Assembly: GCA_947646655.1 (NCBI GenBank)
Contig: CANSHI010000007.1
Span: forward strand, 1 to 64,000
Source of the DNA: an uncultured bacterium
GTDB lineage: Bacteria; Bacillota_I; Bacilli_A; RF39; UBA660
Length of the DNA stretch: 64,000 bases
Direction of reading: 5' to 3'
The notes beneath the pieces are model-generated. The model saw only the letters and a list, made by a program, of their open reading frames with translations. It was not told where the DNA came from and searched no databases. Shown piece after piece: positions 1-64,000 of the stretch (positions within the stretch are counted from its first letter, which is position 1; every line of letters starts with the position of its first letter). A program made the position numbers and the translations under genes.

Positions 1-312
1 CGAGAGTTAGGGAAAGGAGATGAAGTGTATATGGATTTTATAGAGAGATCAGAGAAGATCGCAGAGAATGAAGAGTTTATAGTAGATTATTATGGAGAGT
101 TCGAAGGGAAGGAGGATTATTTCGACTTTGGGAAGAGAGTCGGAACAGCTGAAGGTCATGAAAAAGGCCGTGAAGAAGGTCGTGAGGAAGGCCGTGATGA
201 GACAGAGCAAAGCTTTATTCATAGATTATATCAGAAAGGTAAAAATGAGTACGAAATATCAGATACTTTGGACATTCCTATAGACAAGGTCAAGAAAGCC
301 TTAAATATTTAG
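1..312 (+). CDS. C-terminal part of an Rpn-family (PD-(D/E)XK nuclease/transposase-like) protein
   Basis: The reading frame is open from base 1, so the 5' part lies outside the window. The visible residues end in an acidic helical stretch, a run of repeated GxEEGREEG units and a short helix-turn-helix-like tail (YEISDTLDIPIDKVKKAL). That tail plus the Glu/Arg/Gly-rich repeat is typical of the C-terminus of Rpn-family recombination-promoting nuclease/putative transposase proteins, whose nuclease core would lie upstream. No catalytic residues are visible, so the family call rests on C-terminal architecture alone. A hairpin terminator follows directly. Confidence 0.6.
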   Translation, partial: RELGKGDEVYMDFIERSEKIAENEEFIVDYYGEFEGKEDYFDFGKRVGTAEGHEKGREEGREEGRDETEQSFIHRLYQKGKNEYEISDTLDIPIDKVKKALNI

Positions 313-346
313 AAAAATAAATAACTTTAATATTTTCATTTAAATG

Positions 347-368
347 ACACATTCTATGTGTTTTTTTA
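347..368 (+). terminator. Rho-independent terminator after the Rpn-like gene
   Basis: A 6-bp perfect stem ACACAT/ATGTGT with a 3-nt loop is followed by a run of T. The stem is short, so it may be weak. Confidence 0.6.
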
Positions 369-376
369 AGTTCATG

Positions 377-385
377 TGATATAAT
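377..385 (+). promoter_or_regulatory. Extended -10 promoter for the yqeG-yqeH-mutL operon
   Basis: TGATATAAT matches the extended -10 motif (TGn plus TATAAT). It lies 27 bp upstream of the yqeG start, and no good -35 is visible. Confidence 0.6.
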
Positions 386-412
386 TAAATATGTGAAAAG
401 GGAGTGACTAAT

Positions 413-934
413 ATGCAAATATTTTTGCCAGATATTTATACACAAAGTATATATACTATAAACTATGAAAACCTAAAGAATGCAGGAATTAAAATAATTT
501 TATTTGATCTCGATAATACTATTACATCAATAAGTGGTACAGAGCCTAGTAAAAAGACAAAAGATTTGTTTGAAGATATAAAGAAACAAGGACTTAAACC
601 TATAATTTTAAGTAATTCTGGAAAAAAACGGGTAGAACCATTTAAAGAAGGACTATTCGTAGATGCAGCATGTTCTTCACTTAAACCTTTAAAAAGAAAA
701 TATAAGAAAATTATGAATATTTACAATGTGAAACCAGGAGAGGTAGCAGCAGTTGGAGATCAATTAATTACTGATATATTTGGGGCGAATAGAATGGGTA
801 TTACATCGATTTTAGTCAATCAAATAAGTACTAGTGATTTTAATTGTACTAAGTTTAACAGATTTTTAGAAAATATGATAGTAAATCATTACACTAAAAG
901 AGGAGTTTTTAAGCGGGGAGAATATTATGAATAA
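413..934 (+). CDS. yqeG: YqeG, HAD subfamily IIIA phosphatase
   Basis: A HAD-superfamily protein of about 173 residues. The nucleophile motif LFDLDNTIT lies near residue 32. A Ser/Asn motif (ILSNSGKK) and a GDQLITDIFGANRMG motif follow, matching HAD motifs II-IV as in the YqeG family. An in-frame GTG at 404 overlaps the Shine-Dalgarno run, so the ATG at 413 is preferred (AAAGGGAG, 8-nt spacing). The stop overlaps the start of yqeH by 8 bp. The yqeG-yqeH pairing is conserved in Firmicutes. The substrate is not established, and a link to ribosome biogenesis is inferred from the neighbour. Confidence 0.9.
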   Translation: MQIFLPDIYTQSIYTINYENLKNAGIKIILFDLDNTITSISGTEPSKKTKDLFEDIKKQGLKPIILSNSGKKRVEPFKEGLFVDAACSSLKPLKRKYKKIMNIYNVKPGEVAAVGDQLITDIFGANRMGITSILVNQISTSDFNCTKFNRFLENMIVNHYTKRGVFKRGEYYE

Positions 935-1886
935 AATATGTTTTGGTTGCGGAATAAAATTACAATTTAAAGATAATACAAAATTAGGGTATGTTCCAGA
1001 AGAAAAATATGAAGATAGCAAGTATTGTCAAAGATGTTTTAGATTGATGCATTATGGAAAAGTGGCAAGTGCTTGCGAACCTAAATCTAGTGAAGATATT
1101 ATAAAAACTGTAAATAAGAATGCTAAAAACGTCGTTTTTTTAATCGACTTTGTAAACTTGTTTGGTGAAGTTATAAACCTTTTTAAAAATATAAAAGTCC
1201 CAAAAATTTTAGTCATATCCAAAAGTGATATAATACCTAAAAATGTATCTTTCAGCCAAATAAGAAATTATTTAAAAGTTGTTTATGGCATTAGGGAAGA
1301 GATCATTTTTACTTCTAAAAAGAGCAATTTAAATACTTTAATGAAAGCTTTATATGAAATGAATGAAGTATATTTTTTAGGATTAACGAATGCAGGTAAG
1401 TCAAGCCTAATCAATATTCTTTTAGATAACTATGGTAGTAAAAGTGCTAAGTTGGCGACGAGTTATAGGGAAAATACTACACAAGATTTTGTAAGAATTA
1501 AACTCAAAGGTTTAACTATCATCGATTCACCAGGATTTTTGATGGAGAACTTTATGTTAGATAAGCTTACAAATATTTCTGAGGAAATTAAGCCAAAAAC
1601 TTTTCAAAATAAAGTCAAATGTTCTTATAAGTTAGATGACATTTTAAATATAAGTATAGAAGGTACTTCTAGTGTAGTTTTTTATTTCAGTAAAAATATA
1701 AAGATTAAAAGGGATTATAAAAATTTTCAAAAAGGGATAACTTTTAAGGTGAAAGGAAATTATGACATAGTAATTTGTGGCCTTGGATTTATTAAAGTAA
1801 CAAGTACAGTAGACATTACTATTAGTGATGATTTAATGAAGTATGTAAATATAAGACCTAGTTTAGTAGGTGGGGTGTATGAGTAA
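927..1886 (+). CDS. yqeH: YqeH, circularly permuted ribosome-biogenesis GTPase
   Basis: An N-terminal zinc finger has Cys5, Cys8, Cys34 and Cys37. The GTPase motifs come in permuted order: the NKxD-like SKSD (G4) first, then the P-loop GLTNAGKSS (G1), then DSPG (G3). This order defines the YqeH/RbgA-type permuted GTPases. YqeH is known to act in 30S subunit assembly. At 319 residues it is somewhat shorter than the Bacillus protein (about 366), mainly in the C-terminal region. It overlaps yqeG by 8 bp and mutL by 8 bp, so the three genes are probably translationally coupled. Confidence 0.93.
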   Translation: MNKICFGCGIKLQFKDNTKLGYVPEEKYEDSKYCQRCFRLMHYGKVASACEPKSSEDIIKTVNKNAKNVVFLIDFVNLFGEVINLFKNIKVPKILVISKSDIIPKNVSFSQIRNYLKVVYGIREEIIFTSKKSNLNTLMKALYEMNEVYFLGLTNAGKSSLINILLDNYGSKSAKLATSYRENTTQDFVRIKLKGLTIIDSPGFLMENFMLDKLTNISEEIKPKTFQNKVKCSYKLDDILNISIEGTSSVVFYFSKNIKIKRDYKNFQKGITFKVKGNYDIVICGLGFIKVTSTVDITISDDLMKYVNIRPSLVGGVYE

Positions 1887-3642
1887 AATTAAAGTTATGG
1901 ATGAGCTTCTTGCTAATAAGATTGCGGCGGGAGAAGTAGTAGAACGCATTTCTAGTGTAGTTAAGGAGCTAGTCGAAAATTCTATCGATGCGGGAAGTAA
2001 AAATATTCGAGTAGAATTGTTGGATGCAGGTAAGAAATCGATAAAAGTAATCGATGATGGAATAGGTATGGATGAAGAAGATGCGAAAAGTTGTTTTCTT
2101 AGACATGCCACTAGTAAAATAAGTAGGGATGACGATTTATTTTTTATAAATACTCTCGGATTTAGAGGTGAAGCGCTTCCATCTATTGTAGCCGTCTCAG
2201 AAGTAGTTTTAGAAACTTTTAACGGAGTTTCGGGTACAAAAGTACATATTAAAGGTGGAGAATTTTTGGAAGTTGGTGTTGCTCCGTCAAGAGAAGGCAC
2301 GAGTATTTGTGTTACAAATCTTTTTTATAATACTCCTGCAAGACTTAAATATTTAAAAAGTGAACCAACTGAGCTTTCTAATGTAAGTTCTTATATAGAA
2401 AAATTAGCTTTATCATATCCTAAAATATCTTTTGTTTTAACTAACAATGGAAGTATTATAGTTAGAACAAACGGTGCGGGAAATCTTTTAAAGACTATTT
2501 ATGAAGTATATGGTGCAGAAGTCAGCTCCAATATGATAGAAATTCAGGGATCTAATGACGATTATGATGTTTCAGGTTATATATCAAAACCAATCATTCA
2601 GAGGAAAACTAGAAATTTTATCAATACTATTATTAATGGCAGAATAATTAGAAATTTAGAACTAAATAAAATTATAAACGATGCTTATTATACTTATAAG
2701 CCCGATAATACATTTCCTGTTGTCGTGATCGTTATTGAAACAGATCCAACTTTAATAGATGTCAATATTCATCCAACTAAACAAGACATCAAGTTTTCTA
2801 AACTAGACGAATTAAGAGAAGTCGTTACAGATTCGATTAAGAAAGCATTATATAGTACCATGCTGGTTCCTGAGGCGGTTTCAAGTAAGTATGAAGAAAA
2901 TAATGTTGAGTATTCGATCGAGAGCGAGTTACCGAAGACTTTGTTCATAAAGGAAGATACAATAAAAAGTTTTGGCTCTATAGATACAGTTGTAGATAGT
3001 AAAACTTTAGATAAAAATAGTGTACAAAATACTTTTGATCTCGGAAACACTAAAAATGAAGAATTTAAAAAGCTAGAACTTTATCCAGTTGGTATAGCAT
3101 TCGGTACTTATATTATGGCAGAAAACACTGAAGGAGTTTATTTAATCGACCAACATGCAGCGGTAGAGAGAATAAACTATGAAAAAGTTTTAAAAGGCTT
3201 ATTAGTTAAAGATACAGTTATGATGTTACTACCAGTGACTATGGAACTTTCTTCGAGTGAGTATTCAACTTTACAGGAAAAATTGGATATGCTTGTAGCG
3301 ATGGGTTTTGATCTCGAGGAATTTGGTATAAATACACTTAAAATAAATGGACATCCTTCTTGGATTAAAGAAGGACGAGAGTACGATACTATAAGAGCTG
3401 TTTTCGATTGCATAATCGAGTTTGGCAATTTAGATCCTGTAAAATTTAATGACAAAGTGGCGGCAACAATAGCCTGTAAAAAGAGTTTGAAAGGTAACAC
3501 GAGGATAACTTTAGAAATGGCTAGCAATATTTTGGATGATTTAGTTTTATGTGATAATCCTTATAATTGTCCTCACGGCAGACCAACTATTGTGAAGTTT
3601 ACAATATATGAACTAGAGAAAATGTTTAAAAGGAGTATGTAA
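1879..3642 (+). CDS. mutL: DNA mismatch repair protein MutL
   Basis: The N-terminal GHKL ATPase has all signature motifs: a conserved helix with KELVENSIDAGS, DDGIGM, and TLGFRGEALPSI. The C-terminal half carries the latent endonuclease motif DQHAAVERINYE (DQHAx2Ex4E), an ACKKS motif and the metal-site CPHGRP. These features mark a nicking-competent MutL as in organisms lacking MutH. The ATG at 1879 is preferred over an in-frame GTG at 1870 because AGGTGGGG lies just upstream. mutS is not in this window. At 587 residues it is of normal length. The next gene starts 1 nt after the stop. Confidence 0.96.
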   Translation: MSKIKVMDELLANKIAAGEVVERISSVVKELVENSIDAGSKNIRVELLDAGKKSIKVIDDGIGMDEEDAKSCFLRHATSKISRDDDLFFINTLGFRGEALPSIVAVSEVVLETFNGVSGTKVHIKGGEFLEVGVAPSREGTSICVTNLFYNTPARLKYLKSEPTELSNVSSYIEKLALSYPKISFVLTNNGSIIVRTNGAGNLLKTIYEVYGAEVSSNMIEIQGSNDDYDVSGYISKPIIQRKTRNFINTIINGRIIRNLELNKIINDAYYTYKPDNTFPVVVIVIETDPTLIDVNIHPTKQDIKFSKLDELREVVTDSIKKALYSTMLVPEAVSSKYEENNVEYSIESELPKTLFIKEDTIKSFGSIDTVVDSKTLDKNSVQNTFDLGNTKNEEFKKLELYPVGIAFGTYIMAENTEGVYLIDQHAAVERINYEKVLKGLLVKDTVMMLLPVTMELSSSEYSTLQEKLDMLVAMGFDLEEFGINTLKINGHPSWIKEGREYDTIRAVFDCIIEFGNLDPVKFNDKVAATIACKKSLKGNTRITLEMASNILDDLVLCDNPYNCPHGRPTIVKFTIYELEKMFKRSM

Positions 3643-3643
3643 A

Positions 3644-4825
3644 ATGCAGTATGTAACAAGAAGAGTAGGCAATTATGATGTTCATATTTTTCCTCAAAAT
3701 AATACAAAATATTTAGCAATGCAGTTAATATATGTCATTGACTTTAATAAATATAATAAAACGGTTAGTAATCTTTTATGTAGGTATTTGGAGTTGCTGA
3801 GAAAAACAGAGGTAGTTCAAAAGTTTAAAGAGTTTATCGATGAATTTTATTTAATTTGTTTGGATAGAGTACAAGATGGGAATTTGGAAATCGATTTTAA
3901 TATAATATGGGATAAAAAGGCTAACTTCAAAGATATAATAAATTTTTCCAAAGATATGATCACCTTACATATGGAAAACAATAAACTCGATGAAGCAAAA
4001 TTTGAGAAAGCTAAAAACTGTCTTATCAGTTCTTTAAATATCAATTTAGAATTAGATAAGAAAAGAGAGGATAGCTTAATTGAGTTTTTATTTCCTAATT
4101 CTATTTTAACTGAGAGCTTGTTTAAAACGGAAGCAGAATTAAAAGACTTTTTAGAAGAAATAAAAGAAGAAGATCTTATAAAAATGTATTATAACATTTT
4201 TCAAAAATCGTTTGTGGGGGCTGTATTTGTAGGTGATATAGGCGATGATGAGTTGCTATGTTTAGAAAAAACTTTTGTTTTCCCAAGTGTAAAAGAATAT
4301 ACTAAAAATATAACAGAAATATTTATAGAGTCTTCTGAGCCAAATTATATTACAGTAGTAAAGAACGAAAAGCCTTGTAAAGCTTATATGACCGTTGTGT
4401 TTAGTTGTCCAACAGATAGTTTGTATGACAAAGCTCTCTTCTTAATAGTAAGCGAACTATTGGGAGTTAACGAATCAGTAGAAGCAATTTATATTGATTG
4501 GTTAAATGCAATGTTTGTAAGTGTAGTAGTTCCAAATGGAGACGAATTTTCGGCAAAAAAAATTATTGATGATGCCTTTAATAATCTAACAAGTGAGACA
4601 GTTATAAAAAGTGGTTTAAAAAAGTTACAGAGTAACACAGAAAAAGAAATAGAAAAAATAAAGAAATTTCCTATTTTATTGTTGATGAAAGCAGTAAAAG
4701 AAGTGTATAATCAAAATATGGTTTATAAAGAAAGGGATGACCTTATAAGCTTTATTAAATGTGATGAAATAAAAAATGCTTTAAAAAAATTGAAGTCTAA
4801 GAAAGTTCATTACTATGAAGAATAG
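3644..4825 (+). CDS. M16-peptidase-like protein, divergent YmfF-type paralogue
   Basis: A 393-residue protein with no HxxEH zinc motif. It opens with NYDVHIFPQNNTKYLAMQL, which parallels the opening NYDVYVHDTKKYATIGFAL of the next gene. The two also share a central element near KSFVGAVFVGDI/NSFVGAFLIGNI, typical of inactive M16 partner subunits. I read it as a diverged duplicate of the downstream YmfF-like protein. M16 proteins usually pair an active with an inactive subunit, so this may be an alternative partner. RBS AGGAG is at 3631. The gene follows mutL by 1 nt and precedes the next M16 gene by 11 nt. Confidence 0.65.
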   Translation: MQYVTRRVGNYDVHIFPQNNTKYLAMQLIYVIDFNKYNKTVSNLLCRYLELLRKTEVVQKFKEFIDEFYLICLDRVQDGNLEIDFNIIWDKKANFKDIINFSKDMITLHMENNKLDEAKFEKAKNCLISSLNINLELDKKREDSLIEFLFPNSILTESLFKTEAELKDFLEEIKEEDLIKMYYNIFQKSFVGAVFVGDIGDDELLCLEKTFVFPSVKEYTKNITEIFIESSEPNYITVVKNEKPCKAYMTVVFSCPTDSLYDKALFLIVSELLGVNESVEAIYIDWLNAMFVSVVVPNGDEFSAKKIIDDAFNNLTSETVIKSGLKKLQSNTEKEIEKIKKFPILLLMKAVKEVYNQNMVYKERDDLISFIKCDEIKNALKKLKSKKVHYYEE

Positions 4826-4836
4826 GAGTAAAATTA

Positions 4837-6099
4837 ATGGAAATTGTAAGAAGTAAAATTAATAATTATGATGTGTATGTCCATGATACTAAGAAATATG
4901 CGACAATAGGATTCGCACTTTTTTACGAGTTGGAATATACTAAGAGAAATATTTTCTTGAGTGATTTACTTGCCGAATATATGATACATAATTGTAAGAA
5001 ATATAATAACAGAAAAGTATTTAGAGATAAAATGCTCAAAATGTATTCGATGAATGTATCGACTCACAATTTTAATATCGGAGAAAAACTATTTGTCCAA
5101 GTAACTTTTGATTTTTATGATCCCGAACTAGTCAAAGACGATTATTTAAAAGATGCATTGAAAGTAGCACGAGAAATTTTAGAGTTAAACGAGAATGAAG
5201 GAACTTTAAATGGGGAAGAGTTAGCTCGTAACAAGGAATTAATAATCTCTTCTGTTGGGCATGAACTTATGAATAATAAATGCAGAGAGAGAAACAGTTA
5301 TTCAAAATTTATGTATCCTGGAACTTATTTCACTGAGGACTTGATAGAATCTAAAGAAGAAGTTGAAGAGTTGATTAACGGTGTTACAGACTCCGAGTTA
5401 ATCGAGCTATATAAGAAAATATTTTCAAATTCGTTTGTAGGAGCCTTTTTAATCGGAAATATAAAGGATGAGTATTTGAAATGGATAGAAGAACTATTTA
5501 AGTTTGAAAAAGTCTTAAAGTTAGATGATAATTATAATAGAGATTTAATAGTAAATGAGGATGCAAACTATTTGAAGGTAGAAGATAAAGATCATAAGGA
5601 GTCTATTTTAAGATCGGTTTATTATTGTCCTGGTACTAACTATAAGGAAAAAGTGGCATACAATGTAATAACTAAGATGATAGGGTCTTGTGGGATGCTT
5701 TTACATAAAATTCTTCGTGATAAATATAAGTTGGTTTATCATGCTGAGTGTGGTTATAATAAGTTTTCCAATGTATTATGTCTTAAAGCATTTATAGATG
5801 GCGATAAAGAAGGAGAAACTAAAAAAGCTTTTGATGAAGTTATAGATTTACTTAAAAATGACGATGAATTAATAGAAAAATTACTAGTAAAGGTAAAAGA
5901 TAGTATAGATTTAGCTTTGTATACGAAAGATGAAAGACCTGTAGCAGTATTTAATGAAATGATCAGTGTAACTTTTGGTTTCGATGTTTCAGATGAAGTT
6001 TTTAAAGAAACAGTCGATTCTTTAGAGGTAAATGATATTAAAGAGCCATTAAATAAATTAGAACATATTAAAACTCATTTCTATAAAGGAGTGAAATAA
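4837..6099 (+). CDS. Inactive M16-family subunit, YmfF-like
   Basis: A 420-residue member of the M16 (insulinase/processing peptidase) superfamily without the HxxEH motif. It has the layout of Firmicutes YmfF (also written YfmF): an N-terminal M16 half with EKLFVQVTFDF and the second half ending in a helix-rich segment. It directly precedes a catalytic M16 gene, the usual ymfF-ymfH arrangement. Some annotations link this pair to modification of elongation factor P, but nothing in this window confirms that substrate. Its stop overlaps the next start by one base (TAATG). Confidence 0.75.
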   Translation: MEIVRSKINNYDVYVHDTKKYATIGFALFYELEYTKRNIFLSDLLAEYMIHNCKKYNNRKVFRDKMLKMYSMNVSTHNFNIGEKLFVQVTFDFYDPELVKDDYLKDALKVAREILELNENEGTLNGEELARNKELIISSVGHELMNNKCRERNSYSKFMYPGTYFTEDLIESKEEVEELINGVTDSELIELYKKIFSNSFVGAFLIGNIKDEYLKWIEELFKFEKVLKLDDNYNRDLIVNEDANYLKVEDKDHKESILRSVYYCPGTNYKEKVAYNVITKMIGSCGMLLHKILRDKYKLVYHAECGYNKFSNVLCLKAFIDGDKEGETKKAFDEVIDLLKNDDELIEKLLVKVKDSIDLALYTKDERPVAVFNEMISVTFGFDVSDEVFKETVDSLEVNDIKEPLNKLEHIKTHFYKGVK

Positions 6100-7349
6100 T
6101 GAAAGATTTAATCGAGAAAAAATTAAAAAATGGTATAAGAGTTTATTTGTATCCTGATGAAGATATGAAAAAAGTTGTAGCAGTTTACAGTGTAAATTAT
6201 GGTTCCAATGGATATTTTGATAAATTTTATTTTAAAGATAAAGCTTATCAAATGAAACCAGCGATGGCACATTTTTTAGAGCACACTTTAATAGAGAAAA
6301 GTAAATATGGCAATATGTTGCACCGATATAAAGATAAAAATTATGAATTTAATGGACTAACGTATGCCGAACTCACTAGTTATTATTTTGTCGGTATTAA
6401 GGATTGGAAAGAATCTTTAAAAGAATTAATTCATATGGTAGATGAGCCCGTTTTCACGTTTCAAGATATCGAAGATGTGAAGGGCGCTATTGTCGATGAA
6501 GTGTTGATGGTTGAAGATAAGAAGTATCAAATGGGATTCAATCTAAATAGACGAAATACTTTTAAAAATTATGAAGTAGTGGGAGCTAATTTGAATACTT
6601 TAGGTTCGAAAGAATCGACTGAGGCTATTACTTTGGAAGATGCACAGATTTGTTATAATGCTTATTATCACGATGAGAACAAGTTTTTAGTTATCGGAGG
6701 CAACTTCGATGAAGACGAAATCATGGAGTATTTAGAAAGTATTTATAGTGAAATAAAGCCTCATAAAAACGAATTAAAGGCATTTGATTACGAGGATGAT
6801 TTTGGTGTACGAAAAGAGTACGAAGAACTTTCGAAGCCAGTAGATAAAGATGTTACTGTAATTACTTTTAAGTTAAGAAACGACTTTGTAGAAAGTAATT
6901 CAGTATCTAGTTTATATTTAGCTTTGTTTAAAGATTTAAAATTCTCTAGTGATAGCGAGTTTGTAGAAAAATTAAATAAGGACAAAATAATCGTCGGTGG
7001 AATATCTGGAGTAGCAGATTATTTTCAAGATACTATTTCTTGGATGTTCGAAGCTGAGACGTTAGACAGCGAAGAGTTTATAAAAAGATTTGAAGCGGAA
7101 TTTAGAAGCGATGAATTTAGTGATGAAAGGTTTAATCTTTTGAAGAAATCGTATAAAGCTAATAAGCTTTCTAAGCTAGAATATAAGTATTATCATCTGA
7201 GAAGAAAAGCTACTACGCTCGAATACTTTTCAAAAAAATTATTCGATATAGATGAAATAGATCAATTGAATTTTGAAGATTTTAAAAAATTTATAAGTGG
7301 ACTGGATTTGAGTACTAAAACGATAACAGTTATAAAAAAAGAGAACTAG
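6099..7349 (+). CDS. ymfH: M16-family zinc metallopeptidase, YmfH-like
   Basis: The inverted zinc-peptidase motif HFLEH is at residues 58-62. A downstream glutamate in VDEVLMVED (about residue 134) matches the third zinc ligand. At 416 residues it fits the two-domain bacterial M16 size. It is the only one of the three tandem M16 genes to keep the catalytic motif, so it is probably the active subunit of a heterodimer with one of the two preceding proteins. It overlaps the upstream gene by 1 nt. Its end overlaps the convergent ATPase gene by 4 bp, leaving no intergenic space. Confidence 0.85.
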   Translation: MKDLIEKKLKNGIRVYLYPDEDMKKVVAVYSVNYGSNGYFDKFYFKDKAYQMKPAMAHFLEHTLIEKSKYGNMLHRYKDKNYEFNGLTYAELTSYYFVGIKDWKESLKELIHMVDEPVFTFQDIEDVKGAIVDEVLMVEDKKYQMGFNLNRRNTFKNYEVVGANLNTLGSKESTEAITLEDAQICYNAYYHDENKFLVIGGNFDEDEIMEYLESIYSEIKPHKNELKAFDYEDDFGVRKEYEELSKPVDKDVTVITFKLRNDFVESNSVSSLYLALFKDLKFSSDSEFVEKLNKDKIIVGGISGVADYFQDTISWMFEAETLDSEEFIKRFEAEFRSDEFSDERFNLLKKSYKANKLSKLEYKYYHLRRKATTLEYFSKKLFDIDEIDQLNFEDFKKFISGLDLSTKTITVIKKEN

Positions 7350-8857
7350 ATAGCAAATTCTTCTAATTCTCTTTTTTGTTCTTCTTTTTCTATTTTTTCA
7401 CCATCGACTGCGACATTGTCTAGCCCTAATAGTTGGTACGAGTTCATTCTTTCGTCATCTAATTGGATAAGACGTAAGATTTCATCTATCGATGTGTCTC
7501 CAGTTAAAACTTTTCGCAAACCGTCTTGAAGCATAGTATTGATCGTAGAGTTTTCGGCGAATACTAATTCACGCAATTTGGTTTTACTCATTCCACTTGA
7601 AATTGCATCTTTAATATCTTGATTGATGAGAAGCACTTCGTGTAGTGGAATACGTCCTTTATAGCCATTTGTACATTCTGAACAGCCTTTTGTTTCATAA
7701 ATTTCACCGACGTTTAATCCTAAGATACTTTGAAATATTTTTTTCTCGTATTCGGTTGTAGGTCTTAGATGTTTACATTTTGGACAAAGTCTACGAGCAA
7801 GCTTTTGAGAAACGATTCCAGAAAAAGCAGCTCCTAAAAGATAACGCTCGACGTCCATATCTAGAAGTCTTTCAATTGTATTAAGTGAGTCATTTGTATG
7901 AATAGTCGATAAAACTAAGTGTCCTGTAATAGCTGATCTAACTGCGATTCTAGCGGTTTCAGAGTCACGAATCTCACCGATCATGATTATATCGGGGTCT
8001 TGACGGAGGATACTACGGAGGGCACTTCCAAAAGTCATTCCTATTTCACTGTTTACTTGAACTTGGTTTATTCCTTCAATGTTCATCTCTATCGGATCTT
8101 CTACTGTGATCAAATTTCTATTTTCAGTGTTCAATCTTTGGAGCATGGCGTATACCGTAGTAGATTTACCAGATCCAGTTGCTCCTGTTACTAAAATGAT
8201 TCCGTTTGGTATAGCGATCATTTTTTGAATAATTTCATAGTTTTCTTTAGTGAACCCTAAATTTTCAAGTCCTGCAGATGACATAGAATAATCTAGTATA
8301 CGAATAACGATCTTTTCACCCATGTTAGTTGGTAGGCAAGATACACGTAAGTCTACTGACATGTCTTCAATAAGTCCTTTGATTGCTCCGTCTTGTGGAA
8401 GACGAGATTCTGTTATATTCATACCTGAAATGATTTTTACACGAGTTATCATGTTTTTTTTCATCGCTAGAGGTACGGTTGAATAATCGTGCAAATCACC
8501 ATCTATACGGATTCTAATATGTATTCCATCTTGAAAGGGATCGAAGTGGACGTCTGATGCTCCTTTTTTAACAGAATCGATGATCATGTCGTTTACGATG
8601 TCAACGATCGGTGTATTCTCATAGTCAAAATTAACCATGTTCACAAAAGAAACGCCTTCGTGCTTAGGCTCATTACTTTTTGTTTCATTTACTGGCTGCT
8701 CTTTTGGCTCTGTTGGAACAGGAGTTGGTTTGACATCTGTATTTAAAGTTGTTGGTTCGATAGGTGTCGGTTCAACAGGAGTTGTCAACGGTTCAACTTG
8801 TGGTTCTGTATTATCGATTGATAAATCTTCTGGTCCTAGTTCTTGTTCTTCAAACAT
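7346..8857 (-). CDS. Type IV pilus/type II secretion ATPase, PilB/GspE family
   Basis: A 503-residue protein. Residues 1-70 are a Pro/Thr/Glu-rich low-complexity region. Next come a GspE-type domain with the Walker A GATGSGKSTT near residue 225, an Asp box, the Walker B DPDIIMIGEIRD, and a His box (VLSTIHTNDS). A four-cysteine zinc element (CPKCKH and CSEC) follows, typical of PilB/GspE/ComGA. It is a secretion or pilus-extension motor at the inner face of the membrane. No PilC, pilin or prepilin peptidase genes adjoin it, so its partners must be elsewhere. RBS AAAGGGTG precedes the ATG. Confidence 0.9.
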   Translation of the reverse strand: MFEEQELGPEDLSIDNTEPQVEPLTTPVEPTPIEPTTLNTDVKPTPVPTEPKEQPVNETKSNEPKHEGVSFVNMVNFDYENTPIVDIVNDMIIDSVKKGASDVHFDPFQDGIHIRIRIDGDLHDYSTVPLAMKKNMITRVKIISGMNITESRLPQDGAIKGLIEDMSVDLRVSCLPTNMGEKIVIRILDYSMSSAGLENLGFTKENYEIIQKMIAIPNGIILVTGATGSGKSTTVYAMLQRLNTENRNLITVEDPIEMNIEGINQVQVNSEIGMTFGSALRSILRQDPDIIMIGEIRDSETARIAVRSAITGHLVLSTIHTNDSLNTIERLLDMDVERYLLGAAFSGIVSQKLARRLCPKCKHLRPTTEYEKKIFQSILGLNVGEIYETKGCSECTNGYKGRIPLHEVLLINQDIKDAISSGMSKTKLRELVFAENSTINTMLQDGLRKVLTGDTSIDEILRLIQLDDERMNSYQLLGLDNVAVDGEKIEKEEQKRELEEFAI

Positions 8858-8886
8858 ATAATCACACCCTTTATTCTTCTTCTATT

Positions 8887-8915
8887 ATTATAAACTATTG
8901 TTGAAGATTATACAA
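8887..8915 (-). promoter_or_regulatory. Sigma-A promoter for the PilB-like gene
   Basis: On the minus strand TTGTAT and TATAAT are separated by exactly 17 bp. The -10 lies about 30 bp upstream of the start codon. Confidence 0.75.
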
Positions 8916-8931
8916 GGGTAAGACTATAAAT

Positions 8932-8960
8932 TTGACATTTTTGAGGGAGTGATTTATAAT
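8932..8960 (+). promoter_or_regulatory. Consensus sigma-A promoter upstream of 8991
   Basis: Perfect TTGACA and TATAAT boxes are separated by 17 bp, 30 bp upstream of the start at 8991. This is one of the strongest-looking promoters in the window, yet it drives a truncated gene. Confidence 0.9.
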
Positions 8961-8990
8961 ACGTCTTACATTTAACGGGGGTTAATAAAG

Positions 8991-9338
8991 ATGTGGTTTA
9001 AAAATTTATTTAGAAGAAAAAAAGTTGAAATCAATCAGAGTGTTGAGGTAGGATCACAATTATCTGTTTTGGATAATTTTATCAATTTACCTAGTAAAAA
9101 AAGTTTATCTAAAGAATCTTATAATGCTTTATTAAAATATAAAAAAGAATATAAAATGATTATAGCTAATAAGAAGACTTTACTTTCTATTGATTTAAAT
9201 GTTAGTGATTTTAGGGCAACACTGAAAATGTATATAGATTTATTGTCTAATTTAATTGTTGAAACAGAGAATGGAGTAAATAAAAACCTAGTTTTAGAAA
9301 GTGAATGCAGTAAAGGGTTAAGAATGAATTGGAAATAA
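8991..9338 (+). pseudogene. Truncated, probably frameshifted duplicate of the 5' part of the next gene
   Basis: The 115-residue product begins MWFKNLFRRKK. From about residue 45 it aligns with the start of the following 712-residue protein: YKKEYKMIIANKKTLL against YKNKYVQVLNENKTYT, then KMYIDLLSNL against EMYTGLLTRA. The frame stops at 9336. A -1 shift just before that point opens a second stretch to 9412 (KNELEII then basic and helical) that keeps matching the paralogue (FKNKQLLEKK). I infer a decayed tandem copy with a -1 frameshift between 9314 and 9336. The function is unknown. A GGGGG RBS and a consensus promoter remain. Confidence 0.55.
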
Positions 9339-9395
9339 TAATCAATAAAAAAAGACGTGCTATTGAGTCTAAACAGAAGGAAAAAAGTTTGAATT

Positions 9396-11534
9396 ATGAA
9401 AAAAAATATTGAGAAGTTAGTTTTATCGATTAAGAAAAAACTTTTCGGAAGAAAATCGGAAACAGGTATCATGAGGCTTTGTGATATAACGAACATGCCT
9501 AAACTGGATGATTTAGAGGATACTAATTTATATGTAGAATATAAAAACAAATATGTACAAGTTTTGAATGAAAATAAAACATATACAAGTGCCGATTTTG
9601 ATTTGGAAGATTTAAAAGGCCAAGTGGAAATGTATACAGGCTTGTTGACTCGTGCCTGTTATGATGAAAGTCTTGAAATAGCGAGTATCGTAAACTTTAA
9701 AAATAAACAATTGTTAGAAAAAAAGGTCGATTTAGAACTTTTGAATATTAAGTTAAGAGTTTATATGGCTGAGATCAAGAGTATAATAGAAAAAGTTAAA
9801 TGTCTATTAGTGGCTTTTGATGAAATAAGGGTAGATTTAGAAAGTCAAAAACAGAAGAAAAAAAATAAGATTTTTTACTTAAATAATATTTTTCAAAAAA
9901 GTTATATAGATTCTAACATAAGTACAATAGTAGAAATAATAAATCAATTAATAAATACAAAAGTAATTGTAGAAAATATGTATAGAGCTGCTAGTTTAAC
10001 TATGGAAACTGCTCTTAAAAATATCCAAAATATTTTAAATTTTATCGATTCTAAAGGGATAATGCCTGATAAAAAGTTTGAAAAAGAAGTTGTTTTGAGA
10101 AGAAGAAAAAGAATAAGAAAAGATGTTGCTGTTATAGACGATTTAGAGGAAGTACAAGTAAAAAAGAAAAAAGCTTTTATTACTGTAAATGAAGTTGCTC
10201 TTGAGAAGTATGTGTATAGTCATAAGGATAAATTACAAGCTTTAAGGGATGAAGTGATAAAAAAACTATCCCAATACGACTTTGAAGATTTAAAGAAAGA
10301 ATTAAAATGGGTAAAAAAGGCTGAGAGCGTATATAAAGTTTTTTCTCGTTATGGTAGAGATATCGTTTCGAGGGATGATTTAATCATGCTTTATTATCTT
10401 AAGTTCGAGATACTTACTAGTGATTTAAATAATTTAATGCCTATTTTTCCGTGTAATGGATTGGAAGAGAAAGTTTATGAAGAGATTATCTTCGATTTAA
10501 TAGATAATATTTTGAATGATAGACTAAATAAGCTCGATATTTTTGGTTCGAAAAAGGGACAAGCTGTTTCACTAATCGAAAAAATATTAAAGGATGGCCG
10601 TGACAAATTTATTCCACAAAAAATTGTTCAAAATGAAGGATTTATACTTCTTCTTTACTATTACAGAAAAGATTTTGAATCGTTTATGGAAGAGTTTTTG
10701 GAAGAAAAAAGATCTAAAACTGATGAGTCACTTTCTCTTTCTCTTTATAATTTGATCGGTTCATTAAAAATTGATTCTTGGTTTGAAGGAAAAATAGAAC
10801 AGACCAATTATAAAACTGTATTCAAATTGATAGAGTGGAATAAGACTAAAGGAATATTTAGTTTAGAGCTATCTTATTTAGAAGCTAATCGTTCTATACT
10901 TTATAATATGTATTTATTAAATTGTCTTTATGAATCGATAAACAAAAAGTATGAGGAATATTATTTTCTACCGTGTGGGATTACTCAAATAGACTCTCAA
11001 AGGATCCAAGATAAACTATACAAAAAGATAAACCAGGATAGTAGTGGTAAAGTACTAGTTTTCCCTAAAACTTTAAAAAGTATAACGTCTGATAAAGAGA
11101 TTTTTTCAGGAATAGTAGGTATTGTAATAAACGACGAGTTAGAAGAAATTCCAGATTATATTTGGGCTAAAGTGAAAAAAATCGAATTTCGCGATTATTT
11201 AAATTCAAAAATCCTTCATTCTGAAAAATGGTTAGATTATTTTTTAAGAGTTTCTATTAGATATGTTTTAGTGGATTCTGTATTAAAACCTGATGAACAT
11301 TTTCTTAAAATGAATTTAGCAGTTTTGAATATCGACGAACTAGTTTTGAGTGATGAGGCGGAGAGTGTAACACTAAATAAAGAAGATTTACAAGATATTA
11401 TGTTTTCATGTATTTTTGATATTCAAAATCATCATTATTGTATACCAGTTGAAATGTATGAATGTGTTCTAAAGTCTTTAAAAGAAAAAGTCAATCAAAA
11501 AAGAAAAAGTGATTTTGTTAAGCACTTTAAATGA
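9396..11534 (+). CDS. Large cytoplasmic coiled-coil protein of unknown function
   Basis: A 712-residue protein I do not recognise. It has no signal peptide or membrane segment. Residues 1-35 are basic. A region around 110-230 is Lys/Glu/Leu-rich and likely coiled coil. A very basic patch (RRRKRIRKD) lies near residue 235. The C-terminal third is mixed alpha/beta in appearance, with EKWLDYFLRVSIRYVLVDSVL. No AGGAGG lies at a normal distance: AAGG is about 16 nt upstream. The shifted frame of the upstream duplicate ends 17 nt inside this gene, so translational coupling is possible. It ends one base before the convergent yolD gene. Confidence 0.6.
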   Translation: MKKNIEKLVLSIKKKLFGRKSETGIMRLCDITNMPKLDDLEDTNLYVEYKNKYVQVLNENKTYTSADFDLEDLKGQVEMYTGLLTRACYDESLEIASIVNFKNKQLLEKKVDLELLNIKLRVYMAEIKSIIEKVKCLLVAFDEIRVDLESQKQKKKNKIFYLNNIFQKSYIDSNISTIVEIINQLINTKVIVENMYRAASLTMETALKNIQNILNFIDSKGIMPDKKFEKEVVLRRRKRIRKDVAVIDDLEEVQVKKKKAFITVNEVALEKYVYSHKDKLQALRDEVIKKLSQYDFEDLKKELKWVKKAESVYKVFSRYGRDIVSRDDLIMLYYLKFEILTSDLNNLMPIFPCNGLEEKVYEEIIFDLIDNILNDRLNKLDIFGSKKGQAVSLIEKILKDGRDKFIPQKIVQNEGFILLLYYYRKDFESFMEEFLEEKRSKTDESLSLSLYNLIGSLKIDSWFEGKIEQTNYKTVFKLIEWNKTKGIFSLELSYLEANRSILYNMYLLNCLYESINKKYEEYYFLPCGITQIDSQRIQDKLYKKINQDSSGKVLVFPKTLKSITSDKEIFSGIVGIVINDELEEIPDYIWAKVKKIEFRDYLNSKILHSEKWLDYFLRVSIRYVLVDSVLKPDEHFLKMNLAVLNIDELVLSDEAESVTLNKEDLQDIMFSCIFDIQNHHYCIPVEMYECVLKSLKEKVNQKRKSDFVKHFK

Positions 11535-11831
11535 TTATTTTACTTTATATATTTGTCTGAAGTTTATTTTTCGGGATTTTAATATTATGTTTTTGGAAAT
11601 GGAATCGAAACTCATTACATAATCTAAAATCTCTTTTTTTTGGCCGTTTTCGATAAAAAATATTTTTACTTTGGAATGAGTGTACATGGAAGATTTTAAT
11701 ATTTCTTCAAATTCTTTTATTTCATCTTCTGAAAGAATAGGTAGAGGTAGGCTTTCATCTCGTTCTAAAAGAACTTTTGCTGGTACTACTGAATTAAAAG
11801 GTCTCCATTTTTTTATTCCACGATCGTTCAT
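11535..11831 (-). CDS. YolD-like protein
   Basis: A 98-residue protein opening MNDRGIKKWRPFNSVVPAK, which matches the N-terminal signature of the YolD-like family. Genes of this family usually sit immediately beside UvrX/YqjW-type Y-family DNA polymerase genes in Firmicutes. Here a Y-family polymerase gene lies on the same strand but about 1.3 kb upstream, with rhuM between them. The role of YolD is not established; involvement in damage tolerance is inferred from its usual partner. RBS AGGGTG lies about 10 nt from the ATG. Confidence 0.8.
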   Translation of the reverse strand: MNDRGIKKWRPFNSVVPAKVLLERDESLPLPILSEDEIKEFEEILKSSMYTHSKVKIFFIENGQKKEILDYVMSFDSISKNIILKSRKINFRQIYKVK

Positions 11832-11973
11832 ATTTTTTATTCACCCTATAATGTTATTATTAATCAATTATTTAAATGTATACAGGGTGTATTATAAAAA
11901 AAGACAAGTTTATCTACTCATCTTCTTTAGTTTATCACTACTAAATAATTATCAAGAATTAATATATTTTATA

Positions 11974-12990
11974 TTACTCCTCAATATTTTCACTTTTCAT
12001 TTCAATCATAAATTTATCAAAATCAGATTCAAATAATTTATCTTGTACAATTCTATATTTTTCAAATTCTGATAAGGCAAAACTTTCTGTTACTTTATGC
12101 GAAACTTTGCCAAGATTGTTTAATACTTCTCTTTCATTAAATTGTAAGAATACATCTAACCGTTTTTTCCAATCTTCCATTGTCATTGGGATATGCCTTT
12201 CAGCTTGATCTTCTGCATAATCTAAATACATTGTAACTATTCTTTCTAAAGATTTTAATTCTTCTTTTGTTAAATAGTTTTTAGCAATAACTACATCCCT
12301 GGCTAGTATTTTACCATTAGGAGAATTTTTCCAATTAGTAAGTCCCATATGTTCCTTTTTATGATTTGCTCTTTCGACTATAACTTCTGCAGCTGTGTTA
12401 CCATGCGTAGCATAATGCATCTTATTTTGGACAGTTTTAAAAAACTCTTTGGTTATTTGTGAAGAAGCATTATAATCTAAACTAGTTGCATAAATATCAG
12501 TAATCTTTTGATAAAAATTTCGTTCACTAATTCTAATTTCTCTAATTTCTTGTAATAATTCATCAAAGTAATTTTCATTTAAAAAAGTTCCATTTTTAAG
12601 TCTCTCTTTATCTAAAACATACCCTTTAACAGAATATTGTTTTAGTACATTAATTGCCCATAATCTAAATTCTATAGCTCGTTTGCTATTTATTTTGAAA
12701 CCTACTGAAATAATGGCATCCAAATTGTAATATTTAGTTTTATAATTCTTGCCATCTTCTGCAGTATGTAAGAAATCCTTACATACTGCACGTTTATCTA
12801 ATTCATTTTCTAAAATATTGCCAAGATGCATTGTAACATTATTTCTAGTTGTATCAAAAAGTTCGGCAATTAATTTTTGACTAAGCCATACTGAATATTC
12901 ATCCACTATAACTTCTATTGTTCTTTCTTTATTTTGCTTTGTAAAAATTAAAAATTCTGCTGTTGAATTTCTTATCTGTAAAGTTTGCAT
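11974..12990 (-). CDS. RhuM-family virulence-associated protein
   Basis: A 338-residue protein with the RhuM family layout. The N-terminal part has YSVWLSQKLIAELFDTTRNNVTMHLGNI, a winged-helix/antirepressor-like DNA-binding segment. It is followed by YNLDAIISVGFKINSKRAIEFRLWA, the most conserved RhuM block, and a helical C-terminal region with NYLTKEELKSLERIVTMYLDYAE. RhuM was first noted in a Salmonella pathogenicity island; its biochemical role is unknown, and the family is often carried on mobile or accessory DNA. AGGAGGTG lies 6 nt from the ATG. It separates yolD from its usual polymerase partner, which suggests later insertion. Confidence 0.88.
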   Translation of the reverse strand: MQTLQIRNSTAEFLIFTKQNKERTIEVIVDEYSVWLSQKLIAELFDTTRNNVTMHLGNILENELDKRAVCKDFLHTAEDGKNYKTKYYNLDAIISVGFKINSKRAIEFRLWAINVLKQYSVKGYVLDKERLKNGTFLNENYFDELLQEIREIRISERNFYQKITDIYATSLDYNASSQITKEFFKTVQNKMHYATHGNTAAEVIVERANHKKEHMGLTNWKNSPNGKILARDVVIAKNYLTKEELKSLERIVTMYLDYAEDQAERHIPMTMEDWKKRLDVFLQFNEREVLNNLGKVSHKVTESFALSEFEKYRIVQDKLFESDFDKFMIEMKSENIEE

Positions 12991-13119
12991 AATTCACCTC
13001 CTGAAATAGTTTTATATTATAAAAAATCTAATTAAATTATAACTTAAATCCCATACAATTACTATAATTTTAAGTTAATTTTTATAAGTTCAAAAGTTTT
13101 TTATTATGAGTATGAATTT

Positions 13120-14388
13120 TTAAGCTCTGTGTCCTCCAATTTTTTTATTGCGTTCTATAGCGGTAGAATCTTTTAGCAAATTAGAGGCTTTGATGATCGA
13201 ATTTTTTCCGTATTTGCTTTTTATTTCATCGACAGCGTGATTGATATTATCTTTTTTTACTTTTTCAGTGTATTCTTCAAATAAGTTTAACTGTTCTGTC
13301 GTGTTATTTTCTAGTCCGCCTAAGCTAATGCTGACTTTTCTAATCGGATAGTCTTCATAAAACTTGTTAAACATTGTCATACAAAGATTATATATTTCAG
13401 TTATATCATTTGTAGAAGCTGGTATTTTTCGTGAATGGTAAAAGCCTCCTTTAAAAGCGCGTGAATAACCTATGCCAAAACTAATGACGTTACACTTTTT
13501 CCTATTTTTACGGAGGCGGGCGGTTAAGACTTCACACATTTCTTTGATTATAATTCCGATGTTTTCGTCATTGTAATCTTTAAAAAGTACTTGACTGTGT
13601 CCAAATGATTTATCTTTGGGGTGATAGTTATTAAAGTCTCCAATTTTAGCAAGATCGATTCCATTCGCATGATTCCAAAGTTCTTCTCCCATTACACCAA
13701 ATTTATTTTTAAGTTTTTTAATATCATAATTGGCTAGATCGCCTATCGTATTAATGCCCATTAAGTTAAAATTTCGTTCCATTCGTTTTCCTATTCCCCA
13801 AAATTCACTTAAGGGAGTAATAGGCCACATTTTAGTTTTTACGTCGTCATAAGTCCATTTGGCTATGTTGTCTTTAGTATGTTTGGCTTCTATATCCATA
13901 GCAATTTTGGCAATCAACATATTGGGGCCAATACCAGCAGCACTTAGAAGTCCTAATCGCGATTTAATAATATCCATAATTTTTTTAGTCAGTTCATAAT
14001 CACTCATATTATACATTTTCAAATATTTTGTAACGTCTTAAAAAGCTTCATCGATAGAGTAGACATGAATGTCTTCTTTACTTACAAATTCTTGAAAAAT
14101 GGATATGACTTCGTGGCTGTACTGTACGTACAAACTCATCCTGGGAGGAACAGTTATGTATTTGATATGAGGAGGAATCGCATAAATTCTTGTACGGGAG
14201 CCAACACCTAAAGACTTCATATAGGGAGTGACCGCTAGGGTGATGGCACCGTTTCGATTGGGTTCTGCAACTACTAAAGGAGTAGTGTAGGGATCTAGGC
14301 CTCTTTCAACACATTCACAAGTGGCATAGAATGATTTCATATCGATGACAACAATATTTCTTTTGGGCAATTTATTATAATCGATCAT
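13120..14388 (-). pseudogene. Y-family DNA polymerase (UvrX/ImpB type) interrupted by one in-frame stop
   Basis: Read from 14388, the frame gives NIVVIDMKSFYATCECVERG (palm Asp), then HVYSIDEAF, then a TAA codon at 14040-14038. The same frame continues with DVTKYL and a full-length remainder including GIGPNMLIAKIAMD, the thumb and the little finger. The family motif is SIDEaFLDVT, so TAA stands where a leucine TTA is expected: one T-to-A change. Both halves otherwise look intact (about 422 codons). Either this is a very recent loss of translesion polymerase, or a rare readthrough, or a sequencing or population variant. A strong promoter and AGGGGAGG RBS are kept. Confidence 0.88.
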
Positions 14389-14412
14389 TTGACTGTCCTC
14401 CCCTTCATAATT

Positions 14413-14441
14413 ATTATATAAGAAAATTGATGTTCTATCAA
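14413..14441 (-). promoter_or_regulatory. Sigma-A promoter for the Y-family polymerase
   Basis: On the minus strand TTGATA and TATAAT are separated by exactly 17 bp. The boxes lie about 25-50 bp upstream of the start codon. Confidence 0.8.
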
Positions 14442-14495
14442 AAAAATTATCTTTGCTTTTTACTAATTTGTCGTAATTTTTACTATAGATAGAGT

Positions 14496-14524
14496 TTGCA
14501 AATAATTATGATAAATAGTATAAT
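14496..14524 (+). promoter_or_regulatory. Sigma-A promoter for the ABC-F operon
   Basis: TTGCAA and TATAAT are separated by 17 bp. Transcription would start near 14531, giving a leader of about 125 nt before the ABC-F start codon. Confidence 0.85.
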
Positions 14525-14588
14525 TGGTACATAAGTTGGTATGAAAAGATTAAAATTAAGTTTAAACTTTATCTTTGGAGGTGTGAAC

Positions 14589-14612
14589 ATGAGAAATTAT
14601 GCTTTAAGTTAG
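14589..14612 (+). CDS. Regulatory leader peptide (7 residues)
   Basis: ATG to TAG encodes MRNYALS. GGAGG at 14577-14581 sits 7 nt upstream, an ideal RBS. The second to fifth codons contain the first of four alternating complementary segments (TTATGC, 14597-14602). A ribosome paused here would cover that segment. By analogy with erm and msr leader peptides, I infer a ribosome-stalling peptide that senses an antibiotic. Confidence 0.75.
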   Translation: MRNYALS

Positions 14613-14654
14613 GCATAAACTTTAAATTATGCCAAAAATTATATGGAGGCATAA
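14597..14654 (+). promoter_or_regulatory. Translational attenuator of the ABC-F gene
   Basis: Four segments alternate: A TTATGC (14597-14602, inside the leader peptide), B GGCATAA (14612-14618), C TTATGCC (14627-14633) and D GGCATAA (14648-14654). A:B and C:D can form together. In that state C:D traps the last two bases of the GGAGG RBS (14645-14649) and the spacer up to one base before the ABC-F ATG. If a ribosome stalls on the leader peptide and masks A, B is free to pair with C (7 bp, 8-nt loop), releasing D and the RBS. This is the classical ermC-type logic. The segment complementarity is seen directly; the drug-sensing role is inferred. Confidence 0.82.
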
Positions 14655-14655
14655 A

Positions 14656-16161
14656 ATGTTAGAAATTAAAAATTTAAGTATCGAAGTAAACGATAAATAT
14701 ATTGTTAAAAATTTAAACTTAGTAGTAACAGAAGGTAGTAAGCTAGCAATTATTGGGGAGGAAGGCAATGGAAAATCGACTTTGCTTAAAGTTATTGCCC
14801 AAGTATGCGATTACGCTACAACTACAGGAGCAATAAAATATGGGGATAATCGAATATCTTATATGGAGCAAGTGTTAGATATTCGATCTAATAATAAAAA
14901 AGTTTTCGATTATATATTTGCCGATTGGGAAGATTATTATGCAAAGATAACCGACTTTTACAAATTTATAGGGGAAATGGATTTCGATGAGGATTTGCTC
15001 TCGCAAAAGATTTTTACTTTATCTGGGGGAGAAAAAATTAAGATGATGATTTTAAAAATACTTCTAGATCAAGGGGATGTAATTCTTTTAGATGAGCCTA
15101 CGAATGATTTAGATATCGAGACTTTAAAATGGTTAGAAAACTTTATAGTTAAATGTTCTAAGCCCGTTATATACGTTTCACATGATGAAGAGTTATTATC
15201 TAATACAGCGAATATGATCTTACATTTAGAGCAGTTGAATGATAAAACAGATTGTCAATACACATTAGAAAAGTGTGGATATGACGAGTATGTAAATTTT
15301 AGAATGCGGAAATTAAACCATTTAAAACAAGTTGCTAATAATGAAAAGAGGGAGTTTACTCGTGCTCAAGAGAAGCTTAAGCAAGTTATGAATAAGGTAG
15401 AGTATCAACAAAACACTATTTCTCGAAAAGATCCTCATGGGGCACGGCTACTAAAAAAGAAAATGCACAGCTTGAAATCTCAGGAGAAGCGACTTCAAAA
15501 TATGGAACTTACAGAAGTTCCCGATGTAGAAGAAGCGATAGCCTTTTATTTTAACGAAGTAAAGTTACCTAGTATGAAGTTCGTGTTAAATTTAGAAATA
15601 CCTGTGCTTAAAGTAGATAATAAAATACTTGCTAAAAATATTAAGTTAAATGTTATGAGAGATGAACATGTCGGTATAATAGGTAAAAATGGTGCTGGGA
15701 AGTCGAGCTTAATAAAAATTATATATGATGAATTAAGTCAACGAGAGGGTATTAATCTAGGTTATATGCCCCAAAATTATGAAGATATTTTAAACAATTA
15801 TGAGTATGTTTTAGATTTTATTACCGATAAAAACAAAGAAAATATTACAAAAGCGAGAACTTTACTAGGCTCATTAAATTTTACTCCTTCGGAAGTGGTT
15901 GGTAAAATAGAAGATTTAAGTAATGGCACGAAGGCTAAGTTAATACTGGCTAGTCTCGTTTTAAGAGAATGTAACTGTTTATTATTGGATGAACCAACTA
16001 GAAATGTTTCTCCTCTTTCGAATCCAGTAATTAGGGGAGTGTTGAAAAATTTTAAAGGCCCTATTATAAGTGTGAGTCATGATAGGAAGTATTTAAATGA
16101 AGTAGTCGATCGGATTTATAAATTGTCTGATAAGGGATTAGAGGAAGTGAATATGGAATGA
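14656..16161 (+). CDS. ABC-F ATPase, probable ribosome-protection type
   Basis: A 501-residue protein with two ATP-binding domains and no membrane segment, the ABC-F layout. Domain 1 has Walker A GEEGNGKST, signature LSGGEKIKM and Walker B VILLDEPTNDLD. Domain 2 has GKNGAGKSS, LSNGTKAKL and CLLLDEPTRN. The long basic helical linker, with RKDPHGARLLKKKMHS near residues 255-270, is of the antibiotic-resistance ABC-F kind that reaches into the ribosomal E site. The ATG at 14656 is chosen because GGAGG lies 6 nt upstream; an ATG at 14629 falls inside the attenuator. Expression is probably controlled by that attenuator. The next gene overlaps by 4 bp. Confidence 0.87.
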   Translation: MLEIKNLSIEVNDKYIVKNLNLVVTEGSKLAIIGEEGNGKSTLLKVIAQVCDYATTTGAIKYGDNRISYMEQVLDIRSNNKKVFDYIFADWEDYYAKITDFYKFIGEMDFDEDLLSQKIFTLSGGEKIKMMILKILLDQGDVILLDEPTNDLDIETLKWLENFIVKCSKPVIYVSHDEELLSNTANMILHLEQLNDKTDCQYTLEKCGYDEYVNFRMRKLNHLKQVANNEKREFTRAQEKLKQVMNKVEYQQNTISRKDPHGARLLKKKMHSLKSQEKRLQNMELTEVPDVEEAIAFYFNEVKLPSMKFVLNLEIPVLKVDNKILAKNIKLNVMRDEHVGIIGKNGAGKSSLIKIIYDELSQREGINLGYMPQNYEDILNNYEYVLDFITDKNKENITKARTLLGSLNFTPSEVVGKIEDLSNGTKAKLILASLVLRECNCLLLDEPTRNVSPLSNPVIRGVLKNFKGPIISVSHDRKYLNEVVDRIYKLSDKGLEEVNME

Positions 16162-16781
16162 AAAAACCTAAGATAAATGCAGTTTTTGAGAAAAAATTCG
16201 ACTATGTTGAAGTCGATGCGACAGTCAGTAATGCACTTTTTAATAAAAGTATTGCTGAGACAGGAGAGCTCACAGGTGTAACTTTTACGGAATGTATATT
16301 TAAAAATATCGATTTTTCTAGTATGAAAATAAAAGATTTAGATTTTATAGACTGTATTTTTGAAAATTGTGACTTTTCTAATAAAAAATTTAATAAACGT
16401 CTACTTAGAAGAGTAGAATTTAAAAATTGTAAGTTTTTAGGAACTGCTTTTATTGAAGCTAATCTCGAAGATGTTTTGTTTTTGGACTGTAATTTGAGCT
16501 ACGGGAATTTGCACACAGTGCATATTAGAAATTCGGAGTTTAAAGAGTGTTGTTGTAGGGAAGTATTTTTTACCGAAGCAAATTTAAGCAGTGTTCTTTT
16601 CGATAAAGTGTTATTCGATGGTGCTGAATTTATGGAGGCAACATTATTAGAGGTGGATATTTCGACATCTGATATAAAAGGGGCTAGATTTGATCAAAAA
16701 AGTGTAAAGGGTCTCATCATCGAGCCTTTTCAAGCTGTTTCTTTTGCAGTGATTTTTGGAATCGATATAAAAGATATGTAG
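16158..16781 (+). CDS. Pentapeptide-repeat protein, Qnr/McbG-like
   Basis: A 207-residue protein built of A(D/N)LxF-type pentapeptides. Examples are FKNIDF, FENCDF, FIEANLEDVLF, FTEANLSSVLF and FDGAEF. They are interrupted once near residues 70-80, as in Qnr and McbG proteins that form right-handed quadrilateral beta-helices mimicking DNA. Those proteins protect gyrase and topoisomerase IV from quinolones or microcin B17. The start overlaps the ABC-F stop (ATGA), so it should be co-induced with that gene. Whether it protects gyrase here is inferred from family and context. Confidence 0.8.
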   Translation: MKKPKINAVFEKKFDYVEVDATVSNALFNKSIAETGELTGVTFTECIFKNIDFSSMKIKDLDFIDCIFENCDFSNKKFNKRLLRRVEFKNCKFLGTAFIEANLEDVLFLDCNLSYGNLHTVHIRNSEFKECCCREVFFTEANLSSVLFDKVLFDGAEFMEATLLEVDISTSDIKGARFDQKSVKGLIIEPFQAVSFAVIFGIDIKDM

Positions 16782-16800
16782 TAACTTAAGTTTTTTGAGC

Positions 16801-16894
16801 TTACTTGCTATCTTTTTTTTGTGATCAAAATGGACACTTAAAAAGTAAAGTTTTGCTTTTTTACTTGCCGTATATATTTTTGTGATGTTAAAAT
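16801..16894 (+). repeat. Imperfect 30-34-bp direct repeat containing a promoter
   Basis: The segment starting TTACTTGC and ending near GTGATcaaaat at 16801-16831 recurs 60 bp later at 16861-16894 with several changes. The second copy carries TTGCCG and TAAAAT 18 bp apart with a TGT extension, a plausible extended -10 promoter for the gene at 16938. The first copy has lost a clear -10. T-rich tracts inside also could weaken readthrough from the pentapeptide gene. Confidence 0.5.
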
Positions 16895-16937
16895 ATAACT
16901 GAATAGTAAAATAAATTTAAAGAAAGTAGCTGATAAA

Positions 16938-18431
16938 ATGAATAAAGCAATGAATAAAGTAATAAAATCGCACATAGTTTTAGCATGTATTTCGTTTGTA
17001 GCAGTTGCCTTAATAGCAACCGGAGTCACTTATTCCCTGTTTCAAGTAGATAAAGAGAATACGACAAATCAAAATATAACGATAGGTAATTTAAGTGCTA
17101 AGTTAAATAGTATAGAAGGGGCCGTAGTGTTAAACGACCTTTATCCGACTTTATCTACTGAGCTAACAATGGACGATAAAATATATAATTTTTCCATTTT
17201 AAATGATGGAGATTATGATGTGCAATATGAAATATACTTGAAAGATGCTACAGATAGTTTATTACAGAGTTCTAGTGATTATACAGAATATAAAAGATTT
17301 AATAAAGATTATTATAAGTATATAAACTTTATATTTGATGAAGGAGCTACTAAAAATTTAGATAGTACGAAAAGAGAAGACAAGTTCATTATGTTAAAGG
17401 GAACATTAAAACCAGGAGAGAGCTTTGAACATAAAATACAGTTTTTTGTAGATAAGGGAGAGACTACTGAAAATGGAGCACCTAACGATTTGGCAGGGTC
17501 AGTATTGTCTCTAGATATTTATATGGATGCAACGGCTTTAAGCGGAGAAGAATTAGTGAATGCTTTATTAGAAAAAGCAAATGGGGTAGCAATAACTGAC
17601 TATGAAACAGGAAATAAGGGAGAAATGTACACATTTAGTCATGATGCTACGGCACAAACAGAAGCGTTAACGGATTATCGTTATATAGGGAATATGCCTA
17701 ATAATTATATAGAATTTAATGCAGAAATGTGGAGAATAATAGGAGTATTTACTGTTGAAGGTGAGAATGGCGAAAAAGAACAGAGAGTCAAAATAATTAG
17801 GGAAGAACCGATTGGAGATTTAGCATGGAACGACAATGACTCAAATGAATGGCCTAGCAGTAGCTTATATGCAGTTTTAAATACAGGAGATTATTATAAT
17901 AGAAGAGGAATTTATAATAGTAATGGGTTAACAGGACTTGCTAGGGATCAAATTGCAGCTTCTAAGTGGTATTTAGGTGGAAACAATAATTCTTCGTTAG
18001 ATGGTTCAGCTATTTATAATTTTGAACGTGGAAATACAGTATCTTCAGGACATAGTACAAATACGGTGGAAAAAGTAGGATTACTGTATCCTAGCGATTA
18101 TATTTATACATATGCGTATGGAGTAGATAATACTTGTTTTCAAGACGGATCTAATTGCAGTAGCGGAACACCAAGTAATAGCTGGCTGTCATCCACACAA
18201 AGTTTATGGACTATTACACCTAATTCTTCTAATATGACCACTTTTGGGAAAGGCAACAATCATAATCTCGATCATACGTACAATATATTAGGTAATCTTT
18301 TTGTTAAGCCTACTACATATCTTAGATCCGATATAAGAATTTTATCAGGTACAGGTGAGGAAAGTAATCCTTATAAGTTGTGCATTGATGTTGCAGATAG
18401 TCAGTTGGGTGGAGAGAGTCAACTTCAATAA
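16938..18431 (+). CDS. Exported surface protein with TasA-like N-terminus and a DUF6273-like C-terminal domain
   Basis: A 497-residue protein. Residues 1-35 are a signal/anchor. TYSLFQVDKENTTNQNITIGNL follows, in two parts recalling SipW substrates (an A/T-Y-x-x-F motif then a GNL strand). Residues 40-200 form a beta-rich camelysin/TasA-like module. From about 210 a second domain begins (ITDYETGNKGEMYTFSH, YRYIGNMPNNYIEFN, MWRIIGVF) and ends with TYLRSDIRILSGTGEESNPY. The same domain makes up most of the next protein. It resembles DUF6273-type surface domains. The function is unknown. The SipW genes of this window are 13 kb away. Confidence 0.6.
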   Translation: MNKAMNKVIKSHIVLACISFVAVALIATGVTYSLFQVDKENTTNQNITIGNLSAKLNSIEGAVVLNDLYPTLSTELTMDDKIYNFSILNDGDYDVQYEIYLKDATDSLLQSSSDYTEYKRFNKDYYKYINFIFDEGATKNLDSTKREDKFIMLKGTLKPGESFEHKIQFFVDKGETTENGAPNDLAGSVLSLDIYMDATALSGEELVNALLEKANGVAITDYETGNKGEMYTFSHDATAQTEALTDYRYIGNMPNNYIEFNAEMWRIIGVFTVEGENGEKEQRVKIIREEPIGDLAWNDNDSNEWPSSSLYAVLNTGDYYNRRGIYNSNGLTGLARDQIAASKWYLGGNNNSSLDGSAIYNFERGNTVSSGHSTNTVEKVGLLYPSDYIYTYAYGVDNTCFQDGSNCSSGTPSNSWLSSTQSLWTITPNSSNMTTFGKGNNHNLDHTYNILGNLFVKPTTYLRSDIRILSGTGEESNPYKLCIDVADSQLGGESQLQ

Positions 18432-18476
18432 TTGCAGTTTTTTAATTTGAAACTTAATGTAAAGGTGGACTTAGTT

Positions 18477-19616
18477 ATGAAAAAAGTGGCTTTAAGAAGT
18501 AAGATATTATTATTAGTACTTTTACCAATAATAATAGTAATTTTTGTGATCGCAAATTGTCGATCAAAGAACTATCGAAATATAGAGGATAATTATGCAC
18601 ATAAGGATAATTTAGCAATATATGTTGAAGATGAAACAGGAAAGTTTATACAGAGTGAATCAATTAAATTTCCTACTGAAGGCTATATATTAGATTTAGA
18701 AAACAGTGTGTGCGAAAATGGGGAAGAATTAACTCAAGATATAGAAACAAAGAAAATTAGTTTAAGTTTAAATCATAAAACAAAATGTAGTTTGTATTTT
18801 AAAAAAGAAGCTGAATTATCAAATGTTGAAATCCTATTAGCAAAAGCAAATTCTGAAAATATAACGGATCACGAATCAGGTAATTATAAAGAAATGTATG
18901 CTTTTAGACACGAAGCTACTGCTCAAACCGAAGCATTGATAGATTACCGATATATTGGTGAAAAACCTAATAATTATATTACTTTTAATGATGAACTTTG
19001 GAGAATAATAGGAGTGTTTACAGTAGAAGGCGAAAAAGGAGTAAAGGAGCAAAGAATAAAGATAATAAGGGAAAAATCTATCGGAAATTTAGCATGGGAT
19101 TCAAATAATATTAATGAATGGCCAACATCAAGCTTAGTGACTTTATTAAATGAGGGAGATTACTATAAAAAGAGTGGAGATTATAATTTAATTGGATTAA
19201 CAGAAAAAGCTAAAACTCAAATTGCATTAACCAACTGGTATTTAGGTGGTTCTAAAGATATTTTGCATCCATCACAAACTTTTTATAATTTAGAACGTGG
19301 AAATACAGTATATAATGAAAGAAGCACTAATATGATTGCCAAAATAGGGTTGATGTATCCAAGTGATTATCTATATTCTTATCCAGATGTAATTGATACA
19401 ACAAGCTGGCTTTTTAATTATGCTTTTCAGTGGACCATTACACCACAATCTTTGTATCCTTCTATTGCATTTTATATACATACTAGTCATTCTATTCAAA
19501 ATGCTAATGTTTCTAGTAGTAGTAATATTGGCGTTCGTCCTTGTGTTTATCTTCGATCAAATATTGAAATAATATCAGGAATTGGTACAGAAAGTGATCC
19601 ATATATTTTAAAATAA
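18477..19616 (+). CDS. Membrane-anchored surface protein with the same DUF6273-like domain
   Basis: The ATG at 18477 is preferred (AAAGGTGG upstream), giving about 379 residues. Residues 6-24 form an N-terminal membrane segment. A short InlB-like beta region with two cysteines follows. From about residue 120 the domain matches the preceding protein closely: ITDHESGNYKEMYAFRHEA, WRIIGVFTVEGEKG, RGNTVYNERSTN, and a final GVRPCVYLRSNIEIISG. The TasA-like module of the upstream gene is missing, so this is a partial paralogue. Both genes read in the same direction 45 bp apart and are probably co-transcribed. Confidence 0.6.
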   Translation: MKKVALRSKILLLVLLPIIIVIFVIANCRSKNYRNIEDNYAHKDNLAIYVEDETGKFIQSESIKFPTEGYILDLENSVCENGEELTQDIETKKISLSLNHKTKCSLYFKKEAELSNVEILLAKANSENITDHESGNYKEMYAFRHEATAQTEALIDYRYIGEKPNNYITFNDELWRIIGVFTVEGEKGVKEQRIKIIREKSIGNLAWDSNNINEWPTSSLVTLLNEGDYYKKSGDYNLIGLTEKAKTQIALTNWYLGGSKDILHPSQTFYNLERGNTVYNERSTNMIAKIGLMYPSDYLYSYPDVIDTTSWLFNYAFQWTITPQSLYPSIAFYIHTSHSIQNANVSSSSNIGVRPCVYLRSNIEIISGIGTESDPYILK

Positions 19617-19731
19617 AAATACTAAATATCATTAATATGCCTTTATTTTAAAAGATATAAACAAAACTTTAAATTTACTACTAGTTACTACTTTTCAAAT
19701 TGAATTTTAATTAAGTTGTATTAGTAAAATG

Positions 19732-19740
19732 TGATATAAT
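19732..19740 (+). promoter_or_regulatory. Extended -10 promoter upstream of 19762
   Basis: TGATATAAT lies 21 bp upstream of the start codon. No clear -35 is visible. Confidence 0.55.
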
Positions 19741-19761
19741 ATTCTTAAGGGAGGCGATTTA

Positions 19762-20757
19762 ATGAAATCAATGTATAATAGTGAAATAATAAAAATAGAA
19801 GATGAAAAATTAAAATTACAATATGTTTTAGGTGGATTATCTTCTTATGGAAAAGAACATACTTGTTCTAGATATTGGTCTTGTGATGTTAAATGCAGTG
19901 CTATGCCTGTTCCAGATGATGAAAATTTAGCAAAAGTTATTCAATTTATGCAAAAGCATAATTTAGATGTTATTGCTTTTCTTGAAATTGCATATTCATA
20001 TATACGAGATGGTTTTTATCAGTATGGTACTGAATATGGACCTTTATTAAATGAATTAGAAGATGCTATTAAAAGTTATAATATAAGACACTTGAAACGA
20101 AGCATGATATATAAAAAAGAAGTTATAATTAGAGATTATGAAATATTAACATTATTATCTAGAGATTGCAATAATAAAGATTCAGAGTTAAGTAAATTTT
20201 TATTAAAATATTCTCTTACTGTAAAAGACTTTATCGTTTTAGTGAAAACTAGATTGAATTTCGGATTTTTCTTTTGTCGTGGATTTGAATCATCAGATTT
20301 TTTCAAAGATTTATCTTCTATTACAAGAAATAATATTCCATTCGAAGATTATGATACTGTTATAAAAATAAGAGAAGATGATAGTAAAAAGTCCAATCCA
20401 TTGTTTCAAGAAACAGCTGATTATTATAGAGAAAAATTTCGTGAAATTGCGATTGCAAAGAATGTTGCTGATGATTGTGTGATTGATTCAAAAGAGTTTG
20501 CAAAGATATCTTGCATTTCTGGTTGTTTAATTAAAGGTGTTACTTTTGTTATATATAGTACGGATGATAGATGTAATATATATAATCAGCAATTTACTTT
20601 AGATCCTGCTTCAGCTTATCTATTACTTTTAAATAGATTAGGTATTCCACTAAATGAAGAAGATATTATTAAATTTAAAAAATATGACCCAAATTTAAAA
20701 ACTGCAGAAAATAAAAAAACAAAAAAATTTGGTTTATTTAGAAAATTTAATAAATAG
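19762..20757 (+). CDS. Cytoplasmic protein of unknown function
   Basis: A 331-residue protein that I do not recognise, without signal peptide or membrane segments. A cysteine cluster lies near residues 36-49 (CSRYWSCDVKC), and a second CISGC is near residue 258. The C-terminus is basic (KKTKKFGLFRKFNK). The start is well supported by AGGGAGG 7-8 nt upstream. Codon use is AT-rich like its neighbours. It is flanked by its own promoter and by a 238-bp AT-rich gap on the 3' side (20758-20995). That gap holds only a TATAAT at 20967-20972 ahead of the next gene. Confidence 0.5.
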   Translation: MKSMYNSEIIKIEDEKLKLQYVLGGLSSYGKEHTCSRYWSCDVKCSAMPVPDDENLAKVIQFMQKHNLDVIAFLEIAYSYIRDGFYQYGTEYGPLLNELEDAIKSYNIRHLKRSMIYKKEVIIRDYEILTLLSRDCNNKDSELSKFLLKYSLTVKDFIVLVKTRLNFGFFFCRGFESSDFFKDLSSITRNNIPFEDYDTVIKIREDDSKKSNPLFQETADYYREKFREIAIAKNVADDCVIDSKEFAKISCISGCLIKGVTFVIYSTDDRCNIYNQQFTLDPASAYLLLLNRLGIPLNEEDIIKFKKYDPNLKTAENKKTKKFGLFRKFNK

Positions 20758-20995
20758 TTAAAAATCATTATTACACTACATAGTTTTTTAATATTTTAAA
20801 TAAATACATAAAAAATTCCCAAATTTTATTACCAATTTACTACTTTTGAAAGCAAAAATATAATAAATTATAAAAAGTATATGTGAATATTTTTCAAAAC
20901 TAAAAAATAACACTTATAAATAAAAGGTAATAATATTAAGACCTTTTAATTTCTTATAAAATCGTTTATAATATCTTCTGAAATGGGGGATATTT

Positions 20996-21787
20996 ATGGA
21001 TATGGAGAATCAACAAATGATTATGAGTGCTACTTTAGAGAGAAATAATGCTTTATTAAGAGATGCTATTTCTTTTAGTGAACTTAGTAATGCTGCTAAA
21101 AATAGATTTTATGATCATGATGGCAATGAACACTTTATTGACCTTTCAAGGGAGTTCAATAATGGTTGCTGTGGTAGGGTTTACTTTTTAGATGAAGATA
21201 ACAAAAGAGTCTTTAAGAAATATTATGTAAATACTTTAAGCGATTACAGACTTAAATATTCTGTTTTCGTTATATTGAATGAAATGAGACATCCCAATAT
21301 AATTTGTCCATTAGAAGACTATTATGATTCAAAACCTGATGATTTAAAACCTTCAATAATGGCTGGATATACTTATGATTATATTATAGGACATGCTGTC
21401 GATTTATTGTATAGGCCTAAAGATTACTTGTTAGAAAATTTAAGGAGTATAGAAAAATTGTTCGATCAGTTAGCAAAAGAAGGTGTACAAGTATCTGATT
21501 TAAAACCTGATAATGTAGTACTAAACGAAAACAGAATAGTAATTATCGATCCCGATTGTTTTCAAAAAATGCCAAAAGAAGCTATTAAATATACTTCGAG
21601 GATGAACAAGAGACTTTTATTATATTTGATGAGAGATCTTTTATCTAAAAACATGGGACCAACAAGTTTTTGTATTCGTGATATCAATTCATTATTTTCT
21701 TCGGAACTAGAAGATGAAAAAGATATGACTAGCTTTGTTGCGAAGAGATTAATGTTCAAAAAGAGGATTATCGATTATTTGAAATAA
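20996..21787 (+). CDS. Protein-kinase-like protein (Hanks-type fold)
   Basis: A 263-residue protein with kinase-fold landmarks: a glycine-rich loop GCCGRVYFLD, a lysine-containing strand (RVFKKYY), and the helix segment EMRHPNIICPLEDYY. The catalytic loop VSDLKPDNVVL fits the xxDLKPxN pattern. IIDPDCF stands where eukaryotic-type kinases have DFG. The activation segment is short and the C-lobe is small, so it may act on a narrow substrate or be a phosphotransferase relative. No membrane segment or PASTA domain is present, so it is not PrkC/Stk. The substrate is unknown. GGGGGA lies 5 nt upstream of the first ATG; the ATG at 21002 is an alternative. Confidence 0.6.
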   Translation: MDMENQQMIMSATLERNNALLRDAISFSELSNAAKNRFYDHDGNEHFIDLSREFNNGCCGRVYFLDEDNKRVFKKYYVNTLSDYRLKYSVFVILNEMRHPNIICPLEDYYDSKPDDLKPSIMAGYTYDYIIGHAVDLLYRPKDYLLENLRSIEKLFDQLAKEGVQVSDLKPDNVVLNENRIVIIDPDCFQKMPKEAIKYTSRMNKRLLLYLMRDLLSKNMGPTSFCIRDINSLFSSELEDEKDMTSFVAKRLMFKKRIIDYLK

Positions 21788-21812
21788 CAAACTAGTAATT
21801 TTTGTGAATATG

Positions 21813-21821
21813 TGCTATAAT
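21813..21821 (+). promoter_or_regulatory. Extended -10 promoter of the 45-residue peptide gene
   Basis: TGCTATAAT is a perfect extended -10, 27 bp upstream of the start at 21848. Confidence 0.65.
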
Positions 21822-21847
21822 ACGAGCTGAAGAGAGGGGATTTTCGT

Positions 21848-21985
21848 ATGGATGATAAGACAAGAACATGCTTTATGATGTCTGGACTTATTTTAGCAAT
21901 GATTTTAGTAGTAGGATTCTTTCAATTTTATGTAAGCGTTAAAGCAAGGGTGAACGGAGTCCACTTTAGCTATGTGCAAGAATAG
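21848..21985 (+). CDS. Small single-span membrane protein (45 residues)
   Basis: ATG to TAG encodes 45 residues: a charged N-terminus (MDDKTRTC), one hydrophobic span of about 20 residues (GLILAMILVVGFFQFYV) and a short polar tail (VKARVNGVHFSYVQE). GAGAGGGGA lies about 9 nt upstream, an extended -10 promoter is at 21813-21821, and a terminator overlaps the stop codon. The gene is therefore a complete monocistronic unit. I do not recognise the family. It could be a small regulatory membrane protein or a type I toxin-like peptide; no antisense RNA is obvious. Confidence 0.65.
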   Translation: MDDKTRTCFMMSGLILAMILVVGFFQFYVSVKARVNGVHFSYVQE

Positions 21986-22008
21986 TACTTAAGATGAGTA
22001 CTTTTTTT
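21984..22008 (+). terminator. Terminator of the 45-residue peptide gene
   Basis: Two AGTACT arms, 7 nt apart, form a 6-bp stem followed by TTTTTT. It begins inside the TAG stop codon. Confidence 0.75.
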
Positions 22009-22195
22009 GTTGTGAAATTTTAGCACATAAAATGTTAAATGTAAAGCTTAAATGATTAAAAAGTTAATGTTTTTTGGGGTTTTAAAAATTATAAAAAAAA
22101 GTTAGTCAAATTTGTAAATTTAGTATTCCAATTTAGTTTTTTTTTTGTTAAAATGAATTTGTAAGTAGATACAATTTGAGTTAGGAGTGAAGTTT

Positions 22196-25100
22196 ATGAC
22201 AGGGGAATTGGATAGGTTTTTTGATAAAATAAATTTCACTAATAGAGAACCTTTTAAAAATGTAGAAGTGAAAAAAGTGGTAGTCCATAAGTTAGAAAAT
22301 ACTTGGACTATTTATATTGAAAATAAAAGACCTTTGAGTGTTGTCGATTTTGCAGAGTTAAAAGCGGTTTGTAAGAAAGGGTTTGAAAACGTCAAAAGAG
22401 TAGATTTCGACGTTGTGAACGATTTTTTTGATGATGACGATGTACTTTCTTATATTAAATATTATTTAGAGGAGCTCAGTACTAAAAGTCCTGCTTTGCG
22501 AAGCTTAAAAGGTAACGAAATAAAAGTCAGTAATAAAAATATTATAATTGAAGTTACTAATAGAGTTGAAGAAACGCTTATAAAGTCTAAGAAGGAAAAA
22601 ATATTAAGCTGGTTTTCCAAAATGGGTTTAGATGGAGTAGATATCGAGACTACTTTGAACGAAGTTAAGAGAAATAAAGTTAAAGAAGAAATAAAAAAAG
22701 TAAAAAGTAAAGTGGAAGAACAGATGAAGACTCCTAGTATAGCGTATGAAGAAAAAAAAGGAGCACCTGTTTTAGAAGTTAAGGGAGAGGCTTTGTTTGG
22801 GATACCGTTTGACATATCTAAAATTACTCCTATAAGAAATATTACGGGAGAAAAAAGAGGGGTAGCGATATGTGCTTATATTACCGATATTAGAGCTATA
22901 GTGTCGCAGAAAACGGATTATAAAATATTCACGATCAAAGTTAATGATGGTGAGTCTCCTTTTACTTGTAAACTTTTTACTAATGATGACAGTGTGTATC
23001 AAATTTTACTGAGAAATTTAAAAGAAGGATACTGGTATAGATTTAGGGGAAGTATACAAATGGATTCATATTTACACTCTTTAGTACTAACAATAAGAAG
23101 TATAATGGAGTGTGACCCTGAAGAATTGGTAAGACCTGATCTTTCTAATAAAAATGTTTCAGAAGCTAAAGAAAAAGTAGAGCTTCAAAATGCGACGTCT
23201 GATTTAGGAGGTTTTGATGATATACCTTACGATGATATTCCGTATGACGACATACCTTTAGATGATGGATATTATTCAAATGATGATGGCTTCTTCGCTT
23301 TCTTAGATGACATGCCATTGGCAGAACCTAGTAATATCGATATGGACTTGCCTAAAAGTTTTGAAGTAGAGAAGAAAGTTGTAGAAAGTTCACCAACTGT
23401 AAACCTAGTTGAGAAAAAAGAAGAAAAACAGCAAAAAAAAGTAGAAAAAAGTGAGCCCGTAATAGATTTTAAAAAGCCTACAGATAAGGACTGCATATAT
23501 GGTAGTGCGATCAATGGTATTACAGTTACTATGGATAGCCAAAAAGCTCCTGTTAATTCTTGTATTTTTGAAGGCAAGATTTTTGATGTAGAAGAATTTC
23601 AATCGAGCAAAAACAATTTTAAAATTATAACTTTAAAAATTACAGATTATACAAATTCTTTTTTAGCGAAAATATTTACACAAGATACTATGGAATTTAA
23701 TAGGCTTTTGAAGGATTTAAAGAGTGGTATTTGGGTTCGCATAGAAGGTAGCATTAAGTATGACGATTATGCTAAAGATTTAGTGATGAATGCTAGAAAT
23801 ATAATCTCTATACCTAGTAAGGATACAGTGTTAAAAGATGAGATGCCAGTTAAAAGGGTAGAATTACATAGTCATACGATGATGAGTCAAATGGACGGCG
23901 TTTTAGATGTGAAAACATATTTAGATACTCTTCATAATATGGGGTATAAAAGTGTCGCTATTACGGATCATAATGGTGCTCAAAGTTTTCCCGATGCTTT
24001 TCATAAAGAGAGAGCTTTTAATAAAGGTATAGAAAAAGACGAAGATAAGTTTAAAGTCATTTATGGAACTGAGCTTGTCATGATAGAGGACTCTGTAGAT
24101 ATCGTTAAACGTCCAGTCGATATGCCTAGTTTAGATGCGACATATTGTGTATTCGACTTAGAAACAACTGGATTTAATGCCGGTGGAGGTGACTCCATAA
24201 TCGAAATAGGTGCTGTACTCATAAAAGAGGGAGAAATAATCGAAAGATATGATGAGCTTATAAATCCTGGACGAGAGTTGCCAGCTAGAATTACAGAAGT
24301 GACAAGTATTACAGATGCGATGCTTAAAGATAAAGATAACGAAGAAAATGCTGTTAAAAGGTTTATAGAATTTATAAAAGATTATCCTTTAGTTGCACAT
24401 AATGCGAAGTTCGATTGTTCTTTTTTAGAGATGGCTTATAAAAAGTATAATTTGGGAGAATTTACTAATTGTGTCATAGATACTTTGGAACTTTCTAGAA
24501 CTTTAGATAATGGGTTTGCAAGACACGGTTTAAGTGCTTTAGTTAAACGGTATAATATAGATTGGGATGAGTCTTCGCACCATAGGGGAGATTACGATGC
24601 GGAGGGAACTGCTAAAGTTTTCGATAAGATGATTAAAAAAATGTATAATCAAAATATTGAAAATATAAAAGATTTCAATAATTTAGTCAGTAAAGATGAA
24701 ATATATAAGTATGGAAAGAGTTATCATGTCAATCTGTTGGTACAGAACAAAAAAGGCTTAAAAAATTTATTTAAGCTCATAAGTCTTGCTAATACTAAGT
24801 ATCTTTTTAAGACACCGAGAATACTTAGAAGTGAAATCGAAGCACATAGAGAAGGTATTTTAGTCGGAAGTGGCTGTTATGAAAGTGAAATATTTACTCA
24901 GGCAAAGAGACTTAGTGATGAGGAATTATCTAACTTAATACAATTTTACGATTATGTGGAAGTTCAACCGCCGGAAGTGTATTCACATTTGATAGAAACG
25001 GGAGACTTTTATAATATTTTAGAAGTTCAAAATAATATCGAAAAAATAGTAGATTGCACTAGAAATTCCGGAAAGATAATAGTTGCTACTGGTGATGTTC

Positions 25101-27277
25101 ACCATTTAAAGCGTGAAGATAAAATTAGTAGGGAAATAATAGTAAATCAAAAAGTTCCAGGAGGAGGAAGACATCCTCTTTGTAAGAGTGAGATAACTAA
25201 TATTCCTTCGCAACATTTTAGAACGACAGAAGAAATGCTTAAAGATTTCAAGTTTTTGGGTGAAGACTTAGCACAAGAGATCGTAATCGATAATACGATA
25301 AAGATTTCTAAGATGTGCGAGATTTTAGAAGTTATTATTGATACTCATGGTACTCCTTTCTCACCTAAAATCGACAATTCAGAAAACATTGTAAAAGAAA
25401 TGGTTTATTCTCGAGCACATGAACTGTATGGAGATGAGTTACCTTTAATCATCGAAAATCGAATACAAGATGAGTTAAGAGGTATATTAAAGGGCGGATA
25501 TGACGTTATATATTTAATTGCACATAAGCTTGTTAAGCACTCTAATGATGAAGGCTACTTAGTAGGTTCTAGAGGAAGTGTAGGATCGAGTTTTGTTGCA
25601 ACGATGATGGGAATAACAGAAGTAAACCCTTTAGAAGCACATTACGTATGTCATAATTGTAAGTATTCGGAATTTAAAAATGAAGAGGGAATAATGTATT
25701 CACAAAGTTATTCTTGTGGTTATGATTTGCCCGATAAGGTTTGTCCGAAGTGTGGGGCAAACCTTAATAAAGAAGGACAGGATATGCCTTTTGCGACATT
25801 TTTAGGGTTCGATGCCGATAAAGTTCCCGATATCGATCTTAATTTTTCTGGGGACAATCAAGCTAGTGCTCACGAATATACAAAAGTTTTATTCGGGGAA
25901 GATAACGTTTATAGAGCAGGAACTATCGGAACAGTTGCCGATAAGACGGCTTATGGTTTTGTTAAGGGTTATTGCGAAGCTAAAAATATTATAGATATGA
26001 AAAATGTAGAAGTGGAGAGACTTGCCAAGGGATGTACAGGAGTTAAGAGGACGACTGGCCAGCATCCAGGAGGGATCGTCGTAATACCAGGATATATGGA
26101 TGTGTATGATTTTACGCCTTATCAGTATCCAGCAGATGACGATAGTAAAGCGTGGAGGACAACCCATTTCGATTATCATGCAATAGCTGAAAATGTATTG
26201 AAATTAGATATACTCGGACACGATGATCCAACGGTACTTAGAATGTTACAAGATTTAAGTGGATTAGACGTCACAAAAGTTCCACTTGGAGAAAAAGAAA
26301 CGATGAAAATATTTTTAGGTCCTGAGGTATTAGGAGTAAGCAAAGAAGATATCGAATGCGATACAGGTACTTTGGGCGTTCCTGAGTTGGGTACGAACTT
26401 CGTCATAAAAATGCTTTCTGAAACTAAGCCGAAAACTTTTGCCGAATTAGTTAAAATTTCGGGGTTATCACACGGTACAGATGTTTGGGCTGGAAATGCG
26501 CGTGATTTAATTATGAGTGGCGATGTAGAATTTAAAGATGTTATCGGTTGTCGTGACGATATAATGGTCAACTTGATGAATTATGGAATGGAACCTTTAA
26601 CAGCATTTAAAATTATGGAATTTGTTCGTAAAGGAAAAGCCAGTTTCGATCCTGAAACATGGAGTGGATTTGCAAGTCTTATGCGCGAATCAGGTGTTCC
26701 CGAGTGGTATATCGAAACATGTGGAAAGATCAAGTATATGTTCCCAAAAGCTCATGCTGTTGCCTATGTTATAAGTGCCTTTAGGATAGCATGGTTTAAA
26801 GTGCATAAACCTATATATTATTACGCATCATATTATAGTGTAAGAGCGCATGATTTCGATATCGGGGTGATGTGTTCAGGATATGATAAAGTAAAAGCGA
26901 AGTTTGATGAAATACGCGATAAGGGTTTTGATGCTTCTGTAAAAGAAAGTGCGCTTAAAGATGAATTACAAATGGCAATGGAAATGTATAAAAGAGGATT
27001 TAAGTTTAAAATGATCGATTTAGATAAGAGTGATGCTAAAAATTTTGTTATCGATGACGATGGAACTAGTCTGATTTTCCCATTTAGAGGATTGGATGGA
27101 CTCGGTGAAAACGTTGCAAAAGCCATAGTAGAGGAGAGAACCAAGGGACCTTTCTTGAGTATCGAAGACTTACAAGAAAGAGCTAAAATTAACTCGACAA
27201 CTATTGAGAGAATGAGAGCTTTTGGTGTATTCGAGGGAATGAGTGAATCTAACCAGTTAAGTTTATTCGACTTTTAG
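22196..27277 (+). CDS. polC: DNA polymerase III PolC, with duplicated OB domain
   Basis: Gram-positive replicative polymerase, about 1693 residues (Bacillus PolC is 1437). Order: N-terminal domain (1-200), OB domain 1 (about 208-305), acidic linker with DDIPY repeats (about 340-357), OB domain 2 (about 431-540), and PHP domain (VELHSHTMMSQMDG, ITDHNGAQ). The proofreading exonuclease is inserted in it (FDLETTGF, then a C-terminal Asp in HRGDYDAEGT). The zinc element (CHNC and CPKC), palm VPDIDLNFSGDNQ, and the fingers and C-terminal tail follow. TTAGGAG 8 nt upstream selects the ATG at 22196 over a GTG at 22187. The extra length is mainly the second OB domain plus linker. Confidence 0.97.
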   Translation: MTGELDRFFDKINFTNREPFKNVEVKKVVVHKLENTWTIYIENKRPLSVVDFAELKAVCKKGFENVKRVDFDVVNDFFDDDDVLSYIKYYLEELSTKSPALRSLKGNEIKVSNKNIIIEVTNRVEETLIKSKKEKILSWFSKMGLDGVDIETTLNEVKRNKVKEEIKKVKSKVEEQMKTPSIAYEEKKGAPVLEVKGEALFGIPFDISKITPIRNITGEKRGVAICAYITDIRAIVSQKTDYKIFTIKVNDGESPFTCKLFTNDDSVYQILLRNLKEGYWYRFRGSIQMDSYLHSLVLTIRSIMECDPEELVRPDLSNKNVSEAKEKVELQNATSDLGGFDDIPYDDIPYDDIPLDDGYYSNDDGFFAFLDDMPLAEPSNIDMDLPKSFEVEKKVVESSPTVNLVEKKEEKQQKKVEKSEPVIDFKKPTDKDCIYGSAINGITVTMDSQKAPVNSCIFEGKIFDVEEFQSSKNNFKIITLKITDYTNSFLAKIFTQDTMEFNRLLKDLKSGIWVRIEGSIKYDDYAKDLVMNARNIISIPSKDTVLKDEMPVKRVELHSHTMMSQMDGVLDVKTYLDTLHNMGYKSVAITDHNGAQSFPDAFHKERAFNKGIEKDEDKFKVIYGTELVMIEDSVDIVKRPVDMPSLDATYCVFDLETTGFNAGGGDSIIEIGAVLIKEGEIIERYDELINPGRELPARITEVTSITDAMLKDKDNEENAVKRFIEFIKDYPLVAHNAKFDCSFLEMAYKKYNLGEFTNCVIDTLELSRTLDNGFARHGLSALVKRYNIDWDESSHHRGDYDAEGTAKVFDKMIKKMYNQNIENIKDFNNLVSKDEIYKYGKSYHVNLLVQNKKGLKNLFKLISLANTKYLFKTPRILRSEIEAHREGILVGSGCYESEIFTQAKRLSDEELSNLIQFYDYVEVQPPEVYSHLIETGDFYNILEVQNNIEKIVDCTRNSGKIIVATGDVHHLKREDKISREIIVNQKVPGGGRHPLCKSEITNIPSQHFRTTEEMLKDFKFLGEDLAQEIVIDNTIKISKMCEILEVIIDTHGTPFSPKIDNSENIVKEMVYSRAHELYGDELPLIIENRIQDELRGILKGGYDVIYLIAHKLVKHSNDEGYLVGSRGSVGSSFVATMMGITEVNPLEAHYVCHNCKYSEFKNEEGIMYSQSYSCGYDLPDKVCPKCGANLNKEGQDMPFATFLGFDADKVPDIDLNFSGDNQASAHEYTKVLFGEDNVYRAGTIGTVADKTAYGFVKGYCEAKNIIDMKNVEVERLAKGCTGVKRTTGQHPGGIVVIPGYMDVYDFTPYQYPADDDSKAWRTTHFDYHAIAENVLKLDILGHDDPTVLRMLQDLSGLDVTKVPLGEKETMKIFLGPEVLGVSKEDIECDTGTLGVPELGTNFVIKMLSETKPKTFAELVKISGLSHGTDVWAGNARDLIMSGDVEFKDVIGCRDDIMVNLMNYGMEPLTAFKIMEFVRKGKASFDPETWSGFASLMRESGVPEWYIETCGKIKYMFPKAHAVAYVISAFRIAWFKVHKPIYYYASYYSVRAHDFDIGVMCSGYDKVKAKFDEIRDKGFDASVKESALKDELQMAMEMYKRGFKFKMIDLDKSDAKNFVIDDDGTSLIFPFRGLDGLGENVAKAIVEERTKGPFLSIEDLQERAKINSTTIERMRAFGVFEGMSESNQLSLFDF

Positions 27278-27288
27278 GAGTGATTATA

Positions 27289-27798
27289 TTGGATTATGAT
27301 GAAAAATTAAAAAAGTATATTAAAAAGAAGTTTTATAAAAATGATGAAAAAATTATAACGATTCATATAGAAAAAGAAAGTGAGCTTTATAATAATTTGG
27401 ATGGGATGAAGGATACTTTAAGTGATGATGTCACAGAGTACTTAGAACGTTCTACTGAAACTCTTCTTCCTTTAAATCAAATCCAAATAAAAGTGGAGTG
27501 CAAAGAAAAGGTGGATTTAGAAAATTTACAAAATTGTTTGAAAGTACATTATGGAATCGAACTTTTGAATCATGAGAGAATCGAAAAAATGGTGAAAAGA
27601 AAGAAGATCGTTCTTTTACTTATAGCCATTTTGGCATCGTCTACTTTTTTGTTTTTCGAAGATCCTAGTGAAATAAGATCGTTTGTCGTAACATTATCTA
27701 TTTGGGAGTTCGTCGATTTAATCTTAAATAAAGATGAAGAAGATGAGATAAAGAATTATACTTATGAAATGTTAGAGAGAGCTATTGTTATAAAATAG
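27289..27798 (+). CDS. Small membrane protein of unknown function
   Basis: The TTG at 27289 is preferred because AGGAG (27276-27280) lies 8 nt upstream; a GTG at 27280 overlaps that RBS. The product of about 169 residues has a charged alpha/beta cytoplasmic part of about 105 residues. Two hydrophobic spans follow (KIVLLLIAILASSTFLFF and IRSFVVTLSIWEFVDLIL), then a charged tail. It starts 11 nt after polC and is probably co-transcribed with it. I do not recognise the family. Confidence 0.55.
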   Translation: MDYDEKLKKYIKKKFYKNDEKIITIHIEKESELYNNLDGMKDTLSDDVTEYLERSTETLLPLNQIQIKVECKEKVDLENLQNCLKVHYGIELLNHERIEKMVKRKKIVLLLIAILASSTFLFFEDPSEIRSFVVTLSIWEFVDLILNKDEEDEIKNYTYEMLERAIVIK

Positions 27799-27839
27799 TT
27801 CTTTTTTCTCATATTTTTTGAGATTATTGTCAATTTTTC

Positions 27840-27869
27840 TTGCATTTTGACAGGCGGTGGTGATATAAT
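27840..27869 (+). promoter_or_regulatory. Promoter of rpsU
   Basis: TTGCAT and TATAAT are 18 bp apart, with a TGA extension directly before the -10. Confidence 0.7.
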
Positions 27870-27901
27870 CATATTAGTGTGAAACGGAAGGAGGGATTTT
27901 G

Positions 27902-28084
27902 ATGACAAAAGTAGTAGTAAATGGTGACGTCGATAAAGCATTAAAGAGATTTAAAGTTAAAGTCGCTCGTAGTGGTGTCCCTTCTGAACTAAAAAAACAC
28001 AAGAATTATACTAAGCCTGGTGTTAAAAGACGCGAGAAAAAGAAAGAACAGATGAGAAACGCACGTAAGAGAAGAAGAGATTAA
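27902..28084 (+). CDS. rpsU: 30S ribosomal protein S21
   Basis: A 60-residue, highly basic protein with the S21 pattern: an N-terminal beta strand (TKVVVNGDVDKALKRFK), a helix, SGVPSELKKHKNYTKPGVKRREKKK, and a basic C-terminal helix ending RKRRRD. It binds the 3' region of 16S rRNA in the small subunit. AAGGAGG is 7 nt upstream of the ATG at 27902, which is preferred over a TTG one codon earlier. It has its own promoter and terminator. Confidence 0.96.
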   Translation: MTKVVVNGDVDKALKRFKVKVARSGVPSELKKHKNYTKPGVKRREKKKEQMRNARKRRRD

Positions 28085-28093
28085 TAAGTAGTT

Positions 28094-28127
28094 AAGTGGC
28101 CTTTATTTAAAGTTCACTTGATTTTTT
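28094..28127 (+). terminator. Terminator of rpsU
   Basis: AAGTG and CACTT arms with an inner CTTT/AAAG stem are followed by GATTTTTTC. Confidence 0.65.
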
Positions 28128-28174
28128 CTCTAAAAGTATTAAAAATGCAATTTAACTATATGAAAAAGTTTTAG

Positions 28175-28202
28175 TTGACAAAACTAAAAAAACGTGTATA
28201 AT
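28175..28202 (+). promoter_or_regulatory. Upstream copy of the tandem surface-locus promoter (P1)
   Basis: TTGACA and TATAAT are consensus boxes with a 16-bp spacer. It lies about 240 bp upstream of the first gene. Confidence 0.85.
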
Positions 28203-28296
28203 AGTTGCACGTAATGAAATTTTAATTTGCGATGAGTTTTGGTTGGTGCCTTTCACTAGTTAAAATTCAAAAATTTCAAAAAAATTAAAAAAATAG

Positions 28297-28324
28297 TTGA
28301 CAAAATAAAAAAAGCGTGTATAAT
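28297..28324 (+). promoter_or_regulatory. Downstream copy of the tandem surface-locus promoter (P2)
   Basis: TTGACA and TATAAT have the same 16-bp spacing and near-identical flanks as P1. The predicted leader of about 115 nt includes a run of eight C (28357-28364) followed by an AT-rich stretch to the RBS of the gene at 28445. Confidence 0.88.
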
Positions 28325-28444
28325 AGTTGCACGTAAACGAAATTTTAATTTGTGTTCCCCCCCCTGTTGGTATATTTTATACCTCTCGCAATTAAACTTT
28401 TTCAATTAATAATAGTTTATAATAAGTGAAGAAAGGGAAAGAAT

Positions 28445-30139
28445 ATGAAAAAAGAAAAAAGAAACTTAAAACTATTTATATTAAAACACTCTCGTGGTAT
28501 TAAAGCTATTACTCTAGCTTTTGCTATGGTTGCTCTAGGCTTTGCTACGAATGCTATAAATAAGAACGATAATAAAAACAATTTTAATAAAGATAAACAC
28601 AGAGTTGAGTTTGAGGATGATACTTTTAGTCCTAACTCAGAGGTACAACTAAATGATGGTAGTGTATTAGAATATCAAGATGTAATAGATGCTGTTACAG
28701 GAGTACCCTTTTATGGACCTTTACACATGGTAGAGGGTGTTACACCTGAGGCAAGTATTAGTCCGACTTCTACACCTGTAGCTTCTACTAGTCCTGAAGC
28801 TACTGTAGAGCCTGGTGCAGAGAAGACTCCAAAGCCTGGTAATGGTGATGATAATCAAGTAAGTCCAACACAAGAACCAAATGTTACTCCTGAGCCTTCT
28901 AATAGGCCAGATAAACCAACACCAAAACCAACAAATGCGCCAACTACTCCAATACCAGATCCTACAAAAGCTCCACATAAACATAAGTTTGAAGAGCAAA
29001 AACCTATCTATATTTCATCTAATAATGGAAAACATACAGTTGTTGTAAATCATATTTGTATGGAAGATGGAATTGGTTATTCAATTAGAAGAAGTGAAGA
29101 CTGTAAAACAAAGATTATCGACTTCAATGCTGATGGTGAAATAATCGTATGTGGATTATGTGATTATGAAACTACACAAAATCATAAGATGAATGATGGA
29201 GTTATAGATAAAAATAATAATAAGAAAGTATATAGCTGTCTTAATAAAGGTTGTGGATATAAAAGAGAGGAAAAACTTCCTGCTCCGACTCCAGATAATA
29301 CGCCTGAGCCAACAGAACGTCCAAAACCAACACCAAAACCAACTCCAAAACCAACTGAGCCACCAGCTCACGTTTGTACACAATGGACCGTTGTAGATTT
29401 TGATGATGACAAAGAGACTTTAAAATGTCCTACTTGTGGAAAAATCAAATATAGAGATCATAGTACATATACAAACACAGGCGACTGGATTTCTGATGGC
29501 AATGGAAAACATTCTAGAAATATAAAAACTGAATGTCATACTTGTAATTATTCAAAAGATACTAATCAAACGTTACCTTGTAGCAACGTAGACGGTAAGT
29601 GTCCTATGTGTGGATATACTCATAAACAAGAATGTCATCATGATGATCCATCTACTTTAAAACCAGTAGTTCATCCAGCTACACAAGACTTCTGTGCATA
29701 TGAAGATAAAGTTTGTAAGGTATGTGGAACAATAGTTGTAACTGGACATCCAGCTCATCATGCTTGGGCAGAGGTTGGTGAAGTTGTGGGTGGAGAACAA
29801 AGATACATGTGTACAAACTGTGGAAATGATAAATATGAGACAGTTAGTACTCCAAGTCCAGAACCTACTCCAGAGCCACCAGTACCAACTCCAGAACCAA
29901 CTTTAGAACCTGGTCCAACAGTCGATCCAGCACCAACTGATAAACCTACAATTCCACCAGATCCTGATTTCGGAGACGATTTCGGTGAGGCTATGCCAAC
30001 ACAAAAACCAGGATTAGATACTGATCCAGACTTCGATTATTTTGAAGAAGTTATAGTGTTATCAGATGGTACAGAGTTTGTATATGATAGAAAAGTTGGG
30101 GGTAAAACATTAAATCTAAATCCTAAAAGGAATAGGTAA
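28445..30139 (+). CDS. Exported Cys-rich protein with Pro/Thr linkers
   Basis: A 564-residue protein. Basic N-terminus plus a hydrophobic signal/anchor (about residues 18-37). Low-complexity Pro/Thr linkers (about 100-180, 275-310 and 470-520) separate small cysteine/histidine modules with paired CxxC knuckles: CGLC, CPTC, CHTC, CPMC, CKVC and CTNC, each near a His-rich strand (for example GHPAHHAW). The layout suggests a string of extracellular zinc-ribbon-like or disulfide-bonded beads on a stalk. No LPxTG or C-terminal membrane span is seen. It opens the SipW/TasA-like locus directly after the tandem promoters. The function is unknown. Confidence 0.65.
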   Translation: MKKEKRNLKLFILKHSRGIKAITLAFAMVALGFATNAINKNDNKNNFNKDKHRVEFEDDTFSPNSEVQLNDGSVLEYQDVIDAVTGVPFYGPLHMVEGVTPEASISPTSTPVASTSPEATVEPGAEKTPKPGNGDDNQVSPTQEPNVTPEPSNRPDKPTPKPTNAPTTPIPDPTKAPHKHKFEEQKPIYISSNNGKHTVVVNHICMEDGIGYSIRRSEDCKTKIIDFNADGEIIVCGLCDYETTQNHKMNDGVIDKNNNKKVYSCLNKGCGYKREEKLPAPTPDNTPEPTERPKPTPKPTPKPTEPPAHVCTQWTVVDFDDDKETLKCPTCGKIKYRDHSTYTNTGDWISDGNGKHSRNIKTECHTCNYSKDTNQTLPCSNVDGKCPMCGYTHKQECHHDDPSTLKPVVHPATQDFCAYEDKVCKVCGTIVVTGHPAHHAWAEVGEVVGGEQRYMCTNCGNDKYETVSTPSPEPTPEPPVPTPEPTLEPGPTVDPAPTDKPTIPPDPDFGDDFGEAMPTQKPGLDTDPDFDYFEEVIVLSDGTEFVYDRKVGGKTLNLNPKRNR

Positions 30140-30164
30140 AATTTATAGAAAGTGGTGAAGCAAA

Positions 30165-31208
30165 ATGGCTAAAAAAGAAGAACAAGAAAAAAAGTCAATC
30201 GGTAATATATTAACTACTGTTGCTTTCATCATTCTAGTACCTGTATTATTAGTAAATTTATGGATTATCTTCCAATCAAAAACTAATGAGGATAAAGTTC
30301 CGAGCGTATTTGGAATTAAGCCTTTCATCGTCTTATCAGGATCAATGGAATCAGAAATTCATAAGGGTGACTTAATATTTACTAAAGAAGTCGATCCCTC
30401 TAAACTAGGTATAGATGATGTAATAGCATTTAGAGATGCGGAAGGAACAGTTACTACTCATAGAATTATCGATATGGTAGAAGAGAATGGGAAAACATTC
30501 TTTATAACAAAAGGTGATAATAACAATACACAAGATTTGAATTTAGTCGCATTTGAAGATGTCGAAGGTGAATACTTAGGACGTCTTCCAGGACTAGGTT
30601 CTATGATGGATGGATTATCTAATCCGACTACTCTTGTAATTGTAATATTAGGAATTACTGTAATATTCGTCATCGGATTCTCAATTTCAAATAAGAAAGA
30701 TAGAGAACTCGAGAGACTAGAATATTTAGAATTTAAACGTATGAAAGAAGAAATGATGGCAGGTAAGAAGTCTGCTAGTAAGACCAAGAAAACGAAGTCT
30801 ATAAAAGCTGAAGAAGACGAAGACGAATATGATGAGGACGACGAGCTTCTTGATGAAGACGAGGATGAAGAAGATTTTGACGAAGAGGAAGAAATCGAAG
30901 AAAAGCCTCGTAAGAAGAAGGCTACAGTTGCAAAAGCTAAGTCTAGTACAACTAAAAAGCAGCCTGCTAAAAAGGCTACTAGTACGAAGAAAACGACTAA
31001 AAAAGCTGCAGCTAGTAAAACAGCTGCGAGTACTAAAGCGAAAGCAAGTAGTAAAACTAAAGCTGGTGCTACTAAATCTAAAAAAGTGGCAAGTACAAAG
31101 AGTAAGGCTAGTACAACTCAAGCTAAAGCTAAAACTAAAACTACTAGTACTGCTAAAGCTTCTTCTAAAAAACAACCTACTAAGTCTACCTCTAAAAAGA
31201 CTAAGTAG
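30165..31208 (+). CDS. sipW: SipW-type signal peptidase I with histone-H1-like tail
   Basis: ER-type (SipW) signal peptidase of 347 residues. It has an N-terminal span (about 17-36), the catalytic serine in SGSME (Ser60), and His99 in TTHRII replacing the lysine of classical type I enzymes. KGDNN follows, then a second span (about 148-172). In Bacillus, SipW cleaves TasA and TapA. The cytoplasmic tail is unusual: a Glu/Asp stretch (about 215-245) then about 100 residues of Lys/Ala/Ser/Thr, like histone H1. A TasA-like gene and a giant surface protein follow, the probable substrates. Confidence 0.88.
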   Translation: MAKKEEQEKKSIGNILTTVAFIILVPVLLVNLWIIFQSKTNEDKVPSVFGIKPFIVLSGSMESEIHKGDLIFTKEVDPSKLGIDDVIAFRDAEGTVTTHRIIDMVEENGKTFFITKGDNNNTQDLNLVAFEDVEGEYLGRLPGLGSMMDGLSNPTTLVIVILGITVIFVIGFSISNKKDRELERLEYLEFKRMKEEMMAGKKSASKTKKTKSIKAEEDEDEYDEDDELLDEDEDEEDFDEEEEIEEKPRKKKATVAKAKSSTTKKQPAKKATSTKKTTKKAAASKTAASTKAKASSKTKAGATKSKKVASTKSKASTTQAKAKTKTTSTAKASSKKQPTKSTSKKTK

Positions 31209-31222
31209 AGAATCAAATTTTG

Positions 31223-31293
31223 GTAAACACTCATATGAGAGTTTACATAGATTAGGAAGACTATTACTTCTTCCTATGCATAGTACTATGCAT
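31223..31293 (+). promoter_or_regulatory. Three consecutive RNA hairpins before the TasA-like gene
   Basis: Stem 1 pairs GTAAACACTC with GAGAGTTTAC (one mismatch, ATAT loop). Stem 2 pairs TAGGAAG with CTTCCTA. Stem 3 is the 18-bp perfect palindrome ATGCATAGTACTATGCAT. None is followed by a T-run, so they are not simple terminators. They lie between the peptidase and the TasA-like gene, just before a perfect AAAGGAGGTG RBS, and may set differential stability or processing. Confidence 0.7.
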
Positions 31294-31327
31294 GAAGAAA
31301 TTTGTGTAACAAAGGAGGTGAAAAAGA

Positions 31328-32140
31328 ATGAAAAAGAAATCAATGATGTTAGGTGGTTTACTTGCTGCTGTAGTTGTAACTGCATATTCAGTAAGTGGAA
31401 CTTATGCTAAATATATTTCTCAAGTTGACTTAACTGATGAAGCTAGAGTTGCTAAATGGGAACTTAAAGCTACAGGAAATGGTCAAGAAATAGCTGCTGA
31501 TGGTAAAATCGATCTATTTGCTAACTCTTATGTTAACAATGGAAAGACTTATGTTAAAGCTGTAAATGATGACAAAGTTATCGCTCCTGGTACTAAAGGA
31601 ACTTATACATTAAACCTTGATGGTGAAATGGAAACAGCTTACTTCTTAAACTTCAAAGTTAACAGCACTCAAGATCCAGTAGTTTACTATACTGTTGAAG
31701 ATGGTAAAGTTAAGGATATGAGCGTTAATAAAGATGATTTAACTGGTGATGTACAAGAATATCATCCATTAAGATATACAATCGTATATACTAAGAATGG
31801 TAACGAAGTTATCACTGATGAAGCTAAGAAAATCGTAAACAAAACAGCTGCTGAAGCTAAAGCTATGTTAGATGCATATAACACATATGCTCAAGCAAAC
31901 CCTTTTGCTGCTGGTAAATTAGCTGCTTTACAATACGAAATCACTTGGAAATGGGATACTAGAACTGTAATTGATGGATTAGCTGAAAAAGAAGTAGACA
32001 AATTAGACACTTTTGCTGGTCAAAATGTTGCTAGTCTTGCTACTGCTAAGTTTGATGTAAGCATCGTTGCTGAACAAGCTACTGCTAGTGAAGATAACAG
32101 TGAGTATTCTGAAGCTCCAGCTGTAACTCCAGCTCCTTAA
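31328..32140 (+). CDS. TasA-like exported protein, probable SipW substrate
   Basis: A 270-residue protein with a signal sequence ending near SVSGTYAKY, then QVDLTDEARVAKWEL. The TYAKY...ARVAK pattern directly after the hydrophobic core is typical of SipW-processed TasA/camelysin-family precursors. The rest is a beta-sandwich-type sequence with few Cys, Ala-rich helices near 175-200, and an Ala/Pro-rich C-terminus. It has the strongest RBS of the locus (AAAGGAGGTG) and hairpins on both sides, which suggests high expression as a fibre or matrix subunit. Matrix function is inferred from family. Confidence 0.78.
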   Translation: MKKKSMMLGGLLAAVVVTAYSVSGTYAKYISQVDLTDEARVAKWELKATGNGQEIAADGKIDLFANSYVNNGKTYVKAVNDDKVIAPGTKGTYTLNLDGEMETAYFLNFKVNSTQDPVVYYTVEDGKVKDMSVNKDDLTGDVQEYHPLRYTIVYTKNGNEVITDEAKKIVNKTAAEAKAMLDAYNTYAQANPFAAGKLAALQYEITWKWDTRTVIDGLAEKEVDKLDTFAGQNVASLATAKFDVSIVAEQATASEDNSEYSEAPAVTPAP

Positions 32141-32220
32141 TTAAGGAATGGACTGTAAGTTAAATCTTACATTTGGAAGTAATTTAACTTCCAAATAAGC
32201 CTATGAGTATTCATGGGTTT
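32135..32220 (+). promoter_or_regulatory. Hairpin cluster after the TasA-like gene
   Basis: The palindrome CCTTAATTAAGG overlaps the stop codon. TGTAAG/CTTACA (32154-32171) and ATTTGGAAGT/ACTTCCAAAT (10 bp, 32171-32196) follow. Then AAGCCTATGA pairs with TCATGGGTTT (32197-32220; 10 pairs, two of them G.U). No T-run follows. These could be 3' stabilisers or a partial terminator lowering expression of the next gene. Confidence 0.65.
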
Positions 32221-32277
32221 ATTTGGAAACTAAATTTAAATATAATTTAAATAGGTGATAGAAGGAAGGAAGTCATT

Positions 32278-35200
32278 ATGAGTAATCAGAAGAGTAGTCC
32301 TAAAAATAATAAACGTGATGAGGAAAAGAATACGGTTAAGAAGACCGTTATGTTTATCATACTTATTATTATTATAATTCTTTCTTTGATTACTAGTTGT
32401 AGTTGTACTTCTGGATTTTTTGGAAGAATTGGGGATATTTTTAGAAATGATGGTAATGTAGATGTCGAAGACGATACTAATCATCGCGTTAAAGTTAAAA
32501 ACCAAGATTTGAAATTCGATAGATCAGAGCTCGAAATTTCTTTAGGTGATACAAAAGCTAAGTTATCATTTAGTTATGAAAACATTAATCCAAAAGAGTT
32601 TACATGTACTACGAGTGATGCGAGCATTGCAACATGTTATGTAAGTGATGGATACGTTGTTATCAATCCTAAAAGAGCAGGGAAGGTAACAGTTACATTA
32701 TCAACTGATACAAATGGCAAAACTTATCAAGCTACTGCCGATGTAACTATCGTAGACGATATTAAGAGACAAATTAAACTTTCTAGTAAGTCTGGAACAA
32801 TTAATATGGCTTATAGTAAAGTTAAGTCCATCACTTATAGTTTAGTCGCTTTAGAGGGAGATGTTACAATATCTTTAAGTAATCCTGACATTGCCGATGT
32901 TAAAGCAGAAAATGGAATTTTAAAGATAACTGCTAAGAAAAAGGGTAAAACAACTATTACACTTTCTCTTAATTATGATGGTAAAGAATACAGTGTTGTA
33001 TACAATTTAACTGTAATTAATGATAAAAATTCAAATATTGGTAAACCTGGTGCTAATAAACCTAGTAAACCAAATAAGCCAAGTAAGCCATCTGATGGCG
33101 ATAATATGGGTGAAGGTGGAGATAATACTGAAAATCCTGGAAATCCAGAAAACCCTGATGTACCCGTAAACCCTGTATTAGATAACAATACTAAACTTAA
33201 AAAATTAGATTTATCATGGGTGTTTTATGATTTCGACCCTGAAACTCGTGAATACGGTTTAAAAATAGCTTCTTGGAGAAAAACTATTAAAATAGATGCT
33301 GTTCCACAAAGCGATAAGTCTAAAGTTATATCTTACTCATTTAATGGTGTACTATATACAGGCGATGCTATGAAAGAAAAACTACCTTTAAAAGAGGGAG
33401 ATAACATCTTAATAGTAACTGTTCAAGCAGAAGATGGAAGTACTGGTTCTTATAAAGTTGTAATAAATAAGCCGAAATCTAATAACAGTTTACTTAAAGA
33501 CTTAAATGCAACAGATGCCGATGGTAATGAGATTAAGTTAGACTTTAATAAAAATACTTTATATTATGAAATAAATGTTCCAAATAGTACTAAAACGATC
33601 AATTTTGATGCGATACCTAGAAGTAAAAAAGCGACAGTAGAATATACATTCAATAACAATACTGTAACTTCATTAAACAATTTATATTTAAGAACAGGTG
33701 TAAACGTATTAGAAATTAAAGTTACTTCTGAAGATAAAAGAAGTGTAACTACTTATAAAGTGGTAATCAATAGAGAACCTGCTGATGGTGCAGTTGATAG
33801 AAGAAGTGAACTTGCTAGTCTTACTGATACTTTAGGAAAATTAGAATTTAATCCATATGAAACTGACTATAATATAGCTGTAGGTAGTGATGTCGATAAT
33901 ATCGGATTTACTGCGAAGCCTGCTAGTCCTAATGCGACTGTCGTATATAAATATAACGGTGTTGAAACAACGGATATAAGTAATTTACCACTAAATACTG
34001 GTGATAACATGCTAGAAGTAGAAGTTACAGCACCAGATGGCGTTACTAAAACTACTTATACAGTACATATCAATAAAGCTGCTGAAGACAATAGTAATGT
34101 TATAACTAATATCGAAGTTTTAGATAATAAGGGAATTTTAAATCCTAAATTCGATCAAAACGAGTTAAACTATACAGTCGATGTCGATGAGAGTACTAGT
34201 GAAATAGGATTTAAAGTTGAAACGACTGCTACAAGCGTTACTTATACATATAATGGACGTATTATAAGTGCTGGTGATATAAGTAAGTTACCTTTAAATA
34301 TGGGTGAGAATAAATTACAAGTTACAGCAGGAGATAGAACTTATACTGTTATCATCAATAGAAAATCTGATAAATCTAGCGATGTTTCTTTAAAAGATTT
34401 AACCATCGATGGAGAATCTATCATGGGAACTTTTGATAAAACGGTCGATAAAGATACAGATAGCGTTAAATTAGAAGCTACACCTAATGATGATAAAGCA
34501 ACTGTTAAATATTACTATAATGGAAAAGAAGTAGTAGATGGAGAGATTAAGCCACTTGAGGCTGGTGCTAATGTCGTAACCGTTGTTGTTACTGCTGAGG
34601 ATGGTACTGAGAAGAGTTATGAAGTAATTATCAATAAAGAAGCACCAAAAGATGAAAATGGTAAATCAACTGATGCATCGTTGAAAGAATTTTTAGTAAA
34701 TGGTGAAAATGCTTTAGGTACTAATGAAGTAAAATTAGGATCTAATGAAGATATCAGTTCAATAGTTGCTACTCCTAACGATAAAAATGCTAGTATTACT
34801 GGTATAAAATATGAGTATAAAGGTACAACTTATACTGCAAGTGATTTAGCTACTTTAAAAGATGAATTAAATAAAAAGCTAAACCCAGGTGAAAGTGCTA
34901 CTGTTACTGTAGAAGTTACTGCTGAAGACGGTAAAACAAAGAGAGAATATAGCATTACAGTTAATAAAGATGAAAAACCTGTTATAAAAGAAGATGCTGT
35001 TCTTACTGACTTAGTTGTCAAAGATAACAAAGCAGAATTGCATCCAAATTTCCAATCTGATGTTACTAACTATACAATCAATGTTAACGATAATGAAAAT
35101 TCGATTACTTTGTTACCTAGTTCAAATGGTGGTACTATAGAATATAGATTTAAAAACGATGATGGTACTTTAACAGAATTTAAACCATTAGAAGGTGGAG

Positions 35201-36849
35201 AAATCCCAGTAGATTTGACTAATGGAGACAAATATGTTATAATTAGAGTATCAGATGCAGATGGAAATTCAAACGAATATCAGGTTAAAGTTCATAAGAC
35301 TGTTCGTACTATTGAAATTACATCTAAGAGTGAAGTTTGTTATATCGAAGATAAAGAATGTATAATCGAATACATTGTAAAAGAAGACGGTATGACAGTA
35401 AGCAATTACGATACTTCAAACTTAGTCATTTCAGGACTTCCTTCAGGAGTTAAATATGAACATGTCGAGTATGGTAAGATTAAACTTATTCCAGATGGAA
35501 AAGTTATCGATGCCGATACAGATGTTACTGTTAATCTTGGTATAAAAGATTACAACGATAAGTTAGCCGATGCAACTGTTAAATTTACAACTAGAGATCA
35601 CAAAATTTGGTCCGATAAGGGAAGTTATGATCTACCTTACTTAGATGATAAGAAAGATAGAACAATAATTTTAAATACTGATCCGTATTTACTTACAGGC
35701 AATGTTACTGCAACTGTAGATTCTTCTGACAAAAAGCTCATTATTGAGACAGAAGACAGAAGACAAGTAGTTGTAGAAGCAAGTGGACCTATTAAAATCG
35801 AGTATATTGGAAGTAAAGTAGGAAGTAATAGTTTACCTATTAAGATTACTGCTACTGGTATGGGAGATGCTTACTTAAATGTAAGTGGAAGTGCATATGG
35901 AAAAGATATCAATGGACCAACTATTCAGATTAATGTAAAACGTGGTTACTTAGTAACATTAATCGCTGATGGTGATACAACAGATAAGTTAGTAGGATTA
36001 TTCAATGAGACAACATCTACTTATGAGTTTATGTTGACTGATGAAAATCCAAGCATCGATTTATCTAAGTATCCAAAACCATATTTGATTACAGATGATG
36101 AATGTCATTATTATGAATTTAAACAATATATAGTTCAGGGGACAAGTAAGACGTATACTGGTGAAGAAGTCATTAAATATGAAGATTTAAATGATAACTT
36201 AACATTAGTTGCGGAATACGATATGAGTACTAAAGAAGTACTTGAAACACAAAGTAGAACCGTAATGGTTACAGATATTCCTCTATTCTATAATAAAGAG
36301 TCTGTAGAAAATTATGGTGAAGATAAAGCTAAAATGATTTATCCAGGTGCTAGTGGTAAATACACTATCGAGGTAAACAATAAAGGTACACAAGATATGA
36401 AAGTGACTGGTATGTTTATCGAAGAAAATACTATTTGTATCGATGGTGGATGTTTAAATATGGGATATATAATTAGAGATGAAGCAGGTACTTACTATAT
36501 GGGTGATGGAACTACATTAGATGGTACTAAGACTACTCCGACATATTCTATATTAAATAAAAACGCTACAAGTTCTAGTGTTAAAGATGGCGAGTTCTTC
36601 TACAAGAACGAAGTTCAATTACAAGAAGCTGATTATTTACTTATTCCAGCTGGTGAAACAAGAGAGATCACAGTACACTGGAAATGGGTAGATGCAGGAA
36701 CTCATGAAGGCGATATAATAGATACTAAAATTGGTAATAAAGCAGCTGAGCTTGGAAGTATCGATTTAATGTATCAAGTATCGATGGGAATTAACTTCGA
36801 TGTCATATTAGATAAATGTAGCGAAGCATCTGTAGAATCTGGAAATTAG
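32278..36849 (+). CDS. Giant surface protein with cadherin-like repeats and TasA-like C-terminal module
   Basis: A 1523-residue protein. A membrane segment (about 23-40) ends in ITSC at residue 41, a possible lipobox. Two Ig-like/BIG2-type domains (about 60-250) and a Pro/Lys/Gly-rich linker (SKPNKPSKPS) follow. About seven repeats of a cadherin-like beta-sandwich then run, each of roughly 85-100 residues ending in a TYKVVINK-type strand. Next is a beta-rich region, and the C-terminal part (YPGASGKYTIEVNNKGTQDMKV, then IDTKIG) resembles TasA/camelysin-type modules. The sequence suggests an adhesin or scaffold for the fibre made by the neighbouring TasA-like proteins. A second SipW follows 16 nt later. 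Confidence 0.75.
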   Translation: MSNQKSSPKNNKRDEEKNTVKKTVMFIILIIIIILSLITSCSCTSGFFGRIGDIFRNDGNVDVEDDTNHRVKVKNQDLKFDRSELEISLGDTKAKLSFSYENINPKEFTCTTSDASIATCYVSDGYVVINPKRAGKVTVTLSTDTNGKTYQATADVTIVDDIKRQIKLSSKSGTINMAYSKVKSITYSLVALEGDVTISLSNPDIADVKAENGILKITAKKKGKTTITLSLNYDGKEYSVVYNLTVINDKNSNIGKPGANKPSKPNKPSKPSDGDNMGEGGDNTENPGNPENPDVPVNPVLDNNTKLKKLDLSWVFYDFDPETREYGLKIASWRKTIKIDAVPQSDKSKVISYSFNGVLYTGDAMKEKLPLKEGDNILIVTVQAEDGSTGSYKVVINKPKSNNSLLKDLNATDADGNEIKLDFNKNTLYYEINVPNSTKTINFDAIPRSKKATVEYTFNNNTVTSLNNLYLRTGVNVLEIKVTSEDKRSVTTYKVVINREPADGAVDRRSELASLTDTLGKLEFNPYETDYNIAVGSDVDNIGFTAKPASPNATVVYKYNGVETTDISNLPLNTGDNMLEVEVTAPDGVTKTTYTVHINKAAEDNSNVITNIEVLDNKGILNPKFDQNELNYTVDVDESTSEIGFKVETTATSVTYTYNGRIISAGDISKLPLNMGENKLQVTAGDRTYTVIINRKSDKSSDVSLKDLTIDGESIMGTFDKTVDKDTDSVKLEATPNDDKATVKYYYNGKEVVDGEIKPLEAGANVVTVVVTAEDGTEKSYEVIINKEAPKDENGKSTDASLKEFLVNGENALGTNEVKLGSNEDISSIVATPNDKNASITGIKYEYKGTTYTASDLATLKDELNKKLNPGESATVTVEVTAEDGKTKREYSITVNKDEKPVIKEDAVLTDLVVKDNKAELHPNFQSDVTNYTINVNDNENSITLLPSSNGGTIEYRFKNDDGTLTEFKPLEGGEIPVDLTNGDKYVIIRVSDADGNSNEYQVKVHKTVRTIEITSKSEVCYIEDKECIIEYIVKEDGMTVSNYDTSNLVISGLPSGVKYEHVEYGKIKLIPDGKVIDADTDVTVNLGIKDYNDKLADATVKFTTRDHKIWSDKGSYDLPYLDDKKDRTIILNTDPYLLTGNVTATVDSSDKKLIIETEDRRQVVVEASGPIKIEYIGSKVGSNSLPIKITATGMGDAYLNVSGSAYGKDINGPTIQINVKRGYLVTLIADGDTTDKLVGLFNETTSTYEFMLTDENPSIDLSKYPKPYLITDDECHYYEFKQYIVQGTSKTYTGEEVIKYEDLNDNLTLVAEYDMSTKEVLETQSRTVMVTDIPLFYNKESVENYGEDKAKMIYPGASGKYTIEVNNKGTQDMKVTGMFIEENTICIDGGCLNMGYIIRDEAGTYYMGDGTTLDGTKTTPTYSILNKNATSSSVKDGEFFYKNEVQLQEADYLLIPAGETREITVHWKWVDAGTHEGDIIDTKIGNKAAELGSIDLMYQVSMGINFDVILDKCSEASVESGN

Positions 36850-36865
36850 AAATTAGGGGTTTTGT

Positions 36866-37564
36866 ATGATGAAGGGAATAAAGAGGTTACTATCAATAAT
36901 AGTTACTATAATCTTAACGCTCGTATTGGCATATAATGTTTATAACATGGTATGTGTTAAAGTCATGGGACAAGATTTAGCAACTATAAATGGCTATGGT
37001 GTTCTAGAGGTTGTGTCTGGTTCGATGGAACCCACTATACATGTTGGTGATATGATTATTATCGATACTCATGATAAAAATTATCAAGAAGATGATATAA
37101 TCACTTTCTATGATAAACAGGGTTCTTTCGTAACACACAGAATTATTAAAATCGATGGTGAAAAGATGGTCACGAAGGGTGATAATAACGATAGTGAAGA
37201 CGATGAAACCGATATGGATAAAATCGTCGGAAAGTATGTTACAAAGTTAAATTGGGTAGGAAGAATACTTTCGGCATTTAAAAGCCCTCTTACTTTAGTA
37301 ATGATACTTATCGTTGGAATACTAATTTGTGTATTTGTGAGTACAGATGAAAATGGTAATCCTGTGATGACACCAGAAGAAGCTGAATTTGAAGAATTTA
37401 AAAAGTATAAAAAGGAACAAGAAAGAAGTTTAGAAGATAAGCCTAAAGCAACTAAAACAAAAAAGACTACTTCTTCAAGTAGTCCAAAGAAGAAAAGTGT
37501 TGCATCTAGTACGACTAAAAAGACGTCTAGTAAAAAGGCTACTACTAAAAAGAAAAGCAAATAA
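36866..37564 (+). CDS. Second SipW-type signal peptidase I
   Basis: A 232-residue enzyme with an N-terminal span (about 9-28), catalytic Ser53 in SGSMEP, His91 in VTHRII, KGDNNDSEDD, and a second span (about 138-158). The cytoplasmic tail is shorter than in the first SipW but again rich in Lys/Ser/Thr (KKTTSSSSPKKKSVASS). Two SipW enzymes in one locus suggest separate substrates or stages; the next two exported proteins are candidates. An ATG one codon later is an equally good start. Confidence 0.87.
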   Translation: MMKGIKRLLSIIVTIILTLVLAYNVYNMVCVKVMGQDLATINGYGVLEVVSGSMEPTIHVGDMIIIDTHDKNYQEDDIITFYDKQGSFVTHRIIKIDGEKMVTKGDNNDSEDDETDMDKIVGKYVTKLNWVGRILSAFKSPLTLVMILIVGILICVFVSTDENGNPVMTPEEAEFEEFKKYKKEQERSLEDKPKATKTKKTTSSSSPKKKSVASSTTKKTSSKKATTKKKSK

Positions 37565-37583
37565 GTTAGGCAGGTGAAATATT

Positions 37584-38198
37584 ATGAAAGGGTTAATACA
37601 TAGTAAGAAATTTAGACAGAATTTATATAAATGGTTATTCGTGTATATCGGAGTTTTAGGGCTTCTTGCGACTGTAGTAACCTATTCAAAATATATTTCT
37701 AGTCTAGGAACTAATGATGAAGCACGTGTTACTAAGTTTAAAGTCGATATAGAATTTGCCGAGGAATGTGGCGAAGGTTCTAATAATACTGAATGTAATA
37801 TGGGTAATCATTTACCTTTTGAAGATATGATCTATTACTTTAAAATAGATACGAGAGAAATCGAGACAGCTGCTAACATATATTTAACGGCGTCTATACA
37901 AGGTGATGATGCTTCTAACTATAAAATAACTTCTATCGAAGAAGAAATAAAAAATGATGATGGCGAGTCTACTTACAATAAGCTCAATAAAGATTCTACT
38001 GTTACTGGAGAATATCAAACCGTTAAGGTACCTGTAACAAATGATATAAAAGTTTATAGAGCTATTGTACAGTATGTTCCTGGTCAGGGTGATAATGAAA
38101 CTTATCCTGTAGAGGGAGATAAATCTTCATATTCACTTTATATAGGATATTCGGCTAGCCAAGTTTATGGCGATAGCCTCGCTGAACCTAATAATTAA
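37584..38198 (+). CDS. TasA-like exported protein, probable SipW substrate
   Basis: A 204-residue protein. The N-terminal hydrophobic segment (about 17-35) is followed by TYSKYISSLGTNDEARVTKFKVDI, in two parts matching the TYAKY...ARVAK pattern of the 31328 product. One cysteine pair lies near residues 58-68, and the C-terminal beta-strands end with YSLYIGYSAS. It is smaller than the first TasA-like protein and may be a minor subunit or anchor (the TapA role in Bacillus). RBS AGGTG. It starts 19 nt after the second SipW gene. Confidence 0.72.
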   Translation: MKGLIHSKKFRQNLYKWLFVYIGVLGLLATVVTYSKYISSLGTNDEARVTKFKVDIEFAEECGEGSNNTECNMGNHLPFEDMIYYFKIDTREIETAANIYLTASIQGDDASNYKITSIEEEIKNDDGESTYNKLNKDSTVTGEYQTVKVPVTNDIKVYRAIVQYVPGQGDNETYPVEGDKSSYSLYIGYSASQVYGDSLAEPNN

Positions 38199-38218
38199 AG
38201 AAAGGGGCAATGGTTAAA

Positions 38219-40375
38219 ATGACAAAGAAGAGAAAAAGAATTGCACTAGTTTTAGTATATATGTTATTGGTAATTGGCGGCGTCAATTTAACTGACTTTG
38301 CCCAATCACATGCATATTTCACTACAAACAATAAAGAAAATCCATTAAAATATCAAGCTAATGTTATAAGTGCATATCAAGAAACACAGTTGCATTTAGA
38401 TTCAAATAGAACTAAAACAAAAACACAAGCACCATTTATATTCATGTTTGATATCAATAAAGGTGTAAATACTAAAACACAAGATAAGTATACAGTTACA
38501 CCACCGACTAATTGTCAAGTAAATCGTATTTATGGAAGTGGTTCTTCAAGTAAGAATAGTAACAGTATAACACTTCCAGCATTAGAAGATGGATCAAATA
38601 AAACTTATCGTGAAGGATCTTTAACAGTAGAAATGACTTGTGAGTTAATAATTGGTCAAAATAGAGATTTTAAAGCTAGTGTCACTGAGACTGTTAAAGG
38701 TAAAACTTTTAAATATGCAGATACAGATACTTATAAATTGATCTATTCTGAATATAGTAAAGATATTTCTACAGAAGTAGATGATTCTTATGGTCCTGTT
38801 GTAGGAACTGAGATCGAATTATTTGAGGAATTTAAGATTTGGATTACAAATTATGCTCAACAATACTATAAAGACTACGATGCTAATAATAAAGCTTTAT
38901 CTGAATATATTATTCATTATGCAATAAGTACAGAACAAGGTATATTTAAAAATTATAAAGACTTTAAAGTAGCTTTAGATATTGCTAAAGAAAAAGGAAT
39001 CGATAAAACGACAATTCCAGGAATTAGCATTAGTTATGATTCTAAGAAAAAGGCATATACATTTAAAGCAGAAGCAAATCTGTTGGGATATGCAAGAACT
39101 TACTATTCAAGTTTAATGGCTAATCCTTTAAGTCCAAATTTCATATTCTATTTCGATTCAAAAAATAAAGATGTTATTAATGAAGCATTTGATTACTATT
39201 TGAAAGAATATATTTATACTGACGGTACAGTAAATATCGAAACAGTTAAAAAGTATATTAATAGTCAATCGAGTGATGGTGTAGCAGGTTTAGTACTTAA
39301 TGGCAATAAAATATTAGGTATGGGTAAAATTGGAGAAGGCTACTATATTACTAAGAATGATGTAGTCGAATTTATGAATGCGACTTATCCAGTTGTACTT
39401 AAATACGATACAGTAAGAAATATGATGAATTATATAAATAATATATTCTCATTAAAACCAATGGCTGATGTCGTATCACCAGAAGTTATTAAAGACGTAT
39501 TAAATAATCCTGGAGAAAACAGAGTATTCTTCGAAGTACTTTTAAACGGTACTAAGGCTACTCAAGAAGAAAAGGATAAATATTCTGCTATTACTGATAA
39601 AGATGGAAATCCTATTACTTTTTATCGAGCTGCTAATCAGATAAATTACTTCATAAAATATGACGAGTCTAAGAAGCAATACGTATTATTTACTATATGG
39701 TCTGATGGTGTAAGAGGAAATAGTATAAAGGTAGATACTCTAAAACTTCCAGAAGGATTTACTGTAGAAGCTACAAATGCGACTATTCCGTTCGATGGAG
39801 TTAATAGAGATGGACTTCAATTAATGTTTACTCCTCCAACAACTGGTGAATATGATTACGAAGCTATTTATGCAGATATTGATGAGCAATTGAAGAAAAT
39901 TTTAGGTGTTTCTGAGTTAAAAGAATCTGTAACTGCAGCTTCTTCACATAGACATCGTGTTCGTGTACCAGTGGACACAATATTAGTCGACTTAAATGCT
40001 AATACTGTATATACTCCATTAATAGATATGGCTATTAATCAAGCAAGTGTGGAAGCTAAAAAACCAGTTATTAATACTGAACCTGTTATTCCACCTCTAG
40101 AGATGGAAGAGCCAAATGATAAAGAAAATAACAACGTTAATTCTGCTATAGATGCTGAAAATAGTTGTCAAGATGGTGAAACAGGAATAGAAAATATTAA
40201 TCCTGATAAAGAAGAATCACATGATGAATATTTATCAGATGAATCTAGGGAAGAGAAAATAAAAAAAGTATCTGAAAATACTAAGACTTTTCCTAACGAT
40301 AATATAAGCGATAATCCAAATAAAGAAGAAGATACAGAATCTTCTAGTATGGATAATTTGCCTAAAATTAAATAA
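38219..40375 (+). CDS. Large exported protein with TasA-like N-terminus and acidic tail
   Basis: The ATG at 38219 has AAAGGGG 11 nt upstream; the ATG at 38210 is too close to it. About 718 residues. The signal segment (about 8-27) runs into QSHAYFTTNNKENPLKYQANV, again like a SipW-processed N-terminus (AYF, then a strand). The middle (about 200-560) is mixed helix and strand, unrecognised. Residues from about 620 are Asn/Glu/Ser/Asp-rich and unfolded-looking. No sortase motif or C-terminal span is seen. It closes the surface locus before a strong terminator. Confidence 0.6.
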   Translation: MTKKRKRIALVLVYMLLVIGGVNLTDFAQSHAYFTTNNKENPLKYQANVISAYQETQLHLDSNRTKTKTQAPFIFMFDINKGVNTKTQDKYTVTPPTNCQVNRIYGSGSSSKNSNSITLPALEDGSNKTYREGSLTVEMTCELIIGQNRDFKASVTETVKGKTFKYADTDTYKLIYSEYSKDISTEVDDSYGPVVGTEIELFEEFKIWITNYAQQYYKDYDANNKALSEYIIHYAISTEQGIFKNYKDFKVALDIAKEKGIDKTTIPGISISYDSKKKAYTFKAEANLLGYARTYYSSLMANPLSPNFIFYFDSKNKDVINEAFDYYLKEYIYTDGTVNIETVKKYINSQSSDGVAGLVLNGNKILGMGKIGEGYYITKNDVVEFMNATYPVVLKYDTVRNMMNYINNIFSLKPMADVVSPEVIKDVLNNPGENRVFFEVLLNGTKATQEEKDKYSAITDKDGNPITFYRAANQINYFIKYDESKKQYVLFTIWSDGVRGNSIKVDTLKLPEGFTVEATNATIPFDGVNRDGLQLMFTPPTTGEYDYEAIYADIDEQLKKILGVSELKESVTAASSHRHRVRVPVDTILVDLNANTVYTPLIDMAINQASVEAKKPVINTEPVIPPLEMEEPNDKENNNVNSAIDAENSCQDGETGIENINPDKEESHDEYLSDESREEKIKKVSENTKTFPNDNISDNPNKEEDTESSSMDNLPKIK

Positions 40376-40376
40376 G

Positions 40377-40399
40377 TCCGTATGTTTACGGATTTTTTT
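40377..40399 (+). terminator. Terminator closing the surface locus
   Basis: A perfect TCCGTA/TACGGA stem with a TGTT loop is followed by seven T, 2 bp after the stop codon. Confidence 0.9.
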
Positions 40400-40403
40400 C
40401 TGT

Positions 40404-40426
40404 AAAAAAGAACCGTGAATACGGTT
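40404..40426 (-). terminator. Terminator of the 98-residue protein gene
   Basis: An AACCGT/ACGGTT stem with a 4-nt loop is followed on the minus strand by a run of T, just after the stop codon at 40428. Confidence 0.85.
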
Positions 40427-40427
40427 A

Positions 40428-40724
40428 TTATGCTAATTCAATGTCATAAATTTCTCTTATTGGGATTAGACGTTGATGTTTAGTAACTAAGTTATTAGAA
40501 GTTTTGCCGATGATCGTATGTTTTTCTTCATTATTTTCAAACTTAATTATACAGTCGATTGAATACATAGTTCTCTCATCTTTAAAAAGCTTGTTTATTT
40601 TGTCTAAAACTTCTTTTTCATTTCTAGTATGGCGATCTGATTCTAGTTTTCCATAACTATATGATCTATTGTTGTTGTGTTTTTTATCTATTGGATTAGC
40701 AAAAACTTTAGGTAAATCTTTCAA
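40428..40724 (-). CDS. Small protein of unknown function, TTG start
   Basis: A 98-residue soluble, charged protein. The start is the TTG at 40724: AGGGAGG lies 8 nt upstream and no in-frame ATG lies nearby. The N-terminal 35 residues are basic and polar (HNNNRSYSYGK). The second half looks beta-rich (MYSIDCIIKFENN, KHTIIGKTSNNLVTK, RLIPIREIYDIEL), perhaps a small SH3- or OB-like fold. It has its own terminator. I do not recognise the family. Confidence 0.55.
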   Translation of the reverse strand: MKDLPKVFANPIDKKHNNNRSYSYGKLESDRHTRNEKEVLDKINKLFKDERTMYSIDCIIKFENNEEKHTIIGKTSNNLVTKHQRLIPIREIYDIELA

Positions 40725-40774
40725 TTTTAATTCCTCCCTATAATAAATATATTAAATTTGGAAATAATAAGAAT

Positions 40775-41869
40775 ATGAAAACCAAAAAAAGACATGAGTA
40801 TTTACTATTTTTGTTGCCAATTATTGTCCTATTATCATTAAGCTTGTTAAATATGGAGGGTGCTACTTATATAAGCAAACTTTATAGTTCTAATTTTGAA
40901 AAACAAGCTTTATGGATTTTAATAGGTTCTTTAGTCATGTTTGTTATTTATAAAATAGATTTAAGTCTGCTCTTGAAATCTAGTACGATATTTTATATTT
41001 TGGGATGTATTTCTTTGGTTTTGGTTTTGTTTTTTGGTAAAAATGTAAATGGAGCAAACTCTTGGTTTAAAGTGGGACAATTTTCCTTTCAACCGAGTGA
41101 GTTATTTAAATTTTTCTATATACTCTTTTTAGCAAATATAATAGGCAAAGATAAAAAGGGTGGTTTTAAGCTTTTCTTAAAGATTTTATTCTATACATTT
41201 ATTCCATGTATGCTAATATTTTTAGAGCCCGATACAGGCGTTGTATTGATGTATTTACTTATGATGTTTGGGATCCTTGTAGCAAGTAAAGTTAAAAAAA
41301 GACATATAACTTTCATGTTTGTTACTGGTATTGTTCTTCTAAGTGGTTTTGTAGCCTTGTATTTTCTAAAAAGTGATCTATTTATATCGCTTTTTGGAAC
41401 GAGCTTTTTCTATCGAATGGATAGACTTTTGAGTTTTAAAAATGCTAGTTCTTATCAACTTTCAAATGCTTTGATAGGTATAGGGGCGAGTGGTCCTTTT
41501 GGGTTTGGACTCAGGCATAGTAAAATATATATACCTGAGGTGACTACTGATTTTGTTTTTGCATTAACCATTTGCAATTTCGGCTTCATAGTAGGAATAT
41601 TTGTCGTATTAATTTATACTTTTATTCTTTATATGCTTCATAGACAAATAGGGAAGACAAAAAAACAAATTCATAAATGTATATTATCAAGTATTTTTTA
41701 CATGATGCTTTTTCAAGTAGGGGAGCATATTTTGATGAACATTGGTCTGACACCGATAACTGGCATAACTTTACCTTTTCTTTCATACGGAGGCTCGAGC
41801 TTACTTAGTTATTTCATGCTATTCGGTTTAATATTAAATATAATGTCTAAGGAAAAAAGAAAAATTTAA
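40775..41869 (+). CDS. SEDS-family peptidoglycan glycosyltransferase (FtsW/RodA/SpoVE)
   Basis: A 364-residue polytopic membrane protein with about ten spans. SEDS motifs are present: NGANSWFKVGQFSFQPSEL in the first large loop, EPDTGVVLM, and the C-terminal TPITGITLPFLSYGGSS. These proteins polymerise glycan strands from lipid II together with a class B PBP. No PBP gene adjoins it, so FtsW, RodA and SpoVE cannot be told apart; the length is closest to RodA or SpoVE. The RBS is weak (GGA about 12 nt upstream). Confidence 0.9.
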   Translation: MKTKKRHEYLLFLLPIIVLLSLSLLNMEGATYISKLYSSNFEKQALWILIGSLVMFVIYKIDLSLLLKSSTIFYILGCISLVLVLFFGKNVNGANSWFKVGQFSFQPSELFKFFYILFLANIIGKDKKGGFKLFLKILFYTFIPCMLIFLEPDTGVVLMYLLMMFGILVASKVKKRHITFMFVTGIVLLSGFVALYFLKSDLFISLFGTSFFYRMDRLLSFKNASSYQLSNALIGIGASGPFGFGLRHSKIYIPEVTTDFVFALTICNFGFIVGIFVVLIYTFILYMLHRQIGKTKKQIHKCILSSIFYMMLFQVGEHILMNIGLTPITGITLPFLSYGGSSLLSYFMLFGLILNIMSKEKRKI

Positions 41870-41889
41870 AAAACGAGATGAACTCGTTT
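41864..41889 (-). terminator. Bidirectional hairpin terminator between SEDS gene and small-protein gene
   Basis: AAACGAG/CTCGTTT is a 7-bp stem with a 5-nt loop. On the minus strand it is followed by a T-run, and it overlaps the stop codon of the minus-strand gene at 41888. Confidence 0.75.
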
Positions 41890-42109
41890 AGTAATAATAA
41901 TTATAACCTGAGTTTGAATATCCGTAGCCACCTGGTCCATATGGATAAGGTCTTGGTGGGTATGGATAAGCAGGTTGATTGACATAAACAGGTCTTGGAC
42001 GAGATAGACCTACGACAGCTGCGCCACCTAATCCTCCTAGAAGGAAAGGAACCCAAAAGTATCTGTCGCCATCTCTAACTAAATAATAATCCGTATTGTT
42101 AGATCTCAT
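41888..42109 (-). CDS. Small membrane protein with Pro/Tyr/Gly-rich tail
   Basis: The ATG at 42109 is preferred (AAGGGGTG about 8 nt upstream); a GTG at 42118 lies inside that RBS. About 73 residues. A polar N-terminus (MRSNNTDYYLVRDGDRYFW) is followed by one hydrophobic Gly-rich span (VPFLLGGLGGAAVVGL) and a tail of Pro/Tyr/Gly repeats (YPYPPRPYPYGPGGYGY). Such tails occur in small spore-coat or surface proteins, but no specific family is recognised. Its RBS is locked in the 13-bp hairpin described below, so expression is probably regulated. Confidence 0.6.
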   Translation of the reverse strand: MRSNNTDYYLVRDGDRYFWVPFLLGGLGGAAVVGLSRPRPVYVNQPAYPYPPRPYPYGPGGYGYSNSGYNYYY

Positions 42110-42110
42110 A

Positions 42111-42154
42111 AAAAACACCCCTTCTATATAAAATATGAAATAAGGGGTGTTTTT
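42111..42154 (-). promoter_or_regulatory. Hairpin that doubles as terminator and RBS lock
   Basis: AAAAACACCCCTT (42111-42123) is perfectly complementary to AAGGGGTGTTTTT (42142-42154), a 13-bp stem with an 18-nt loop. On the minus strand its 3' arm ends in a T-run, so it can terminate transcripts of the metallophosphoesterase gene ending at 42156. The same 3' arm is the AAGGGGTG ribosome binding site of the small gene starting at 42109. Confidence 0.8.
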
Positions 42155-42155
42155 G

Positions 42156-43058
42156 TTAGTTGGTGTAAAGCCTATAAATCGAAATAGATGGTTTGTTAAA
42201 TAATCTGACTTTGTATTTAGAAGTACCTAAACCATTAGAAATATATAAATCCATATTTCCAACTTTTTGATATTCATTGTAATAAGTTTTTGAACCATTG
42301 ATGTTGAATAAATCTTTAAGATATGGAACATTAATTTCACTGTTGTGTGAATGGCCTGCTAGCATCAAAGAGAGATTATATTCTTTTATATTTAATGCTG
42401 TGTCGGGTTCGTGGGCTAAAAGAACTCTGTAAGTAGCCATATGTGAAGTGTCTTCTAAATTATTTGGATAAGAAAAAGTTTTATTATAATCTTGTGTTCC
42501 AGTAAGCAGAGAATCTAAACCATAAAGTACTATTGGTGTTAAACCTTTATAATAAATTAACTCATATGAGTTGGTCAGATCTTTAAAATCAGAAGCATTT
42601 ATTATTTCGTCATATAAAGAGTTGATGGCATCGTCATCACCTCTAACGGCATATTTTCCTATTAAGGGATCGATCTCTTTAAACTTCTCGATAACAACGT
42701 TTTTATCTTCATCACTCAATAAGCTTTGATAGTTTTTGGAAATATCTCCTGTAAAAACTACAATATCGGGATTAAGACCATTTATACTTTTGACAAGTGT
42801 GTCTAAGTCTTCTATTTCAAAAGTAGATCCCAATTCTAAGTCACTGAAATGTACTATGGAAAATCCATCAAAGCTGATCGGGATATTTTCATTTATTATA
42901 TTGTATTCTTTTACTTTGAACCCTGTTGTACCGATATATCTAGCATAAATATAAATAAGTGAAAAAATTAAAAATACTATTAATAAAATAGAGACTAATG
43001 GTCTTTTTCTTTTGGAAGTAATTTCTTCATTAGAATCTTTTTCAGCTTGTAAAGACAT
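42156..43058 (-). CDS. Membrane-anchored metallophosphoesterase-like protein with altered metal ligands
   Basis: A 300-residue protein with an N-terminal span (about 21-42) and a calcineurin-like phosphoesterase domain outside or at the membrane. Visible motifs: FSDLELG where the family has SDxH, FTGDIS (the GD motif), VRGDDD where GNHD is expected, LAHEPD, and LAGHSHN (GHxH). Thus the His of motif 1 and the Asn-His of motif 3 are replaced by Glu and Asp-Asp, while GD and GHSH remain. It may bind different metals or be non-catalytic. The closest family is YkuE-like phosphoesterases. AGGAGG RBS; 14 nt downstream of the CPBP gene. Confidence 0.82.
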   Translation of the reverse strand: MSLQAEKDSNEEITSKRKRPLVSILLIVFLIFSLIYIYARYIGTTGFKVKEYNIINENIPISFDGFSIVHFSDLELGSTFEIEDLDTLVKSINGLNPDIVVFTGDISKNYQSLLSDEDKNVVIEKFKEIDPLIGKYAVRGDDDAINSLYDEIINASDFKDLTNSYELIYYKGLTPIVLYGLDSLLTGTQDYNKTFSYPNNLEDTSHMATYRVLLAHEPDTALNIKEYNLSLMLAGHSHNSEINVPYLKDLFNINGSKTYYNEYQKVGNMDLYISNGLGTSKYKVRLFNKPSISIYRLYTN

Positions 43059-43072
43059 GATTTATTCCTCCT

Positions 43073-43738
43073 TTATATTCCTAAAAATATGATAAGTAAA
43101 GATATGCTGTTATGTAGAGAGTGAGCGATGATACTGGAAGTGACATTTTTAGTATCATAAAATATTAAGCCAAAAGTGAAGCCTAAAATAGAGTATGGTA
43201 TTAAATATAAAAGATAAAGGGGGTTCTCTAGTGATGCGATGACATGCATTAAACCAAACAATATTCCAGTTGTGAGGACAAAGGTTGATTTCTTTTTGAA
43301 CGTATCTTTGAAATTAAGTCTGAAAAGAAGCTCTTCTGTAATAGGAGTGAGTAGAGCAATAGAGAGTATAGCATATACAGGATATTGTTCGATAATATTG
43401 CGATTTGCTTCTTCATTTGGGGCAATATTTTTTAGTATAAAAACATTGATGATGAGATTGACTATCATCATTAATAACAAGCCTATGAACCAGTACTTAA
43501 ATATTATTTTAAGGTTCTTTTTCCAATGTTTTTGAAAATCTTGGAATTGATTTTTAAGTTTATCTTTAAATAATAAGAAAGCAATAAAAACCATAATGAT
43601 ATTTATAATAATCATTAGAATGTTATCTAATACTAAGTTTTTTTTAAGAAAAAAGCTGAATGGTATAATTACTAAAAGATTTGAGCCAAAAAAAGCTAAT
43701 ATTTTTATAATTGGAGTATAAAATTTTTCTGTTTTCAT
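43073..43738 (-). CDS. CPBP-family intramembrane metalloprotease
   Basis: A 221-residue protein with about six to seven spans. CAAX protease/bacteriocin-processing (Abi) motifs are present: TEELLFRLNFK (EExxxR), FGLMHVI (FxxxH) and HSLHNSISL. These residues form the intramembrane active site. Bacterial members act in bacteriocin self-immunity or protein maturation; the substrate is unknown here. RBS AAGGTG. It is the first gene of a leftward group with the phosphoesterase and the small Pro/Tyr-rich protein. A TGATAAAAT extended -10 lies upstream. Confidence 0.88.
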   Translation of the reverse strand: MKTEKFYTPIIKILAFFGSNLLVIIPFSFFLKKNLVLDNILMIIINIIMVFIAFLLFKDKLKNQFQDFQKHWKKNLKIIFKYWFIGLLLMMIVNLIINVFILKNIAPNEEANRNIIEQYPVYAILSIALLTPITEELLFRLNFKDTFKKKSTFVLTTGILFGLMHVIASLENPLYLLYLIPYSILGFTFGLIFYDTKNVTSSIIAHSLHNSISLLIIFLGI

Positions 43739-43892
43739 TTAATGTCACCTTAATAGTTATTTTATCAGATTCAATACTAAATGTCTAACTGTATGAAGGC
43801 AAACTTTATCAATTTACGTCAATAGATTTTTTAGACAAGAACCAATTTTCGGCAATTTATGAAAATTTTTCCTTTAAAAATATTTGACCTTA

Positions 43893-43901
43893 TGCTATAA
43901 T
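43893..43901 (+). promoter_or_regulatory. Extended -10 promoter of the Tad-like locus
   Basis: TGCTATAAT is a perfect extended -10, 23 bp upstream of the first gene at 43924. Confidence 0.65.
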
Positions 43902-43923
43902 TGTTATTAGAGTAGGTGAGACG

Positions 43924-44658
43924 ATGAAAAAAAATATTGGCAATTTGCTATTCGTTGTATGTTTTTTATTCATTGGAATGTCTGTTGTAGATGCTGCTAA
44001 TTATTGCCCTAATGCTACTAAAAAAGAATTGTCTAGGGCTGCCAATTATGTGAAAGCTAATTATGAGGTTATCGATAATAGTGAAGTTAAAGAAATCACA
44101 GTCGATGGCAATACTACAACTTACAAAGTGCCTAATTTTGCTTTTGAAATATCAATTTATAATTTAACTGAAAATTTATATGCTGAGATTAGTACGACCA
44201 AAAATGGTGAAGAAAGACGAGTTTATAATAGTGATGTAACAGATGGTGTTTATTCTTTTATCGATAATAATGCAGGGGATATATATAACTATAATATTAC
44301 TATAAAGTCGGACGGAGAATGTGCTGGACTTTCATTAAAAACTATAAAATTTACTAAACCTAGATATAATGCTTATAGTGAATTTGCTTATTGTCAAAAT
44401 AGTTCGAGTTACTACTGTCAGAAATTTATTGGAACAGAGATCAATATAAAAAGTACAAATGAGTTTTTAAATAAGATACAGGTGAATAATGAAAAAAACG
44501 ATCCTGATGTTAAGAATGATGAATCAATAATCAATGTAATACAAAAAAACTGGAAGATTTATTTATTTATATTTTTAGGCGTTTTATTTGTAGCAGGTGT
44601 TGCAATAATTATATTTATCATTTTAAAACGTAGAAAGAATAAGGAGTGGAAGTTATGA
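43924..44658 (+). CDS. Exported protein with C-terminal membrane anchor, Tad-like locus
   Basis: A 244-residue protein. A cleavable signal (MKKNIGNLLFVVCFLFIGMSVVDA) is followed by an extracellular beta-rich domain with scattered Cys (YCPNAT, GECAGLSL, FAYCQ and YYCQKF). A C-terminal span (WKIYLFIFLGVLFVAGVAIIIFIIL) and a basic stop-transfer tail follow. The orientation is type I with the domain outside. The next gene has the same plan and a recognisably similar domain (a single Cys then a Lys-strand and C near the end). The two probably work as a pair at the base of the pilus. Not recognised as a named family. Confidence 0.6.
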   Translation: MKKNIGNLLFVVCFLFIGMSVVDAANYCPNATKKELSRAANYVKANYEVIDNSEVKEITVDGNTTTYKVPNFAFEISIYNLTENLYAEISTTKNGEERRVYNSDVTDGVYSFIDNNAGDIYNYNITIKSDGECAGLSLKTIKFTKPRYNAYSEFAYCQNSSSYYCQKFIGTEINIKSTNEFLNKIQVNNEKNDPDVKNDESIINVIQKNWKIYLFIFLGVLFVAGVAIIIFIILKRRKNKEWKL

Positions 44659-45227
44659 AAAAAGTAATTTTGGCTCTAATTATATTTGTTATTAGTTTTG
44701 GTATGAACGTTTACGCTGAGGAATGTCGCGATTGGGAAATTGAAGAAGCAAACGAGGCTTTAAAAGATTTAACTTTTGATATTCAATATGCCGATGACTT
44801 TAAAGATATGAATGGCGATCCAGCAACTGGCTTTTTTAAAGTGTTTTTTCCTAATTTGCCTGAAGCTTATTATATAATTGTCGATACGAATCGAGGAGAT
44901 TATACAATCAATAATTCTTCTGAATTAGTTTATTCGACAGGTGGCGTTATTAAGGTTCAAGTCTTATCTAAAAATTGTGATACAGTTTTGAAATCTTTTG
45001 AAGCTAAAGTACCTTTTTACAAACAATATTGTACTTTAAATTCAAATTGCGATAAAGATATTTGGTTCGATGGAACTTTTGAAAATACTGCAGCTAATGT
45101 CGAACAAGAAAATAAAAAGAGCACTAGTTTTGTTTTAATAATACTATTGGTTATTTTAATAATTATTTTATCCATAGCTATTATTTTAATAATTAGAAAG
45201 AGGAGATATGATGCGCAAGATTTTTAA
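44655..45227 (+). CDS. Second exported, C-terminally anchored protein of the Tad-like locus
   Basis: AAGGAG lies 8 nt upstream of the ATG at 44655, which overlaps the previous stop (ATGA). About 190 residues. Signal peptide (VILALIIFVISFGMNVYA), a mature start at EECRDWEIEEAN, a beta-rich domain with paired cysteines (KNCDTV, YCTLNSNCDKD), a C-terminal span (FVLIILLVILIIILSIAIILII) and RKRR. It is a paralogue in layout of the preceding gene. Its 3' end overlaps the next gene by 20 bp. Confidence 0.6.
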   Translation: MKKVILALIIFVISFGMNVYAEECRDWEIEEANEALKDLTFDIQYADDFKDMNGDPATGFFKVFFPNLPEAYYIIVDTNRGDYTINNSSELVYSTGGVIKVQVLSKNCDTVLKSFEAKVPFYKQYCTLNSNCDKDIWFDGTFENTAANVEQENKKSTSFVLIILLVILIIILSIAIILIIRKRRYDAQDF

Positions 45228-48200
45228 GCATTTTATTTTAGTTTTTTTGCTTTTTAAGTGTCTAGATGTCGTAGCGGTTAGTTACACTACTTGTGAACCT
45301 GGTGAACTTGAAAGGTTAGACAGTAACTATTTGCCACCTAAGGTTGGAAATGTATACGCTAGATCTGGTATGGCTTCTCGTCTCAAATATGATATCACTC
45401 ATATGACAATTAAAGATAATAGATTATATTTGGTCGGGTGGGCTTTTAAGCCAAATATTCCACAAACCTTAGGTTCAAATGCGACTGTTGAGTTTCAGTT
45501 GGTACCTGAAGGCGAACAGCCAGGTAGTGCAAATTCAATTAAATTTGATATAAAATATGCTGGGGCTGGTAATGGTCACAATTCGTTTACAGATATTGGA
45601 AATCCAAAATATTACGATCTTACATATTGGAACTGTTGGCATGGTGGTTATACTTGCCATGAAGAGAATACAGTTAGGCTATTAGGAGGTTTTTCTGCTT
45701 CAGTAGATTTAAATAGTATAAAACCTAAAAATGGTAAGAAAACTACATATTCTGTTAAAATGAAACATTCTTTAAATTCTGGATGGGTAGATATTGCTGT
45801 TGCTAATAAGCATGTAGACAATGAAGTAAAAAGTCAAAAGGTTTTTGACCTTGAAAACAATAAAATTACATTTAATTCTAATTTTGAAAAATCTGTTAGA
45901 ACTGATGTAGGACAAGGAAGAGTAATGGGGGAAAGTGGATTTTACTGTGATTCAATATTTGCTTGGCTAAAAAAAGATGGCAGATTTAGTGGTGGTAATT
46001 GGAAACCTAATGAGACTTACTACAGAAATGACCATATATTGACAATAAATGATTCAGCGTTCGTTACTTCTTGTAGAGGTGGAACGACAGGTTATAATGG
46101 TGGAGCCGCCACATGTAGTTCTAATAGAAAAAGTGGACCTGGTGCTATAGAAATGTATCCTGTTAATGTTTCATCCAAAGGAGGTTCCTTTGATGATTAT
46201 GGAACTGGTGCTAGTACATATGGTGTTGAAAATAAAGTGGCGTATATTCCTGCATTATGGGTTGATTTTACTGGTAGAATGACTTTGAGTATAGAGCCTA
46301 GTGATCCTCCTAAAGAAGAAGAACCTGGAGATCCTTTTACAACTGATCCAAATAGATGTGTCGGTAAAGATGTTTATTCAGTTTATTATTTATTGCAACA
46401 TGAAATAATACGAAGTTCAGTTCGCATGACAAAAGCTGAAACAGAGTCTCTTAATTTGATTGCAGACCAAAAGATTTTGGAGACAGTGACTGGCGACCCA
46501 AATAAAGGTTTTGAGTGGATTGAAACTCAAGGAGAAGGTATTGTTACAGTTGTTAATAAAGCGACTAAAGAGTCAGAAATGAGTTTAGAAGAGTTTTGGA
46601 AAAGACGTAACAGAGGACCATATGATGAAAATTTAATGTATGGTGAAGATAAAAAGGATGGTAAGGGCAAAAATTACTATGTTAAACATGCCTATTATAA
46701 AAATGATTATGGAATATGGAGACATTCTCAAACTGGCTGTGAAGTAAAGATTTCTAAGGGAACTGCAGCAGTTCCACAAGAATTTGAATTTGTGGACAAG
46801 AATTGTCCAAAGTCAAACAAATCTGAATCAGGCAGTAATGATTCTAAAAGTACTAATGTCAATATGGAAGGGTTTGATGCTTTTAAAAAAGTGGCAGTGT
46901 CTCTTAAAAATGCTGTGATAGATACTCAAGAAGGCAATAAACAGCATACTAAAAATAATGGTTTAGTTATAAAAAGATATTATGATGCGGACAAAAAATA
47001 TTTAATAGCTGACCCAAGTGTAAATGCTGTTGCGGATACAGGTCCTCGACTTCAGCAACCTCTAGTTTATAGATGGGACATCTGTTTAAAGGATGACGGT
47101 GAGCCTGAACCTGAGAAGCCTGATTGTAGTGATGCTGTAAATTCTGCTAGTTGTGTGGAAGGAGAAGAAGGTACAGGTGGTTACTTTAATGAAAGTGATG
47201 ATTTAAAAACTTGTACTTTGTCTAAAAATGTCGATTCAGGATTCTTGATAGTGGAGAATGATTATTGCACAGTAGGTTGTAAAGATGATATAAGTGCATT
47301 ACTACCATCTTATAAATATGCTAAAGCAGGACAATTCTTTATACTCGATAATAATATTCCAACCGTCACTGGAAAGAGAACTTGTGTAACTAATAAAATA
47401 GATTACGATAAATATGATCAAGATTTAAAAACTTTGGGCGATAAAATGATTTCTGAATATAATACTTCTAAAGATTATGAAGAAAGGGCAAATGATTTTG
47501 CTCCTGATAAAGTTCAAATAGAGGAGCACAAGGAAACTAAAACTTTGAACACATGCTGTGGAGGAAACTGTTTAGGCGATAGTGAAGCATATGCAATTTA
47601 TGTAAAAAATAATAGTGACTATCAAAGTTTATCTGACTTGAAAGGAAAAGTTATTGCGACATTTATACACGATGTTTCATTGTCTCAATATATAAATGGT
47701 GATATTAAGGGTCAGTACGATTTAGATTTTTATGTAAATAAAAAAGGAATAATTATAGATAATGACGTAAATGAAATTCAAAAACTTTTTGATAACGATG
47801 AAATAGATGCTGTTTTAATAAAAATTGGTGCAGCTAGTGGCTTAAGAGATGTAAGAGTTATAGATGGAAGCGGATCTAAAGTAGAAACAATTGAGTATAC
47901 TTATAAGAAATGGAAAGTTCCTGCGAGAACTAAGAGAAGACCTAATAGTAATGTTAATCCGAGCGATTTTGCTGAGAAAACAGGTGATTATGGTGGCGTT
48001 AGTGATGTAAGTTGTCAAAATGGTACTGTTGTTGAAACAGAATTAGGTAAAGATTCTTTTGAAGATGAGAAAAAGAAAATGGAAGCAGCTGCTAAAAGTG
48101 CAAGAAATAATTATTTGAATGCTTTAAGAGAATATAAAGACGTAATTACAAACTTTAATAAATGTTTTTCGTGGACGGATAAAGCACCGACAGTTAGAAA

Positions 48201-49446
48201 TATTGGGGAAGATAATTACTCGATCGAAAGTGCCAAAAGTGGAGAAAATTTTGAATATCAATTTAATCCTAAAGTAACTTTTAGCTATGAAGATGAAGAT
48301 TCATATGTTTTCGGTAACATGCCTTTCGATTATAAATCTCAAAAATTGAATATTCTAAGTACTGATGATCCTGAGCCTAAACGTTATTATTGGGATAGAA
48401 CAACTGATATAGATGAAAAGTATAGTAAAGATACTAATGAAGAAAAAAGTGGTTATAACGATATCGGATTTAGTTTGAGTAAAAGGAACTATTTAAATTG
48501 TTATGGTAAAGACACTTGTACAGTAGATTCGACTATAGAAGGTGATTTTTACAATAATACAGCTTATATTAAGCGTGAGGAAGAAATAACATATACATAT
48601 CATTTACCTCAAATATATACTTTGATACCATCGGGTAAACTGAGTGGAAGTGATTTAAAGCCAAACATTCCACTTCCTAAAGAGGCTGTGCCAGTAAATA
48701 TAAATACTAATGCTGGACTTTACGATTATTATATTTCAGTTAAAGAAATTTCGGACAAAATTAGAAAAGAAAAATCTTTGACTAAAGAGACAGATCAATT
48801 TGAAAAAAGATATGACGAATCAGGTGCTTTAGGTAATTATGAAGGAGTTAATGAAGTAGAAGAAGGCTATATGTGCCATTATAAAGTTGAAAATGAAATA
48901 TATACTCCACCTGGTGATCCAAATAAGTTAGGTGAAATCAATTTCTTCTATAGACCTGTAGATACATATGATATTAGTCACCCTAATAATTATCCTTTGG
49001 GTCCTAACTGGAGTGATGCTCGAGGACAAGAAGTGCAACAGCGAATTAAAAAGGATGCCGAAGATTATCAAGAGTTAATAAAAGAAGAAAATAAAGGACG
49101 ATTTACATTTAGATTGACACCGACTGTAATGAAGCAAATACGGTATTATAATGGAGAACAGTCTATTAAAGAAGAAAATTCATTTGCAGATTTTAACTTA
49201 TCGTGTTATGATAAAGGAGATGCTAAAGGGTATCACTGTTATAGTCCATTCTTGTCTTGTCTAGCTAGTAGTGGGCAAAACAAGGAAGGAAGCGAGCAAA
49301 CAAAAGTTGCTTCTTGTGAAACGATATTCAAAAACACTTTAAATAATCACGAAACGAAGTATGGATATAGTGATCTAAAAAGAAATCGTGAGTATTTGAT
49401 CGAAAAGCAAGAAAAGCTAGATCGTCAAGAGGAGGTAGCGGAGTAA
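45208..49446 (+). CDS. Giant exported protein of the Tad-like locus
   Basis: A 1412-residue protein with a signal peptide (IFKHFILVFLLFKCLDVVAVSYTTC) and many cysteines. The N-terminal 370 residues are beta-rich (YLVGWAFKPNI, SFTDIGNPKYYDL). Near residues 790-895 lies a segment like half of a solute-binding domain: YQSLSDLKGKVIATFIHD, then IQKLFDNDEIDAVLI. A helical part (KKKMEAAAKSARNNYLNALREYKDV) and a Cys-containing C-terminal domain follow. No C-terminal span. It is co-expressed with pilus assembly genes and may be a tip adhesin or secreted effector; this is inferred from position only. RBS AGAGGAG; an ATG one codon later is possible. Confidence 0.6.
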   Translation: MMRKIFKHFILVFLLFKCLDVVAVSYTTCEPGELERLDSNYLPPKVGNVYARSGMASRLKYDITHMTIKDNRLYLVGWAFKPNIPQTLGSNATVEFQLVPEGEQPGSANSIKFDIKYAGAGNGHNSFTDIGNPKYYDLTYWNCWHGGYTCHEENTVRLLGGFSASVDLNSIKPKNGKKTTYSVKMKHSLNSGWVDIAVANKHVDNEVKSQKVFDLENNKITFNSNFEKSVRTDVGQGRVMGESGFYCDSIFAWLKKDGRFSGGNWKPNETYYRNDHILTINDSAFVTSCRGGTTGYNGGAATCSSNRKSGPGAIEMYPVNVSSKGGSFDDYGTGASTYGVENKVAYIPALWVDFTGRMTLSIEPSDPPKEEEPGDPFTTDPNRCVGKDVYSVYYLLQHEIIRSSVRMTKAETESLNLIADQKILETVTGDPNKGFEWIETQGEGIVTVVNKATKESEMSLEEFWKRRNRGPYDENLMYGEDKKDGKGKNYYVKHAYYKNDYGIWRHSQTGCEVKISKGTAAVPQEFEFVDKNCPKSNKSESGSNDSKSTNVNMEGFDAFKKVAVSLKNAVIDTQEGNKQHTKNNGLVIKRYYDADKKYLIADPSVNAVADTGPRLQQPLVYRWDICLKDDGEPEPEKPDCSDAVNSASCVEGEEGTGGYFNESDDLKTCTLSKNVDSGFLIVENDYCTVGCKDDISALLPSYKYAKAGQFFILDNNIPTVTGKRTCVTNKIDYDKYDQDLKTLGDKMISEYNTSKDYEERANDFAPDKVQIEEHKETKTLNTCCGGNCLGDSEAYAIYVKNNSDYQSLSDLKGKVIATFIHDVSLSQYINGDIKGQYDLDFYVNKKGIIIDNDVNEIQKLFDNDEIDAVLIKIGAASGLRDVRVIDGSGSKVETIEYTYKKWKVPARTKRRPNSNVNPSDFAEKTGDYGGVSDVSCQNGTVVETELGKDSFEDEKKKMEAAAKSARNNYLNALREYKDVITNFNKCFSWTDKAPTVRNIGEDNYSIESAKSGENFEYQFNPKVTFSYEDEDSYVFGNMPFDYKSQKLNILSTDDPEPKRYYWDRTTDIDEKYSKDTNEEKSGYNDIGFSLSKRNYLNCYGKDTCTVDSTIEGDFYNNTAYIKREEEITYTYHLPQIYTLIPSGKLSGSDLKPNIPLPKEAVPVNINTNAGLYDYYISVKEISDKIRKEKSLTKETDQFEKRYDESGALGNYEGVNEVEEGYMCHYKVENEIYTPPGDPNKLGEINFFYRPVDTYDISHPNNYPLGPNWSDARGQEVQQRIKKDAEDYQELIKEENKGRFTFRLTPTVMKQIRYYNGEQSIKEENSFADFNLSCYDKGDAKGYHCYSPFLSCLASSGQNKEGSEQTKVASCETIFKNTLNNHETKYGYSDLKRNREYLIEKQEKLDRQEEVAE

Positions 49447-49447
49447 T

Positions 49448-49885
49448 ATGAAAGAGAGTGTTTGGGCTTGGTGGTTTATGGTACTAGGCCTAATAATGAT
49501 CGCAGTTATCATGTTAGTTACTGATATGACGACGACGAGTGAACAAAACTATTACATGCTTAAGGAGATTACTGAAGCTTCTATGATAGAATCTGTCGAC
49601 TATGCCTATTATAGAAGATATGGTGATCTTCGCATTATTAGTGAAAAATTTATGGAAAACTTTCTTCGAAGATATTCGGAGGTAGTTACGATAAATAAGA
49701 CTTACGATATATCATTTTATGATATATTCGAAGCACCACCCAAAGTAACTGTGGAGGTTTCGACGAAATCATCGCAGATTATTATAGATAGTGATTATTC
49801 ATTTGACATCACTGATAGAATAGATGCTATTTTAGAGATGTATAATGATGAAGACCCAAAAGAGTTTATCAAGAAGGAGGAATAA
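49448..49885 (+). CDS. TadE-like/pilin-like protein
   Basis: A 145-residue protein starting MKESVWAWWFMVLGLIMIAVIMLV: a very short charged leader with Glu3, then one long hydrophobic helix, then a soluble domain of about 115 residues. This is the architecture of TadE/TadF and minor pseudopilins. The MK-E-x start recurs in three further genes of this locus. It starts 2 nt after the giant gene and 4 nt before the CpaB-like gene. Assignment as a minor pilin is by architecture and context. Confidence 0.6.
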   Translation: MKESVWAWWFMVLGLIMIAVIMLVTDMTTTSEQNYYMLKEITEASMIESVDYAYYRRYGDLRIISEKFMENFLRRYSEVVTINKTYDISFYDIFEAPPKVTVEVSTKSSQIIIDSDYSFDITDRIDAILEMYNDEDPKEFIKKEE

Positions 49886-49888
49886 ATA

Positions 49889-50782
49889 ATGGGTAATTTA
49901 GGAACAACATTTAAAAGATTTATTGGAAACAAAAATACTGTAACACTTATTTTAATAATCGTAGGAGTTGCTGTATTGTATGGATTTTATAACTGGAGGG
50001 TTAAGAGTGCAGTTACTACTGCATATGTCTGTTATGCCACTCAAGCCATACCTGCTAGAACACAAATAACTGAGGATATGGTTTCTCAAGTTAAAGTTTT
50101 ATCTTCACAAGTAACTTCAAATATGGTTACTAGCTGTGAAAATGTAAAGGGTAAGTATGTAAGTTATGCAACTGAAATACAACCTAATAGCTACTTTTAT
50201 GAAGGATCTCTAATGACTAAAGAAGAGATGCCAAATTCTGCTTTTGAGAATATTCCAGATGGATATAATATATTCAATTTAGCAGTAACATTTGAGAGTA
50301 CTTATGCAAACTCAATTTTCCCTGATCAATATATAGATTTATATTTAAGAACTACTGATGAAAATGGAGTATTAGTATATGGTAAATTTATTCAAAGTAT
50401 AAAAGTATTAGGCGTTAAAGATGCTGAAGGTAAAAATGTTTTTGAAACAACTATAGAAGTTAGAGAACCTTCACAACTTTTATTCGCAGTACCAGAAGAT
50501 TTATATTTACTACTTAAAAAAGCAGCTTATTTAGGTATGGAAATAGTTACTGTACCAAAAAATAATAACTATACAGCAGAAGCTGGAGAAACATTGAAGA
50601 GTAGTGAATGGTTAGTTGAATTAATTGAAAATCAAACTGCTGAAATACCTGATGAATGTATTGAAAATAATACTGGCGTTGCAGAATGTCGTTTAGCAGA
50701 TGATAGACAAGACATAAATAACAACGGTCAAAATAATAACAATAACAATAATACTGATAACAATAATCAAACAAACGAATAG
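49889..50782 (+). CDS. CpaB/RcpC-like pilus assembly protein (SAF domain)
   Basis: A 297-residue protein with an N-terminal span (about 19-32), then a SAF domain: YATQAIPARTQITEDMVSQ and YEGSLMT. A beta-rich region with DLYLRTTDENG and IKVLGVKD is typical of CpaB/RcpC, which line the pilus channel. It ends in an Asn-rich low-complexity tail (NNGQNNNNNNNTDNNNQTN) of about 25 residues, unusual for the family. AAGGAGG RBS. CpaB genes normally precede the ATPase gene in Tad loci, as here. Confidence 0.82.
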   Translation: MGNLGTTFKRFIGNKNTVTLILIIVGVAVLYGFYNWRVKSAVTTAYVCYATQAIPARTQITEDMVSQVKVLSSQVTSNMVTSCENVKGKYVSYATEIQPNSYFYEGSLMTKEEMPNSAFENIPDGYNIFNLAVTFESTYANSIFPDQYIDLYLRTTDENGVLVYGKFIQSIKVLGVKDAEGKNVFETTIEVREPSQLLFAVPEDLYLLLKKAAYLGMEIVTVPKNNNYTAEAGETLKSSEWLVELIENQTAEIPDECIENNTGVAECRLADDRQDINNNGQNNNNNNNTDNNNQTNE

Positions 50783-50795
50783 GAAGGTGATATAA

Positions 50796-51881
50796 ATGAA
50801 TGAGGCTATATTCGATCAGTTAGATTTCGGTCCTCTTCAAGAATTCCTAGACGATGATGATGTTACAGACGTATCATATAGTAATGATGGTCAGGTCCAC
50901 CTTAAGACTCTTTCTAAAGGGATCTATAAGGTGGAAAGGCCTGATATCAATAATGCTTTAATGGAAAAACTTGCTTTCCAATGTTCTAATGTAATGGGTA
51001 AAACATTTAATATGGCACATCCTTTGTTGGATGCTGAGTCGAGTGAATTACGTATGAATTTCATACATGAATCGATAGCGACGAATGGGATTGCTTGCGT
51101 TCTTCGTAAGACTCCAGCAAAAATAAGACTTAATAAAAAGAAATTATTGGATGAGGGATATGTAAGTTTACAAATGCACGATTTTTTGATGAAGTGTGTT
51201 GAGGGACATTGTAATATTATCGTATGTGGTGAAACTGGTTCAGGTAAAACAGAGTTAGTTAAGTATTTGGCGAGTCACATTAAAGAAAACGAAAAAATTA
51301 TTACTATAGAAGATACTTTAGAGTTACACTTAGATAAAATATATCCGCATAGAGATATAGTAGCGATGAAAACTAATAATGTTGCAAGCTATTCAGATCT
51401 TTTGGAGGGCTGTATGAGACAGAACCCTCAATGGATACTTTTGTCCGAGGTTCGTTCAGCAGAAGCAGTTATGGCAGTACGTAACTCGATATCGTCAGGA
51501 CATAATATTTTGTCAACTATCCACTCGGATAAAGCTAGCAGTGTACCGATGCGTATGTATGCGTTGATGGAAGGATCACAAGATGTTGAGCAATTTCTTA
51601 GAACGGTTTATAGATATGTTCAATTAGCTATATACGTAAAAGGGTATTATAGTAAAGCGCTTGGAAGATTCCAACGTGAGATATTGGAAGTTTGCGAGTT
51701 TTATGTCGAGGATGATACAAATGAGGCAAAACAAAATGTAATATATAGAAAAACTTTAGACGGGCATATTTCACTTAATAATCCGACTAAACACCTTTTA
51801 GATTATGTGGCTATTCAGGGGGTCAATCTTCCTGAGGACACATTCAGATTAAATCAAACAGTAGAAATGGCAGGTGCGTAA
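50796..51881 (+). CDS. tadA: TadA/CpaF-family pilus assembly ATPase
   Basis: A 361-residue secretion ATPase. Walker A GETGSGKT is at residues 145-152, the Asp box is ITIEDTLELHL, Walker B is NPQWILLSEVRSAEA, and the His box is ILSTIHSDKA. The sequence groups with CpaF/TadA (type IVc) rather than with the PilB-like protein at 7346. It powers both extension and retraction of Tad pili. It lacks the long N-terminal extension of some CpaF proteins. It is followed 3 nt later by the TadB-like gene. Confidence 0.92.
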   Translation: MNEAIFDQLDFGPLQEFLDDDDVTDVSYSNDGQVHLKTLSKGIYKVERPDINNALMEKLAFQCSNVMGKTFNMAHPLLDAESSELRMNFIHESIATNGIACVLRKTPAKIRLNKKKLLDEGYVSLQMHDFLMKCVEGHCNIIVCGETGSGKTELVKYLASHIKENEKIITIEDTLELHLDKIYPHRDIVAMKTNNVASYSDLLEGCMRQNPQWILLSEVRSAEAVMAVRNSISSGHNILSTIHSDKASSVPMRMYALMEGSQDVEQFLRTVYRYVQLAIYVKGYYSKALGRFQREILEVCEFYVEDDTNEAKQNVIYRKTLDGHISLNNPTKHLLDYVAIQGVNLPEDTFRLNQTVEMAGA

Positions 51882-51884
51882 CAC

Positions 51885-52778
51885 ATGGAATTAATTATAA
51901 TGTTAGTGTTGGCAATATTTATATATATGTACAGAAAGAGTCCTGGTAATGCTCCATATAAGTATTTTACGGAGATGGCAGGATCTGCATATGAGAAGTA
52001 TGCGCCTTATAGTTTTAGAGTTGTTAAAGAGAAAGCTAAGGAACTAGGCCAAGACTTTACTACTAAGCAATATATAGTTCAAATTGCTCTGTTTGGTGGA
52101 GTAGCAGCTGGTATAGCATTTCTTTACTTCTATTCACTGTTTTGGGCAATCATATATGCTGGTATTGCAATTGCATTTATTCCATACATTTCTTATTTGC
52201 GTTATAAACGTATTTACAATGAATACATATTTGAAGAAATTCAAATATATTGTACGAATGTTATAATGGAGTTTAATACTTCACAGAGTTTTGTAAAGTC
52301 TTTAGAAGGTGTAAGAGAGTCTGGAATATTAGAAGAGCCTATTTTATCTGATGTATCTACGATGATAGATATGTCTTATGCAAATGGTACTATCGATGAA
52401 GCATTGAAGTTCATGAGCGATAAATATCCATATTATATGGTAAAAAATATGCACCAGTTATTTTTACAAATTACGAATGAAGGTGCAAAAGATTCTGGCG
52501 AGTCTTTAGAATTGATGATGCAAGATATCGATATGTTAGTTGAGGGAGTTTATAGAGATAAGATGGATAGAGCAGCCTTTTATAAAAAGTTCGTTTTATA
52601 TGGTGTTGCTCTATACTTACTCGTCATGTTGATGCAGTTTTTGTTAGGGCAAGAGTCTTATTTAAAAATGATAAGTTTATGGTACATACAAATTGTATTG
52701 CATGCGATTATCATAATAAATTCTTACTTCCTCTTAAGTGGAACAAAGTTCTATAATGAAGATATAGGAGCTGAGTAA
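51885..52778 (+). CDS. tadB: TadB-like inner-membrane platform protein
   Basis: A 297-residue type II secretion F-domain protein. A short N-terminal span, a pair of spans near residues 64-105 and a C-terminal pair (ALYLLVMLMQFLLG, IVLHAIIIINSYFLL) flank a helical cytoplasmic domain. That domain contains VKSLEGVRESGILEEPILSDVSTMI and a QLFLQITNEGAKDSGESLELMMQDI segment. It should form the assembly platform with the next protein. It starts 3 nt after tadA. Assignment is by fold pattern and gene order. Confidence 0.8.
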   Translation: MELIIMLVLAIFIYMYRKSPGNAPYKYFTEMAGSAYEKYAPYSFRVVKEKAKELGQDFTTKQYIVQIALFGGVAAGIAFLYFYSLFWAIIYAGIAIAFIPYISYLRYKRIYNEYIFEEIQIYCTNVIMEFNTSQSFVKSLEGVRESGILEEPILSDVSTMIDMSYANGTIDEALKFMSDKYPYYMVKNMHQLFLQITNEGAKDSGESLELMMQDIDMLVEGVYRDKMDRAAFYKKFVLYGVALYLLVMLMQFLLGQESYLKMISLWYIQIVLHAIIIINSYFLLSGTKFYNEDIGAE

Positions 52779-52780
52779 TT

Positions 52781-53572
52781 ATGTATATAGAGATTATTAT
52801 TTGTGCGGCTATCATATTCTTTGTTTGTGAGTATTCAGGAATAGTCAGTGCTGGAAAATTCGTCAGTGATTATTCTGGAGCACTCATCAAGTTTAAAGAG
52901 TCCGATTATGACTTTTTACTTAAAGCGAGATATGGTGGAGATATTAATGTTGACGAGATGTATAATAAGAGAATAAAAAATGCCATGATGGTTTTGGCGT
53001 TTGCTCTGTTTTTACTTATTACTGATTTAAATTATTTAACTGTAATTTTAGCAATTTTAATTGCGATTGGTGTATTTAAATTACCTTATTTGGATTTAAA
53101 AAGTTATCGTAGAAAACACATGCATGAAATCGATGTTCAACTTCCGTATTATTTGAAGAGTTTAGAAATATTGATACAACACTATACAGTCCCTGTTGCA
53201 ATAGGTAAGTCAGTAGATACTGCTCCTGCTATATTTAAAGAGGGACTACAGAAGATGATCGATGCGATAAATTCAGGAGATTCTTCGATCGAACCTTACA
53301 TGCAATTTGCAAGAGATTATCCAGTTAGAGATTCGATGAGAATGATGAGACTTTTATATCGCTTAGGTCTCGGTAAACAGGAAAGAAAACAAGAACAGTT
53401 AATGACTTTCTCTAAAACGATTTCTAATCTTCAGCAAAAAGCTCGTGAGACTAAATATAAGAACAGATTAGAGAAAATGGAATCTAAAACGATGACTATG
53501 CTCGTATGTACAGGTATCGGTGTTATGATTCTAATGGTAATTTCAATACTTATGACATTCAGTCTAGGCTAG
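52781..53572 (+). CDS. tadC: TadC-like inner-membrane platform protein
   Basis: A 263-residue F-domain protein with spans near 1-20, 65-102 and a C-terminal span (TMTMLVCTGIGVMILMVISILM). The cytoplasmic part has HEIDVQLPYYLKSLEILIQHYTVPVAI, the usual start of the T2SSF domain, and the LLYRLGLGKQERKQEQLMTF segment. It pairs with the TadB-like protein, whose stop lies 2 nt upstream (AGGAG RBS). A palindrome TGTAAATTTACA just after its stop precedes the promoter of the pilin gene. Confidence 0.8.
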   Translation: MYIEIIICAAIIFFVCEYSGIVSAGKFVSDYSGALIKFKESDYDFLLKARYGGDINVDEMYNKRIKNAMMVLAFALFLLITDLNYLTVILAILIAIGVFKLPYLDLKSYRRKHMHEIDVQLPYYLKSLEILIQHYTVPVAIGKSVDTAPAIFKEGLQKMIDAINSGDSSIEPYMQFARDYPVRDSMRMMRLLYRLGLGKQERKQEQLMTFSKTISNLQQKARETKYKNRLEKMESKTMTMLVCTGIGVMILMVISILMTFSLG

Positions 53573-53596
53573 GATGTAAATTTACATATTGAAGTA

Positions 53597-53625
53597 TTGA
53601 TAAATTTAAGTATTTAATTTATAAT
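53597..53625 (+). promoter_or_regulatory. Dedicated promoter for the major pilin candidate
   Basis: TTGATA and TATAAT are separated by exactly 17 bp, 31 bp upstream of the pilin start. It lies inside the only large gap of the assembly gene run. Confidence 0.85.
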
Positions 53626-53656
53626 AATATTAGAAAATAAAGGAGGAGATTTATAA

Positions 53657-53923
53657 ATGAAAGAAGCAACTGGTGAACTTAGTACAACAGTTATAGCAAT
53701 CGTTGCAATTGCAGCAATCCTAGCTGTATTTACAGCTTTCTTATTGCCAACTCTTCGTGCTCAGATCGCATTAACACAAGCATGCAATAGTGGACCTGGT
53801 GTTACAATTGAAGAAGAAGGTTACAAAATTAAATGTGAAGGAAAAGCTGGCGATAAGGAATGGCAGTGTAATTATGAAAACACAGAAGGTAACCAAAAAT
53901 CTAGTAAAACTTGTACAAAATAA
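53657..53923 (+). CDS. Flp-type major pilin candidate
   Basis: An 88-residue protein. MKEATGELSTTVIAIVAIAAILAVFTAFLLPTL, in one stretch with a Glu at residue 7 inside the hydrophobic N-terminus, recalls class IVb/Flp and archaeal-type pilins. The mature soluble part of about 55 residues has Cys at about 42 and three more near the end (KCEGKAGDKEWQC, TCTK), suitable for two disulfides. AGGAGGAG is an excellent RBS and the gene has its own consensus promoter, fitting an abundant subunit. The leader is so short that a usual prepilin cleavage is not obvious. Confidence 0.68.
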   Translation: MKEATGELSTTVIAIVAIAAILAVFTAFLLPTLRAQIALTQACNSGPGVTIEEEGYKIKCEGKAGDKEWQCNYENTEGNQKSSKTCTK

Positions 53924-53947
53924 TTAAGATAAAGGGATGTGAATTAA

Positions 53948-54445
53948 ATGAAAGAGGCAATAGGTTCATCATATATATTCGTTATATGTTTAGTGTTTAT
54001 AATTCTTTTCACGGGCTATATTGCCATTTCAGTTAATTACAATAAAGCCTTTATTACAAAAGATTATTTAGTAAGTAAAATAGAAGATACTCCTGGTGGG
54101 TACGATGATGGTGCTTTAAGAGAAGATCTGGAAACGTATTTGACTTCTCAAGGTTATGTTGCAGAAGGAAAATGCGAGCCAACTATTACTGAGAAAACTT
54201 TAGACGGGGAAAGTATTACAACTTCTTGGAATAGAGTAGGCTGTTTAAGACAAAAGCCTAATGATAGTAATATTTGTGGAGCTTGTATTTATAAAAAAGA
54301 AATAGATAGTACAGCTATGGATGATATTAGAGCAGATAGATCTTATTATAAGGTTTATACCTTCTTTAAATTCGATCTACCAGTAGTAAATGTTCTAATG
54401 AATTTTAAAATCGGTGGAACGACTAAGTATGTTTTTACTGATTAA
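53948..54445 (+). CDS. Minor pilin-like protein 1
   Basis: A 165-residue protein starting MKEAIGSSYIFVICLVFIILFTGYIAISVNYNKAF: a short leader, one hydrophobic helix, then a soluble domain with Cys residues (GKCEP, GCLRQ, ICGACIY). It ends in a conserved YKVYTFFKFDLPVVNVLMNFKI block. That block recurs in the 54537 product as YRVVTFFKFDIPVVRY, so the two are paralogues. The TadE-like N-terminus and context suggest a minor pilin. RBS AAAGGGATG; 24 nt after the major pilin gene. Confidence 0.62.
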   Translation: MKEAIGSSYIFVICLVFIILFTGYIAISVNYNKAFITKDYLVSKIEDTPGGYDDGALREDLETYLTSQGYVAEGKCEPTITEKTLDGESITTSWNRVGCLRQKPNDSNICGACIYKKEIDSTAMDDIRADRSYYKVYTFFKFDLPVVNVLMNFKIGGTTKYVFTD

Positions 54446-54451
54446 AAAGTT

Positions 54452-54510
54452 TTGAACTGATGTTCAAGGCTTGTAAATGGTGGTAAGATTCTTGCCATTG
54501 TTTACAAGCT
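54452..54510 (+). promoter_or_regulatory. Two RNA hairpins between minor pilin genes, one of 19 bp
   Basis: TTGAAC/GTTCAA (54452-54467) precedes a 19-bp stem: GCTTGTAAATGGTGGTAAG (54469-54487) with CTTGCCATTGTTTACAAGC (54491-54509), loop ATT. Fifteen pairs are Watson-Crick and four are G.U. The G.U pairs exist only in plus-strand RNA, so the structure is an RNA element. No T-run follows. Confidence 0.8.
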
Positions 54511-54536
54511 AAAAATCGATTAAAGGGTGTGAAAAA

Positions 54537-55025
54537 ATGAGAGATTCAATGGGTTCAGCATGGGTTTTTGGAATTTGTTTAACTTTTATTATATTGTTCA
54601 CGGCTTATTTATCGATAACACTCAATTATGCTAAGGCATTCAGAGTTAAAAATAATGTTATTAGTATGATCGAAGAATATGGTGGTCATGATGATAAGCA
54701 AGGGAAGCTGTCTGAGAAAATCGAAAATTATATAGTTAATCAGGGACTTTCTTCTTATGGAAGATGTGAAGATAGAATTTCTACAGATTTTGAACACGAT
54801 TGGGAGTTTGTTGAAGGATTTAACAACGTAGGTGATGTTCCACAAGATCAATATAATTTGTGTGTGTATAGATCACAATCTCCATCTCCTGTCGATGATG
54901 GGCCTAAACTACAATATATGTATAGAGTGGTAACATTTTTTAAGTTTGATATACCTGTTGTAAGATATTATTCATCTTTTCAAGTTTCAGGAGAAAGTAG
55001 ATATATTTACGATTATACGAGATAA
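54537..55025 (+). CDS. Minor pilin-like protein 2
   Basis: A 162-residue paralogue of the 53948 product. It has the same MRDSMGSAWVFGICLTFIILF-type start (shown here in part), a single N-terminal hydrophobic helix, a variable middle with fewer cysteines, and the same TFFKFDIPVVRYYSSFQVSGESRYIY ending pattern. The RBS AAAGGGTG follows the 19-bp hairpin. Probably a minor pilin that assembles with the first one. A 24-bp gap separates it from the TadZ-like gene. Confidence 0.62.
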   Translation: MRDSMGSAWVFGICLTFIILFTAYLSITLNYAKAFRVKNNVISMIEEYGGHDDKQGKLSEKIENYIVNQGLSSYGRCEDRISTDFEHDWEFVEGFNNVGDVPQDQYNLCVYRSQSPSPVDDGPKLQYMYRVVTFFKFDIPVVRYYSSFQVSGESRYIYDYTR

Positions 55026-55049
55026 AAAATAAAAAGGGAGGAAAAATAA

Positions 55050-56273
55050 ATGAATGTCATAGTTGCAAATAAATATAAAGATGAACTCTCTAATTTAGAA
55101 ATCGATGTCATTAAAAGATTAGATGGAGAGTTTGATATTGAGACAATAGTTGATACTTTTGCAAACTTTTATTTTAATAGGATGATATTGGATATTACGG
55201 CTTTAAAAGATTCATTTAATATTGGGAATATTCAAAGGCTTAGTGCCTCTTTAGATGCATCTAAAATAATATTGCTTTTGGATGATGATCCTCGTATTAA
55301 TAATTCTTTTCTCTCTAAGATAATAAGTTTAGGTATTTATAACTTTGCAAGAGATATAACTGGAGTAATATATTTGATGAGTAATCCAAATAGTTATAGA
55401 GATGTTGCTCAGTACCACGATTTAGCTGCTAGTGAACAGCAAAATCTTAAGAATGCAAAAGGTGGATTGTTTGGTGGCTTTGCTCCCAATATGAATGCTA
55501 ACAATAATCAAAATAATAATAATATGAATAACATGGGGATGCAGGGATTTAATAATAATCAAAATCAACAACAGTGGATGGCACAGAACCAAAGTATGGG
55601 TATGAATCAGGGATTTAACCAAAATGCAGGGTTTAATCAAACACAAAATTTTGGTGGCAATCAAAACTTTAATATGACTCCTGGTTTTAATCAAAATAGT
55701 GGAATGGGTAGTGGTCCAAAAATCATAGGATTTAAGGATCTGACACCTGATGCTGGAGCGACGACTCTTGTATACATGTTAAAGAAAAATTTGAATAAGA
55801 GAAAAGTACTTGCAGTAGAGATCAATAATAATGATTTCAGTTATTTTGGTGATAATGAACTGATGAGTGTACCTGCTAATAATATCGGCAATGTTCGAAA
55901 TAAGTTTAATCAGTTTGAAATCGTTTTAGTCGATTTAAATAATAGTAATTTAGATACAGATGGAACTTGTACTGATGTAATTTATTTATTGGAGCCTAGT
56001 ACGATAAAATTAAATGCTCTACTTAGAAAAGATCGTAACATTTTAGACAGAATTAAAGATAAAAAAATAGTGCTAAATAAAAGCTTATTAGATATGAATG
56101 ATGTTAAAGAGTTTGAATATGAAGCTAAAGTAAAAGTATTTTATAATATACCTCCTCTCGATGAAAGAAAGGATTCACAAATGGCTTTAGATTCTTTCTT
56201 AGAGAAATTAGGAATATTTACTGATAATGGCAATGGTGGCGCAGGTGGAATATTTAGCATATTTAAAAAATGA
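55050..56273 (+). CDS. TadZ/CpaE-like protein with Asn/Gln-rich linker
   Basis: A 407-residue protein. Residues 1-140 look like a degenerate receiver domain (IILLLDDDPRINNSFL). Residues about 150-225 are an Asn/Gln/Gly/Met-rich prion-like linker (NNNQNNNNMNNMGMQGF). Residues 230-395 resemble a MinD/ParA-type ATPase (IIGFKDLTPDAGATTLVYML, then VEINNND and IVLVDLNNS) with the deviant P-loop DAGATTL lacking the usual lysines. CpaE/TadZ proteins place the pilus machine at the pole. The degraded P-loop suggests localisation without ATP hydrolysis. AGGGAGG RBS. Confidence 0.75.
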   Translation: MNVIVANKYKDELSNLEIDVIKRLDGEFDIETIVDTFANFYFNRMILDITALKDSFNIGNIQRLSASLDASKIILLLDDDPRINNSFLSKIISLGIYNFARDITGVIYLMSNPNSYRDVAQYHDLAASEQQNLKNAKGGLFGGFAPNMNANNNQNNNNMNNMGMQGFNNNQNQQQWMAQNQSMGMNQGFNQNAGFNQTQNFGGNQNFNMTPGFNQNSGMGSGPKIIGFKDLTPDAGATTLVYMLKKNLNKRKVLAVEINNNDFSYFGDNELMSVPANNIGNVRNKFNQFEIVLVDLNNSNLDTDGTCTDVIYLLEPSTIKLNALLRKDRNILDRIKDKKIVLNKSLLDMNDVKEFEYEAKVKVFYNIPPLDERKDSQMALDSFLEKLGIFTDNGNGGAGGIFSIFKK

Positions 56274-56300
56274 CATAGAATAGCAAATACTATGTTTTTT
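56273..56300 (+). terminator. Terminator of the Tad-like locus
   Basis: ACATAG (56273-56278) pairs with CTATGT (56290-56295), followed by a T-run. It overlaps the stop codon. Confidence 0.75.
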
Positions 56301-56368
56301 TGTTTTGAAGTAATAATTGAGTTTTAGCATTTATTAATGTATAATAATACTATAAAAGGAGGGGCTTT

Positions 56369-58000
56369 ATGAAAAAAGTATTACCAATAGGAAAAGATGA
56401 TTTTAAAAGGGTTATTGAAAATAATAACTATTATATTGATAAAACTTTGGCAATTGAGTAACTATTAATAAATGATTCGCAAGTTGTGCTTTTCCCGCGT
56501 CCAAGAAGGTTTGGTAAAAGTTTATTTATATCGATGTTAGAAAATTTTTTCGATATTGAAAAGAACAGCAAGGATTTATTTAAAGATCTTAAAATATCTA
56601 AAAGTGAAATCTATAAACAAAATCTAAACAAATATCCAGTAATCCATTTAGATTTTAAAAGTTTAACTGCAAATACATTTGAGAGTTGTTATTATGGACT
56701 GAGAACTTTATTTGGAAGACTTTATAATGAAAAAAAAGATATAATAGATATATTAAATCACGTAGAGTATGAAAAATATGATCGTATTTTAAAAGAAAGT
56801 GGGTCTGAAGACGACTATAAAGAAGCTCTTTCTAACCTTTGTATTTGGTTAGAAAGAAAGTATAAGAGTAAAGTAATAGTGTTAATTGATGAGTATGATA
56901 CGCCTATGGACTCAGGTTATAATAACAGATATTATGTAAAAATTATGAATATAATAAGGCCTATATTTTCAAGTACTTTTAAGGGAAATGATTCTCTTAA
57001 AATGGGTATTATGACAGGAGTTTTAAGAGTTGGTGGAGAATCACTTTTTAGTGCTTTCAATAATCCAGTAATATATGATGTAATGGCACCTGGGTATAGT
57101 GAGTATTTCGGTTTTACTGAAGATGAAACAAAAGAGTTACTAAAATATTTTGATGTGGAATTTAATGCTGATGTTAAAGAATATTACAATGGTTATAACT
57201 TTAATGGAGTACATATATATAATCCTTGGAGTGTACTTAACTATGCATCTCTTAAAGAATTACGGCCTTATTGGATTAATACAGGTTCTAATACTTTGAT
57301 TAAAAATTTAATAGAGAAAACTGATAAACAGAATTGGGGCAAGTTAGAAGATTTGATATTAGGTAAAACAATCTCATTTGCATACGAACCTAAGTTGTCT
57401 TATGCTTTGTTAAACTCTGATGAGTTAAATTCGATATTAAACTTGATGCTCGTTAGTGGATATCTGACTTTGGATCATAAAGATGAATTGAGAACATTTT
57501 TTAGGATTCCTAATAGAGAAGTACAAATTGATTTAGTAAATATTTTTGAAGAAATCACTTTAAATGGTAATGCTGGTGGAAGAGATGACGTCGATAATTT
57601 TGTGGAAGCTTTGATAGAAAACGATAAAGAGAAAGCTGAATTAAATTTGAATCATATATTATTATCTGTAAGTAGCTGAGATAATTATGAATATTTTTAT
57701 CACGGTTTATTGTTAGGATTATTTAAACTATTTATTAATAGTAATGCTTATAATGTTTTATCAAATCGTGAAGCTGGATATGGAAGATCAGATATACTTA
57801 TTTTAAGAAAAGATAAAACTTTGGGAATAGTAGTTGAAGTTAAAAGGGCATCTAATTTAAAAAAAATGGAAGCCGATGCAAAAAAGGGGATGTCTCAACT
57901 AAAAGAAAAGAATTATAAGTTGGATTTTTTAGAAGGAAATGTTAAATGTATTAATGAATTTGTAATTGTATTCCATGGAAGAAAGGCTATTGTAAGGTAA
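56369..58000 (+). pseudogene. AAA-ATPase-like/PD-(D/E)XK nuclease protein with two in-frame stops
   Basis: From the ATG at 56369 (AAGGAGGGG RBS) the frame reads KVLPIGKDDFKRVIENN and YYIDKTLAIE, hits TAA at 56459-56461, then continues in the same frame. The P-loop-like FPRPRRFGKSLFISML, Walker B-like KVIVLIDEYDTPMD and WINTGSNTLIKNL follow. A TGA at 57677-57679 breaks it again before DNYEYFYHGLLLGL and the nuclease motif GYGRSDILI...VVEVKRA. This order is that of the common AAA-ATPase-like plus DUF1703/PD-(D/E)XK family. Without the stops it would be about 543 codons. Such genes are abundant, often multi-copy, and of unknown function. Confidence 0.87.
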
Positions 58001-58024
58001 TCTTTTTAAAAGTGGTCATAATAA

Positions 58025-58046
58025 AACTCGAGATGAACCTCGAGTT
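58025..58046 (-). terminator. Bidirectional hairpin between the pseudogene and tRNA-Arg
   Basis: AACTCGAG/CTCGAGTT is an 8-bp perfect stem with a 6-nt loop. T-rich sequence follows on both strands (TTTTATT on minus, TTATTTTATA on plus). Confidence 0.75.
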
Positions 58047-58058
58047 ATTTTATATATA

Positions 58059-58135
58059 TGGTGTTCGCGGGGGGATTCGAACCCTCGACCCTGCGCTTAG
58101 AAGGCGCATGCTCTATCCAACTGAGCTACGCGAAC
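58059..58135 (-). tRNA. tRNA-Arg (anticodon TCT)
   Basis: On the minus strand the 5' acceptor GTTCGCG pairs with CGCGAAC, then discriminator A and an encoded CCA. The D arm has AGCTCAGTTGGATAGAGC, the anticodon loop is CTTCTAA (anticodon TCT, reads AGA), and the T arm has GGTTCGAATCC. All arms close, giving 77 nt with CCA. The gene follows the gerM terminator. Confidence 0.97.
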
Positions 58136-58158
58136 GTTTACAAGAATCATTATATAAT

Positions 58159-58185
58159 AAAAAGCCTAATTATTCAAGGCTTTTT
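58159..58185 (-). terminator. Terminator of gerM
   Basis: AAAAAGCCT pairs with AGGCTTTTT around a 9-nt loop, with the T-run in the 3' arm on the minus strand. The 5' arm lies inside the last gerM codons. Confidence 0.85.
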
Positions 58186-59126
58186 AGATCAAAAGTTGCA
58201 ATTTTTTCGTTATTTACTGTATAGGAAACAGCATCGATTCCATAGTTATCTTTAATAGATAAATTGATAGCATATGTCACTTCTTCTAATAGTTCTTTAT
58301 TCGTAACATCTGATAATATGGCATTGTTGAAGTCTATGCTGAGCTCATTGTCTAGTATTTCATAATTTTGAAGAGTAGTCTCACTATTTAAGTAACTCAT
58401 GAGATTAGTCTCGTATACTGGGGAACTAGTAAGTTCTTTGATTATGACTTCTATTTTTTCTTTGTCTGTATTCGATACTTTTGTTACCGGTACATAGTAA
58501 TAGTAACCATCATACTTAGATAAGTAATACATAGTCGTCTTACTAGTTCCTGAAAGTTTATCCATATCGTAAGTTTTATTAATGCCATAGGAGCGATCGA
58601 TAGGATTATCTAAAAATTCCTTGCTGTGTGGCAACTTATTTAATATACTACCTTCTACTAAAATAGTTATACTATTGATTCCTTCGATACCTGTTAAGCT
58701 GTAAACTAGAGATTCGATCAATTTAATTTCATTTTCGGCTTCGATGTTTAAAAATTCTTTGGAGAAATTAACTTTGAAATTTCCATCATCTAGACTGGAT
58801 GCTAAAACTTTTGTGCCTGCTGGAATAATAGGCTTGAAGCCATTTGGAATTAGGCTAGCATTATTTGATCCAACAGTAAGATAAGAAAGCACTTCTGTTG
58901 CTTTTTTGATACTGTCCTCTGCTTTAATCGATATATTGACACGAGCTACATAATCGTTTTTGTCGATCAAATAAATGGTATCTTGTATGTTTTTGACTGA
59001 GTAAGTGGTTTTGGGATTGATACTTTCGGTTTTCTCGGTTGTACGTGGGAATAAGTATAAAATTAGAAGAATTAGTAAGCAGAAGGCTGCAAGAGAAATT
59101 TTTTTAATAGAACTTTTTTTTAACAT
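58170..59126 (-). CDS. gerM: GerM-like sporulation protein (two GerMN domains)
   Basis: A 318-residue protein with an N-terminal span (about 11-26, ISLAAFCLLILLILYLF). Two GerMN domains follow: the first has GFKPIIPAGTKVLASSLDDGNFKVNFSKEF and SLTGIEGINSITILVEG; the second has a repeat of that plan with NYEILDNELSIDFNN and a final GIDAVSYTVNN. GerM of Bacillus is a mother-cell membrane protein needed for forespore engulfment and germination competence, and works with the SpoIIIA-SpoIIQ channel. It is placed after gerE and its own start, with a terminator in between. Good length match to GerM. Confidence 0.82.
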   Translation of the reverse strand: MLKKSSIKKISLAAFCLLILLILYLFPRTTEKTESINPKTTYSVKNIQDTIYLIDKNDYVARVNISIKAEDSIKKATEVLSYLTVGSNNASLIPNGFKPIIPAGTKVLASSLDDGNFKVNFSKEFLNIEAENEIKLIESLVYSLTGIEGINSITILVEGSILNKLPHSKEFLDNPIDRSYGINKTYDMDKLSGTSKTTMYYLSKYDGYYYYVPVTKVSNTDKEKIEVIIKELTSSPVYETNLMSYLNSETTLQNYEILDNELSIDFNNAILSDVTNKELLEEVTYAINLSIKDNYGIDAVSYTVNNEKIATFDLKSLE

Positions 59127-59163
59127 AATAAAACACCCTAATTAATGATATTCATCAATAACG

Positions 59164-59186
59164 AAAAAAAGTCTAAAAAGACTTTT
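59164..59186 (-). terminator. Terminator between gerE and gerM
   Basis: AAAAGTCT pairs with AGACTTTT over a 4-nt loop and is followed by a T-run on the minus strand. It overlaps the gerE stop, so gerM probably has its own promoter or is read by leakage. Confidence 0.8.
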
Positions 59187-59415
59187 AAAAATTTATTAAT
59201 CCGAGACGTACCAGTTCTATGACAGCTTGAGTTCTACCTTTAACTCCTAATTTTTGAATAGTATTTGATATATGGTTGCGGACAGTTTTCTCGCTTATTC
59301 CTAAGAATGTGGCAATCTCACTCGTGGATTTGTTTAGGACAAGTAAATCGAAGACTTCTTGTTCTCTATTAGTTAGTATATTTTTCTCCATAAACGCATC
59401 AACTTGATCCTCCAA
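59185..59415 (-). CDS. gerE: GerE, LuxR-type sporulation regulator
   Basis: A protein of 68-76 residues that is all helix-turn-helix. LTNREQEVFDLLVLNKSTSEIA is followed by FLGISEKTVRNHISNTIQKLGVKGRTQAVIELVRLG, closely matching Bacillus GerE (TKREREVF, ISEKTVRNHISN, QKLGVKGR). GerE is the last mother-cell regulator of spore-coat genes. The start is uncertain. A TTG at 59415 overlaps the GGAGG; the in-frame ATG at 59391 is 17 nt downstream of it. The best-spaced ATG belongs to an eight-codon out-of-frame ORF. The preceding stop is that of spoIIIAH, in the same frame. Confidence 0.9.
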   Translation of the reverse strand: MEDQVDAFMEKNILTNREQEVFDLLVLNKSTSEIATFLGISEKTVRNHISNTIQKLGVKGRTQAVIELVRLGLINF

Positions 59416-59444
59416 TAATAGTTTATGAAAAGGATAAATTTTTG

Positions 59445-59939
59445 CTACACTTCGCCAAAACTTACAGTGACATAAACTTTAGAGTCAAATGATTCTTGTA
59501 CAGTTTTCATAATCTTATTGGCGAGTTCAAAAGAATGACTGTCTGTATCGATAACTACTTTGACATTGGAATTGTCGATTTGTACAAAGTTTTCGTAGTT
59601 GTAATTTTCTTTGATAGTTTTTTCTAATGTCTCTTCTTTTCCTTTATTGAGATTTAAATCTTTTAGTGCTTCATAAGCATCTGATTTTTCTTCTGTAGTC
59701 TTTGTCTCATCGGTAAGAATTGCTTTAATACCCGATATTTCTTGTTCTAGAGACTCATCACGGCTGACTCTAAGAGCACTTATTGCACTGGTCTCGTTTA
59801 TTTCGACACTGTTTCCCTCTTGTTTAAGCTCCTTATTTACTAAACCAGCATTATCAGTGGGAACTGATACATAATATACTGCCATTACTAAAATGATGCT
59901 AAAAAGTGTTAAAAACCATAAATTTTTCTTTGTAAGCAT
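59445..59939 (-). CDS. spoIIIAH: Stage III sporulation protein AH
   Basis: A 164-residue protein with an N-terminal span (LWFLTLFSIILVMAVYYV), a linker and helix (SRDESLEQEISGIKAILTDETKTTEEKSDAYEAL, in part), and a C-terminal ring-building domain (NVKVVIDTDSHSFELANKIMKTV). This is the layout of SpoIIIAH, which meets SpoIIQ across the intermembrane space of the forespore. The rest of the spoIIIA operon is not adjacent. GGAGG RBS, whose first two G lie in the 3' arm of a CCAATCTAT/ATAGATTGG hairpin (59950-59973). Confidence 0.88.
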   Translation of the reverse strand: MLTKKNLWFLTLFSIILVMAVYYVSVPTDNAGLVNKELKQEGNSVEINETSAISALRVSRDESLEQEISGIKAILTDETKTTEEKSDAYEALKDLNLNKGKEETLEKTIKENYNYENFVQIDNSNVKVVIDTDSHSFELANKIMKTVQESFDSKVYVTVSFGEV

Positions 59940-59990
59940 TCCTAGTCCTCCAATCTATTATATTATAGATTGGATAGTAGAAAAATATTC

Positions 59991-60392
59991 CTAGAGTTTA
60001 TCTATTGCCTTTAAAAAAGCTTTTTTTTCGATAATAAATTTGCTGACATTTACTTCATTAGGTATTTCCCCGATATCATGTATATACTCGTCGATAAGTG
60101 ATACCATGTAGTCTTCGTCGATCGTTGTTCCTTCTAAATATAAAACGGCATATTCAAAAAGGCCAGTTCTTACTATGAGACCACAGTAGAGAGAAGTTTG
60201 TTCTTTTGAAAAGTCTACGTAATTATTGACAATATCAAATAGACTATCTGTTATATTATATAAAGGATGAATCGTCTTTATAAACTTTTTGATCAGTTCA
60301 GGATTTTTGTTGATTATCGCATTAAATAAAACTTCATCTTTAAGATACCATTTTCCTGGTTTATCTTTAATATTTAAATCAATTGTTATCAT
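59991..60392 (-). CDS. Small cytoplasmic protein of unknown function
   Basis: A 133-residue protein starting MITIDLNIKDKPGKWYLKDEVLFNAI, mostly helical and acidic, without signal or membrane segment. GGAGGGA lies about 7 nt upstream. It is the first gene of the leftward group containing spoIIIAH, gerE and gerM, so a link with sporulation is possible but is inferred only from position. I do not recognise the family. Confidence 0.5.
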   Translation of the reverse strand: MITIDLNIKDKPGKWYLKDEVLFNAIINKNPELIKKFIKTIHPLYNITDSLFDIVNNYVDFSKEQTSLYCGLIVRTGLFEYAVLYLEGTTIDEDYMVSLIDEYIHDIGEIPNEVNVSKFIIEKKAFLKAIDKL

Positions 60393-60515
60393 TTTTTATC
60401 CCTCCGTAGGTTAATATTATCACATTTTTTTTGGGTTGTCTTCCGTTTTATTCTAATTACTAACCTTTTAGTAATTTTTGACTATGATTAAACATATAAT
60501 TGGTGAGGAGACATT

Positions 60516-60932
60516 ATGGATGCAATATTATTTCTAACTAAATTTTTAATATTTAATTTAATAGGTTATTACATATTAAACATCATTTTTAAAGAAAAAA
60601 GTGTGTTTCAGGGGATGATCAGTCCTTCTTATGGGGTTTTTGGTATATTAATGGTGTATTTTCAAAGTTTTAGATTGCCAATAATCTTTTTGGCAGGGGT
60701 TTTAGTTATTTTTATGTTAAATCAAGTGGGTGGTTTATTTGATAAAAAACTTATGACACGAGTAAATTATAAGATTTTTGGTGTTTTGGCGATTATGCAA
60801 GTTTTAATAATAAACCCAATTTTAGACGTCGTACTGAGTTCGTCGAGTGCGGGTTCGATTTCGTTTTTATGCGTTGTTTTAGGGACTTTTTTTGTATTAG
60901 ATGTAACTTATACTTTGAGAAAACTTATGTAA
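60516..60932 (+). CDS. Integral membrane protein of unknown function
   Basis: A 138-residue protein with four predicted spans (about 4-24, 38-55, 56-72 and 85-128) and little soluble sequence. SVFQGMISPSYGVFGILMVYF and SSSSAGSISFLCVVLG are its most distinctive parts. GGTGAGGAG is a good RBS, and a TATAAT at 60495-60500 lies just upstream. It diverges from the 59991 gene and precedes lon. No family recognised. Confidence 0.5.
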   Translation: MDAILFLTKFLIFNLIGYYILNIIFKEKSVFQGMISPSYGVFGILMVYFQSFRLPIIFLAGVLVIFMLNQVGGLFDKKLMTRVNYKIFGVLAIMQVLIINPILDVVLSSSSAGSISFLCVVLGTFFVLDVTYTLRKLM

Positions 60933-60942
60933 TATTATAAAT

Positions 60943-60959
60943 GGTAAAAAATGGTAAAT
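60943..60959 (+). promoter_or_regulatory. CtsR-like tandem heptad upstream of lon
   Basis: GGTAAAA and GGTAAAT are direct heptads separated by 3 nt, the spacing of CtsR operators (consensus heptad GGTCAAA). Both lack the C of the consensus. It lies directly behind a possible -10 (TATAAA, 60936-60941) and 30 bp before the better promoter. Confidence 0.35.
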
Positions 60960-60988
60960 CGGTTTTTTGGAATTTGGCAAAATTATGG

Positions 60989-61017
60989 TTTACTTTTTTA
61001 GTTCTTTTAATTATAAT
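60989..61017 (+). promoter_or_regulatory. Sigma-A promoter of lon
   Basis: TTTACT and TATAAT are separated by 17 bp, 40 bp upstream of the lon start codon. Confidence 0.75.
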
Positions 61018-61056
61018 AAAAACCATTCTGATTGCAAGTCGAGGTGAAGGAACTAA

Positions 61057-63348
61057 ATGAAAAATAGTCTGCTGATATTGATACTTCAAAATTTAGTGCT
61101 TTTCCCTAATCAAGAAATCAAGTTGGAATTGAATAACGAATTATCTAAACAAATAATATTTAATGCTCTTAAGCTTTATAATGGCGAACTAGTAGTAGTT
61201 TCTGCTCAGGAAGAGTTAAAGAGTGTAACAAAAATAAAAGACATCGAGAAAATCGCGTCTTTTTGTAAGGTCAAAAATGCTATTTCTTTGCCAAATGGCA
61301 ATGCTAGAGTCATTTTAAGAGGTGTTAAGAGGGTCAAAATAACTAGTCTGAAGCTACTCGATGGTGACATGATCGAAGTCGAGAGTGAAAGTATCAGTTC
61401 ACCTAAATACAACTTGGATGAAGAAATGGCTTATGCTAGGAAGATAAAATCTTTAGTCGATAAATATGTCGAAGTGGATAGTAAAGTTTCAAATGCAATA
61501 TTAGGAGTTCTTAAAAATGTAACTAATTTAAGTAAGATTACTGATATGGTGGGTGCCACTTTAGAGTTGAATTTTAAGCAGAAAAGTAAGCTATTTAAAG
61601 AAGCAGATTATTATAAAAGAGCTCGCATTTTAATAACTATTTTGAATAATGAGATCATGTCTTGTGAATTAGAAAATAAGATCGAAGAAGAAGTAAGAAA
61701 TAATTTTGAGAAAAACGAAAAAGAGATCATTATAAGAGAGAAAATAAAAACACTTTCTAAAGAAATTGGGTTAACTAATGAGAGATTAGCAGAATGTGAG
61801 CACTTTTATGAAGTAGTAGAAAATTTAAATGTCAGTTCTAGAACGAGAGAGGCTTTGAAAAGAGAGGTCAAACGCCTAGAGATGACTACTGATGCTTCTC
61901 CTGAATATGGCAGTATTAGATCATATTTAGAATTTGTTACTAGTTTGCCATGGAATAAAAGTTCTAAAGAAGAAAGCGATATTAAAAAGATCGATGACCA
62001 TTTAAATGAACTTCATTATGGGCTATCTTCATCTAAAGCTCGCATAGAAGAATACTTAACACTTAGGAAAAAGAACAAAAAGGTACATAGTCCTGTTTTA
62101 TGTTTAATAGGTCCACCTGGAGTCGGGAAGACGACGTTTGCCAGGGAGTTAGCGAGCTCAATTAGGCGAGAGTTTGTGAAGGTAAGTGTTGGAGGTTTAA
62201 ACGATTCTTCCGAGCTAATAGGACATAGAAAGACATATATCGGTGCTGGTCCTGGTAAAATAATGGAAGGTATACGGAAATGTGGTGTCAATAATCCCGT
62301 TGTTTTAATAGATGAAGTAGATAAAATGATGAGAGATTATAAAAGTGATCCTTCTAGCATTTTGTTAGAAATATTGGATCAAAATCAAAATAAAGAGTTT
62401 GTAGATAACTATGTACAAGAACCGTTTGATCTCAGTAATGTAATATTTATTTTGACTGCGAATGATGAATCTAAAATTCCAAAGGCACTCTCAGATAGGT
62501 TAGATATAATCGAAATTGACAGTTATACTATTTATGATAAAATCGAAATAGCTAAAAATTATACTTTGCCGAGATTAGGTAAAGAATACGGATTCGATCA
62601 TAAGCTTATTAAGATTAGTGATGAAGTAATTAAAAAAATTGTACTAGAATATACGCATGAAGCGGGAGTTCGTGACTTAGAAAGAAAGATCTCTTCGATC
62701 ATTCGAAAAATTTTGATTAAGGGGATTGTGAAGACTGTAACAGTAAAGGCCAGTGAACTTGAGACATATTTGGGTAGAGTAAAACAAGAAATTGGTCTCA
62801 ATTTGTATGATACTTCGGGGGTCGTTAATGTGCCAGCTTGTACGACAGCTGGAGGGTGCATTTTAAACGTAGAAGTTACAGTTTATGATGAAGTTTTTAA
62901 AGTTATAACGACGGGGTCACTTGGCAAAGTGATGCAGGAAAGTGCAATTGTGGCTCTTTCGTTTTTAAAGGCTAATGCTCGCAGTTTTAAACTAGATAAT
63001 AAAAGTTTTAATAAAACTTTTCACATACATGCTCTCGATGGGGCAACTCCGAAAGATGGACCTAGTGCGGGTTTAGGAATGAGTGTCGCTATATTAAGTG
63101 AAATACTTAATGTTAAAATTCCTAATAGTACGGCTTTTACAGGAGAGATTTCTCTAAAGGGTAGAATAATGCGGGTAGGTGGCATTAAAGAGAAAGTTAT
63201 ATGTGCAAGTAACTCTAAGATAGAGAGATTATTTATTCCAAAAGATAATATGGCTGATATCGAAAAGATACCTAGTAAGATTTTAAAAAATATTGAAATA
63301 ATCGGAGTAAGTGAGTTTACAGAAGTTTACAACTATATTTTTAAATAG
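61057..63348 (+). CDS. lon: ATP-dependent Lon protease
   Basis: A 763-residue LonA-type protease. An N-terminal substrate-binding domain (about 1-200) and coiled-coil linker are followed by the AAA+ module (Walker A GPPGVGKTT at 352-360; VVLIDEVDKM as Walker B; sensor ILTANDESKIPKALSDRLD). The C-terminal protease domain has catalytic Ser670 in DGPSAG and Lys713 in GGIKEK, the usual 43 residues apart. It degrades misfolded and regulatory proteins in the cytoplasm. AGGTGAAGGA RBS. The length is normal for the family. A CtsR-like repeat upstream would fit heat-shock control. Confidence 0.97.
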   Translation: MKNSLLILILQNLVLFPNQEIKLELNNELSKQIIFNALKLYNGELVVVSAQEELKSVTKIKDIEKIASFCKVKNAISLPNGNARVILRGVKRVKITSLKLLDGDMIEVESESISSPKYNLDEEMAYARKIKSLVDKYVEVDSKVSNAILGVLKNVTNLSKITDMVGATLELNFKQKSKLFKEADYYKRARILITILNNEIMSCELENKIEEEVRNNFEKNEKEIIIREKIKTLSKEIGLTNERLAECEHFYEVVENLNVSSRTREALKREVKRLEMTTDASPEYGSIRSYLEFVTSLPWNKSSKEESDIKKIDDHLNELHYGLSSSKARIEEYLTLRKKNKKVHSPVLCLIGPPGVGKTTFARELASSIRREFVKVSVGGLNDSSELIGHRKTYIGAGPGKIMEGIRKCGVNNPVVLIDEVDKMMRDYKSDPSSILLEILDQNQNKEFVDNYVQEPFDLSNVIFILTANDESKIPKALSDRLDIIEIDSYTIYDKIEIAKNYTLPRLGKEYGFDHKLIKISDEVIKKIVLEYTHEAGVRDLERKISSIIRKILIKGIVKTVTVKASELETYLGRVKQEIGLNLYDTSGVVNVPACTTAGGCILNVEVTVYDEVFKVITTGSLGKVMQESAIVALSFLKANARSFKLDNKSFNKTFHIHALDGATPKDGPSAGLGMSVAILSEILNVKIPNSTAFTGEISLKGRIMRVGGIKEKVICASNSKIERLFIPKDNMADIEKIPSKILKNIEIIGVSEFTEVYNYIFK

Positions 63349-63350
63349 AA

Positions 63351-63380
63351 TTTACAAATTCCACTTTTAAAGCATATAAT
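63351..63380 (+). promoter_or_regulatory. Promoter of the LCP-family gene
   Basis: TTTACA and TATAAT are separated by 18 bp, 22 bp upstream of the start at 63402. Confidence 0.65.
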
Positions 63381-63401
63381 TAGAGAAGGTGGAGTTTTTA
63401 T

Positions 63402-64000
63402 ATGGAAAAAACAAAGAATGTAGTTAAACAGTCAGTTAGTAATAATGGTAAGGTGCCAAGTAATAATCGAAAAGTTATTAAAAAACGCAAACCTATGAAA
63501 TATAGGAAATTATTCGTTGGAACTAGTGTTTTAATGGTATTACTTACTTTGATACTTTTATTTATGGTAATAAGACTTAATGTGTTAGGATTCAAAATTT
63601 TAATTGTTTTACTTTTAGCATTTGTCTTAGTAGAAGGTATGATACTGTGTGTATTAAATAAAAGATTTAAAGTAGGCTTTAAAATTCCATTTTTCATAAT
63701 GGCTATTTTGATATCGGGGATAGCTGTGTTTGGTATATATAATGTGAATTTATTTTCTAGCTTCGTCTCTAAAGTAGTAAGTTCTGCTGTAGAAAAGGAA
63801 GAGGAATATCATCTATATGCTTTAAGTTCAAGCGATTATACTTCGATTGCAGATATAAATAAAACAGTTTTAGGTATTTTTGATAATAAAAGTGATACTT
63901 TGGAAGAGGCAAAGAAAGAACTCGATAAAAGGGCAACTTTTAAGGATCAAAAAACTTATGACGAGATCGAGACAATGCTTAAAGATGGTATCGATAAAAA
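63402..64000 (+). CDS. N-terminal part of an LCP (LytR-CpsA-Psr) family protein
   Basis: The frame is open from the ATG at 63402 (GGTGGAG RBS) to the end of the window, so about 199 residues are visible. A basic N-terminus (RKVIKKRKPMKYRK) is followed by three spans (about 40-58, 63-83 and 91-112). An extracellular part follows, with YHLYALSSSDYTSIADINKTVLGIF and EIETMLKDGIDK. This solute-binding-like insert ahead of the LCP catalytic domain occurs in some Firmicutes LCP proteins, which attach wall polymers to peptidoglycan. The catalytic domain itself lies beyond the window, so the call is by N-terminal architecture. Confidence 0.6.
   Translation, partial: MEKTKNVVKQSVSNNGKVPSNNRKVIKKRKPMKYRKLFVGTSVLMVLLTLILLFMVIRLNVLGFKILIVLLLAFVLVEGMILCVLNKRFKVGFKIPFFIMAILISGIAVFGIYNVNLFSSFVSKVVSSAVEKEEEYHLYALSSSDYTSIADINKTVLGIFDNKSDTLEEAKKELDKRATFKDQKTYDEIETMLKDGIDK

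Follow-up and report, generated by a model that had tools for sequence, protein, structure and literature searches.

The mRNA leader of an ABC-F ATPase gene from a draft bacterial genome (1.43 Mb, 23 contigs) contains a conserved RNA element, confirmed as real by sequence comparison among relatives, in which three conserved segments (B, C and D) and a short pseudoknot helix probably form a translational attenuator that lacks a terminator and senses ribosomes on a very short leader ORF. We put the probability of this reading at roughly 0.6. The whole sensor and switch would fit within about 80 nt. Many uncultured gut Bacilli carry this element, for which Rfam has no family. It was found in a stretch of DNA of 64,000 nt, here called the window, for which a sequence-only reading had proposed an erm-type attenuator built from four alternating complementary segments, A to D. 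The core of that proposal, a leader-ORF translational attenuator of the ABC-F gene, is supported by the conservation of B, C and D and by the lack of a terminator in all 70 elements collected.

Layout of the leader region and its surroundings

The leader features described here all lie on the + strand of the window. A putative promoter, TTGCAA-17-TATAAT (14496–14524; 10 of 12 matches in a consensus scan), is located upstream of a predicted transcript start at about 14529–14531, which would imply a 5′ leader of approximately 125 nt. The leader ORF encodes MRNYALS (14589–14612, with the ATG at 14589–14591 and the stop codon TAG at 14610–14612) and is preceded by the Shine–Dalgarno (SD) sequence GGAGGTG (14577–14583), of which GAGGTG is kept in nearly all relatives. 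Segment A (TTATGC, 14597–14602), which is largely peculiar to the window genome, can be extended to TTATGCTT (14597–14604), with AGGCATAA at 14611–14618 as its possible pairing partner. Segment B (GGCATAA, 14612–14618) is a copy of D and a partner of C. It is flanked by AAGU (14606–14609) and, directly 3′ of B, ACUU (14619–14622), which are identified from conservation among relatives as the two strands of a proposed pseudoknot helix, S1. Segment C (TTATGCC, 14627–14633) is an anti-SD sequence able to pair with either B or D, and segment D (GGCATAA, 14648–14654) overlaps the ABC-F SD (GGAGG, 14645–14649) by its final two bases and runs into the spacer before the ATG at 14656. The window thus contains the well-spaced leader ORF and all four complementary segments that had been claimed, with A inside the ORF and D over the end of the ABC-F SD and its spacer.

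A triple of the B/C/D kind, defined as a 7-mer with at least three G/C whose reverse complement occurs on both sides of it within 40 nt, arose in 6 of 5,000 dinucleotide shuffles of the region, and by the same 7-mer criterion the triple is unique within the whole 64 kb. The folding energy of the whole leader region is ordinary (z −0.66), hence the evidence lies in the arrangement of the segments and their conservation, not in stability. The window leader contains no intrinsic terminator and matches no Rfam family at gathering score.

The ABC-F gene (14656–16161) encodes 501 amino acids with two ABC_tran domains. Its best profile match is NCBIfam ribo_prot_ABC_F (E 4e-91), with a score of 306 bits that is below the curated cut-off of 380, and the NCBIfam models for Vga, Sal, Msr, CplR, Lsa and OptrA all remain far below their curated cut-offs. 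Among solved relatives the best is chain 8buu_9, which bears the label ExpZ; 8BUU is the deposited model of the paper on VmlR2, Ard1 and CplR itself (PMC10201436). From the protein sequence we infer a divergent ribosome-protection member with a probable role in antibiotic resistance.

Several neighbouring genes were also observed. A pentapeptide-repeat gene with distant Qnr/MfpA/HalA-type matches (16158–16781) overlaps the ABC-F stop codon with its start (ATGA), an arrangement that would be possible for a two-target protection operon; a functional link between the two genes was rejected, as the pairing is not conserved in 19 other loci read. On the − strand, a Y-family DNA polymerase gene (14388–13120) is interrupted near 14038 by one in-frame stop codon; the ORFs on either side of it share a reading frame and correspond to the two portions of a single protein. 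ORFs 16938–18431 and 18432–19616 are adjacent, mutually similar and without a Pfam match, and share the segment ATAQTEAL.DYRYIG..PNNYI.FN.E.WRIIGVFTVEGE.

Conservation and distribution of the element

An alignment of 43 elements shows almost no change in B, C and D, while leader codons and spacers vary; the element sequences are related by vertical inheritance, so this and all other counts given here are inflated and do not represent independent events. Across the 43 sequences B:C is 98.7% paired, compared with 22–46% when the partner is slid, and C:D is also 98.7% paired, compared with 16–67%. Both sequestration of the ABC-F ribosome-binding site (RBS) by C:D and B:C as the alternative pairing, as proposed from the window alone, are therefore supported by relatives. 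The two helices change jointly in L139 and L141 (GGTATAA / TTATACC / GGTATA), and G-U intermediates are seen in B (L103, L182 and L193) and in D (L130). This covariation is thin, as there is hardly any variation in the helices and the triple change comes from a single genus.

Conservation does not extend to segment A. A and B can form at least 5 bp in 8 of 70 elements, where chance would give 2.2, but not in the other 62 leaders, most relatives having no equivalent at all; 6 bp is reached only in the window and one other leader. With A unconserved and the leader peptide variable, the erm-type four-segment scheme is not supported as the general design. In the window, A:B comprises 8 bp including one G-U pair and may add a local layer beyond the general design of the element.

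Leaders are 5–7 codons long in 66 of 70 elements and encode 61 different peptides. The second residue is Arg in 58 of the 70 (codons AGA, CGA and CGC), and residues 3 and 4 are often I/T/N/M followed by L; the published consensus of the cplR uORF is MR[I/M] (PMC10201436). Judged from these sequences, the leader does not encode a specific arrest peptide; only Met-Arg recurs widely. B sits just past the leader stop or at it, and its first base is 22–27 nt from A(+1) of the leader in 67 of 70 elements (26 nt in L154), and the position of the stop codon correlates at −0.58 with the stop-to-B gap (70 points, including a mis-parsed one for L154). Since the gap shifts opposite to the stop, the distance from start codon to B is the better conserved one.

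The S1 strands occur as AAGT:ACTT in 54 of 70 elements, and four pairs are possible in 58 of 70. In the shuffling control, a helix of at least 4 bp was counted in 59 of 70, compared with 10.8 ± 3.0 of 70 once the order of the 8 nt preceding B had been randomized. S1 positions are 87% paired, compared with at most 62% when slid, and the covariation score exceeds that of all 500 shuffles, with G-U and compensatory variants including GAGT:ACTT, AAGT:ATTT, AAGT:GCTT and TAGT:GCTA. Where B:C is cut to 6 bp (L019), ACTT still adjoins B. AAGT usually overlaps the leader stop codon (TAAGT), with an offset from the stop of −10 to +3, and these several registers rule out a stop-codon context. The distance from the leader start is narrow: S1 starts 17–20 nt from A(+1) in all 58 clean cases, which include leaders of 5, 6, 7 and 9 codons. 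Ribosomes at start codons give toeprints at +16 (PMC9226507), which places the start of the 5′ strand of S1 one to four bases past the edge of a start-arrested ribosome. S1 crosses B:C and would complete a candidate H-type pseudoknot with L1 of 1–2 nt, S2 (B:C) of 6–8 bp (usually 7) and, in most elements, L2 of 0–1 nt (usually 0) and L3 of 2–8 nt (usually 3–5). S1 is absent in 12 of 70 elements, mostly divergent members, some of which have a longer B:C. Neither this helix nor its spacing from the leader start was part of the sequence-only reading.

The element was found at 12 contig loci with an ABC-F protein 54–61% identical to that of the window, and relatives appear in the records as uncultured Bacilli, Tenericutes or Bacillales. 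Among 386 genomes sampled from the family, 59 contain a close ABC-F and 55 contain the element (covariance model R1). A class-wide sample gave the element in 5 of 395 genomes, one of them outside the family, and an order-wide sample gave further copies, again from the same family. All copies inspected precede the orthologous ABC-F gene or its fragment, and each of six additional copies checked singly is upstream of an ABC-F start. One copy from another family (G657) is identical in element and ABC-F start to that of G084, which suggests misbinning or recent transfer. Mobile spread of the element was rejected: no ABC-F match was found in plasmids at E 1e-60, the exact B–C core is absent from the viral contigs searched, and the G657 copy is identical to that of G084.

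In a gene tree of 95 ABC-F proteins, all 33 element bearers fall in one supported group of 35, and the members without the element (L090 and L110) look like losses. Two ABC-F genes of the family (L121 and L140) keep an MR leader and have lost B and C, and represent decayed elements. The Erysipelotrichaceae neighbours L022 and L023 do not have the element; L023 has the leader MRING and a terminator. More generally, of 65 homologues that fall outside the element group, 38 carry a terminator-like hairpin within the last 110 nt, and an MRx-type uORF is present in some. These terminators and uORFs suggest that a uORF with a terminator may be the ancestral design, for which the RBS switch may have been substituted later in the element group.

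Terminator-like hairpins were also observed in other positions. In L010, L011, L012, L021 and L132 such a hairpin and a T run lie directly upstream of the leader SD, where they may mark the end of the gene before it or add a further layer. In homologues from Brevibacillus, Lysinibacillus and Paenibacillus (L047, L052, L055, L057, L059, L065 and L089) a conserved terminator-like hairpin is followed by a mini-ORF of 3–4 codons (MNN, MNK and similar) about 50 nt before the ABC-F start. The presence of the same switch in these homologues was rejected, as they have the MNN/MNK mini-ORFs but no B/C/D, and theirs is a different short-leader design in culturable species.

Proposed mechanism and alternative explanations

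Without drug, ribosomes would run through the leader, pause at its stop codon and cover AAGU and B. With B masked, C would pair with D and the ABC-F RBS would be hidden. Arrest by a drug at or near the leader start codon would leave the 3′ end of the leader empty, and the free AAGU:ACUU and B:C could then fold into the H-type pseudoknot, in which C is occupied, D is free and ABC-F can be made. In the window genome, A may also hold B while the leader carries no ribosome. By analogy, peptidyl-transferase drugs (pleuromutilins, lincosamides and streptogramin A) would be the most likely to induce, given that the leader peptide is unconserved and that lincosamides, pleuromutilins and streptogramin A arrest ribosomes at the start codons of ABC-F uORFs (PMC12421871). 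The more specific proposal that the pseudoknot is a sensor of start-codon arrest, foldable only with a ribosome on the first codon and melted or blocked by elongating ribosomes, is tentative, and we rate it at somewhat below an even chance. Such a sensor would read starting without moving, whatever the peptide, and would need neither a terminator nor a fourth RNA segment to open the RBS.

In nested folding, a ribosome at the leader stop brings C:D near 1.0 in almost all elements; for the window the values are 1.0 for C:D with the ribosome at the stop and 0.97 for B:C with the ribosome at the start, which agrees with the proposed switch. Mean energies are −7.6 kcal/mol for C:D compared with −6.3 kcal/mol for B:C, and a crude estimate for the pseudoknot is −5.6. 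B:C and C:D are nearly iso-energetic in most relatives, with C:D usually slightly favoured. Hence, the ON state upon early stalling is not predicted by equilibrium for most members, and with states so close in energy, kinetics or extra stabilization has to be assumed. The ON step would rely on the order of folding, in which B:C is transcribed ahead of C:D, on the pseudoknot, or on a contact made by the arrested ribosome. Thermodynamics was rejected as a criterion for the polarity of the switch for the same closeness in energy, and transcription attenuation was rejected because neither the window leader nor any of the 70 elements contains a terminator.

Four other explanations were weighed. In a classical erm-type four-segment attenuator, A:B and C:D would be the default and a stalled ribosome covering A would free B to pair with C and open the RBS. 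The window itself argues for this, as A:B competes with B:C there (0.54 in free RNA) and masking of A by a start-stalled ribosome raises B:C from 0.46 to 0.97, and so do the 6-bp A of one other leader and the excess of A segments over chance. However, most leaders lack A whereas B, C and D hardly vary, and the AAGT/ACTT helix would be left without a role, which makes this an unlikely account of the element. A macrolide-type nascent-chain sensor, in which MR and a hydrophobic residue arrest the drug-bound ribosome at codon 3–4, would keep the RNA switch unchanged. It agrees with the prevalence of Arg at residue 2 and the frequent residues 3 and 4, and arrest at codon 3 (edge at about +22) would leave B, mostly at +22 to +27, free. 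The same arrest would nevertheless cover S1, which starts at +17 to +20; the residues past the second vary widely, and the cplR uORF, which is also MR[I/M], responds to start-arresting drugs (PMC10201436), so we regard this version as improbable.

That there is no switch, with leader and hairpins fixing the expression level through decoy initiation, reinitiation or a constitutive RBS hairpin, would be consistent with the close static energies of both states. It is very improbable given that B, which is outside the RBS and most leader ORFs, is nearly invariant and complementary to C, and that its position and spacing from the leader start are conserved. A pseudoknot riboswitch that binds a small molecule or protein, with the RBS hidden and the leader ORF incidental, has in its favour a compact H-type pseudoknot by the RBS that in outline resembles small riboswitches, but is scarcely credible: its loops L1 and L3 vary and offer no conserved unpaired residues for a pocket, no Rfam family matches, and it is the leader SD, ATG and Met-Arg that are conserved. 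If the ribosome-sensing attenuator is right, a start-codon-arrest signal would be readable without an arrest peptide, a compact drug-responsive RBS switch would be at hand for reporters, and ungrown gut bacteria would have inducible resistance, probably to pleuromutilins, lincosamides and streptogramin A.

Comparison with known systems

Published ABC-F attenuators mostly act by premature termination and have longer leaders. Control through uORFs and stalling at start codons has precedents in vmlR, cplR and are5sc (PMC9226507, PMC10201436, PMC12421871). The cplR leader of Clostridioides difficile (ARE1 ABC-F) resembles the element in its short Met-Arg uORF (MR[I/M]) upstream of ABC-F and in an anti-SD segment that hides the ABC-F SD; translational attenuation alone is enough for repression of cplR, and loss of the uORF start codon leaves it OFF (PMC10201436). 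It differs by an intrinsic terminator, by a leader of 212 nt with a uORF of three codons, and by a 5′ hairpin that sequesters this uORF (PMC10201436), whereas the element has no terminator, mostly 5–7 codons, B after the leader stop and a proposed pseudoknot. In vmlR of Bacillus subtilis, drugs arrest ribosomes at the start codon of a minimal uORF, as proposed for the element, and a hairpin (SL-4) sequesters the SD, as C:D would in the element, but the read-out is an anti-antiterminator/antiterminator/terminator system with NusG pausing, and the uORF is MIN (PMC9226507). Measured against this type, the element has the short uORF with its SD and the anti-SD segment but not the terminator.

Attenuators of the erm type (ermC; PMC10219788) likewise combine a leader ORF with alternative RBS hairpins and no terminator, but depend on specific arrest peptides and have segment 1 in the leader, whereas A is unconserved in the element and the peptide is variable. 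The alternative B:C and C:D hairpins of this type are found here; a conserved A and a specific arrest peptide are not. The window copy alone could work as an erm-type four-segment attenuator, but the family does not fit that design. In trp-type attenuators, segment 2 is covered once the ribosome has reached the leader stop, which lets 3:4 form, and is freed by an earlier stall. This logic of a masked segment would be common to both systems, although trp-type attenuators read charged tRNA through a terminator and the element is proposed to read drug through an RBS.

The LEU element of Actinobacteria also combines a leader peptide region, a conserved candidate pseudoknot and an alternative RBS hairpin, but there leucine codons pair with the leuA SD, gene and sequence are unrelated, and ribosome attenuation was considered unlikely (PMC1262725). 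No description of a pseudoknot-based or three-segment ABC-F attenuator was found in the literature searched, which covers the field in part. By analogy, the element would work like the cplR, vmlR and are5sc attenuators, but with a different switch topology and without a terminator.
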